35,311 nucleotides of DNA, taken from positions 1 to 35,311 of the forward strand of contig JAEEKI010000018.1 of the NCBI GenBank assembly GCA_016282375.1, written 5' to 3'. Position numbers and translations under genes: made by a program. The notes beneath the pieces are model-generated. The model was not told the origin of the DNA. It saw nothing but the letters and a program-made list of their open reading frames with translations, and ran no database searches. The DNA is from Caryophanales bacterium. GTDB lineage: Bacteria; Bacillota_I; Bacilli_A; RF39; UBA660. Position 1 is the stretch's first letter. Every line of letters starts with the position of its first letter. Below, piece after piece: positions 1 to 35,311 of this stretch.

Positions 1-495
1 CGCTCCACTTACCACTGTTGCGGCATAATTTGTATATGTTAAACTTGAAAGGTCTGTTTCACTACTTATACTGTTTGTTCCTTGTGATACATGCGCATTA
101 TTTGCAAGTGTTCCTTGAATAGTAAATTCATTTGATGTTACTCCACTTGTATGTGCTGTATACTTATCAGTACTTGTCCATTCATAGATAATGTCATACG
201 TACATACCATACTATAATCAGTGTTGGCTGTGAAATTAACCGTTAAAGTCGTTGAATTATTGGCCGCTACGGTTCCATTATTGGCTTGCACCATATTCGC
301 TGCCGTTATGTTTAATTGCATTCCTCCACCTAAGGTATCAAATACCATGTTATTTCGCTCTGTAACTGTGTTTGCATTAGCTACGTTTGTGATATTCATA
401 TTTCCCGTTGAAAAGTATGCATAGGTTGCAAACGTAATAATGGTTAATAAAATTACGATTGCTATACTCATTAAAATTATATTATTTCTTTTCAT
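1..495 (-). CDS. Membrane-anchored surface protein, partial (runs off left edge)
   Basis: An open frame of 165 codons starts at an ATG at 495, about 6 nt after a GGAG ribosome-binding site, and runs without a stop to base 1, so the C terminus is missing. Residues 5-30 are a single hydrophobic signal-anchor ending AYFSTG. The rest is polar and rich in Thr, Asn, Ser and Ala with few charges, as in secreted beta-rich surface proteins. The N terminus recalls TasA/camelysin-type or other exported surface proteins ending the signal in 'AYFS', but I cannot assign a family. Its promoter (TTGTAA-17-TATACT) resembles that of the other large surface gene at 17127-18881. Function unknown; that it is a real exported protein is fairly safe. 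Confidence 0.75.
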   Translation of the reverse strand, partial: MKRNNIILMSIAIVILLTIITFATYAYFSTGNMNITNVANANTVTERNNMVFDTLGGGMQLNITAANMVQANNGTVAANNSTTLTVNFTANTDYSMVCTYDIIYEWTSTDKYTAHTSGVTSNEFTIQGTLANNAHVSQGTNSISSETDLSSLTYTNYAATVVSGA

Positions 496-514
496 ATGAA
501 CTCCTACTATAGAA

Positions 515-543
515 AGTATAACTTATTTTAAAGTTATTTACAA
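515..543 (-). promoter_or_regulatory. SigA-type promoter of the left-edge surface gene
   Basis: Reading the minus strand, TTGTAA (543-538) is followed after 17 nt by TATACT (520-515), with the start codon at 495. Confidence 0.55.
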
Positions 544-544
544 T

Positions 545-570
545 TTAAAAAATGTCTTAATAGACATTCC
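545..570 (-). terminator. Intrinsic terminator after the cadherin-like gene
   Basis: A 7-bp hairpin AATGTCT/AGACATT with a 4-nt loop (551-568) is followed on the minus strand by TTTT, just after the stop codon at 571. The stem is AT-rich, so efficiency is uncertain. Confidence 0.45.
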
Positions 571-963
571 TTATTTTTTATGAAAGATGACTGAATATAG
601 AATAACAATAATAACAAAACAAATCGTTATAATTCCAGGAGTTAGTATATCCTCTAGTATGAGATTTTTGGCATTAATCTCTATTTTTGAGGTATTATCC
701 TCTACTTTAGCTACCATTTGTTCTTCTTTTTTATAGACTATTAAGGTATAAGTAACTACCCTTTCATCAAATATTTCAATAAGAACATGGTTTTCTCCTT
801 CGGTTAAATAATCATTTCCATAAATAGTTACAGGTAAGTCTTTATCTACTTTTAAATCCAATTCTAATTGATCAACGTCCTCTACTTCAATGATATAACT
901 ATATAAATCACTGGAAAAATCAGGAGTAAGACGGCCATTTAATACTTTTAGATCTAAGAGCAT
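571..963 (-). CDS. Cadherin-like beta-sandwich protein with C-terminal membrane anchor
   Basis: 130 residues. The first ~80 match the pattern of cadherin-like beta-sandwich domains (Pfam Cadherin-like type): a 'L..NGRLTPDFSSD.YSY' opening and later 'VTYTLIV', typical of one repeat unit. Residues ~104-126 form a strong transmembrane helix followed by HKK. There is no evident N-terminal signal peptide, so the domain's side of the membrane is unclear; a C-tail anchor would leave it cytoplasmic unless another export route is used. The ATG at 963 has an AAAGGA site 5 nt upstream and lies 11 nt after the hemW stop, so it is probably the last gene of the spoIIP-lepA-hemW run. Specific function unknown. 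Confidence 0.65.
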   Translation of the reverse strand: MLLDLKVLNGRLTPDFSSDLYSYIIEVEDVDQLELDLKVDKDLPVTIYGNDYLTEGENHVLIEIFDERVVTYTLIVYKKEEQMVAKVEDNTSKIEINAKNLILEDILTPGIITICFVIIVILYSVIFHKK

Positions 964-974
964 ATAAATCCTTT

Positions 975-2063
975 CTATAATAGTTTTACTAATATTTCAT
1001 TCATAATATATAGTTTGTCCGGATTTATAAAAATATTACCATTTTTAATAATTAATTTTTTTTCTTTTATCAAATTATCTATTGGATATTCTTCTTGTAA
1101 TTGAACATGGTATTTTTCATAAAATTTTTCAAGATTAATACCCTTTATTTTTCTTAAACCAAGCATTATTTCATAATCCATAGTTTCTTTTTGAGATAAA
1201 TGTTCTTCTTCTAAAATGGTTTTACCTTTTAAATAATCATTTAAATTTTGAGTATTAGTGTATCTTACATTATTAAGATAACCACTTGCTCCTAAACCGA
1301 ATCCATAATACTCTTCATTATTCCAATAAACTAGGTTATGCTTAGATTCAAAGCCTTCTCTTGCAAAATTACTTATTTCATAATGAATAAAACCCTTTTT
1401 CTTTAGTGTATTACATATTAATTCATACATTTTAGCATCTAGGTCTTCATCAATAGGTTTGATATTTTGATAACTTAACATTGTATGATTTTCAATCATT
1501 AAACTATAGGTACTAATATGGGATATATCTAATTTAATAAAGTAATCTAAATCTTTTTTTAATACTTCAATACTTTCATTAGGAAGAGCATATATTAAAT
1601 CAATGTTGATATTATTAAGACCTATTTCTTTACATAGTTTTATTTTCTTTTGGGCCTCTTCGAAGGAAGCAGTTCGGTTCATAAATTGTAAATTATCTAA
1701 ATCAAATGATTCAATACCAATACTAAGACGATTTACCCCATTTTTAACCAATACATTAATTAATTTATCATTTATATCGTTTAAGTTACATTCAAAAGTA
1801 AATTCATAATTACTAGCTAACTTAAAAATTTTTAACATTTGAAAAAGATTATTTAATTGCTTTTCATCAAGAGAACTGGGAGTTCCACCTCCGATATAAA
1901 GTGTTTTAATTGTTTCCCATTGATAATGGTCCTCAATTTCTTTTTTTAAAGCAATTAAATAATCATCAACCCATTTAGAGTTATAAATAAATTTACAAAA
2001 ATCACAATAAGAACAGATTTTCTTACAAAAAGGAATATGAATGTAAACAGATTTTTCTTGCAT
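975..2063 (-). CDS. hemW: HemW, radical-SAM heme chaperone (CPO-III-like)
   Basis: 362 residues, normal for HemW. The N-terminal 'YIHIPFCKKICSYCDFCK' carries the radical-SAM CxxxCxxC cluster motif, followed by 'YIGGGTPSSL' and 'LSIGIESF', both typical of the HemN/HemW family. HemW is regarded as a heme-binding chaperone delivering heme to membrane targets rather than the true coproporphyrinogen dehydrogenase; the short N terminus before the cluster fits HemW. It follows lepA with one small gene between, as in Bacillus (lepA-hemW), where hrcA-grpE-dnaK would come next; here the next gene is a cadherin-like protein. The start has a weak AAAGG about 13 nt upstream, inside the end of the preceding gene. 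Confidence 0.93.
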   Translation of the reverse strand: MQEKSVYIHIPFCKKICSYCDFCKFIYNSKWVDDYLIALKKEIEDHYQWETIKTLYIGGGTPSSLDEKQLNNLFQMLKIFKLASNYEFTFECNLNDINDKLINVLVKNGVNRLSIGIESFDLDNLQFMNRTASFEEAQKKIKLCKEIGLNNINIDLIYALPNESIEVLKKDLDYFIKLDISHISTYSLMIENHTMLSYQNIKPIDEDLDAKMYELICNTLKKKGFIHYEISNFAREGFESKHNLVYWNNEEYYGFGLGASGYLNNVRYTNTQNLNDYLKGKTILEEEHLSQKETMDYEIMLGLRKIKGINLEKFYEKYHVQLQEEYPIDNLIKEKKLIIKNGNIFINPDKLYIMNEILVKLL

Positions 2064-2073
2064 AAATATTTAT

Positions 2074-2484
2074 TTACCTTTTAGGAATACTACCTATAAA
2101 TTCCCCATTTTTATCTTTAAGAGATACATTATTTTCAGCAAAATGTTGACCACCCTTTGCTTTCGCAGCCAAAAGGTTTTGTTTTCTTTTTTCTAAGATA
2201 TAACGATATTTATCTTCGCCAATATATGTAAGAAGATTTTCATCAATTAAATAACGACCAATCGAAGAACTAGAAACAACAGGAATGTTACTATATACTT
2301 GATTAGCTTCTCTTAAAATTTGCTCTAATTGGATGTCAGAATAAAGGCCATTAGTTCTTAAGAAAAGTTCTGCGACTATACGCATTTTTCTTTCTTTTCT
2401 TGTTTCTTGATTAAAATCATGGATATTATCCATTTGATTATCGATCAATTGAACAATTTCTAATACTTCTTCATTACTCATCAT
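2074..2484 (-). CDS. Small putative helix-turn-helix protein between lepA and hemW
   Basis: About 136 residues, basic, no membrane segment. Residues ~66-82 ('[17 protein letters not shown]') look like a recognition helix-turn-helix, followed by a helix and a basic '[20 protein letters not shown]' tail. The order HTH, spacer helix, then K/R..N...KGG..A..N faintly recalls SpoIIID-type regulators (HTH followed by 'RGGEAT'), but that match is weak and by eye. It overlaps the 3' end of lepA by 11 nt and has no good ribosome-binding site of its own, so it is probably translated by coupling; GTG at 2487 or ATG at 2481 are alternative starts. Bacillus has no gene here. DNA binding is an inference. 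Confidence 0.6.
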
Positions 2485-4270
2485 CACTTAATACCGCTAA
2501 GAATGCCTCTTGAGGTACTTCAACAGAACCTACCATCTTCATTCTTTTCTTTCCTTCCTTTTGTTTTTCTAATAGTTTTCTTTTCCGTGAAACATCGCCA
2601 CCATAACACTTTGCCAAAACATTTTTTCGCATCGCTGGAATATTTTCTCTAGCAATAATACTTGAGCCAATACTAGCTTGAATTGGTACTTGAAACATTT
2701 GTCTTGGAATTAATGTTCGAAGTTTATTGGTAATTGCTCTTCCTTTAGAATAAGCAAAATCTTTATGAACAATAACAGAAAGTGCATCAACTGCTTCCCC
2801 ATTTAATAAAATATCCATTTTAACTAAATTACTTTCTTTGTAATCAGAAATCTCATAGTCAAAGGAAGCATATCCTTTCGTCGAACTCTTTAATTTATCA
2901 TAAAAATCATAAACAATTTCTCCAAGGGGAATTTCATAATGAATATTAACTCTTGATTCATCAATATAATCAGTTGTTTTATAAATACCTCTTTTATTTT
3001 GACAAAGAGTCATAATCGGACCAATATACTCACTCGGAGCAATAATATTAGTATAAATATATGGTTCTTCAATTTTACTAATTTTGGCCTTATCTGGCAT
3101 TTTATGGGGAGAATCAATTTCAATTACTTCGCCATTTGTTAAGGTAACTTTATAAACTACCGATGGACTAGTTGCAATAGTATCAAGATTAAATTCTCTT
3201 TCTAGTCTAGTTAGAATAATATCCATATGTAGTAAACCTAAAAAACCAGTTCGAAAGCCAAATCCTAAAGCAACTGATGTTTCTGGTTCGATAGTTAAGG
3301 AAGCATCATTTAATTTTAGTTTTTCTAAAGCCTCTTTTAATTCGTCATAACGATTAGATTCTGTTGGGAATATTCCTGAGAAAACCATTGGTTTCATTTT
3401 TTTATACCCTGCTAAAGGAGTATCTGCTTCATTTCCTTCGACTGTAACAGTATCACCTACAGCTACTTTATCAATTTCTTTAATGGATGCACAAATATAA
3501 CCAACCATCCCGGAAGATAGTTCCTCTAAAGGAACATTATTAATCATATTTACGCCAACTTCAGTTACTTCAAATGTTGAATGCATGGCCATCATTTTAA
3601 TTTTATCTTTAACTTTGATAGTTCCATCAACAATTTTAACAAGTAAAACGACACCTCGATAAGAATCAAAATAACTATCAAAAATAAGGGCTCTTGTCTT
3701 AGCTTTTTTGTTAATAACCGGTGGATTAATTCTTTCAACGACAGCATCAAGCAATTCTTTTACTCCCTCACCTGTCTTACCACTACATAAAATTATTTCT
3801 TCTTCTTTAAAACCTAAAACACTCATTAATTCTTTTTTAACTTTAGGAATATCTGCATTAGGTAAATCAATTTTATTAATAACGGGAATTATTTGTAAGT
3901 CATCTTCCATTGCTAAATATAAATTAGCTAACGTTTGAGCTTCAATACCTTGAGAAGCATCCACAACTAAAATAGCACCTTCACAAGCTGCTAAACTACG
4001 TGATACTTCGTAAGAAAAATCGACATGCCCTGGAGTATCTATTAAATTCAAATTATATGTTTGACCTTGATATTGATAATCTAACTTAACAGCATTTAGC
4101 TTAATCGTTATACCTCTTTCTCTTTCAAGATCCATACTATCCAATATTTGATCTTGCATTTGTCTTTTAGATACAACATTGGTAAGTTCCAAAATTCGAT
4201 CAGCTAGAGTACTTTTTCCATGATCTATATGGGCTATAATTGAAAAATTTCTAATTCGTGATTCATCCAT
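2474..4270 (-). CDS. lepA: LepA / elongation factor 4, ribosome-associated GTPase
   Basis: 598 residues from the chosen start. G1 '[10 protein letters not shown]', G3 'DTPGHVD' and G4 'NKIDLP' are intact, and the C terminus has the LepA-specific '[20 protein letters not shown]' region. EF4 acts on the translating ribosome (back-translocation/biogenesis). The frame can be extended to a TTG at 4285, but ATG at 4270 is better: GGTGAAG sits just upstream and the protein then begins [20 protein letters not shown], the usual LepA N terminus. A TATAAT at 4293-4288 with TTGTTT 17 nt further upstream, inside the end of the upstream gene, could be an internal promoter leaving a leader of only ~10 nt. 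Operon context: spoIIP-yqxA-lepA. Confidence 0.97.
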
Positions 4271-4301
4271 GCTCTTCACCAACAAGTATTATACAATATT
4301 A

Positions 4302-4625
4302 TTAGCCAATAAACAAAGCCTTTAAAAAATGCCAGATATCTTCCATCCGATCATCAACAATAATACCTAATTCTTTTTCCAAATAATTAGCACTTTTGGT
4401 AAGAATATTTGCATAATCTTGTTTTTCTGGTAAATAACTAATGACATCAATAACTTTACCTTCTTCGATGTCTTGTTCAAATTCTAACCTTTTTTGTTCT
4501 GTTAAAGTTGTTCTACTGCGAACTGATTTTTCATAATAACCTGTTTCATTTAAAATAAATAAAACAACATAAATGCCAAAGAAAACAATAAGTATTTTAA
4601 AAAAGGGATGCATTTTATTATTCAT
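4302..4625 (-). CDS. yqxA: YqxA-like small membrane protein between spoIIP and lepA
   Basis: 107 residues: short basic N terminus, one transmembrane helix at ~8-25, a charged middle and a C-terminal amphipathic/hydrophobic helix ('MEDIWHFLKALFIG'). In Bacillus subtilis the order is gpr-spoIIP-yqxA-lepA, and YqxA is a ~110-residue protein with one N-terminal membrane helix; size, topology and position match, although sequence identity is not obvious by eye. The start codon overlaps the spoIIP stop (TAATG), implying translational coupling. Role unknown; the sporulation neighbour suggests an envelope function during sporulation (inference). The symbol is positional. Confidence 0.6.
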   Translation of the reverse strand: MNNKMHPFFKILIVFFGIYVVLFILNETGYYEKSVRSRTTLTEQKRLEFEQDIEEGKVIDVISYLPEKQDYANILTKSANYLEKELGIIVDDRMEDIWHFLKALFIG

Positions 4626-5485
4626 TATATATCTTCCTTTATATAGTTAGCTAAAACCATCGCTAAAACAGCCAAAGAATTATTTACCTCTTCGATGCTA
4701 TTGTATTGACCGCCAACCTCAATTAACATAACATTTTGATCAAAGTCTTGATTATATATCCCATTTACTCCATTTCCTGACTTTCTCATAATACCCCGTG
4801 ATAAACATTCGTTTTGTTCTTTTAACTTATCATTCAAAGTTCTAATGATTATTTCATTTTTTTCATAATTATCATGATCAAGACCTATCACAAATAAAAA
4901 GCGAGCATATTTTTTATCAGTTATCACACATGTCGTAATATCATAATCCGAAGAATCACGATGCAAATCAATATAGTATCTTAATGAAGGATAATTATTT
5001 TTAGCTTGTTCAAGTAATAATCTACTAACTTCATAACTTTGAGAATACTGATAATGATACTTATTAAGTAAGTCAACTATTGAAGTCATCTCCACCACTG
5101 AGGGAATTTGATAGTCATCCAAGTAAGTTTTTAGTAATTGACTAGCAAATAAAACATCATAATCAATATTAAAAGCATTATTATAAGCATACTTTTCACT
5201 TTGATGAGAGTTATAAATATATACAAGAGGATTATTAACATCTTCCATATAATGATAAGAATGATTCTCTATCGACTTAGTTTCTCTTGAAGACTCATAA
5301 TTATTAGTTTGTTTTAAATCAATTTGCATATATAGACTTAATATTTCTTTTAAATATGTCTTTTTTACTTGCCATTTACTTTTACAAAAATAAGCAAAAA
5401 ACAATATAAATAAAACAATTATGATTCCATAGATAAAACGTCTTGTTTGTCTTTGTTTACGACTAATCGACTTAAAATGTCCCAT
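4625..5485 (-). CDS. spoIIP: SpoIIP, sporulation peptidoglycan amidase/endopeptidase
   Basis: 286 residues with a membrane anchor at ~17-35 and an extracytoplasmic SpoIIP domain. Family landmarks: 'NPLVYIYNSHQSEKY' (His94; usually 'hTHnTE'), 'YYIDLHRDSS' (His175-Arg176) and 'VMLIEVGGQYNSIEEV' (Glu256), corresponding to the Zn-binding residues of SpoIIP. SpoIIP works with SpoIID and SpoIIM in septal thinning and engulfment in the mother cell. The protein is shorter than B. subtilis SpoIIP (~400 residues), mainly in the linker between membrane helix and catalytic domain. It is first in a run with yqxA-like and lepA. The Asn/Ser before His94 departs from the usual motif, but the likely ligands are present. 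Confidence 0.92.
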   Translation of the reverse strand: MGHFKSISRKQRQTRRFIYGIIIVLFILFFAYFCKSKWQVKKTYLKEILSLYMQIDLKQTNNYESSRETKSIENHSYHYMEDVNNPLVYIYNSHQSEKYAYNNAFNIDYDVLFASQLLKTYLDDYQIPSVVEMTSIVDLLNKYHYQYSQSYEVSRLLLEQAKNNYPSLRYYIDLHRDSSDYDITTCVITDKKYARFLFVIGLDHDNYEKNEIIIRTLNDKLKEQNECLSRGIMRKSGNGVNGIYNQDFDQNVMLIEVGGQYNSIEEVNNSLAVLAMVLANYIKEDI

Positions 5486-5548
5486 TTATTTTCACCATCA
5501 TGATTATATATTAGAAAGAAAGCAAAAAATGTCAAATTGACTAATATG

Positions 5549-5578
5549 TTTGCATTTTTAATTAACTTATAATATAAT
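5549..5578 (+). promoter_or_regulatory. Putative promoter of the NahK-like kinase gene
   Basis: TTTGCA (5549-5554), 18 nt, TATAAT (5573-5578), then GGAGGG (5591-5596) and ATG at 5603. A second TATAAT overlaps at 5568. The same 117-nt gap must also carry the spoIIP promoter on the other strand; TTGACA is seen there at 5535-5530 without a clear -10. Confidence 0.5.
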
Positions 5579-5602
5579 AAATTTTTATACGGAGGGATAT
5601 GC

Positions 5603-6727
5603 ATGATTGAAGACATTGCTAAACAATTTAATTTTAGGGGTAAACTAGTTAAAGTAATTGAAAATACACAAGGAAATATTAATAAAACATATATCTTAAT
5701 ATATGAAAATGGTAATACTTTAGATAAATATGTTGTTCAAAAAGTTAACTCAACAGTTTTCCAAGAACCATATTTAGTTATGAAGAATATTGAACTTGTT
5801 ACTGATTTCTTACAAAAAAAAATAGACACTACGCATGACAAAGACCATAAAACCTTAAATATCATCAAAACACGTGATGGTGAAAATATGTGTACATATG
5901 TTAATGAAGCCGGAGAAAAAGAATATTACCGTGCATTTAATTACATTGACAATTGTATTTCATATGATAATCTTAAAGATTCTAAGAATCCTGAGAAACT
6001 AGCTTATGAAGTTGGAAAAGCTTTTGGTCATTTCCAAAAATTACTCGTAGATTTTCCTGTTAATATGTTGGGAGAAACAATCAAGGATTTCCATAATACA
6101 CCAAAAAGATTTAATGACTTATTATTAAGTATTGAAAATAAGGTAACTAACCGTGCTTACGGATTATCCGAAGAAATTGTCGGTATTATATCAAGATTAA
6201 AAGAGTGTTCTTATATAAGTGCCTCTTTAGGTAAAACAATACCTCTTCGTGTAACTCATAATGATACGAAGTTAAATAATGTTATGCTTGATGAAAACAC
6301 TGGCGAAGGTAAAGTTGTCATTGACCTTGATACAGTTATGCCAGGTTCTAGTTTATTTGACTTAGGTGATGGTATTCGTTCTGCTTGTAGCGCTTCTTTC
6401 GAAGATGAAACCGATTTAAGTAAAGTTTACTTAGATATGGAACTCGCTAAAGCTTATCTTGAAGGTTACCTTGAAGAAATGTATGAACATCTAACACCAG
6501 ATGAATTAAATAACCTTGTTTTATCTATTAAGGTTCTTACTTATGAATTATCAACGCGTTTCTTAACAGACTATATTAATGGAGACACATACTTTAAAAT
6601 CAAATATGCAGGTCATAATAGAGATCGTTTCTTAAATCAATATGCCTTACTTCAAGATATCGAAAGAAAACAACCTGAACTTGAAGCATTTGTAAGTCAA
6701 AAAGTTAGATCATTAAAAAAACAATAA
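5603..6727 (+). CDS. APH-fold kinase, N-acetylhexosamine 1-kinase (NahK)-like
   Basis: 374 residues, the size of NahK. The catalytic loop reads 'RVTHNDTKLNNVMLD' (HxD...N of aminoglycoside-phosphotransferase-fold kinases), followed by the metal-binding 'VVIDLDTVMPGSSLFDLGDGIRS', which is very close to the NahK signature. The N-terminal 'NTQGNINKTYIL' corresponds to its glycine-rich nucleotide loop. NahK phosphorylates GlcNAc/GalNAc at C1 in the lacto-N-biose/galacto-N-biose salvage route. The usual partners (LNB phosphorylase, GlcNAc-1-P uridylyltransferase) are absent here, so the substrate is inferred from family only; choline or homoserine kinase-like activity is the alternative. The start is set by GGAGGG 6 nt upstream. 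Confidence 0.78.
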   Translation: MIEDIAKQFNFRGKLVKVIENTQGNINKTYILIYENGNTLDKYVVQKVNSTVFQEPYLVMKNIELVTDFLQKKIDTTHDKDHKTLNIIKTRDGENMCTYVNEAGEKEYYRAFNYIDNCISYDNLKDSKNPEKLAYEVGKAFGHFQKLLVDFPVNMLGETIKDFHNTPKRFNDLLLSIENKVTNRAYGLSEEIVGIISRLKECSYISASLGKTIPLRVTHNDTKLNNVMLDENTGEGKVVIDLDTVMPGSSLFDLGDGIRSACSASFEDETDLSKVYLDMELAKAYLEGYLEEMYEHLTPDELNNLVLSIKVLTYELSTRFLTDYINGDTYFKIKYAGHNRDRFLNQYALLQDIERKQPELEAFVSQKVRSLKKQ

Positions 6728-6751
6728 TCATTTAACTAAATAATATAAAAC

Positions 6752-6780
6752 TTGCTTATTATAAAAACATTTGATAAAAT
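6752..6780 (+). promoter_or_regulatory. Extended -10 promoter of rpsT
   Basis: TTGCTT (6752-6757), 17 nt, TAAAAT (6775-6780), preceded by TGA to give the extended -10 TGnTAAAAT. The rpsT start is at 6811. Confidence 0.5.
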
Positions 6781-6810
6781 AATAAAGTATTTAGAAAGAA
6801 GGGAGATTCT

Positions 6811-7074
6811 ATGCCAAATATTAAAAGTTCTAAAAAAGCTGTAAAAGTAATTGCTAAAAAAACTTTAAATAATCATGAACCAAAAGCTAGAGTTAAAAAT
6901 CTTATTAAGAATATTGATAAAGCTTTAAAAGAATCTGATTTAGAAAAAGCCAATACATTATTCAAAGAATTCCAAAAGGCTACTGATGATGCTGTAAGTA
7001 AAGGGCTTATTAAGAAGAATACTTCTGATAGAGAAAAATCAAGATTAGCACAAAAAATAAAAAATGCCAAGTAG
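6811..7074 (+). CDS. rpsT: Small ribosomal subunit protein bS20
   Basis: 87 residues, the typical bS20 length: 'MPNIKSSKKAVK' N terminus, lysine-rich helices, and 'SKGLIKKNTSDREKSRLAQKI' near the C terminus, all characteristic. It binds 16S rRNA early in 30S assembly. AAGGGAG lies 6 nt before the ATG. In Bacillus rpsT lies next to gpr-spoIIP-yqxA-lepA; here it is on the opposite strand near spoIIP, so the neighbourhood is kept but rearranged. It has its own promoter and a strong terminator whose stem contains the stop codon. Confidence 0.97.
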   Translation: MPNIKSSKKAVKVIAKKTLNNHEPKARVKNLIKNIDKALKESDLEKANTLFKEFQKATDDAVSKGLIKKNTSDREKSRLAQKIKNAK

Positions 7075-7096
7075 TTTATTTAAACTACTTTTTTTA
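7070..7096 (+). terminator. rpsT intrinsic terminator
   Basis: Perfect inverted repeat AGTAGTTTA/TAAACTACT (7070-7089) followed by a T7 run. The TAG stop of rpsT lies inside the left arm. Confidence 0.85.
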
Positions 7097-7133
7097 TGCA
7101 ATAATTGATATAATTACTTTAGGTGAATATTAA

Positions 7134-8093
7134 ATGAAACGACTATTAGTTCTTATCATATGCGGCTTAGCAATCTTTTATGTTACTAAAAATAGCCATA
7201 AATATAGTGATTTTTTAGCTAATAAGATTACGGACACCAACCAGTTAGTTATTAACGATAGCAACGAATATATTAAAAATGACGATTTCTTATATGTAGA
7301 TATTAGTAAAGATTATATTCCCTATTCTTATAAAGATTTACAAAATATTGTTTATACTATTATTAATAACGGTTGGGATACATTTACTTTCTACTGTCCT
7401 AGTGAATATGTAAGTTGTTTAGATGATGTAGAAAAACTTAGTACTGATGAAATAACTCTTACTCATATTAACAACTACGTTCATCCTTTTAATAGTTTTA
7501 CAATGTTAAGAACCTCGATGCTTGGTTCTGAAATTACGGTCAATGTCATTCATGTTTATAACCAAGAACAAATTGATGCAATTAACTTAGAAATAGACCG
7601 TATTATGAATTTAATAATTAAAGATTCCGATTCAACTTACGACAAAATTAAAACCATGCATGATTATATTATTAATAATACTAGGTATGATCAAACCGAA
7701 CGTGAATGGCGAACAACTGCCTCTTCGATTGCCTATGGTGCCTTATTTGATCATCTAGCTACCTGTAATGGTTATACAGATACGATGGCAATCTTTTTAA
7801 ACAAAATTGGGGTTATAAATTATAAAATAGCCACGACAGCCAATGATTTACAAAATTCAGCAACAGGACATATTTGGAATGCTGTTTACTATAATAATGA
7901 ATGGTTACACATGGATCTAACATGGGATGATCCAGTCACTACCACTGGCGAAGATATGCTCCATCACAAATACTTTTTAGTAACTACCGAAGAATTACAA
8001 AGAGTTGATGCCGGTGAAGTAAATATCGAAGAACATAATTTTAATCCGAAATACTATCTTGAATTCAATGAAAAAAGCCAAAAACTATCATAA
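7134..8093 (+). CDS. Exported transglutaminase-like (papain-fold) protein
   Basis: 319 residues. An N-terminal hydrophobic segment (1-17) is a signal or anchor. The C-terminal half is a transglutaminase-core domain with the complete triad: Cys211 in 'HLATCNGYTDTMAIF', His246 in 'TGHIWNAVYY' and Asp261 in 'HMDLTWDDP'. 'TYDKIKTMHDYIINNTRYD' before the Cys is the usual lead-in of this family. Such proteins in Firmicutes are extracytoplasmic and of mostly unknown substrate; crosslinking or peptidase activity on the cell wall is plausible. AGGTGA precedes the ATG. Another transglutaminase-like protein lies at 33386-34252. The gene overlaps miaA tail to tail by 6 nt, with both stops inside a shared terminator. 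Confidence 0.85.
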   Translation: MKRLLVLIICGLAIFYVTKNSHKYSDFLANKITDTNQLVINDSNEYIKNDDFLYVDISKDYIPYSYKDLQNIVYTIINNGWDTFTFYCPSEYVSCLDDVEKLSTDEITLTHINNYVHPFNSFTMLRTSMLGSEITVNVIHVYNQEQIDAINLEIDRIMNLIIKDSDSTYDKIKTMHDYIINNTRYDQTEREWRTTASSIAYGALFDHLATCNGYTDTMAIFLNKIGVINYKIATTANDLQNSATGHIWNAVYYNNEWLHMDLTWDDPVTTTGEDMLHHKYFLVTTEELQRVDAGEVNIEEHNFNPKYYLEFNEKSQKLS

Positions 8094-8110
8094 GTTTGGC
8101 TTTTTATTTT
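8071..8110. terminator. Bidirectional terminator between transglutaminase gene and miaA
   Basis: 11-bp stem AAAAAGCCAAA/TTTGGCTTTTT (8072-8082 with 8095-8105) and a 12-nt loop holding both stop codons; A/T tracts flank it on both sides, so it can serve both converging genes. Confidence 0.85.
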
Positions 8111-8954
8111 CAATAATATTAATTACTTGTTCAACGGTATCATCAAAATGCTCATAATTGGTTTCTACCCAATTAACATCCATTTTATTATTAAACCAAG
8201 TATATTGCCTTTTAGCATAATTACGACTCTTTTGTTTAATAATATCAATGGCTTGTTCTAAAGACGTATCACCATTTAAATAAGAAATGATTTCTTTATA
8301 CCCAATTGCGGTATGTAATACTTTACTATGAGGATACTTATGATACACGTTTTTTACTTCATCAATAAGGCCCATTTCTATCATCTTATCAACACGATTG
8401 TTAATGATACTATAAAGTTTATCCCTATTTGTAGTTAGACCAATAAAATGCACATTTGGATATAATAACTTTGGTTCAACATTTTTAATAATTTCTTTAT
8501 TTAAAAATCTAACTAATCTAACCCTATTATTAGGATGAATTTGCATATTAGGGTCTTTTTTCAAGGCTAATTGATATAATTCCTCGTTTGATAAATCATC
8601 GTATGTTACACTCTTCTTTTCTTCTTCGAAACGATAGTCAAATAACGCTGCACATAGATATAAGCCTGTACCACCCACCATAATAATATTCCGATTGTGG
8701 TACTTATCAAGTATTTTACGAACATCATCTTGATACTCTTTAACGCTATATTCTTCGTCTGGACTTTTAATATCTAATAAAAAATGTTCAATGCCTTCTT
8801 TTTCTTGCTCGGTTACTTTAGCACTACCAATATCTAAAGCTTTATATACTTGAACAGCATCAAAATTAACGATAATCCCCTGATATTTTTGGGCTAATTT
8901 AACACTTAATTTTGTCTTTCCAACCCCCGTGGGACCTACAACGGCTATAATCAT
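8088..8954 (-). CDS. miaA: MiaA, tRNA dimethylallyltransferase
   Basis: 288 residues. P-loop 'GPTGVGKTKLS', 'FDAVQVYKALDIGSAK' (family DSxQVYxxxxIGTAKP; the usual Ser is Ala here), 'IIMVGGTGLYLCAALFDY' and 'KRQYTWFNN' are diagnostic. MiaA adds dimethylallyl to N6 of A37 in tRNAs reading UNN codons; MiaB, encoded at 30354-31757, then adds the 2-methylthio group. It is slightly shorter than many homologues (~305-315). AAGGGAG lies 5 nt upstream of the ATG. It is divergent from tmcAL, another tRNA-modification gene, with overlapping promoters. Confidence 0.96.
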   Translation of the reverse strand: MIIAVVGPTGVGKTKLSVKLAQKYQGIIVNFDAVQVYKALDIGSAKVTEQEKEGIEHFLLDIKSPDEEYSVKEYQDDVRKILDKYHNRNIIMVGGTGLYLCAALFDYRFEEEKKSVTYDDLSNEELYQLALKKDPNMQIHPNNRVRLVRFLNKEIIKNVEPKLLYPNVHFIGLTTNRDKLYSIINNRVDKMIEMGLIDEVKNVYHKYPHSKVLHTAIGYKEIISYLNGDTSLEQAIDIIKQKSRNYAKRQYTWFNNKMDVNWVETNYEHFDDTVEQVINIIENKKPNL

Positions 8955-8974
8955 AATTTCTCCCTTTCTTGGAT

Positions 8975-9003
8975 ATTATAACATTTGACTTTTTTTCTAT
9001 CAA
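8975..9003 (-). promoter_or_regulatory. miaA promoter
   Basis: Minus strand: TTGATA (9003-8998), 17 nt, TATAAT (8980-8975) with an upstream TGT making an extended -10. Its -35 lies inside the spacer of the divergent tmcAL promoter. Confidence 0.7.
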
Positions 9004-9013
9004 CTGCTATATT
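8985..9013 (+). promoter_or_regulatory. tmcAL promoter
   Basis: TTGACT (8985-8990), 17 nt, TATATT (9008-9013) with TGC before it (extended -10). The expected start point near 9020 is only ~10 nt before the start codon at 9030. Confidence 0.7.
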
Positions 9014-9029
9014 TAACTAGGTGATTGGC

Positions 9030-10136
9030 TTGGAAGTAATTGGTATTGTATGTGAATATAACCCTTTTCATAACGGACATATTCACCACATCAAAAGAAT
9101 AAAGGAATTATATCCAGATAGCATTATTGTTTTAGCCCTAAATGGGTATTTTTTACAACGTGGAGAAATATCCATTTTAACGAAGGAAGATAAAACTAAG
9201 ATTGCTCTTGAACACCAAGTGGATATTGTTATTGATGTACCAATTATCTATGGAACACAAAGTGCGGATAACTTTGCTTATGCCGCTGTTTATGTATTAA
9301 ACAAACTTAAAGTAAATCGGATTATTTTTGGTAGTGAAACTAATGATATTGAAAAGATAATCCATATTGCCAAAGAAAGTGATTCTAAAGCCTATGCTAA
9401 GGAAATAAAAAAACTTTTAGAGAAAGGTTTAAACTATCCTACTGCTCTTGCTCAAAGTTTAAAAACCGACTTTTCTTTCATGCCCAATGATCTATTAGGA
9501 ATATCCTATGTCAAAGCAATACTAAAAATTAATAAAAAGATTATTCCTCAGACTATTCAAAGAACCAGTAATTATTTAGATACCTCTTCTTGCGAGGATA
9601 TTATCAGTGCGTCTAATATTCGTCATAAAATCAAAAATAAACAGAATATTGATAAATACTTACCTAAAAAGGCCTTTGATAAAATAATAGATATTGATTA
9701 TCAAAAGTATTTTGATCTTTTAAAAACGATTATTGTTCGTAGTGATGATTTAGATACTATTTTAGATGTCGACGAAGGAATTGAAAATCGTCTTAAAGAA
9801 ATGATTCTTAAAACTGATAACATCGAAGATTTTGTTAATAAAATTAAAACTAGACGTTATACTTATAATAAAATTAATCGGATGCTTATTCACATCCTTT
9901 TAGGAATAAAAAAAACAGATGCCAAAGCACCGATTACCTATTTGCATTTATTAGGTATTAATAGCAAAGGTCGTAATTATTTAAAAAGTATTCGTAAAGA
10001 CATAGACATCCCCTTTAACTTTGATAAACAATCCAAAAATTATGATTATGAACAAAAAGCTGTATATATTTATGATATTATTACTAACCAAAAATGTGCC
10101 AAAAAAGAACTAAGTAATAAACCAGTTATTTCTTAG
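9030..10136 (+). CDS. tmcAL: TmcAL (YlbM), tRNA-Met cytidine acetate ligase
   Basis: 368 residues. The N-terminal 'VIGIVCEYNPFHNGHIHHI' is the nucleotidyltransferase HxGH-type motif of YlbM/TmcAL, and 'GSETNDIEKI', 'PNDLLGISYVKAI' and 'SASNIRHKI' follow as in the family. The enzyme makes N4-acetylcytidine at C34 of elongator tRNA-Met from acetate and ATP. I place the start at TTG 9030: the AGGTGA at 9019-9024 is the ribosome-binding site, and the protein then aligns with the usual M-x-x-x-G-(L/I)-V-x-EYNPFHNGH. A GTG at 9021 is in frame but lies inside that site. Divergent from miaA. Confidence 0.93.
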   Translation: MEVIGIVCEYNPFHNGHIHHIKRIKELYPDSIIVLALNGYFLQRGEISILTKEDKTKIALEHQVDIVIDVPIIYGTQSADNFAYAAVYVLNKLKVNRIIFGSETNDIEKIIHIAKESDSKAYAKEIKKLLEKGLNYPTALAQSLKTDFSFMPNDLLGISYVKAILKINKKIIPQTIQRTSNYLDTSSCEDIISASNIRHKIKNKQNIDKYLPKKAFDKIIDIDYQKYFDLLKTIIVRSDDLDTILDVDEGIENRLKEMILKTDNIEDFVNKIKTRRYTYNKINRMLIHILLGIKKTDAKAPITYLHLLGINSKGRNYLKSIRKDIDIPFNFDKQSKNYDYEQKAVYIYDIITNQKCAKKELSNKPVIS

Positions 10137-10150
10137 TTCTTTTTCTTTTT
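10103..10150. terminator. Bidirectional terminator between tmcAL and the membrane protein gene
   Basis: 12-bp stem AAAAGAACTAAG/CTTAGTTCTTTT (10103-10114 with 10132-10143) carrying both converging stop codons, with a T-rich run on the plus side and an A run on the other. Confidence 0.8.
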
Positions 10151-11923
10151 TAATAATATCCAAGTTCCTATGGTAAAAAGACTCGTAAAAACAAATGGCA
10201 TTGCATAGCGAAAATATGTATTTGCTGGGGAAGCAACGCAAATCAGCATACTAATTAGCAAAGGACAAAGTAAAGCAAAATAATCGTGTTTACGATTTTT
10301 AATTAACCATAATGCATAAGCAATAATTAGCCAACTATTAAAACCAATATTACTAATAAGACCAATACCTGGAAAAACCGGAAAAGCGCCACCATAAGCT
10401 ACCAAAAAACTTCTTAAAAAACTTAAATTATTATAATGATAATCAACTAGCCCACCTCTTGTAACAATTGGTTCGTACTTATAATAGATATACCAAGATG
10501 TCGAACCAACATCAAAATAACCGTAAGTATTATTTAAGGTAGCATCTATATAGGTAACTGGATGTTTAATTAAGCCCTTAAACCACACTTGATAATATGC
10601 TTTTAAATCCTCCCTGGTAGCATATTTGTTATAAGTATTTTTAATAGGATCAGCCAAAACAGGATTATATTTATCCTTAATAACATCATAATCAATTATT
10701 TTATCTATTGTCTTTTTATCACTTATTGATAATTCATCTTCATGGTTAATAACATATCTAGCAGTTTGTTGAAATAAAATGGACATTCTTTCCCGAGGAC
10801 TAGTATCAGTAATTCCCAATTTTGGAAGTAAGATAAATTTATAGCCAAAAAAGATACTGATACAACTCATAAAAATAAACAAGACTTGACTAATATTTAC
10901 TCTATTATAAACCACTATAAAAGGAAATAAGAATAAAACTAAATAAATACCATTATTTCTAAATAAGCAAATTAATAGCAAAATTAGCAACCACAAACAA
11001 GATTTTTTAAAACTTAAGACTTTCTTTTCATATCTTACATCAAATATTAACATCATAAGCCATATTATAAATAAAGTGTAATAGACATCCTTATTGGCAT
11101 TTAACGCATAAAAAGGAAACATAGGTACCAAAGCATAACATAGTAACATCAAGACTAAATACCTGGAGGACATACCCTTTTTATGTAGATAGAAAATAGT
11201 ATAAGCCAAAGTAAAGGCCATAAAAATGCCTTGTGTTAAACTATAAAGAAATAAACCAAAATTATCATTAATAAGACTTCTACCTAAACGTAAAAAACCA
11301 CCAAGTAACAAAGTATGAACAACAGGATGATGATTAGTGATATTAACATTTGGATCAATTTGAATTGAATAATCAGAATACTTAGTTCTCTCACCTAAAG
11401 CTTGTCTTATTTGATAAGAAGGATCTGGTGACAGAATAATGGGATAAAAAGCCACATAATATATACTCCATGCAATTATTAAAATTAAAAATGGTGCTAA
11501 CAAAGGATGCTTTGTTAAGGTTAATTTTAACCAGTTAAACCTGTTATTTAAAAAATCTATATTCTGTAAGGTATATAGGTAATTTAAAATCATCAATATT
11601 AAATGATAATAACCTACTACTTGTATGATGGTAAATAATAACATCCTAGGATAAAAAGGAACAGTTATTGTTCCATAAAAACGATAAGCACTACCAATAA
11701 ATAAAAATAATGTAAAAATAATAGACAATATTCTAAAGTACTTATTAGCGACTTTTTTATTTATAAACACAAGTAAAAAGCAAAAAATAACACCTAAAAA
11801 AATTCTTAATATCAAATATTTATCACAAAAGACCGTTAATAAGTTTTGTTCAAATAATAATTGATAATTAAAAAAGATAGAAAAGGATGCAATAATATTT
11901 AAAATAAACTTTCTATTTTTCAC
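10133..11923 (-). CDS. Large polytopic membrane protein, DUF6020-like (probable GT-C fold)
   Basis: 596 residues with about a dozen hydrophobic helices. The segment 'FYPIILSPDPSYQIRQALG' followed by 'NHHPVVHTLLLGGFLRLG' and a large extracytoplasmic loop at ~375-480 ('DTSPRERMSILFQQTARYV', 'YNPVLADPIKN') is the pattern I associate with DUF6020-type proteins, thought to be GT-C-like lipid-linked sugar transferases of the envelope. Substrate unknown. The only in-frame start near the N terminus is GTG at 11923 with no ribosome-binding site; TATAAT ends just 6 nt before it, so the mRNA may be leaderless. It lies alone between terminators. Confidence 0.72.
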   Translation of the reverse strand: MKNRKFILNIIASFSIFFNYQLLFEQNLLTVFCDKYLILRIFLGVIFCFLLVFINKKVANKYFRILSIIFTLFLFIGSAYRFYGTITVPFYPRMLLFTIIQVVGYYHLILMILNYLYTLQNIDFLNNRFNWLKLTLTKHPLLAPFLILIIAWSIYYVAFYPIILSPDPSYQIRQALGERTKYSDYSIQIDPNVNITNHHPVVHTLLLGGFLRLGRSLINDNFGLFLYSLTQGIFMAFTLAYTIFYLHKKGMSSRYLVLMLLCYALVPMFPFYALNANKDVYYTLFIIWLMMLIFDVRYEKKVLSFKKSCLWLLILLLICLFRNNGIYLVLFLFPFIVVYNRVNISQVLFIFMSCISIFFGYKFILLPKLGITDTSPRERMSILFQQTARYVINHEDELSISDKKTIDKIIDYDVIKDKYNPVLADPIKNTYNKYATREDLKAYYQVWFKGLIKHPVTYIDATLNNTYGYFDVGSTSWYIYYKYEPIVTRGGLVDYHYNNLSFLRSFLVAYGGAFPVFPGIGLISNIGFNSWLIIAYALWLIKNRKHDYFALLCPLLISMLICVASPANTYFRYAMPFVFTSLFTIGTWILLKKKKN

Positions 11924-11958
11924 ATTATTATTATATCACTAACTATTATTTATTTAAC

Positions 11959-11989
11959 AAAAAAATAGGTAAATATTTACCTATTTTTT
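11959..11989 (-). terminator. hsp20 intrinsic terminator
   Basis: Perfect 15-bp palindrome centred at 11974/11975 (arm AAAAAATAGGTAAAT) with T runs in both orientations, directly after the hsp20 stop. Confidence 0.8.
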
Positions 11990-11990
11990 A

Positions 11991-12410
11991 CTACTTAATT
12001 TCGATTTTTTTTGCAGTTTCAATTTTCTTTTCTTCTTTTTTAGGAATATCGATTTTTAAGATTCCATTTTTAAACTCAGCTTCGATGTCTTCCTTCTCTA
12101 CTTCATCGCCAACATAGAAACTTCTTGAACATTCTCCATAGAATCTTTCTTGACGAACATATTTCTCATCGTCACCGTCTTTAGTTTCTTTGTTAACACT
12201 TGCAGATACAGTTAGATAACCACTATTTAATTCAATATTGATGTTATCTTTCTCATATCCAGGCAAATCCATTTCCACTACGTATTTGTCTTTCTTTTCT
12301 TTGATATCAGTTTTCATCAAAGCATTCGTTCTTTGTGAAAAGAAATCATCATCCTTAAAGAAGTCATCAAACAAATCGAAACTACCTTTTCTTCTTGGTA
12401 TTAACATCAT
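11991..12410 (-). CDS. Hsp20 / small heat-shock protein (alpha-crystallin domain)
   Basis: 139 residues from ATG 12410. The N-terminal 'MLIPRRKGSFDLFDDFF' arm is followed by an alpha-crystallin domain: 'TDIKEKKDKYVVEMDLPGYEKDNINIEL', 'RQERFYGECSRSFYVGDEV' and 'AEFKNGILKIDIPKKEEKK', the last containing the conserved GILxIxxPK. ATP-independent holdase preventing aggregation. The frame extends upstream to 12458, but AAGGAAG lies 9 nt before the ATG pair at 12410/12407, so the longer form is rejected. Expression is almost certainly heat-inducible through HrcA, because a CIRCE element overlaps the -35 box; the untranslated leader is ~90 nt. hrcA, groESL and dnaK are not in the window. Confidence 0.95.
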   Translation of the reverse strand: MMLIPRRKGSFDLFDDFFKDDDFFSQRTNALMKTDIKEKKDKYVVEMDLPGYEKDNINIELNSGYLTVSASVNKETKDGDDEKYVRQERFYGECSRSFYVGDEVEKEDIEAEFKNGILKIDIPKKEEKKIETAKKIEIK

Positions 12411-12507
12411 ATATATCATCTTCCTTTCATAACGTGTTATCATTAATCGGTAGCACATAATATAATTTTAATACCATAGTAAGTTCTTTATTTCTTACTA
12501 CACTTAC

Positions 12508-12536
12508 ATGATAACACTATTATTAGCACTTGTCAA
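12508..12536 (-). promoter_or_regulatory. hsp20 SigA promoter
   Basis: Minus strand: consensus TTGACA (12536-12531), 17 nt, TATCAT (12513-12508). The -35 lies within the CIRCE operator, so HrcA binding would block polymerase. Confidence 0.85.
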
Positions 12537-12549
12537 TAGTGAGTGCTAA
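12523..12549. promoter_or_regulatory. CIRCE element (HrcA operator)
   Basis: TTAGCACTT-N9-GAGTGCTAA, differing from the CIRCE consensus TTAGCACTC-N9-GAGTGCTAA at a single base. HrcA repressor binds here at normal temperature. Confidence 0.95.
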
Positions 12550-12556
12550 ATTTTGT

Positions 12557-12594
12557 AAAAAAATTTAACGACCAAATCATAAGAGTTGATCGTT
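12557..12594 (-). terminator. Terminator after tRNA-Arg(CCG)
   Basis: Minus strand: 9-bp stem AACGATCAA/TTGGTCGTT with one G-U pair (12594-12586 with 12575-12567), then AAATTTTTTT. Confidence 0.65.
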
Positions 12595-12604
12595 ATTAAC
12601 CATT

Positions 12605-12681
12605 TGGTGTCCTCGGCAGGATTTGAACCTGTGACCTAATGCGTCGGAGGCATTCACTCTATCCAGCTGAGCTACGAGGAC
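12605..12681 (-). tRNA. tRNA-Arg (anticodon CCG)
   Basis: Complete cloverleaf on the minus strand: acceptor GTCCTCG/CGAGGAC, D arm GCTCAGCTGGATAGAGT, anticodon stem AATGC/GCATT with loop CTCCGAC (anticodon CCG, reading CGG), T arm ACAGGTTCAAATCCTG, discriminator A and encoded CCA (12607-12605). The first 25 nt are identical to those of tRNA-Arg(TCT) at 29436. The 5' end directly abuts the T tract of the rseP terminator, so the tRNA either depends on readthrough or on a TATAAT within that hairpin (12719-12714). Confidence 0.95.
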
Positions 12682-12719
12682 AAAAAAAATATAATTAAAC
12701 TAGAACAGTTTAATTATAT
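12682..12719 (-). terminator. rseP terminator
   Basis: 13-bp stem ATATAATTAAACT/AGTTTAATTATAT, 5-nt loop, then T8 on the minus strand. The rseP stop codon lies in the hairpin and the tRNA begins at the next base after the T run. Confidence 0.8.
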
Positions 12720-13812
12720 CATTAATTGTGACAATAATCATCAATAAAAAGATTAAGGCAAATCCTATTAAATGACAAGTATTTTCAAATTTAGCATTAA
12801 CTGGACTACCTTTAATTTTTTCCACTAGTACAAAGAAGACATGTCCTCCATCAAAAGCTGGGAAAGGTAAAATATTAATAAATCCAACATTAATAGATAA
12901 AAAGGCCGTAATATAAACAATGTATGAAATTGCTATACTAAGTTTATAATTTACTGATTCACCAACGATTTGGTAAATACCTACCGGACCAGATAATTCT
13001 TTCGGAGATATCTTACCTATTACTAAACCACCTATAGTTGTTGCCATTGAACTCATTACTGAACCAAATTTACGGAAGCCATAAGCGATAGCCCTCAAAG
13101 GATTAGAGGTATCTTCGTTTTTAATCACGATACCAAATACTTTTCTTGTAACACCCTCTTCCTCAACCTCTTCAGGAATAATGTTAAAGGTTTCTTTCTT
13201 ACCATCTTGATGCTTTACTTCAAAACTATATGTTTCATTAGCATTCTTAAAATATAAGACGATTTGGGCTTTATCCCAACTATTAACCTTATATCCGTTA
13301 ATTTTAGTAATGATGTCGCCTTCCACTAACCCTGCCAAAGCTGCAGGCTTATCCTCTACTACGCTAGCAATCTCTGGTGTAATAGCACCTCCACCCCAGA
13401 TCATAGCGTACAAGCTAAGTAAAACAATAGCTAAAATAAAATTATTAACGACACCGGCTACTAAAATGATTAATCTTTGATACCAAGGTCTATTACATAA
13501 TAATTTATCTTTAGGAATATCTTGTTCAGCATCATCATATACTTCACCAGCCATGGCCACAAAGCCACCAATGGGAATCGCTCTTATATTATAATCAATG
13601 CCATCTTTCTTACCTTTATGAGTAAAAAGTAAAGGCCCCATACCAATGGAAAATTCATAAATATATACACCAAACTTCTTAGCCCATATAAAATGACCAA
13701 ACTCATGTACTAAAATAATAATCCCTAAAACTAAAATTAATAATACAAGTTTTAGAATAAACATTCCTACACCAGTAAGCATGCTCATAAACGTTAAAAT
13801 GTTTATCATCAT
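12700..13812 (-). CDS. rseP: RseP/RasP site-2 intramembrane zinc metalloprotease
   Basis: 370 residues. The first membrane helix carries the active site 'LVHEFGHFIWAK' (HExxH), followed by 'GPLLF', a PDZ domain at ~150-215 with 'AALAGLVEGDIITKINGYKV', and the C-terminal 'NILPFPAFDGGH' (NxxPxPxxDG) zinc-ligand motif. It cleaves membrane-embedded substrates such as anti-sigma factors and signal-peptide remnants. It follows cdsA after 9 nt; in many bacteria dxr lies between them and is absent here. AAAGGAG precedes two adjacent ATGs (13812 and 13809). Last protein gene of the sepF-divIVA-cdsA-rseP run. Confidence 0.96.
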   Translation of the reverse strand: MMINILTFMSMLTGVGMFILKLVLLILVLGIIILVHEFGHFIWAKKFGVYIYEFSIGMGPLLFTHKGKKDGIDYNIRAIPIGGFVAMAGEVYDDAEQDIPKDKLLCNRPWYQRLIILVAGVVNNFILAIVLLSLYAMIWGGGAITPEIASVVEDKPAALAGLVEGDIITKINGYKVNSWDKAQIVLYFKNANETYSFEVKHQDGKKETFNIIPEEVEEEGVTRKVFGIVIKNEDTSNPLRAIAYGFRKFGSVMSSMATTIGGLVIGKISPKELSGPVGIYQIVGESVNYKLSIAISYIVYITAFLSINVGFINILPFPAFDGGHVFFVLVEKIKGSPVNAKFENTCHLIGFALIFLLMIIVTINDIIKLF

Positions 13813-13821
13813 CTATCTCCT

Positions 13822-14607
13822 TTAAAATAACAAACCAGTTAATAAAATATATGTCATAAAAATCACAATTGTACTATCAAGACGATCTAAGGCACCACCA
13901 TGACCCGGCATTAAATTAGAAAAGTCTTTTATACCATTTTCTCTTTTAATCTTACTAAATATTAAATCACCAAATTGACCAATTGTAGATAATATCATCG
14001 TACCAACCACAATTTTAAATGAAAAACTATGCATTGCAATAAAGTAAATAATACAAGGAATAATGGTTCCAAATGCTAATCCCGCAACGGCACCTTCCCA
14101 AGACTTCTTTGGACTAATTTTAGGACACATTTTATGTTTTCCAAATTTAATACCAAAAAAATAAGCTAGGCTATCCGTAGCCATGGGTATTGATACCAAA
14201 TACAAAAAGGTTTTAATACCACTTTCGCGAACAACAATAAAACTTTTAAAAGACATTGCTAAGAATAAAACAATACTTATTAAATAAAACGCATCACTAC
14301 TTGTATAATCTTCATTTTTATAAAAAATAATAGGAATCAATAAACTAAGTAATAACAAGACTACTTTAGAATAATCAAAAGCATATAAGAAAGTATCTTG
14401 TAATATTAAAACAATTAGTAAGCATAATGCAATCGCTAATGGAACTTTAGGAAACTCTTTATGGGACTTTTTTAAAAACAACATCTCCATAAATCCTGCC
14501 ATGGCAATACAAGTAACGCCAACAGCATACAATGTTCCTCCAAAATAAATAAACGGTATTACTAATAAAATAGCAATAACAGCACTAATAATTCTTTGTT
14601 TCAACAT
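13822..14607 (-). CDS. cdsA: CdsA, phosphatidate cytidylyltransferase
   Basis: 261 residues, ~8 membrane helices, standard length. The C-terminal CDP-alcohol cytidylyltransferase signature is intact: 'FSKIKRENGIKDFSNLMPGH' then 'GGALDRLDS'. 'CPKISPKKSWEGAVAG' is the second conserved stretch. It makes CDP-diacylglycerol from phosphatidate and CTP, the branch point to phosphatidylglycerol and cardiolipin. It begins 6 nt after the divIVA stop with its own GGAGGG site, as part of the same operon. Confidence 0.96.
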   Translation of the reverse strand: MLKQRIISAVIAILLVIPFIYFGGTLYAVGVTCIAMAGFMEMLFLKKSHKEFPKVPLAIALCLLIVLILQDTFLYAFDYSKVVLLLLSLLIPIIFYKNEDYTSSDAFYLISIVLFLAMSFKSFIVVRESGIKTFLYLVSIPMATDSLAYFFGIKFGKHKMCPKISPKKSWEGAVAGLAFGTIIPCIIYFIAMHSFSFKIVVGTMILSTIGQFGDLIFSKIKRENGIKDFSNLMPGHGGALDRLDSTIVIFMTYILLTGLLF

Positions 14608-14613
14608 ACCCTC

Positions 14614-15039
14614 CTAAAGAGTATCATCAAATTTTGTTACCTCATCCATTTGTGACTCTACAAGAGCCATAAAACGAGTTTTAAAACTTGCAACTCTTCT
14701 CTTTAATTCTTCAGCATCTTTTTCAATATTTTTAGCTTTCATAAGTGAATTGTTCATAATCTTTGCAGCATCTCTCTTAGCTTCTTCAATTATTAACTTA
14801 CCTTCAGATATGGCAGCTTTTTGAGCATTGGCGGTAGCTTCTTGAGCACACAAAAGAGTATCATTCAAGGACTTTTCTAGAGTCTTATACCTTTCCAATT
14901 CCTTATTTAGATACTCCATTTCGCGCACACTATATTTAAGCTTTTGTAAAATGTTTTCGTACTCTGAAATAACTTCAGCAACAAATTCATTTACATCCGA
15001 CTTATTGTACCCTGAAAAACTTGTTCGAAATTTTTTCAT
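14614..15039 (-). CDS. divIVA: DivIVA-domain protein
   Basis: 141 residues. The N-terminal 'KKFRTSFSGYNKSDVNEFV' is the DivIVA lipid-binding domain signature (F...xxGYxxxxVxxF), followed by a long coiled coil rich in Glu, Lys and Ala to ~residue 135. DivIVA proteins mark negatively curved membrane at septa and poles. ATG 15039 follows GGGAGG by 9 nt; the longer frame from 15060 starts inside that site. It lies 14 nt after sepF. In Bacillus sepF and divIVA are separated by ylmG and ylmH; these are missing here. A GpsB-type paralogue is the alternative, but the operon supports DivIVA. Confidence 0.88.
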   Translation of the reverse strand: MKKFRTSFSGYNKSDVNEFVAEVISEYENILQKLKYSVREMEYLNKELERYKTLEKSLNDTLLCAQEATANAQKAAISEGKLIIEEAKRDAAKIMNNSLMKAKNIEKDAEELKRRVASFKTRFMALVESQMDEVTKFDDTL

Positions 15040-15053
15040 GGTAATGAACCTCC

Positions 15054-15473
15054 CTACCAATCAATATCTTCGTTTTCTTTACTCTCTTTATTCTTATCAC
15101 TATCTTCTGAAATCTTACCTTGAACATTAACATTTTTAGGTGTGCATAAATATATGCCAACCCCAATTTTTTGCATTGATCCGCCAATAGCATAGATACA
15201 ACCGCTTAAAAAATCAATAATTCTTTTGGCTTGATCAGAAGTCACCCTTTTTAAATTAACAACAACACTATTTCTCGTTTTTAAATAATCTGCGATTTGT
15301 TGAGATTCAGAATAAGCTCTTGGCTCTAACAAAATCATCTTATTACCAGTCTTATCAGCCTCTTTTAAAGCTTCTTCCTTGGTTATTGAATAGAATCCAT
15401 CTTCACTTGCGCTGATGTTTTCATCATCACTATCATTTGAATCATTCAACCATTTTTTAAAATTTAAGCCCAT
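15054..15473 (-). CDS. sepF: SepF, FtsZ-associated division protein
   Basis: 139 residues. An N-terminal amphipathic helix 'MGLNFKKWLND' (membrane targeting) and an acidic linker precede a SepF core: 'KMILLEPRAYSESQQIADYL' and 'VVVNLKRVTSDQAKRIIDFL' followed by 'SGCIYAIGGSMQKIGVGIYL', the classic SepF fold that bundles FtsZ and tethers it to the membrane. ATG 15473 has AGGAGG 9 nt upstream; the frame upstream of it is not coding. First gene of the sepF-divIVA-cdsA-rseP run with its own promoter. The C-terminal ~25 residues are an unusually acidic, lysine-rich tail. Confidence 0.94.
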   Translation of the reverse strand: MGLNFKKWLNDSNDSDDENISASEDGFYSITKEEALKEADKTGNKMILLEPRAYSESQQIADYLKTRNSVVVNLKRVTSDQAKRIIDFLSGCIYAIGGSMQKIGVGIYLCTPKNVNVQGKISEDSDKNKESKENEDIDW

Positions 15474-15502
15474 ATAAAAAATCCTCCTAGTATCTATATT
15501 TA

Positions 15503-15531
15503 ATTGTAGCAAAAAAAAGTTACTTATGCAA
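15503..15531 (-). promoter_or_regulatory. Promoter of the sepF-divIVA-cdsA-rseP operon
   Basis: Minus strand: TTGCAT (15531-15526), 17 nt, TACAAT (15508-15503) preceded by TGC (extended -10), 30 nt upstream of the sepF start. Confidence 0.7.
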
Positions 15532-15540
15532 TAAAGATAC

Positions 15541-15566
15541 AAAAAAACTCACTATAAAAGTGAGTA
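15541..15566 (-). terminator. glyQS terminator
   Basis: 7-bp stem ACTCACT/AGTGAGT with a 5-nt loop, then T7 on the minus strand, right after the glyQS stop. Confidence 0.8.
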
Positions 15567-15570
15567 TATT

Positions 15571-16950
15571 TTAGAATTGGATTTTATCGTTAATATAATT
15601 AACTAAATCCTCAATTTTAACGACATCTTGAGCCATAGTATCACGATTTCTTACCGTAACAGTACCATTATTCATTGTTTCATCATCAATCGTTACACAA
15701 AATGGAGTACCAATAGCATCTGCTCGACGATATCTTTTACCAATACTTCCACTTTCATCATAACTCGTAGAAAAATGTTTAGAAAGTAAAGTAAACAATT
15801 CTTCAGCTTTTTCACTGTGATTCTTCTTAATAAGAGGAAGAATATTAACTTTGTATGGTGCTAAAGCATACTTAATTCTTAAAACTTCTCTTTCTGTATT
15901 ATCTTCTAGTATTTCATTACTATAAGAATTACACAAAATTGCTAACAATAATCGATCAATACCAACGGATGGTTCAATAACATATGGTAAATATTTTTCA
16001 TGTGTATCTGGATCTAAATATTTTAAATCTTGACCAGAATGTTTTTCGTGAACGCCTAAATCATAATCCGTACGATCAGCAATTCCCCAAAGTTCACCCC
16101 ATCCCATTGGGAATAAGAATTCAATATCTGTCGTAGCTTTACTATAAAAAGCTAATTCTTCTTTAGCATGATCTCTCATCCGTAATTTATCATCATCTAA
16201 TCCTAAATCATGCAAGAAATTAACGCAATAATCTTTCCAATACTTAAACCATTCTAAATCAGTACCTGGCTTACAAAAGAATTCCATTTCCATTTGTTCA
16301 AATTCTCTAGTTCTAAAAATGAAGTTTCCTGGAGTTATTTCATTTCGAAATGCTTTACCTGTTTGACAAACACCAAAAGGTATCTTAGCTCGCATGGCTC
16401 TTTCAATATTTTTGAAATTAACAAATATTCCTTGGGCAGTTTCTCCTCTTAAATAAACAATATTCTTGCTATCATCAACAACACCAATCTTAGTTTCAAA
16501 TAATAAATTAAACTTTCTAATTGGAGTAAACTCACTACTCTTACATGTTGGGCAAGTTAAATGATTATCTTTGATATATTTTTCAATTTCTTCATTACTC
16601 CATCCATCAGCCGTAATTTCACCATTGGTAAAATCTTCGATTAATTTATCAGCCCGATAACGTGACTTACATTTTAAGCAATCAATAAGTGGATCTGCAA
16701 AAGATGCCACATGTCCAGATGCTACCCAAACATTCGGATTCATAATAATTGCTGAATCTAAACCATAATTATAACGATTTTCTTCGACAAATCTTTTCTT
16801 CCAAGCATTACGTATATTCTCCTTTAATAGCGTTCCTAAAGGTCCGTAATCCCATGAATTAGCAAGTCCCCCATAAATATCACTACCTTGAAATACAAAA
16901 CCATAATTTTTAGCATAATTCACGATTTTATCCATTGTTAAATTTTCCAT
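15571..16950 (-). CDS. glyQS: Glycyl-tRNA synthetase, single-chain dimeric type
   Basis: 459 residues: class II synthetase of the eukaryotic-like alpha2 type. N-terminal 'GFVFQGSDIYGGLANSWDYG', a zinc-ribbon-like insertion with 'CLKCKSRYRAD' and 'CPTCKSS', motif 2 'FRNEITPGNFIFRTREFEQM', 'WGIADRTDYDLGVH', motif 3 'VGIDRLLLAIL', then the anticodon-binding domain. It charges tRNA-Gly. ATG 16950 has GGAGG 5 nt upstream; an in-frame TTG at 16965 overlaps that site. Regulated by a glycine T-box leader. In Bacillus the recO-linked synthetase is the two-chain glyQ/glyS; here the one-gene type occupies the same neighbourhood, separated from recO by tdk and a surface gene. Confidence 0.97.
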   Translation of the reverse strand: MENLTMDKIVNYAKNYGFVFQGSDIYGGLANSWDYGPLGTLLKENIRNAWKKRFVEENRYNYGLDSAIIMNPNVWVASGHVASFADPLIDCLKCKSRYRADKLIEDFTNGEITADGWSNEEIEKYIKDNHLTCPTCKSSEFTPIRKFNLLFETKIGVVDDSKNIVYLRGETAQGIFVNFKNIERAMRAKIPFGVCQTGKAFRNEITPGNFIFRTREFEQMEMEFFCKPGTDLEWFKYWKDYCVNFLHDLGLDDDKLRMRDHAKEELAFYSKATTDIEFLFPMGWGELWGIADRTDYDLGVHEKHSGQDLKYLDPDTHEKYLPYVIEPSVGIDRLLLAILCNSYSNEILEDNTEREVLRIKYALAPYKVNILPLIKKNHSEKAEELFTLLSKHFSTSYDESGSIGKRYRRADAIGTPFCVTIDDETMNNGTVTVRNRDTMAQDVVKIEDLVNYINDKIQF

Positions 16951-17089
16951 AATATCCTCCTTCAAACAAAAAATTCCCAGTAAATGTTTAGGGACGAAAT
17001 ATTATCCGCGGTTCCACCCTAATTATTCACTAAGGAATCTCTTTTCTTTATATAGCTCTTGGTTTGCCAAACCCGTCATCACTTGTATG
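16951..17089 (-). promoter_or_regulatory. T-box riboswitch leader of glyQS
   Basis: The diagnostic T-box AGGGTGGAACCGCG is at 17020-17007 on the minus strand. Downstream, an intrinsic terminator (TCCC..TAAA stem, 16994-16975) ends in ATTTTTTG; the T-box can instead pair with CGTCCC to form the antiterminator. A candidate Gly specifier GGC is at 17068-17066, within a GGTTTGGCAAACC context. Uncharged tRNA-Gly would bind and allow readthrough. The leader is short (~140 nt), so stem I is compact. Confidence 0.93.
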
Positions 17090-17094
17090 ACTCA

Positions 17095-17122
17095 ATTATA
17101 TCATTAACTATTTTTTTTGCAA
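17095..17122 (-). promoter_or_regulatory. Promoter of the glyQS T-box transcript
   Basis: Minus strand: TTGCAA (17122-17117), 16 nt, TATAAT (17100-17095) with TGA before it (extended -10). Confidence 0.75.
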
Positions 17123-17126
17123 CTAC

Positions 17127-18881
17127 TTAATCATCCCATATCGCACAGTACAATTCATTATTATATCCTATATTACAATATTCCTCAGCCGTTCGATCAG
17201 TGCAATCTACAGACCCATATTTATTAACTTCACAAAAAATATTATTATAAGAACAAATAGCATATTCATCCGTAGAATCGCAATCACTAGAAGTAATATT
17301 AAAGCCAGCATTTTGGAACACTCGCAGCAAAGCATTCATAGCGTTCGTCTGATCTGTACTAGTAAGTGTTGTATTAAATGAGTGACCTGTTAAACCATAT
17401 TGCGTATACGGTTGAGATAAACACACTTCATGACCTGATGATGTTGCGCAAACATAATATTTTTCCTTATCCATACCAACATATGCATTATGACCAGTTT
17501 CAAGTCCAGTACTTTGTAATGTTCCACCATAAGTTGGAAAATAACACGGGTTAGTATTACACGTTGTAATATCAAACCAATAACTTGTTGGACCATCCAT
17601 TCGATAAGGATCATCCCAAGTTCCCGTGCCACCATAATATTTTGTGTCAACCTTCAAATACAAAACAGGTCTTGCATATGCCATATTACCATCAACATCA
17701 TAGTTATCTACAATGCCTACACTTGATACATCAAACTCAGAATTGGAATAAGTCGTATAGGGTGTTAATGTCCATTGATTTTCCCCTGATAATGTAGGAG
17801 CAGTCGAAGTAACCCCCGAATAAATCAAATAACTATTCATTGCACAATCGGTTTTATAACTACCAGAATTCCAACCACTAGTTTGATATGACAAACAAGC
17901 AGCTCGATTATAAGTGGTACCACCATTTGTTGCATAACCGTAATCACTTGGATACATAAGGCCCACTTTACCATACCAATATGCTGGTCTATTTTCCAAA
18001 CCAGTACTTTCCATAATACTGCCTGCATTATTTATGTTCCGTTCAATATTATACCACTCAGATGGACTATTATTGGTAGAATCACTTCCATACAAACTCC
18101 ACTTTACCGTGGCTATATACGGTAAATAAGAAGAAGTTATGTTAGTATTCAAATTTGTTACCTCCTCGTTGTAATCATCGTCAGCTTCATAAAACACAGC
18201 ATATTGCATATATGAATTTTGTGGAGATGCAGATAAATAGTTATAAGTAACATCATAAAAGGGTTTTTCGTTTTGATCATATACAGTATTATTAGTTACA
18301 GTATAATCTAAATGTAATGCATTATTTTCAGTGTCATATCCCGTTTGCAAATAATTAGCACCATTTAACATGAGCATTAGCTGACTATCACTCCAGTCAT
18401 TCGAAGAGACTGGTATATTCGAAGAACCTTGATAAAATTTATTATCATAACCGATTGTACTTGACATTTGACTGTTTCGAATTATTTTCACCAAGTTACC
18501 CGTTTTCGTTGTATCACACTCTGTAGCTGTACCATAGGTTCCTGTGCAATACTCCATATCAGACATGATACCAATTATACGCCATAGTTCACCATTAAAT
18601 AAAACATAATTATCTGGATTCTTACCAGCATAACGCCATTCACCAGTACGATCAGATGTTAAAACCCACGAACTATTGGTTACATTATCTGTTCCCGATT
18701 TCGGAGCATTATCAATTAGCCAACTCGCCAAACCATATGTCGAAACATTTCCCGATTGTAAAAGTGTTCTAGAACTGGCTTTATAAAAAGTAGCCCGTGA
18801 AATAAAAAGAGTCTCAGAGACTAAAAAAACAAATAAAAACGCAAAAACAGATATCATGATACTAACATGTTTTCGTTTCAT
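17127..18881 (-). CDS. Large secreted/surface protein of unknown function
   Basis: 584 residues with an N-terminal signal-anchor (~8-28), then a long Asn/Ser/Thr/Tyr/Trp-rich exported region. Recurring pieces include 'DNYVLFNGELWRIIGI', 'YGKVGLMYPSDYGYAT', 'NQWTLTPY', 'ARPVLYLKV' and 'GGTGTWDDPYRM', a layout I associate with large surface proteins of uncultured gut Firmicutes. The last ~140 residues are a separate cysteine-rich domain (about nine Cys). Codon use is visibly less AT-biased than neighbouring genes, and it sits where Bacillus has nothing between recO and glyQS, suggesting an inserted or fast-evolving surface gene. GAGGAGG lies 9 nt before the ATG. No enzymatic motif seen. Confidence 0.8.
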   Translation of the reverse strand: MKRKHVSIMISVFAFLFVFLVSETLFISRATFYKASSRTLLQSGNVSTYGLASWLIDNAPKSGTDNVTNSSWVLTSDRTGEWRYAGKNPDNYVLFNGELWRIIGIMSDMEYCTGTYGTATECDTTKTGNLVKIIRNSQMSSTIGYDNKFYQGSSNIPVSSNDWSDSQLMLMLNGANYLQTGYDTENNALHLDYTVTNNTVYDQNEKPFYDVTYNYLSASPQNSYMQYAVFYEADDDYNEEVTNLNTNITSSYLPYIATVKWSLYGSDSTNNSPSEWYNIERNINNAGSIMESTGLENRPAYWYGKVGLMYPSDYGYATNGGTTYNRAACLSYQTSGWNSGSYKTDCAMNSYLIYSGVTSTAPTLSGENQWTLTPYTTYSNSEFDVSSVGIVDNYDVDGNMAYARPVLYLKVDTKYYGGTGTWDDPYRMDGPTSYWFDITTCNTNPCYFPTYGGTLQSTGLETGHNAYVGMDKEKYYVCATSSGHEVCLSQPYTQYGLTGHSFNTTLTSTDQTNAMNALLRVFQNAGFNITSSDCDSTDEYAICSYNNIFCEVNKYGSVDCTDRTAEEYCNIGYNNELYCAIWDD

Positions 18882-18913
18882 TTATCTTTCCTCCTCGAGT
18901 CTTACCTATAATA

Positions 18914-18942
18914 AGTATACATTAATGATAAAAAAAAGACAA
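18914..18942 (-). promoter_or_regulatory. Promoter of the large surface protein gene
   Basis: Minus strand: TTGTCT (18942-18937), 17 nt, TATACT (18919-18914). Confidence 0.6.
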
Positions 18943-18961
18943 ATTAAAAAGTAACCTATAG

Positions 18962-19570
18962 TTATTCTTTTATAATATCGCTTATCTGACTTTTACCAAT
19001 GATCTTCTTTAAATAACAATCCCCACATAAAGGAACATAACTTACGTCATCTTCACCATCAATAGCAACTGTATTGCCTTGATTAGTGTATTCGCCATTT
19101 ACACAGCGAGCATTAAAAATAGCCGTCTCGCCACACTCACATTTAACCGTTAATTCCGTCTTAGAATCAGCAAAACTTAAAAGAGCTGCCGTTCCTTCGA
19201 ATAAATAACCTTGAAAGTCATTTTTAAGTCCATAACAGATAACGCCAATATCAAAAACATGAGCCAAATACCAAAAATCCACAACTTGTTCATGGGTAAA
19301 GAATTGAGCTTCATCCGCTAAAACAACTTTAGCATCCAAAACCACCTTTAAATTTTCTTTGGAAATAATACTTTCATTTTTATCTAAAAGAATATCAACT
19401 TTCGCGGAATCCTTCCGTCTATTTACTACTAAGTCGCCACCTTTAGTATCTAATTTTGGTTTGACAATAATTACTTTATGACCATGTTTTGTATAATTAA
19501 AGTTATCTTGCAATAATTTTGTTGTTTTACCAGACTCCATTGTTCCATAAATAAAGCTTAAATCAGCCAT
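18962..19570 (-). CDS. tdk: Thymidine kinase (TK1-like)
   Basis: 202 residues. P-loop 'YGTMESGKTTKLL', Walker B-like 'VLADEAQFF', 'GLKNDFQGYLFEGTAALLSFAD', the zinc Cys pairs 'KCECG' and 'CGDCY', and 'GNTVAIDGEDDVSYVPLC' in the lasso region that holds thymidine. It phosphorylates thymidine for dTTP salvage. ATG 19570 has AGGGTGATG just upstream; an earlier in-frame start at 19579 falls in that site. Monocistronic with its own promoter, whose start point lies only ~13 nt before the ATG. Confidence 0.95.
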   Translation of the reverse strand: MADLSFIYGTMESGKTTKLLQDNFNYTKHGHKVIIVKPKLDTKGGDLVVNRRKDSAKVDILLDKNESIISKENLKVVLDAKVVLADEAQFFTHEQVVDFWYLAHVFDIGVICYGLKNDFQGYLFEGTAALLSFADSKTELTVKCECGETAIFNARCVNGEYTNQGNTVAIDGEDDVSYVPLCGDCYLKKIIGKSQISDIIKE

Positions 19571-19589
19571 TACCATCACCCTATATATA

Positions 19590-19619
19590 ATTATATATTT
19601 TCTTTAAAAAGGTGGTCAA
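19590..19619 (-). promoter_or_regulatory. tdk promoter
   Basis: Minus strand: TTGACC (19619-19614), 18 nt, TATAAT (19595-19590). Confidence 0.6.
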
Positions 19620-19635
19620 TATCTTTACAGTCAAC

Positions 19636-19674
19636 AAAAAAGAACAATCAGATACTTAGGCTTCTAATTGTTCT
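19636..19674 (-). terminator. recO terminator
   Basis: 8-bp stem AGAACAAT/ATTGTTCT (19674-19667 with 19648-19641), 18-nt loop containing the recO stop, then TTTTTTG on the minus strand. Confidence 0.65.
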
Positions 19675-20381
19675 AAAAACTTTTTACTATAGACATATAA
19701 ACCTGTAAAGGCATCATAATAATCACTAATAAAATGATTAATAACATGCTTATATTCATCTTTAACACTAATCGAACTAATACTCTTAATATCAACATAA
19801 TAATACATTCTTAATAATTGAATTACTTTCTTATCCACGATTATTTCATTTTGATAACAATCTTTACAAATAAGTCCCCCATAAGAGGCATCCACAGTCA
19901 CAATGTTAGTCTTATTACCACATTTTATACAGGAATCCAAGTTTAAACCCACTCCTAAAAGAGGTAAATATTTTAATTCTAAAATATTAGTTAAAATCAT
20001 AGGATCCAAATTATCTTCCATTTTTAAGACAATACTAATAAACATTTCAAATAGACTTTGATCTGTTTGTTTATAAACTTGATTAGTTAATTCACTAATA
20101 TATGTTAAATAGCTTATTTTAGTTAAGTCACTACGAATATTATTAAAAGAATTAAGAACATCAACATTTACTAAAGTTGATAGTTTATCTTCCTTAAAAT
20201 GAATACTAAAAATACCATAAGTAAATACTTGCGTTGAGGCTCTTAACATTGACTTCATTGACTTAGCACCTTTGCACATAATACCAATTAAGCCTTTTTC
20301 TTTAGTAAGTACATTAATTATTTTACTTGATTCACCATAAGGTAACTCATTTAAAATAAAGCCCTCAACTTCTAAAAGCAT
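19656..20381 (-). CDS. recO: RecO, DNA repair/recombination mediator
   Basis: 241 residues: N-terminal OB-fold beginning 'LLEVEGFILNELPYGESSKIINVLTKEKGLIGIMCKG', a helical middle domain and a zinc site formed by 'CIKCGN' (~150) and 'GGLICKDC' (~173). RecO loads RecA onto SSB-coated DNA with RecR. It starts one base after the yqzL stop codon, with that gene's GAGGAG serving as ribosome-binding site. Order era-yqzL-recO as in Bacillus. Confidence 0.95.
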   Translation of the reverse strand: MLLEVEGFILNELPYGESSKIINVLTKEKGLIGIMCKGAKSMKSMLRASTQVFTYGIFSIHFKEDKLSTLVNVDVLNSFNNIRSDLTKISYLTYISELTNQVYKQTDQSLFEMFISIVLKMEDNLDPMILTNILELKYLPLLGVGLNLDSCIKCGNKTNIVTVDASYGGLICKDCYQNEIIVDKKVIQLLRMYYYVDIKSISSISVKDEYKHVINHFISDYYDAFTGLYVYSKKFLEQLEA

Positions 20382-20382
20382 A

Positions 20383-20472
20383 CTACTCCTCTTCTTGACT
20401 ATTTTTATACTCTAGATAATCATCAATTTTTCCTGATTCTTTAAATTTATTCCATGCTTCCTTTTTATTCAT
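20383..20472 (-). CDS. yqzL: YqzL-like 29-residue protein between era and recO
   Basis: A tiny frame ATG 20472 to TAG 20383 encodes MNKKEAWNKFKESGKIDDYL plus nine acidic residues. It has AGGGTGAT 5 nt upstream and ends next to the recO start. It matches the pattern of YqzL family proteins (W-x-x-F-x-x-(T/S)-G-x-I-x-x-Y-L), which sit between era/cdd and recO in Bacillus at ~45 residues. Function unknown. It would be missed by length-filtered gene calling. Confidence 0.8.
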   Translation of the reverse strand: MNKKEAWNKFKESGKIDDYLEYKNSQEEE

Positions 20473-20516
20473 GAATATCACCCTTTCATATCTATAATGG
20501 GTAATATCCATTAATT

Positions 20517-21404
20517 TTATTCATCTGACAATAAATATCCTAATTCTCTTAAATATTGTTCTTTATCACGCCAGTTCTTAACAGTTTTGACATATAACTC
20601 TAAATAAACCTTTTTATTAATCATTTTTTCAATTTCTTCGCGGGCTTCAATACCTACTTTTTTTAAACGATTACCATTTTTACCAATGACAATCTTTTTA
20701 ATAGAATCACGATCAACAATAATATCCACTAAAATATTCACAATATCATTTTTTTCATCATAGCCTACACAATTACAGGCAATGGAATGAGGTACTTCTT
20801 CGATAGTATCATTTAATAGCTTTTCACGAACAATTTCAGAAACCATAAACCCCATCGAATTTGAGGTTACAACACTATCATCAAAATATTTAACTTCATC
20901 CTTTAAATACTTTTTAATAACCTCTAAAAGTCTATCTACATTATCATTAGTCATCGCCGACACCGGAACAATATCGGAAAAAGGAAATAAATCCTTGTAT
21001 TCTTCGATAGTCATCATCAACATTTCTTTACTCATTTGATCTATTTTATTGATAACTAAAACTACCGGTGTATATACTCTTTTTAAAGCATTCAAAATAT
21101 ATCGATCACCAGGACCGATGCCCTTTTTGCCATCCATGACAAATAATATACAATCGACATCATCAATTTGTTCAAAGGCTTTATGATTTAGAATCTTGCC
21201 TAACCGATTCATGGGTTTAACAATTCCCGGGGTATCTACAAAAATAATTTGATAATCTTTTTCGTTATATATACCTTGAATAATATTTCGTGTTGTTCCT
21301 GCTTTATCAGATGTAATTGCAATTTTTTGTGTCATGAGTGTGTTTAAAAGGGTACTTTTGCCTACATTAGGCCTTCCTATAAAACTAACAAACCCACTTC
21401 TCAT
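20517..21404 (-). CDS. era: Era GTPase, 16S rRNA/30S maturation
   Basis: 295 residues. G1 'GRPNVGKST', G2 'TTRN', G3 'DTPG', G4 'NKID', G5 'VSAM', then a C-terminal KH domain with 'IVIGKNGNRLKKVG'. Era binds the 3' end of 16S rRNA and checks 30S assembly. It follows dgkA after 6 nt. The cdd gene normally between dgkA and era in Bacillus is absent. Confidence 0.97.
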   Translation of the reverse strand: MRSGFVSFIGRPNVGKSTLLNTLMTQKIAITSDKAGTTRNIIQGIYNEKDYQIIFVDTPGIVKPMNRLGKILNHKAFEQIDDVDCILFVMDGKKGIGPGDRYILNALKRVYTPVVLVINKIDQMSKEMLMMTIEEYKDLFPFSDIVPVSAMTNDNVDRLLEVIKKYLKDEVKYFDDSVVTSNSMGFMVSEIVREKLLNDTIEEVPHSIACNCVGYDEKNDIVNILVDIIVDRDSIKKIVIGKNGNRLKKVGIEAREEIEKMINKKVYLELYVKTVKNWRDKEQYLRELGYLLSDE

Positions 21405-21410
21405 AAAGAC

Positions 21411-21812
21411 CTACTTTGCAAAATAAGCAATAAATTTAGGAATAAAAATTGTTAAATTAACAATCAAAGCTGAAAAAGTTGCAAGACATGTTGCAGCACT
21501 ACCACAATCCTTAGCTATCTTAGCAAAAGGATTATATTCTTTAGTAAACATATCAACCGTAGCTTCGATACCAGTATTAAGTAGTTCTATTTCCATAATT
21601 AATAATAAACTAACGATACATATAACCCATTCAATAATAGATAATTTGAAAATAATTCCTAAAATAACTAAACCTACGATAGCAATTGCTTCGAATGTAA
21701 AACTGGTTTCATTCTTAAAACAATAAGCTAATCCTTGAAAAGAATACTTAAACTTATGACAAACATCCTTAATTGGTCCTACTTTTTCGCCTCTTTGTTT
21801 GATTAAATCCAT
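21411..21812 (-). CDS. dgkA: Diacylglycerol/undecaprenol kinase (DgkA)
   Basis: 133 residues with three membrane helices and the family motif 'IMEIELLNTGIEATVDMF....AKIAKDCGSAA' (E...NT.IE..VD plus AKD). In Gram-positives this enzyme mainly phosphorylates undecaprenol, recycling the cell-wall lipid carrier. It overlaps the end of ybeY by 44 nt. The overlap is real rather than a start error: AGGAG stands 10 nt before ATG 21812 and no later Met occurs before the first conserved helix. ybeY-dgkA order as in Bacillus. Confidence 0.93.
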   Translation of the reverse strand: MDLIKQRGEKVGPIKDVCHKFKYSFQGLAYCFKNETSFTFEAIAIVGLVILGIIFKLSIIEWVICIVSLLLIMEIELLNTGIEATVDMFTKEYNPFAKIAKDCGSAATCLATFSALIVNLTIFIPKFIAYFAK

Positions 21813-22230
21813 TTAATATCAACTCCTGCTTTCCAAACATTACTTCTTCATCTTCTTTTTCCATATGATCATAGCCTAAAAGATGTAATAAGCCATGAAC
21901 GCCTAGAAAGGCTAGTTCTCTAGTTTCACTGTGTCCATATTCTATAGCTTGCTGCTTCATACGTGGTATACATATATAAATATCACCCAATATGCGCATT
22001 TTATTATACTCTTTTTTATCGTTATCTTCAAAGGCAAATGATATAACATCAGTTACTCGATCAATTTTTCGATAATCACGATTTAATTCTTGAATCGTTT
22101 GTTCATCTACTAAAACGACACTAAAAAGAGCATTATGAACTTTTTCTAATTTTAGAGTTCTTTTTAGAACTTTATCCAATATTTTATAATCTTTATAACC
22201 ATATTCATCAATAATATCAAATTTGTTCAT
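21769..22230 (-). CDS. ybeY: YbeY, rRNA-maturation endoribonuclease
   Basis: 153 residues with the zinc motif 'HGLLHLLGYDH' (H-x3-H-x5-H) and 'NRDYRKIDRVTDVISFAF', both diagnostic. It processes 16S rRNA 3' ends with Era, which is in the same operon. In Bacillus phoH precedes it; here a VanZ-like gene does. The last 14 codons overlap dgkA. Confidence 0.96.
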   Translation of the reverse strand: MNKFDIIDEYGYKDYKILDKVLKRTLKLEKVHNALFSVVLVDEQTIQELNRDYRKIDRVTDVISFAFEDNDKKEYNKMRILGDIYICIPRMKQQAIEYGHSETRELAFLGVHGLLHLLGYDHMEKEDEEVMFGKQELILNGFNQTKRRKSRTN

Positions 22231-22233
22231 TTA

Positions 22234-22848
22234 TTATAACACGATTCCCATCATTCTTAGGACATATAATGCCACTAACGCTGATATTATAATACAAATT
22301 AAGTTATTTAGCCAGTCACTTTTAAAGACTCCCGGTAAATGACGCAAAATAGCACTAAAACCAATATATAATAAAAAACCTAAAACACCACCAAAAGTAT
22401 TTAAAATAATATCATCGATATCAAAACTACGACCTATATTTAATTGAACATACTCTATGGTTGTACTCACAATCGCCGAGATAATTAAATTAGTCCACAT
22501 TTTCTTTGGTTTAATATAAGAGGCAATTATATAACCAAAAGGAATAAACATAGCTATGTTGCCAATAACATTATAATAAAATAACCTACTACCTACTTTA
22601 TATCGTGTTATCTCTGCAAAAGGAACTAGATTCATGCCTCCAGCTTCATTGATATCAACTCTAGTTACTAGTTGATAAAGTAATAACAAATAAATAACCC
22701 CCACAAATCCCCAAAATTCTCGATAAAACTTTGAAGAATCACGATGATTACGAAGATAAGCAAATCTAATACATGCCATTGAAACAGTAATAATAACTAA
22801 AGATGGCCAATTACTTAGTAGACTAGTCTTAAAAATCTTATAAATCAT
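22234..22848 (-). CDS. VanZ-family membrane protein
   Basis: 204 residues, about five membrane helices, with the VanZ core: 'MNLVPFAEI', 'NVIGNIAMFIPFGYI', 'STTIEYVQLNIGRSFDIDDI' and 'LNTFGGVLGF'. VanZ proteins give low-level teicoplanin resistance in one operon, but most chromosomal ones have no known role. It overlaps yqfD by 11 nt and precedes ybeY by 3 nt, taking the place of phoH in the Bacillus gene order. No own promoter is evident, so it would be expressed with the yqfCD sporulation genes and the era operon. Confidence 0.88.
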   Translation of the reverse strand: MIYKIFKTSLLSNWPSLVIITVSMACIRFAYLRNHRDSSKFYREFWGFVGVIYLLLLYQLVTRVDINEAGGMNLVPFAEITRYKVGSRLFYYNVIGNIAMFIPFGYIIASYIKPKKMWTNLIISAIVSTTIEYVQLNIGRSFDIDDIILNTFGGVLGFLLYIGFSAILRHLPGVFKSDWLNNLICIIISALVALYVLRMMGIVL

Positions 22849-23986
22849 CTGTTACATCTCCCTTTTCTTCTATTTGTTGGCCTATATCTTCTTCTACAAT
22901 TATAAATATATCCATATTCATTGTACTATCAATTAACGTTTTTTGCAAAATCTTTTCATCAATTATCCGCTCATCACTCTTTAATTTCAATATTATTTTT
23001 TCTTTAGATAACTGTAACCCCTTATTCAAAGCCTCTTCTGAAGAATATTTAGCTACTTTTCTTTTTATTTCTTTATCTGTCTCTAAATATATTTTAATAC
23101 CCAATAAATCAAAAATTTTTTTCTTATCAATTTGATATAATACTAAGCGATCTTTAAATAATTTATAATCATTACCATCATAGTTAATAACAATATTATG
23201 GCGCTTTTTATCTGTTAATACTTCTTCATAATAATTAAGAGGAACTTTAACATTGATTTGGTACCAAACTTCTCCATAGACTTTACCATCTGCACAATTA
23301 TGACTGACGACTTCATCATTACGTTTTACATCCCCACTGATAAGAATATCACCTTTTCTAACATAATCATTAATACCAACCATACCTTCGCCATTATAAA
23401 CTTGAATAGACTTAATAATTCCATCTTTTTGGGCAATAACATGACAATATTCTTTCTCTATCTCAGGTTTAGTAATAATTCTTTCTTCCACACGAATAAT
23501 ATACCTCATTCCCGAAGTACTAATCTCTAACCACTCAATTCTATCTAAATGTTTATTTTTAATTTGTTTCTTAATCTTAGTTAATTCAAAATAATTTTTT
23601 TTAAAACTAAACTTTTTAACACCATATTTCTCTAAATCATAAAAAAGAAGTTGCTTTAAATCTTCATTTTCATGAATAATGTCCACATCTACTATAAAAT
23701 GAGACGAAAAAAAGATAATTATCAAAGCAAACAGAAAGCCAATAATAATTACATAATATTGTTTTACTAACTGATTAACCTTTTTGGGTCCATAAATATT
23801 AATAACTTCTATATCATATAATCTTAAACATTTCTTTACTTTTTGATAATCATCATGAAATATTTTAATATAAACATCATTATTAATCGTATATATCTTC
23901 AAAAGAGATATTTTAATCTTACTAAGTTTATTAATAATTTGATTTTGCGAAACATTATTTATTTTAATTAAAAAACTATTTTGCAT
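22838..23986 (-). CDS. yqfD: YqfD, sporulation membrane protein
   Basis: 382 residues. N-terminal cytoplasmic part, one membrane helix at ~75-93, then a large outer domain with 'RIEWLEISTSGMRYIIRVEERI', 'CHVIAQKDGIIKSIQVYNGE' and 'YVRKGDILISGDVKR', typical of YqfD. In Bacillus it is a SigmaE-dependent mother-cell gene required for efficient sporulation, paired with yqfC. Here yqfC overlaps it by 11 nt, and a consensus SigmaE -10 lies upstream of yqfC. Confidence 0.93.
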   Translation of the reverse strand: MQNSFLIKINNVSQNQIINKLSKIKISLLKIYTINNDVYIKIFHDDYQKVKKCLRLYDIEVINIYGPKKVNQLVKQYYVIIIGFLFALIIIFFSSHFIVDVDIIHENEDLKQLLFYDLEKYGVKKFSFKKNYFELTKIKKQIKNKHLDRIEWLEISTSGMRYIIRVEERIITKPEIEKEYCHVIAQKDGIIKSIQVYNGEGMVGINDYVRKGDILISGDVKRNDEVVSHNCADGKVYGEVWYQINVKVPLNYYEEVLTDKKRHNIVINYDGNDYKLFKDRLVLYQIDKKKIFDLLGIKIYLETDKEIKRKVAKYSSEEALNKGLQLSKEKIILKLKSDERIIDEKILQKTLIDSTMNMDIFIIVEEDIGQQIEEKGDVTDDL

Positions 23987-24224
23987 ATGTTCGACCTATA
24001 TCAAGGATAAGACCCATTATTAATATTTCCTCGTTATTCATTTGAACAATTGTTAAATCTTGGCCAACTATTCTTAATTCAAATTCTTCCATCTTCACAA
24101 TAATTACAGTCGATGTTAGTTTTAAGAGTTCTTGATACTTATAAATATGAAGACAATTATCAAAAATAGTAACAAAGTATTTTTTATCATACAAAAAATT
24201 ACTAAGCGCATTAGCTATTTTCAT
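23976..24224 (-). CDS. yqfC: YqfC (YabP/YqfC family), sporulation protein
   Basis: 82 residues, all-beta and repetitive, with 'IIVKMEEFELRIVGQDLTIVQMNNEEILIMG', the YabP/YqfC family pattern of short beta strands. Partner of yqfD. ATG 24224 has AGGTGA 4 nt upstream. The gene starts just after the terminator of the rpsU-yqeY unit and is preceded by CATACAAT, matching the SigmaE -10, which fits mother-cell expression. Confidence 0.9.
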   Translation of the reverse strand: MKIANALSNFLYDKKYFVTIFDNCLHIYKYQELLKLTSTVIIVKMEEFELRIVGQDLTIVQMNNEEILIMGLILDIGRTYAK

Positions 24225-24239
24225 TTATTCACCTAATTA

Positions 24240-24268
24240 ATTGTATGAAAAAAGATAGATTAAATTTA
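24240..24268 (-). promoter_or_regulatory. SigmaE-like promoter of yqfCD
   Basis: CATACAAT (24247-24240, minus strand) equals the SigmaE -10 consensus. Fourteen nt upstream, TTAAATT gives only a loose -35 match. The implied start point falls close to the yqfC ribosome-binding site, so the leader would be about 10 nt. Confidence 0.45.
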
Positions 24269-24283
24269 ACTTAATCTATCTTT
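24243..24283 (-). terminator. yqeY terminator
   Basis: 13-bp stem AAAGATAGATTAA/TTAATCTATCTTT (24251-24263 with 24271-24283), 7-nt loop, then TTTTTT on the minus strand; the yqeY stop lies inside it. Confidence 0.85.
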
Positions 24284-24712
24284 GATTAACTTACTAACCA
24301 TTGCCAAATCAGCATTAGTTAACTTAGCTGACACAGTTTTCATGACATTGCCCATATCTTTCATAGATGTTGGCTTTAATTCATCGAAAACCTCATCAAT
24401 AACCTTGGCAATTTGTTCTTCAGACATTTCTTCAGGTAAATAATTACTTAAAATGGCAACTTCTTTTTCTAAATCTTTAACAAGTTCCATCTTACCATAA
24501 TTAGTATATTCACTAATTGAATCCTTACGAACTTTTACTTGTCTTTTAATAACTTTAACAACCTCATCATCAGTAAGTTCATGTAAAGTTCCCTTACGAC
24601 TTTCGTTAATAAATTCACTTTTCAACATTCTTAGAACAGATAGTGTAAATTTATCTTGATTCTTAAGAGCTTGTTTCAAATCATTGTCAATTTGTTCTAT
24701 CATTGTCTTCAC
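24266..24712 (-). CDS. yqeY: YqeY, GatB/YqeY domain protein
   Basis: 148 residues, full length for the family: 'DLKQALKNQDKFTLSVLRML' start and 'LPEEMSEEQIAKVIDEV', then 'MKDMGNVMKTVSAKL' near the end. Related to the tail domain of the GatB amidotransferase subunit that binds tRNA; the role of the stand-alone form is not settled. It follows rpsU after 3 nt, as in Bacillus. Confidence 0.95.
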   Translation of the reverse strand: MKTMIEQIDNDLKQALKNQDKFTLSVLRMLKSEFINESRKGTLHELTDDEVVKVIKRQVKVRKDSISEYTNYGKMELVKDLEKEVAILSNYLPEEMSEEQIAKVIDEVFDELKPTSMKDMGNVMKTVSAKLTNADLAMVSKLIKDRLS

Positions 24713-24715
24713 CTA

Positions 24716-24904
24716 TTATTTACCATGATTTCTGCGACGAGAATTTTTAATATTTTCTTTTTTTTCATTTCTTCTCTTAACGCCTGGCTTTTCATAGCAT
24801 TTTCTCTTCTTTAGTTCTGAAGGGACGCCACTACGTGCAACTTTAGCCTTAAATTTCTTTAAAGCAAGATCAACATTACCATTTTGAACTACAACCTTTG
24901 TCAT
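24716..24904 (-). CDS. rpsU: Small ribosomal subunit protein bS21
   Basis: 62 residues: 'VQNGNVDLALKKFKAKVARSG' and a very basic C terminus ('RRNEKKENIKNSRRRN'), standard bS21. ATG 24904 is set by GGAGGG 6 nt upstream. First gene of the rpsU-yqeY unit with a strong promoter. It directly follows the bacteriocin-like genes on the same strand without a clear terminator between. Confidence 0.95.
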   Translation of the reverse strand: MTKVVVQNGNVDLALKKFKAKVARSGVPSELKKRKCYEKPGVKRRNEKKENIKNSRRRNHGK

Positions 24905-24933
24905 CTGTATCCCTCCCTTCATCAACTAGAGAT

Positions 24934-24962
24934 ATTATAACACCTGTGTCAAGGTTTGACAA
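24934..24962 (-). promoter_or_regulatory. rpsU-yqeY promoter
   Basis: Minus strand: TTGTCA (24962-24957), 17 nt, TATAAT (24939-24934) with TGT before it (extended -10). Confidence 0.8.
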
Positions 24963-24975
24963 GAAATTTAGTAAA

Positions 24976-25143
24976 CTAGCAATAGTTGTGAGATATTAGT
25001 CTACGCAAAGTTGAACCAAGATTTTGACCAACTCCATAAAAAGTCTTAATAACACTATTAAAAGCGTTTATTAAAGCAGCAGAGATGCCACCACCCATAT
25101 AAGAAAGCATTTGACTTTCGCTTAGTTTGATACTATCTTGCAT
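24976..25143 (-). CDS. Double-glycine leader peptide B, putative two-peptide bacteriocin subunit
   Basis: 55 residues from ATG 25143. An 18-residue leader ending 'KLSESQMLSYMGG' has Leu-12, Ser-11, Met-7 and Tyr-4 relative to the GG cut, the spacing of class II bacteriocin leaders. The 37-residue core begins GISAALINAF, is amphipathic/hydrophobic, contains GxxxG ('GQNLG') and ends in Cys. The gene overlaps the end of peptide A by 11 nt and has no ribosome-binding site, suggesting coupled translation and roughly equal output. The upstream exporter carries the C39 peptidase that cuts such leaders. A longer frame from 25173 lacks a ribosome-binding site and would bury the leader, so it is rejected. 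Confidence 0.75.
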   Translation of the reverse strand: MQDSIKLSESQMLSYMGGGISAALINAFNSVIKTFYGVGQNLGSTLRRLISHNYC

Positions 25144-25282
25144 TACAACTTTTTGGATTACTAATACCATCAATAATGCCTAAAATAAAAGCGCCAACTG
25201 CTGACAAAGCAACACTTAAAGCAAGGCTGATTTTAGCACCACCACTATAACTTAGGCATTCATCATCACATAATACTTTCAT
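25133..25282 (-). CDS. Double-glycine leader peptide A, putative two-peptide bacteriocin subunit
   Basis: 49 residues from ATG 25282, with AAAGGAG 5 nt upstream. Leader MKVLCDDECLSYSGG has Leu-12, Glu-8 and Tyr-4 relative to GG. The 34-residue core starts AKISLALSVALSAVGAFILG, is strongly hydrophobic, has GxxxG ('GIIDG') and one Cys three residues from the end. Two Cys in the leader itself are unusual. It lies 113 nt after the C39-peptidase ABC exporter and overlaps peptide B. The pattern (two adjacent GG-leader peptides, GxxxG in each core) is that of class IIb bacteriocins; no homologue is recognised by eye and no immunity gene is identified. Confidence 0.75.
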   Translation of the reverse strand: MKVLCDDECLSYSGGAKISLALSVALSAVGAFILGIIDGISNPKSCNAR

Positions 25283-25395
25283 CTTAACTCCTTTCTAAAA
25301 ATAATTACTTATTTTTGTTTTATTTAAAAAAGTTATTAACTTAAATATCACTAAACAGTTTAAAATCTTAATTACTAAAGGTACTACGTCAGAGT

Positions 25396-27459
25396 TTATA
25401 ATGGGTAATTAATGATTTTATTAACTTCTTCAAAATCAATAATTCGGTCAAACAAATTATTATGATTCTTGTGTGAGATATAAATAATAGTTTTATGAGG
25501 AAAATAAGTAACTAAATTGTTGATAATTTGTTCTTCAGTTTGGATATCTACTTCACTTAATGCTTCATCTAAAATAATAATATTACTGTTCTTTAAAAGC
25601 GCTCTAGCTAGAATAATTCTTTGTTTTTCTCCCCCTGATAAATCACTATAATTACTATCTATACCACTTTCGTAGCCAAATTGTTTCTTATTAGCAATTT
25701 TATCAATTAAACATATTTTGTTTACTAAAGATAAATTATAATCATTACCACCTAATAAAATATTATCTCTAATTGTTCCTGTAATTAAACCTTCTTTTTG
25801 ACTAACATAAGTAATATTTTCACGAATAGTTTTAATGCTATAATCAGAAATTCTTTTCCCAGCAATCAGAATCTCACCATTACTAGGATCATATATTCTT
25901 TCTAAAAGTGCACAAATTGTACTCTTTCCACATCCACTTTTACCTTTTAATAGTACTTTTTCTCCCTGCAAAACTTTAAAACTAACCTCTTTAAGAATAG
26001 GAAGATATTGATTGTAAGAAAATGTAACATTATCAAAAATAATATCACCATTAATAAAATCTGTTATCTCACCAAGTTGTTCTTCATCAATATCTAAAAA
26101 GTCACATATTTTTGTATAACTTGCTCGTAAATAATTAATTCTTGGTAAGAGATTACTTGTTGTCTTAATCGGCTCAATAAAATAGACCATTATGGTATTA
26201 AATAAAACCAAATCAATCAACGTAAATTCTGCCTTATAGATAAGATAAAAGCCGAATGTATTTAAAATAAAAGCCCCCATTTCTATCAACCAATTTTTAA
26301 CAGAATCAATAATATTAAATTTATTATTTACATCAAAGTTATCCTCGATTAATTTGCTAAAGTATTTCTCATTTCGTTGTTTAGCTATCATTTCAAGATT
26401 TAAATATTTATAAGAATTAATCATATGAATATTTTCTATCAAAGTAGCATTAAATGACGTTTGAAAATCAATATTTTGAGATACTCTTTGATAAATATAA
26501 GCATTTACTCCAATAGATAAAAAAATATAAAAACCTAAAAACACTAATAAAATAAGAGTCATATGAACATTAATCATTAATAAAATGACTAAAGCTCCAC
26601 ATCCTAAAACACTTTCGACTAATAAATCAATAAATATTTGTGAACATAAATCTTTAAAATTATACAATTCATTAATTCTAGTTACTATCTCCCCTGTTGA
26701 TTTACTGTTAATAACCTTTAAAGGAAGGTTAAAAACATGTTGCAAAAACTCATTTACAAGACTATTATCAATTCTTTTATTTAAATCATTTTCAAAATAA
26801 TTTTTAAGGTATTTAATAGTTGTTTTTAACAAAAGTACAAAGCCAAAAAACAGTATTATCGACATACTAATACGCTTTTGTCCATTAAATAGTTCATAAT
26901 TAATTTTTAAATAAAAACTATAGCCTATTGTTAAAACAACTAATAGCGTAGTACTTAATAACAAGTTAAAAACAATTTTTTTATTATTGATAATAATTTT
27001 ACTAAAACTATTCCACAAAGTATTTTGCTGTCCATAATGAACCAGATTGGACTTAGGAGATAATTCAATCACAACACCAGTAAAAATTTGCCAAAAATCA
27101 TCAGTACTCATTTTGACTTTACCCTTGGCAGGATCCATTAATATCACTTCGTTTTGACTCATATGATATAAGCACATAAAGTGATCTAAACCGTTGGTAT
27201 AATGAACATGAACAATCACTGGTAAAATAAGGTTTTCAATGTTTTTATCTAGATATTTTTTGGCCAAAGCATTAAAACCATACTTCTTAGCAGCATTCAC
27301 TAAATGATAGACCGTTGTTCCCTTAACTGATGTACAACAATCAAGACGTATTCTCTCTAAAGAAACGTAACCGCCATAAAAACGAATTATCGATTGAAGA
27401 CAAGTTGGTCCACAATCTTTAACATCACTTTGCTTTACAACTACAAGTTTTTGTTTCAT
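25396..27459 (-). CDS. C39-peptidase-containing ABC exporter (bacteriocin processing/export)
   Basis: 687 residues in three parts. Residues 1-~130 are a C39 cysteine peptidase with Cys16 in 'KDCGPTCLQS', His93 in 'GLDHFMCLY' and Asp109 in 'LMDPAKG', which removes double-glycine leaders. Residues ~160-430 hold the six-helix ABC membrane domain. The C terminus is the ATPase: Walker A 'GKSGCGKST', signature 'LSGGEKQR' and Walker B 'NIIILDEALS'. PCAT-type exporters process and secrete bacteriocins or signal peptides. Two GG-leader peptide genes follow directly. ATG 27459 has GGGAGG 4 nt upstream; GTG 27474 is in frame but overlaps that site. No accessory HlyD-like protein or regulator is nearby. 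Confidence 0.93.
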   Translation of the reverse strand: MKQKLVVVKQSDVKDCGPTCLQSIIRFYGGYVSLERIRLDCCTSVKGTTVYHLVNAAKKYGFNALAKKYLDKNIENLILPVIVHVHYTNGLDHFMCLYHMSQNEVILMDPAKGKVKMSTDDFWQIFTGVVIELSPKSNLVHYGQQNTLWNSFSKIIINNKKIVFNLLLSTTLLVVLTIGYSFYLKINYELFNGQKRISMSIILFFGFVLLLKTTIKYLKNYFENDLNKRIDNSLVNEFLQHVFNLPLKVINSKSTGEIVTRINELYNFKDLCSQIFIDLLVESVLGCGALVILLMINVHMTLILLVFLGFYIFLSIGVNAYIYQRVSQNIDFQTSFNATLIENIHMINSYKYLNLEMIAKQRNEKYFSKLIEDNFDVNNKFNIIDSVKNWLIEMGAFILNTFGFYLIYKAEFTLIDLVLFNTIMVYFIEPIKTTSNLLPRINYLRASYTKICDFLDIDEEQLGEITDFINGDIIFDNVTFSYNQYLPILKEVSFKVLQGEKVLLKGKSGCGKSTICALLERIYDPSNGEILIAGKRISDYSIKTIRENITYVSQKEGLITGTIRDNILLGGNDYNLSLVNKICLIDKIANKKQFGYESGIDSNYSDLSGGEKQRIILARALLKNSNIIILDEALSEVDIQTEEQIINNLVTYFPHKTIIYISHKNHNNLFDRIIDFEEVNKIINYPL

Positions 27460-27629
27460 TTTTCCTCCCTTCACTTATACATATACCGGATGTTTTTCAC
27501 CTTTCCTTTTTTTATTATTAAATTAGTTTTAATTTTACGCATATTTAACGTTATATTAACAACTAATTTACATTTAGGAATATTCAACAAACTCTACAAT
27601 ATAATTAAGTAGTCATAGGAGGAATAAAA

Positions 27630-28118
27630 ATGATTAACAAACAAGGTTTATGGTTTATTACCCTTTTTTCTTTAATTATCATCTTAGGAATCTACTATGT
27701 GTCTATACCCGATGATGCTTTAACGGTCTTCTCTGGTAATACAGAAGATACATCAACAACAATTGAAGTAACAGAATCAGATATTATCATCGCCATGAAA
27801 GTCGAAGAAGAAGAAAAAATACTCTCGCAAATGGATGAAGCACGCAAAATATTACTTGATGAAACAACATCTGTCACAGATAAAAATGAAGCCTATCAAG
27901 CCCTACAGCTTTTAAATTCTCAAAAAGGTAAAATAATGGAAATAGAAAAAATTATTAAAAAGGAATTTAATTATGAATCATGTGTAAATATTGACGGTAA
28001 TAAAATAAGTATTACGGTATCTAGTAAAGAAAGTAATACAAAAATAGCTAATAATATCATGACAAGAATTCAGCAACTATATGATCAACCAATGTATATA
28101 ACCGTTAAATTTCAGTAA
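27630..28118 (+). CDS. spoIIIAH: SpoIIIAH, mother-cell channel component of sporulation
   Basis: 162 residues: short N terminus 'INKQGLWFITLFSLIIILGIYYV' (one membrane helix), an acidic linker, then a YscJ/FliF-like ring-building domain ('ISITVSSKESNTKIANNIMTRI'). SpoIIIAH binds forespore SpoIIQ to form the channel between mother cell and forespore. It is shorter than in B. subtilis (218), with a reduced linker. It is alone: the other spoIIIA genes are not adjacent. Instead gerE and gerM follow. AGGAGG lies 7 nt before the ATG. It is divergent from the bacteriocin exporter. Confidence 0.85.
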   Translation: MINKQGLWFITLFSLIIILGIYYVSIPDDALTVFSGNTEDTSTTIEVTESDIIIAMKVEEEEKILSQMDEARKILLDETTSVTDKNEAYQALQLLNSQKGKIMEIEKIIKKEFNYESCVNIDGNKISITVSSKESNTKIANNIMTRIQQLYDQPMYITVKFQ

Positions 28119-28136
28119 TTACCCAGTTATTTCCTG

Positions 28137-28164
28137 CACTTAATAGTTTCTTTTTCATACAATA
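28137..28164 (+). promoter_or_regulatory. SigmaK-like promoter of gerE
   Basis: CAC (28137-28139), 16 nt, CATACAATA (28156-28164). This fits the SigmaK pattern (AC near -35, CATAnnnTA at -10), the factor that transcribes gerE in Bacillus. CATACAAT alone would also fit SigmaE, but there is no SigmaE -35 at the right distance. Confidence 0.6.
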
Positions 28165-28200
28165 TTATGAACAAGATAAGATATTAAGAAAGGAAAACTA

Positions 28201-28410
28201 ATGAAAAATAAAATATTAACTAAAAGAGAACAAGAAATATTTGAACTTTTAGTGGCTAATAAAACAACTAAAGAAATAGCTAAGCAATTAAAAATAAGTG
28301 AGAAAACTGTTCGCAATCACATCTCTAATACTATGCAAAAATTAGGAGTTAAAGGACGATGCAGTGCCATTATTGAACTTCTTAAATTACAAGCTATTTC
28401 CCTAAATTAA
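28201..28410 (+). CDS. gerE: GerE, late mother-cell transcription regulator
   Basis: 69 residues, consisting only of a LuxR/GerE-type HTH: 'LTKREQEIFELLVANKTTKEIAKQL' with recognition helix 'SEKTVRNHISNTMQKLGVKGR'. GerE in B. subtilis is 74 residues and is likewise a bare HTH acting with SigmaK on coat genes. A SigmaK-like promoter precedes it and sporulation genes flank it, which supports GerE over an unrelated LuxR-type HTH. AAAGGA lies 5 nt before the ATG. Confidence 0.87.
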   Translation: MKNKILTKREQEIFELLVANKTTKEIAKQLKISEKTVRNHISNTMQKLGVKGRCSAIIELLKLQAISLN

Positions 28411-28429
28411 AGCCTTAAGGGCTTTTTTT
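28409..28429 (+). terminator. gerE terminator
   Basis: 6-bp stem AAAGCC/GGCTTT with a 5-nt loop followed by a T run to 28429, beginning in the gerE stop codon. Confidence 0.75.
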
Positions 28430-28459
28430 GCATATAATAAAATCATAAAAATATACTTT
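28430..28459 (+). promoter_or_regulatory. Possible SigmaE-type promoter of gerM
   Basis: GCATATA (28430-28436), 15 nt, TATACTTT (28452-28459), close to the SigmaE pattern kmATATT / CATACAnT. gerM is SigmaE-dependent in Bacillus. The match is imperfect. Confidence 0.35.
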
Positions 28460-28473
28460 ATTAGGGTGAAAGT

Positions 28474-29367
28474 ATGTTACAAAGGCATATATTACTAAAG
28501 ATTATTAAAACGAGTATTGTTTTATTTGTCTTATTTCTTTTGAATATTTTTCCCCAAAATAATGATTATTTTAATGAAGAGGCAGCCCCTACTTTCCAAG
28601 ATACCATCCCCATCTATGCTATTGATCCAAATGGCTATGTAGCTCGAATTGAATCTCTAAAAGATGACAAACTAAATGATATCGAAAACATTATTAATCT
28701 TTTAACTAGTAATTCTACTAGTCATATCAATTTACCCCAAGGTTTTATTACTACTATACCATCAAATACCAAACTACTCTCTTATGAATTACAGGAAGGA
28801 CTTTTAAAATTAAACTTTTCCAAAGAACTCCTTAATGTGACCGATACTGAGAAATTAATTGAAAGTCTTATTTTTTCACTATGCGAGCTTGACAATGTAC
28901 AAAAAATCCAAATTTATGTTGAAAACAAGTTATTAGAATACTTACCTAATTCACTAAAAAGATTACCTACATACCTAGATAAAGATTACGGAATCAACAA
29001 AAAATACAATATTAATAATATTAAAGAAACTACCAAAGCCACCATTTATTATCTAGGTAAAGTACATAATACGATGTACTATATACCTATTACCAAAATA
29101 TCTAATGAAAAAATCGAAGCTGTCGAAGTAATTGTTCATGAACTACAAAATTCTCCTATTTATGAACCTAATTTAATCAGTTATTTAAATGCTTCCTATG
29201 AATTACAAGACTATCAAATATTAGAAAACACCATCTCTTTATCATTTAATAATCTCTTAATTGCCAATCTCGATGATCAAGATATCGAAGAAAAAGTAAA
29301 ATATACTCTAGCACTTTCTTTAAGAGATACCTACCATATCGACGATATAAATATCATTTTACATTAG
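28474..29367 (+). CDS. gerM: GerM, tandem GerM-domain sporulation/germination protein
   Basis: 297 residues: N-terminal membrane segment (~8-25), then two GerM domains (~45-165 and ~185-297), each with the 'II.LLT....INLPQGF...IPSNTKLLSY' / 'LKLNFSKELL' type of pattern and a final 'IQIYV' or 'INIIL' strand. In B. subtilis GerM is a SigmaE-dependent lipoprotein with two such domains that helps SpoIIIAH-SpoIIQ localisation; here there is no lipobox Cys, so it is probably membrane-anchored by its N-terminal helix. AGGGTGA lies 4 nt before the ATG. Adjacent to spoIIIAH, a functionally linked gene. Confidence 0.82.
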   Translation: MLQRHILLKIIKTSIVLFVLFLLNIFPQNNDYFNEEAAPTFQDTIPIYAIDPNGYVARIESLKDDKLNDIENIINLLTSNSTSHINLPQGFITTIPSNTKLLSYELQEGLLKLNFSKELLNVTDTEKLIESLIFSLCELDNVQKIQIYVENKLLEYLPNSLKRLPTYLDKDYGINKKYNINNIKETTKATIYYLGKVHNTMYYIPITKISNEKIEAVEVIVHELQNSPIYEPNLISYLNASYELQDYQILENTISLSFNNLLIANLDDQDIEEKVKYTLALSLRDTYHIDDINIILH

Positions 29368-29395
29368 CAAAAAGCCTCACAAACACCAAAAACGC

Positions 29396-29424
29396 TTGAA
29401 ATTTCGGACATTTTATGGTATAAA
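29396..29424 (+). promoter_or_regulatory. tRNA-Arg(TCT) promoter
   Basis: TTGAAA (29396-29401), 17 nt, TATAAA (29419-29424) with TGG before it (extended -10). The tRNA 5' end is at 29436. Confidence 0.8.
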
Positions 29425-29435
29425 TTACTTGTATT

Positions 29436-29512
<77 letters not shown>

Positions 29513-29522
29513 TATTGTATAT

Positions 29523-29556
29523 AAAAAAGACAATTGCTTAAGCAGTTGTCTTTTTT
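29523..29556. terminator. Bidirectional terminator after tRNA-Arg(TCT)
   Basis: 15-bp arms AAAAAAGACAATTGC / GCAGTTGTCTTTTTT with one G-U pair and a TTAA loop; serves the tRNA (plus) and the converging gene ending at 29560 (minus). Confidence 0.85.
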
Positions 29557-29559
29557 TAA

Positions 29560-30264
29560 TTAACAATCAGTATAGTAAAAATGAGCTTTTAGTTTTCGTA
29601 TTTGGCCTTTATCTATAACTGCTTGGTATCCCGAACCGTTACGATATAATGGTGCATTAGCATCTTCTGGGCCACTTACAATTACTTCATTTTTATGTTC
29701 TTTGTCGTACTCTTTATAAAAATCAGCACAAAGAGCTCTTAAATAATCTTTCGCTTTTTGTTCATAACTAGAGCACTCTACCTTACGAGGTGTGGTAATT
29801 TGACTAATTAAGGCTTCTTTAACTTCTTGGGCACTTACCAGACCTACAACTTGTGGTTTTAATAATTGGTAGTAATCCTCTTTCTTACATACAAAATCTA
29901 AGCAAGAATCAAATACATACTCTTCATCATTATAATTAAAGCAAATCCATGAATGATAATAGTTAGGGATATCAGCATCTAAATGCAAATAACCTCTTTC
30001 AATATAATCATCATCATTAAGGAAAACAATTGCAGATTCCGTTGTTTGCCAACACCAACCAATTAATGCTTTATTATTCATAAGGTCAAATAATGAACCT
30101 TCAGATTTACCTAACACATTGATATGTAAATAAGCTAAGCGTTTCATTAAATAGCTAATAACTTCCTTATCTACTCTTTTTGAATGAAGAATTTTCGTCT
30201 TTTCTGCCAATGTCAAAGGTTTCTTCTTTGATAGTTTTTGTAATATTTCACTAATTCCAAACAT
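29560..30264 (-). CDS. Uncharacterised protein with Cys-His-Asp papain-like triad
   Basis: 234 residues, no signal or membrane segment, so cytoplasmic. Cys71 in 'IGWCWQTTESAIVFL', His104 in 'YYHSWICFNY' and Asp119 in 'EYVFDSCLDF' are spaced and surrounded like the triad of transglutaminase/papain-fold enzymes: Cys at a helix start, His and Asp on successive strands. The N terminus is a basic helical region; the C terminus ends 'KLKAHFYYTDC'. I do not recognise a named family. It has its own promoter and AAGGGGGAAG before the ATG. Function unknown; a cysteine-hydrolase or acyltransferase role is an inference from the motif alone. Confidence 0.65.
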   Translation of the reverse strand: MFGISEILQKLSKKKPLTLAEKTKILHSKRVDKEVISYLMKRLAYLHINVLGKSEGSLFDLMNNKALIGWCWQTTESAIVFLNDDDYIERGYLHLDADIPNYYHSWICFNYNDEEYVFDSCLDFVCKKEDYYQLLKPQVVGLVSAQEVKEALISQITTPRKVECSSYEQKAKDYLRALCADFYKEYDKEHKNEVIVSGPEDANAPLYRNGSGYQAVIDKGQIRKLKAHFYYTDC

Positions 30265-30293
30265 TTTAAATCTTCCCCCTTTAAGTAGCGCAT

Positions 30294-30322
30294 ATTATAC
30301 AATAAAAATATCAAAAAAGCAA
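30294..30322 (-). promoter_or_regulatory. Promoter of the triad-protein gene
   Basis: Minus strand: TTGCTT (30322-30317), 17 nt, TATAAT (30299-30294). Confidence 0.65.
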
Positions 30323-30346
30323 ATTAAAAGACCTTTGACAAGGTCC
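30322..30346 (-). terminator. miaB terminator
   Basis: 6-bp stem GACCTT/AAGGTC (30345-30330 on the minus strand) with a 4-nt loop, then TTTTAATTT. Confidence 0.65.
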
Positions 30347-30353
30347 TTTATCT

Positions 30354-31757
30354 TCAATTAACTAAAATACCATCTAAACTAAAACTCTTAGCATCAGTAA
30401 TTTTAACATTTACGAGTTTACCAATGGTATCTTCCGAAGCATCAATATTAACCAGTTTCATTGTTTGCGTATAACCATATACTTTATCATCATCTTTTGT
30501 TGATTTACCAATAACTAATACCTCCACAACTTGATCTAGTAAACGCATATTACTTTCTTTTGAATACTCATTTACTACTTCATTTAAGCGATGAAGACGA
30601 CTTTCTTTTTCCTTTTGAGAAACATCATCTTTCATCAATGCGGAAGCCGTACCCTTTCTTTCTGAATAAATAAAAGTGAAGGCTCCATCATATTTACAGT
30701 AATTAACCATATCTAAGGTCAATTGAAAATCTTCTTCGGTTTCCCCAGGAAAACCAACAATAATATCTGTGGTTATAGCAACTCCTGGAATTAACTTTTT
30801 CATTTTATCATATAAAGTTTTATATTCTTCAGCAGTATATCGACGATTCATCTTTTTTAAGATTCTATCACTACCCGATTGTAATGGTAGATGAATGTAA
30901 GGCATAATATTATCATACTTAGCAATAATATCAATCATTTTATCCGTAAAATTCCATGGATGAGAAGTTACAAAACGTAATCTAGGAATACCTAATTTAG
31001 CTACACCTTCTAATAAATCAGCAAAGTCATAACCCAAATTCAAATCTTTACCGTAAGCATTAACATTTTGACCTAAAAGCGTTATTTCTTGATAATTATT
31101 ATCCACTAAACATTGACATTCTTTTAATATTTCTTCTTTTTTACGACTCCGCTCTCTACCTCTAGTAAAAGGTACAATACAATAAGTACAGAATTTATCA
31201 CATCCATACATAATATTAACCCAAGCACTAATTTTAGAATCTCTTTCATAAGTAATATTTTCCGGAACAATATCACTATTAGAATATACTTCAATATTTT
31301 GTTTAGATTTTTTTTCAATCAATAATTTTGGTAAATCATATAGATTATTCGTACCAACAATAATATCAATATATTGATGGTTCTTTTGAATATCAGCAAT
31401 AACATCTTCTTGGCCAGCCATACAACCAGTAATAGCAATTATTAAATCAGGTTTAGCCTTTTTTAAATGTTTACAGCGACCTAAATAACCAAAGACTTTA
31501 TCATGAGCATTTTCTCTAATAGCACAAGTATTTAGAATAACAACGTCTGCATCTTCCAGTTTATCAACCATTTCCATGCCAAGCATTTGCATATAAGCTT
31601 TTATTTGTTCACTATCATGCACATTCATTTGGCAACCATAAGTTCTTAAAAAATACTTTTTACCTTGATATATAGCTTCATACTTATGAAAAGTATCGAG
31701 ATAATTAATATCTACTTTTTCTCTATTTTTGGCATCTTTATAATTTGGTAATTTCAC
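30354..31757 (-). CDS. miaB: MiaB, tRNA (ms2i6A37) methylthiotransferase
   Basis: 467 residues in three domains: N-terminal UPF0004 with 'RTYGCQMNVHDSE', 'NTCAIRENA' and 'ITGCMAG' (first 4Fe-4S cluster), radical-SAM core with 'YGCDKFCTYCIVPFTRGRE', and a C-terminal TRAM domain. It converts i6A37, made by MiaA (8088-8954), to ms2i6A37. The start is GTG 31757 with a weak GGAAGTGG site; the promoter's expected start point is only ~13 nt upstream. It ends in TGA, showing TGA is a stop in this organism. Confidence 0.97.
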   Translation of the reverse strand: MKLPNYKDAKNREKVDINYLDTFHKYEAIYQGKKYFLRTYGCQMNVHDSEQIKAYMQMLGMEMVDKLEDADVVILNTCAIRENAHDKVFGYLGRCKHLKKAKPDLIIAITGCMAGQEDVIADIQKNHQYIDIIVGTNNLYDLPKLLIEKKSKQNIEVYSNSDIVPENITYERDSKISAWVNIMYGCDKFCTYCIVPFTRGRERSRKKEEILKECQCLVDNNYQEITLLGQNVNAYGKDLNLGYDFADLLEGVAKLGIPRLRFVTSHPWNFTDKMIDIIAKYDNIMPYIHLPLQSGSDRILKKMNRRYTAEEYKTLYDKMKKLIPGVAITTDIIVGFPGETEEDFQLTLDMVNYCKYDGAFTFIYSERKGTASALMKDDVSQKEKESRLHRLNEVVNEYSKESNMRLLDQVVEVLVIGKSTKDDDKVYGYTQTMKLVNIDASEDTIGKLVNVKITDAKSFSLDGILVN

Positions 31758-31776
31758 AAAACCACTTCCATGCCGT

Positions 31777-31805
31777 ATTATAGCAAAACACTAAGTAAAA
31801 TGAAA
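31777..31805 (-). promoter_or_regulatory. miaB promoter
   Basis: Minus strand: extended -10 TGCTATAAT with TATAAT at 31782-31777; the -35 is poor (TTTCAT, 31805-31800, 17-nt spacer) and lies in the 3' arm of the candidate RNA at 31802-31937. Confidence 0.55.
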
Positions 31806-31938
31806 GGGGTTCGGGATATGAATAAATTACCTCTATGAGGAGTATTTCGAATTAATAAGGGTATACAGTGTATGAATAATATAAATAATAAAATAGGACT
31901 ATTGTGTTAATAATTTTTAATCCCAAAACCCGCTTTCA
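31801..31938 (-). ncRNA. Candidate structured small RNA with long complementary ends
   Basis: In the 244-nt gap between miaB and rsmA, minus-strand arms GAAAGCGGGTTTTGGGAT (31937-31920) and ATCCCGAACCCCTTTC (31817-31802) can form a 15-bp stem with one bulged C and one small internal loop. The arms are much more GC-rich than the ~100 nt they enclose. Inside are short hairpins such as CCTC-ATA-GAGG and ATAC-ACT-GTAT. TATAAT at 31951-31946 would start transcription just before the 5' arm. The shape (closed rod, loose AT-rich middle) recalls 6S-type RNAs, but no family motif is recognised. The plus strand folds equally, and a small inverted-repeat element is an alternative. Confidence 0.4.
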
Positions 31939-31945
31939 AAAAGTA

Positions 31946-31973
31946 ATTATACTCATAAAAAAAAGCCTAGCAA
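31946..31973 (-). promoter_or_regulatory. Putative promoter of the candidate small RNA
   Basis: Minus strand: TTGCTA (31973-31968), 16 nt, TATAAT (31951-31946). The -35 lies in the loop of the rsmA terminator, so the match may be fortuitous. Confidence 0.4.
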
Positions 31974-31979
31974 GGCTTT
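31957..31979 (-). terminator. rsmA terminator
   Basis: 7-bp stem AAAGCCT/AGGCTTT with a 4-nt loop, then T8 on the minus strand. Confidence 0.85.
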
Positions 31980-32001
31980 CGACAAATAACGACAAAACTA
32001 G

Positions 32002-32784
32002 TTATTTTTCGCTATTCAATTTAGTAAAAGACTCTATAAAAACCTCTTGAGGTATTTCTTCGGGACGAACATCTTCCCTATAATGATGTTCTTCCAATAC
32101 TTCTTTAATAAGACTAAAATCATATTTACGCAGATTATTTTTTAAAGTTTTTCTTTTAAATTGAAAGCATTCTTTCAAAAAAGCAAAATATTTATTGGTA
32201 TCTATATTATATTTATTACTCTTTTTTGTTAATTTAATAACGGCACTATCAACTTTAGGAATAGGATTAAAATTATTTTTAGCAACAAAGATTTCTTTCT
32301 GAGCATGATAATAATAATCGATTACTAAAGTTATATAGCCATATTCTTTATGACCAGGTTTAGCACAAAACCGATCAGCAACTTCATTTTGAACCATAAA
32401 AAGCATTCCTTCGATAGAAAGATTACTATTTAATAAATAGGTAATAATAGGACTAGTAATATAATATGGTAAATTACCTATCACATATAAATTATGATAA
32501 TGATAATTATTAATAAGACTTTTTAAATCCGTTTGTAAAATATCATTATAAAGAATATGACATTTATCAGATTCATACTTATCTAAATATTTATGCATAT
32601 CCATATCTATTTCAATACAAAGAAGATTGCTAGGTAACTTACTCAAATAAGAAGTAAGTGCTCCTCTTCCGGGACCAATCTCAATTATTAAATCATCTTT
32701 TTGAAACGTAAACAAAGACACTATTTGTTGGATAATAGCATCATTTATTAAGAAATTTTGTCCTAAAGACTTTTTAGCTTGCAT
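32002..32784 (-). CDS. rsmA: RsmA/KsgA, 16S rRNA dimethyladenosine transferase
   Basis: 260 residues. 'KSLGQNFLIN', SAM-binding 'IIEIGPGRGALTSYL' and catalytic 'VIGNLPYYITSPII' (NLPY) are diagnostic. It dimethylates two adjacent adenosines near the 3' end of 16S rRNA; loss gives kasugamycin resistance. It overlaps the 3D-domain gene by 11 nt, echoing the Bacillus yabE-rnmV-ksgA neighbourhood (rnmV absent here). Confidence 0.97.
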   Translation of the reverse strand: MQAKKSLGQNFLINDAIIQQIVSLFTFQKDDLIIEIGPGRGALTSYLSKLPSNLLCIEIDMDMHKYLDKYESDKCHILYNDILQTDLKSLINNYHYHNLYVIGNLPYYITSPIITYLLNSNLSIEGMLFMVQNEVADRFCAKPGHKEYGYITLVIDYYYHAQKEIFVAKNNFNPIPKVDSAVIKLTKKSNKYNIDTNKYFAFLKECFQFKRKTLKNNLRKYDFSLIKEVLEEHHYREDVRPEEIPQEVFIESFTKLNSEK

Positions 32785-33319
32785 AAGAAGGTGTTTCCCA
32801 ACCCTTTCTTAAAACATCATATGTTATTTTTGAACGCCCAATATACTTAGAGGCATATTCTTCACTCTCTGATAAAAAATCGATTGCTGTTCCTAAAACG
32901 CCTCGATCTAAAACAATGGCATATACAGGTGTTGAAGATATTCTTGATGAATTAAAACGAATAATAGACCCACATGGTAAATTAGCACTTGAAGCGACAA
33001 TATTAACTACGCCATAATCCTTATCTTCATATGTTACTGTACCATCCATAATATTATATTTACTTAAACAAGCTAAATGACCATTACACAAAGGGCAATT
33101 ATAAGCATAACCCGTTAAATCACCCGTATAAGTATCTTTCGCACTATATAATAAATCATAATTAAATTCTGATACTTTCAAAGCCATTTGTGATAAATCA
33201 ACCGTTTTATTTAAATTATCATTTTTAACATATGACTCAAAATTATCATTACGATTTGTGCTTAAAAAGACAACAATAATTAATATAATACATTTTATAA
33301 CATTAAAAACTCTTTTCAT
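32774..33319 (-). CDS. Exported 3D-domain protein (YabE/YocH-like wall-lytic fold)
   Basis: 181 residues with an N-terminal membrane or signal segment (~8-21). The C-terminal ~110 residues match 3D domains of the double-psi-barrel lytic type: 'TGYAYNCPLCNGHLAC', 'YGVVNIVASSANLPCGSIIRF' and 'VYAIVLDRGVLGTAIDFL'. Two of the three family aspartates are seen (LDRG and IDF); the first, usually in 'A.D...IP.G', is replaced ('VASSANLPCGS'). The CPLC/C...C pattern occurs in a clostridial-type subgroup. Such domains cleave or bind peptidoglycan, and some relatives act in germination. Its location upstream of rsmA parallels yabE in Bacillus. Confidence 0.8.
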   Translation of the reverse strand: MKRVFNVIKCIILIIVVFLSTNRNDNFESYVKNDNLNKTVDLSQMALKVSEFNYDLLYSAKDTYTGDLTGYAYNCPLCNGHLACLSKYNIMDGTVTYEDKDYGVVNIVASSANLPCGSIIRFNSSRISSTPVYAIVLDRGVLGTAIDFLSESEEYASKYIGRSKITYDVLRKGWETPSYAS

Positions 33320-33345
33320 ATAACCCCAACCTAAACATCTAAGCC

Positions 33346-33375
33346 ATTATATCACTGACATTAATTATTTGTCAA
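33346..33375 (-). promoter_or_regulatory. Promoter of the 3D-domain gene and rsmA
   Basis: Minus strand: consensus TTGACA (33375-33370), 18 nt, consensus TATAAT (33351-33346) with TGA before it (extended -10). Confidence 0.8.
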
Positions 33376-33385
33376 AAAGACACCC

Positions 33386-34252
33386 CTAAACACCAAATAG
33401 TTCTTTTAAAGTAGTTTCTGTTTCAATTTCTGGATAATATTCATTAAATAAACCTTCGGTTACGCCAGTTGTAGTCATACCTAAACCATTATAATACCTA
33501 GCAGAATTATCATAAAATGTAGTACCATAAGTAGCATCAAAAATATAATATTTGCCTTCATATTCAACATAATTCCACATATGATTATCAGATAGTACTA
33601 GATAAGAATTAATACCAATATTTTGAAAAATAATTTGAGCGGCTTTAGCAAAACCAGCACATACGGAACTGCCCTTAGTAAAGAAACTATAAATAGATTG
33701 ATTAATACCAAAATGCATAAAAATACTATCATAAGTATGAGAAGCTATATAATCATACACATAAAGGATTTTTTCTTTATCTGTCATATCTTTCGTCTCA
33801 CGTTGAACAATATCTATTTCTCTTTCAATACGCATTGTACCAAACAAACTCCTAATCTTTCCTAAGTTGTTCATGTTATTATAAGTTATTTCATTATTGC
33901 CTTCCAAATAACTACCAATTCCTAAGAAACTGATTAATTCAGGGTGATCCAAATAAACAGCATCATAAGCCTTTAAAAAGATTTCCTTACATTCTTTTTC
34001 ACATTTAATTGTTACCTCGGCATTATCATCAATGGAATTTTGAATAATTTCTTCATAAATATGGTAATCCTCTGGTAATAACAACTTTAATTTAAAGTAT
34101 TCATCACTATAATATAAATCATTAATATAACTAGTGCTTTCCTTATACTCTTCGGTGACTAAAGGATTACCAACTACAGGTCTTAAATAAAAATTAAATA
34201 ATGTAATAAAAATTACAAAACCGAAATAAAAAGCTATTCTTCCTTGTTTCAT
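33386..34252 (-). CDS. Membrane-anchored transglutaminase-like protein
   Basis: 288 residues with an N-terminal membrane helix (~6-22). A helical middle region precedes a transglutaminase core with Cys198 in 'GSSVCAGFAKAAQIIF', His224 in 'SDNHMWNYVEYEGKYY' and Asp239 in 'IFDATYG': complete triad. 'MTDKEKILYVYDYIASHTYD' is the usual family lead-in. Resembles the protein at 7134-8093 in plan but not closely in sequence. Its start overlaps the stop of the upstream gene by 4 nt, so the two are translated together and perhaps act together at the membrane. Substrate unknown. Confidence 0.85.
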   Translation of the reverse strand: MKQGRIAFYFGFVIFITLFNFYLRPVVGNPLVTEEYKESTSYINDLYYSDEYFKLKLLLPEDYHIYEEIIQNSIDDNAEVTIKCEKECKEIFLKAYDAVYLDHPELISFLGIGSYLEGNNEITYNNMNNLGKIRSLFGTMRIEREIDIVQRETKDMTDKEKILYVYDYIASHTYDSIFMHFGINQSIYSFFTKGSSVCAGFAKAAQIIFQNIGINSYLVLSDNHMWNYVEYEGKYYIFDATYGTTFYDNSARYYNGLGMTTTGVTEGLFNEYYPEIETETTLKELFGV

Positions 34253-34806
34253 ACAGCACCATAATAATATAGTTGAGAATTAATAAATCTCACACCGGGA
34301 ATTAAAAAAACACTATCTAAATATGTTAAATCAGCTTTAGTACTAAACCCAATTAAGTTTGTCATTTCCTCTAAAGATTTCTTTTCATGTAAATAAACAA
34401 TATACTTAGTAAAGATTTCTTCATCTCTATACGTAGGAACACTAATCGTATCTCTATTTAAATAAATGGTTTCTCTTTCCAATAAATCTAAATACTCTAA
34501 ATATAAAATAATTACAATATATTCGACATTACTTAAATTATAATGCTCAGCTTCTAAAGATATCTTATGTTCTCTTCTATCATCATAATGATTATATATT
34601 TTCATAATTAAAGACTTATTAGCTTCTGGTACTAAACCATAAAATCTAGCAAAGTTACGATAATCATCAGTATTAACGCTCATTCTAGCATGTTTTAATT
34701 CTTTTTTCCATTCAATAAGAGAGACTATATAATCAAATACAGCAAAAAACAAAGTATAACTAACTGTAAATATTACTATAAAAATTAAAAATTGTTTTAA
34801 TCTCAT
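34249..34806 (-). CDS. Membrane-anchored protein of unknown function, coupled to a transglutaminase-like gene
   Basis: 185 residues: one N-terminal membrane helix (~5-27), then a mostly helical, charged soluble region ending in 'FLIPGVRFINSQLYYYGAV'. No family recognised. ATG 34806 has AAAGGGAT about 8 nt upstream and TATAAT-like boxes nearby. It overlaps the start of the transglutaminase-like gene by 4 nt (ATGA type). The shared membrane topology and coupling suggest a partner protein (inference). Confidence 0.65.
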   Translation of the reverse strand: MRLKQFLIFIVIFTVSYTLFFAVFDYIVSLIEWKKELKHARMSVNTDDYRNFARFYGLVPEANKSLIMKIYNHYDDRREHKISLEAEHYNLSNVEYIVIILYLEYLDLLERETIYLNRDTISVPTYRDEEIFTKYIVYLHEKKSLEEMTNLIGFSTKADLTYLDSVFLIPGVRFINSQLYYYGAV

Positions 34807-34851
34807 ACTATAATCCCTTTATTATAGTCATTATATCATACATGTAATATC

Positions 34852-34888
34852 AAAAAAAGTTTTTCCATATTAATGAAAAAACTTTTTA
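34852..34888 (-). terminator. serS terminator
   Basis: 11-bp stem AAAAAGTTTTT/AAAAACTTTTT (34854-34864 with 34877-34887) with flanking T runs, immediately after the serS stop. Confidence 0.75.
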
Positions 34889-34894
34889 CATTCT

Positions 34895-35311
34895 TTAACT
34901 AATCTTTTCTATCTTTGCTTTACCGCCCATATATGGTCTTAATACTTCTGGAATATCTACACTACCATCTTCATTATAATTATTTTCTAGGAAAGCAATT
35001 AACATTCTTGGCGGAGCAATAACCGTATTATTCAAAGTATGAGCATAGACTTTATTTCCTTCACTATCTTTATAACGAATACCAAGTCTTCTTGCTTGAG
35101 CATCAGTTAAATTAGAACAAGAACATACTTCGAAGAATTTTTGTTGTCTTGGACTCCATGCCTCAATATCACAAGAGCGATATTTTAAATCAGCTAAATC
35201 GCCAGTACAACAAACTAATTTACGAACAGGAATATTTAATGATAGGAATAATTCCACTGAAAAATTCCACATTTTATCATACCATTTCTCACTATCTTCT
35301 GGTTTACATAC
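34895..35311 (-). CDS. serS: Seryl-tRNA synthetase, C-terminal part (runs off right edge)
   Basis: The last 138 codons are present; the frame is open to base 35311, so the N-terminal coiled-coil arm and motif 1 lie outside. Visible: 'VCCTGDLADLKYRSCDIEAW', 'FFEVCSCSNLTDAQARRLGI' (class II motif 2/active-site region, with the SerRS-typical CSN and QARR) and motif 3-like 'LNNTVIAPPRMLIAFLENN', then 'IPEVLRPYMGG'. This is the typical SerRS C terminus (usually IPxxLxPYMGG). It charges tRNA-Ser and tRNA-Sec. An apparent start at Met 35272 is internal, because the reading frame continues upstream with KPEDSEKWYDK. Confidence 0.96.
   Translation of the reverse strand, partial: VCKPEDSEKWYDKMWNFSVELFLSLNIPVRKLVCCTGDLADLKYRSCDIEAWSPRQQKFFEVCSCSNLTDAQARRLGIRYKDSEGNKVYAHTLNNTVIAPPRMLIAFLENNYNEDGSVDIPEVLRPYMGGKAKIEKIS

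Follow-up and report, generated by a model that had tools for sequence, protein, structure and literature searches.

Most of what is known of two-peptide bacteriocins comes from lactic acid bacteria in culture, in which their occurrence is scattered and strain-specific, and bacteriocins in general are usually patchy in distribution and diversifying in sequence. The gene clusters of class IIb comprise at least five genes, including those for immunity and accessory proteins, and among the immunity proteins are CbnZ, a single helix with its N-terminus inside and its C-terminus outside, and other short ones of 42-55 aa (PMC6957408). In the case of gallocin A, the immunity peptide GIP has been proposed to mimic the bacteriocin (PMC10100652). 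The uncultured gut order RF39, from which the locus described here comes, has been reported to retain sporulation genes (PMC10868615), and the papers listed or read that join RF39 or UBA660 with bacteriocins gave no description of the present system.

The locus lies in a stretch of 35,311 nucleotides of a Caryophanales bacterium (order RF39, UBA660; assembly GCA_016282375.1, contig JAEEKI010000018.1), the whole of which we call the window. An earlier reading made from the letters alone (hereafter, the sequence-only reading) had seen there a C39-peptidase ABC exporter followed by two tiny overlapping genes of 49 and 55 codons, whose leaders carry hydrophobic residues at -12 and -4 and a GG cleavage site and whose cores both contain GxxxG, and our analysis bears out each of these features: the overlap is of 11 nt, the leaders agree in their Leu (-12), their Tyr (-4) and their GG (-2/-1), and each core has its motif (Table 1), as is true of both cores in 136/143 pairs. 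A Shine-Dalgarno-like AAAGGAG stands upstream of the gene for peptide A, and since no clear ribosome site of its own could be seen for B in the window sequence, translation of B is probably coupled to that of A. The overlap is limited to the close lineage of the window, most relatives having a small gap instead, and the locus owes its compactness to the lack of a gene that lies between exporter and A in most relatives (gene C, see below). The promoter-like site between B and rpsU makes it probable that the cassette ends at B and that rpsU is driven by a promoter of its own.

Table 1. Features of the cassette, in window coordinates
Feature	Position	Strand	Basis or remarks
C39-peptidase ABC exporter, 687 aa	25396..27459	-	Pfam Peptidase_C39, ABC_membrane, ABC_tran
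Peptide A precursor, 49 aa	25133..25282	-	leader and hydrophobic-helix core with GIIDG, C-terminal Cys
Peptide B precursor, 55 aa (from ATG)	24976..25143	-	amphipathic cationic helix core, GQNLG, LRR, terminal Cys
Overlap of A stop and B start, 11 nt, ATGCAAGATAG	25133..25143	-	sequence
Exporter-A gap; site of gene C (~135 aa) in most relatives	25283..25395	-	comparison with relatives
Promoter-like site in the B-rpsU interval, TTGTCA-17-TATAAT, second hexamer preceded by TG	24934..24962	-	pattern match only

The exporter contains, in this order, a C39 peptidase, an ABC membrane domain and an ATPase (Pfam E values of 4.7e-32 for Peptidase_C39, 1.5e-16 for ABC_membrane and 3.7e-29 for ABC_tran). 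None of the full-length NCBIfam models reaches its cut-off for this protein, the best being TIGR01193 with 340 bits (curated cut-off, 524 bits) and NF045998 with 299 bits, and scores so far under the cut-offs place it in a separate subfamily of C39-ABC transporters. It is the sole full-length relative in its own assembly, where the other matches cover the ABC part only, and a search of genome_contigs with it returned generic ABC proteins only. Relatives with E at most 1e-60 occur once per genome in 10/10 genomes of the genus, and at the strict threshold 177/243 genomes of the family have one.

Peptide A consists of the leader MKVLCDDECLSYSGG and the core AKISLALSVALSAVGAFILGIIDGISNPKSCNAR, and peptide B, which is single copy in its own genome (E 1.7e-19), of the leader MQDSIKLSESQMLSYMGG and the core GISAALINAFNSVIKTFYGVGQNLGSTLRRLISHNYC. 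Alignment of 66 relatives of A yields the family pattern GG, a variable stretch and FxxGxIDGxxRPxKC, with GG and G35 invariant and G39 and C46 at least 90% conserved; alignment of 62 relatives of B yields GG, ISAxxINA, xxIxxxGRxxGxAIRR and C, with GG and G43 invariant and G39 and C55 at least 90% conserved. Variants of GG of the GA/AG type appear in a few relatives beyond these alignments. The A core is a low-moment hydrophobic helix, with a median maximum hydrophobicity of 0.87 and a conserved acidic residue, and the B core is amphipathic, with a median maximum moment of 0.68 and a median charge of +3. No Pfam family matches A or B of the window, even at E 10; among NCBIfam models A has no match and B one weak, unrelated match, so that the bacteriocin models TIGR03949 and NF038034 leave the window's own peptides unmatched. 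Relatives of A do match them, 51/66 the lactobin A/cerein 7B model (TIGR03949; best E 5.6e-9) and 47/66 the lactococcin G-beta model (NF038034; best E 4.3e-9), whereas the relatives of B match TIGR03949 more weakly (21/62, best 1.7e-4). The analogy with class IIb that the sequence-only reading had drawn thus gains support at the level of the family.

We compared the window locus with class IIb feature by feature. It has two adjacent precursors, GG leaders, GxxxG in both cores and a C39-ABC transporter, and it has neither a membrane-fusion-like accessory protein for export nor a dedicated immunity protein; as these two genes are missing, we do not file it as a proven class IIb bacteriocin, and its formal membership of the class is unproven. 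The explanation that we prefer, with a probability of roughly 0.6, is that the locus is a dedicated secretion cassette for a two-peptide system of class IIb type, held as a core trait and probably antimicrobial.

How far this trait extends was the point at which the sequence-only reading fell short, in that its picture of a single compact and easily overlooked locus misses that the cassette belongs to an entire order. Profiles built from 66 A and 62 B precursors, which are more sensitive than the strict exporter threshold, found peptide B in 359/385 genomes of the order and in 289/305 of those of high quality (about 95%), usually in one copy. On these counts the cassette is a single-copy core trait of the order. 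Among about 258 genomes of the same class outside the order, B matches one and A two, in the leader half only. In another family, a complete genome of 0.8 Mb holds a stretch (G459:C1:578344-578430) that matches both profiles, again in the leader half only (E 2e-5). The genomes of the order measure about 0.4-1.9 Mb and keep sporulation genes including a spoIIIAH-like gene, and the class has complete genomes of 0.8-0.9 Mb and of 1.9-2.4 Mb.

Detailed reading of 155 loci, drawn from 153 genomes with one or two for most genera, showed exporter, A and B together, in order and on one strand in 147. The loci without the full trio are contig ends, one genome in which B lies elsewhere (G134), one locus in which B was not found (L087) and the window's closest relative, G004, in which there is an insertion. 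The reading frames, GG sites and GxxxG motifs, the decay of which in related genomes would have spoken against the sequence-only reading, proved to be conserved, and, contig ends and an inserted element aside, the exporter is almost never seen on its own, so that A and B as one exported pair are well supported. Of the 20 B-negative genomes listed, 16 are without any C39 domain, which indicates that exporter and peptides are kept or lost together; three others have a C39 domain at a contig end and one is G004. Variations on the arrangement were seen in single lineages: two related genomes have an extra GG-leader peptide before A that lacks GxxxG and Cys (L069:9444-9572 and L070:6232-6363), and in another a gene for 227 aa, methyltransferase-like to the eye and possibly inserted or modifying, stands between A and B (L106:4011-4694). 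A recent plasmid-borne acquisition was considered and rejected, there being 0 matches to peptide B among 72,556 plasmids and the cassette often occupying one and the same site next to rpsU.

In 16 pairs of related genomes the dN/dS values of A and B were mostly 0 to 0.25, like those of the exporter, the higher exceptions being A in three pairs (0.39-0.44) and B in the pair L067/L030 (0.63). These values indicate that A and B are under purifying selection, whereas arms races between strains would be expected to drive rapid change. They also bear on the idea that A and B are chance small ORFs after an unrelated peptidase-containing exporter, to which we assign virtually no probability: the ORFs are indeed short and the window peptides match no family model, but conservation across the genera sampled, invariant residues, low dN/dS and strict co-occurrence speak otherwise, and we regard the idea as refuted by the comparisons of conservation and dN/dS.

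Conservation of this kind also fits a cell-cell signal or a self-directed factor (a pheromone, or an envelope or sporulation-related function) leaving the cell by the same kind of exporter and serving as no weapon. In the window the cassette is followed downstream by rpsU, yqeY, a yabP-like gene and yqfD. Upstream it adjoins a divergent cluster at 27630-29367 (+) made up of a spoIIIAH-like gene, a gerE-like regulator (LuxR-type, 69 aa) and a Germane-domain gene. Of the 155 loci read, 31 have a spoIIIAH-like gene close to the cassette and 25 a gerE-like one. These neighbors, the core conservation and strong purifying selection, the weak matches of some family members to ComC or EntF pheromone models, and the absence of an immunity gene from the window and most relatives are all in keeping with a signaling or self-directed role. 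The commonest neighbor is nevertheless rpsU (68 loci) rather than a sporulation gene, no histidine kinase or receptor was found to recur beside the cassette among the neighbors in these loci, and two GxxxG helices together with a membrane-anchored B-like protein (gene D, below) suit pairing in a membrane better than a diffusible signal. We consider this role unlikely, albeit one that deserves to be kept in mind next to the antimicrobial cassette that we favor.

A feature that ties the two peptides to each other is the cysteine near the C-terminus. There is usually one Cys per core, exactly one in 131/143 A and 131/143 B, so that the arrangement of gallocin, with two Cys per core and an intramolecular bond, is not that of the window, each core of which has one. 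Once artefacts and duplicates had been taken out by hand, the terminal Cys was present in both peptides in about 142 pairs, in neither in three, and in no pair in one peptide only. Five odd cases of the automatic tally were inspected singly: L063 is a contig end, in L069 and L070 extra peptides had been taken for A or B, L065 is without the terminal Cys in both peptides, as is L030 (not parsed by the script), and the fifth, L067, has tandem A/B pairs. In this last locus (L067:5881-6451, genome G053) the second pair has no C-terminal Cys in either peptide. The single pair of G186 (L030), which is related to it, is likewise without terminal Cys in both. The three Cys-less pairs represent two independent joint losses, one in G001, of the window's own genus, and one in the g45 lineage. 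That the terminal Cys is kept or lost jointly suggests a disulfide between the A and B chains through their C-terminal cysteines; what counts against it is that the bond would have to form outside cells whose habitat is probably the anoxic gut.

The gene between exporter and A in the relatives, gene C, encodes a protein of about 130-160 aa with one helix and usually overlaps or abuts the end of the exporter. It is present in about 100/142 loci, A and B persisting without it in 42. The AlphaFold model (pLDDT 92) combines a single membrane helix with a beta domain, and Foldseek relates it weakly to the membrane-fusion proteins BesA, ZneB, MacA and Spr0693 with a probability of at most 0.97, E of 0.16 or worse and TM of about 0.4; no direct homology to solved structures was found. 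Judging from the model, C is probably a miniature membrane-fusion accessory protein for export. An immunity function was rejected as the main reading of C on account of the 42 loci in which A and B persist without it and of the predicted fold, helix and beta domain, which is weakly like that of membrane-fusion proteins.

Gene C is absent from the window, from the whole of its own assembly and from the sister G004, and the sub-lineage of the window has evidently lost it. In G004, moreover, A is broken up by a mobile-looking segment (L057:6560-10175) that carries a ParB-like gene followed by one for a large surface protein, and the profile search found no peptide B. One could read from the loss of C and from this disruption that the window copy is the relic of a former bacteriocin, decaying in a lineage that has shed its accessory and immunity genes. 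We find this improbable, because exporter, A and B are undamaged in the window and every conserved residue is in place, both C-terminal cysteines among them, the dN/dS of the exporter against G004 is 0.20, and several lineages besides that of the window have likewise kept A and B without C.

In 41/147 loci (about a quarter) a further gene, D, starts inside the end of B and encodes a leaderless peptide of 39-70 aa (mostly 45-60) with a basic N-terminus, predicted as one long helix (pLDDT 89). D peptides were picked by requiring two nearby glycines, with no condition on the residues after them, and the motif G...G[TSN]..R is found in 31/41 D, 115/143 B and 0/143 A, the expectation for shuffled D being 0.02. 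In hhalign the D profile aligns with that of B along 38 columns (92%, P 6e-7, which the choice by glycines makes look slightly better than it is) and has no match to that of A. The idea that each D copies the B of its own locus was not supported, the resemblance to that B being no greater than to the other B peptides (p 0.11). D may be considered a candidate immunity peptide copying the GxxxG motif of B. Mapped on a tree of the exporter made with FastTree only, D shows at least 27 changes and C at least 14, counts that include contig ends, while A and B stay. About 100/147 loci are without D although A and B are kept, the sub-lineage of the window has no D, and in the window we recognized no immunity gene, the D profile matching in the genus only B itself or parts of larger ORFs.

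Taking these results together, the cassette that we favor might work as follows. The C39 domain would cut after GG and the exporter would secrete the cores, of which A would form a mostly hydrophobic membrane helix and B an amphipathic helix of positive charge with Arg and Cys at its end. Both helices would pair via their GxxxG motifs in the target membrane, probably tied in most species by a disulfide between their single C-terminal cysteines, and the pair would permeabilize or otherwise disturb neighboring cells, most likely close relatives. D, in the quarter or so of relatives that have it, would protect the producer by replacing B beside A, and C, in most relatives, would probably assist export.

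What speaks most strongly against a plain bacteriocin is the lack of a visible immunity gene in the majority of loci, that of the window among them, when nearly every genome of the order has the pair; immunity may be encoded elsewhere, the target may be non-self, or the function may be signaling or self-directed. That the pair is core to the order with low dN/dS, and that A and B of the window match no bacteriocin model, also count against the bacteriocin reading. A more specific proposal, which we advance only tentatively, is that of a vertically inherited, order-wide system of two chains whose helices are covalently linked at the C-terminal cysteines, with some lineages protected by a copy of one chain anchored in the membrane, and with a standing role across the order (kin antagonism or a self-directed envelope function) in place of a strain-variable weapon.

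A bacteriocin-like pair and exporter that are nearly universal in one order of small-genome bacteria are unusual when set against strain-level weapons. If the pair kills, it would be a weapon common to all of the order and would offer well over a hundred variants from nature; if not, a two-peptide architecture of this kind can evidently take on a core role in physiology. The joint presence or loss of Cys and the likeness of D to B give two mechanistic ideas, covalent pairing and immunity by mimicry, that are directly testable.

Compared with known systems, the exporter shares its domain order with PCAT1 and other C39 peptidase-containing ABC transporters (TIGR01193, and NF045998 of the Mbov_0121 family) and differs from TIGR01193 in scoring under the curated cut-off; the leaders of A and B are weakly like that of CtA, the substrate of PCAT1 (E 0.029 and 0.11). 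With the class IIb bacteriocins of TIGR03949 (lactobin A/cerein 7B) and NF038034 (lactococcin G-beta/enterocin 1071B) the locus shares GG leaders, an adjacent precursor pair, GxxxG and a C39-ABC exporter, and relatives of A match these models with E down to 4e-9, whereas the window differs by matching neither model, by its order-wide core distribution, by one conserved C-terminal Cys per peptide and by having no dedicated immunity gene. The D peptides of the relatives, absent from the window, are short like CbnZ (42 aa), BrcI, EnkIaz and AbpIM, with one helix, a basic N-terminus and a position right after the second peptide gene, and differ from these in the recognizable copy of B's GxxxG motif. 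Gallocin A of Streptococcus gallolyticus (GllA1/GllA2/GIP) also has two GG-leader peptides with cysteines (PMC10100652), but there two Cys within each peptide form intramolecular bonds, whereas here each peptide has a single C-terminal Cys that is kept or lost in step with that of its partner.
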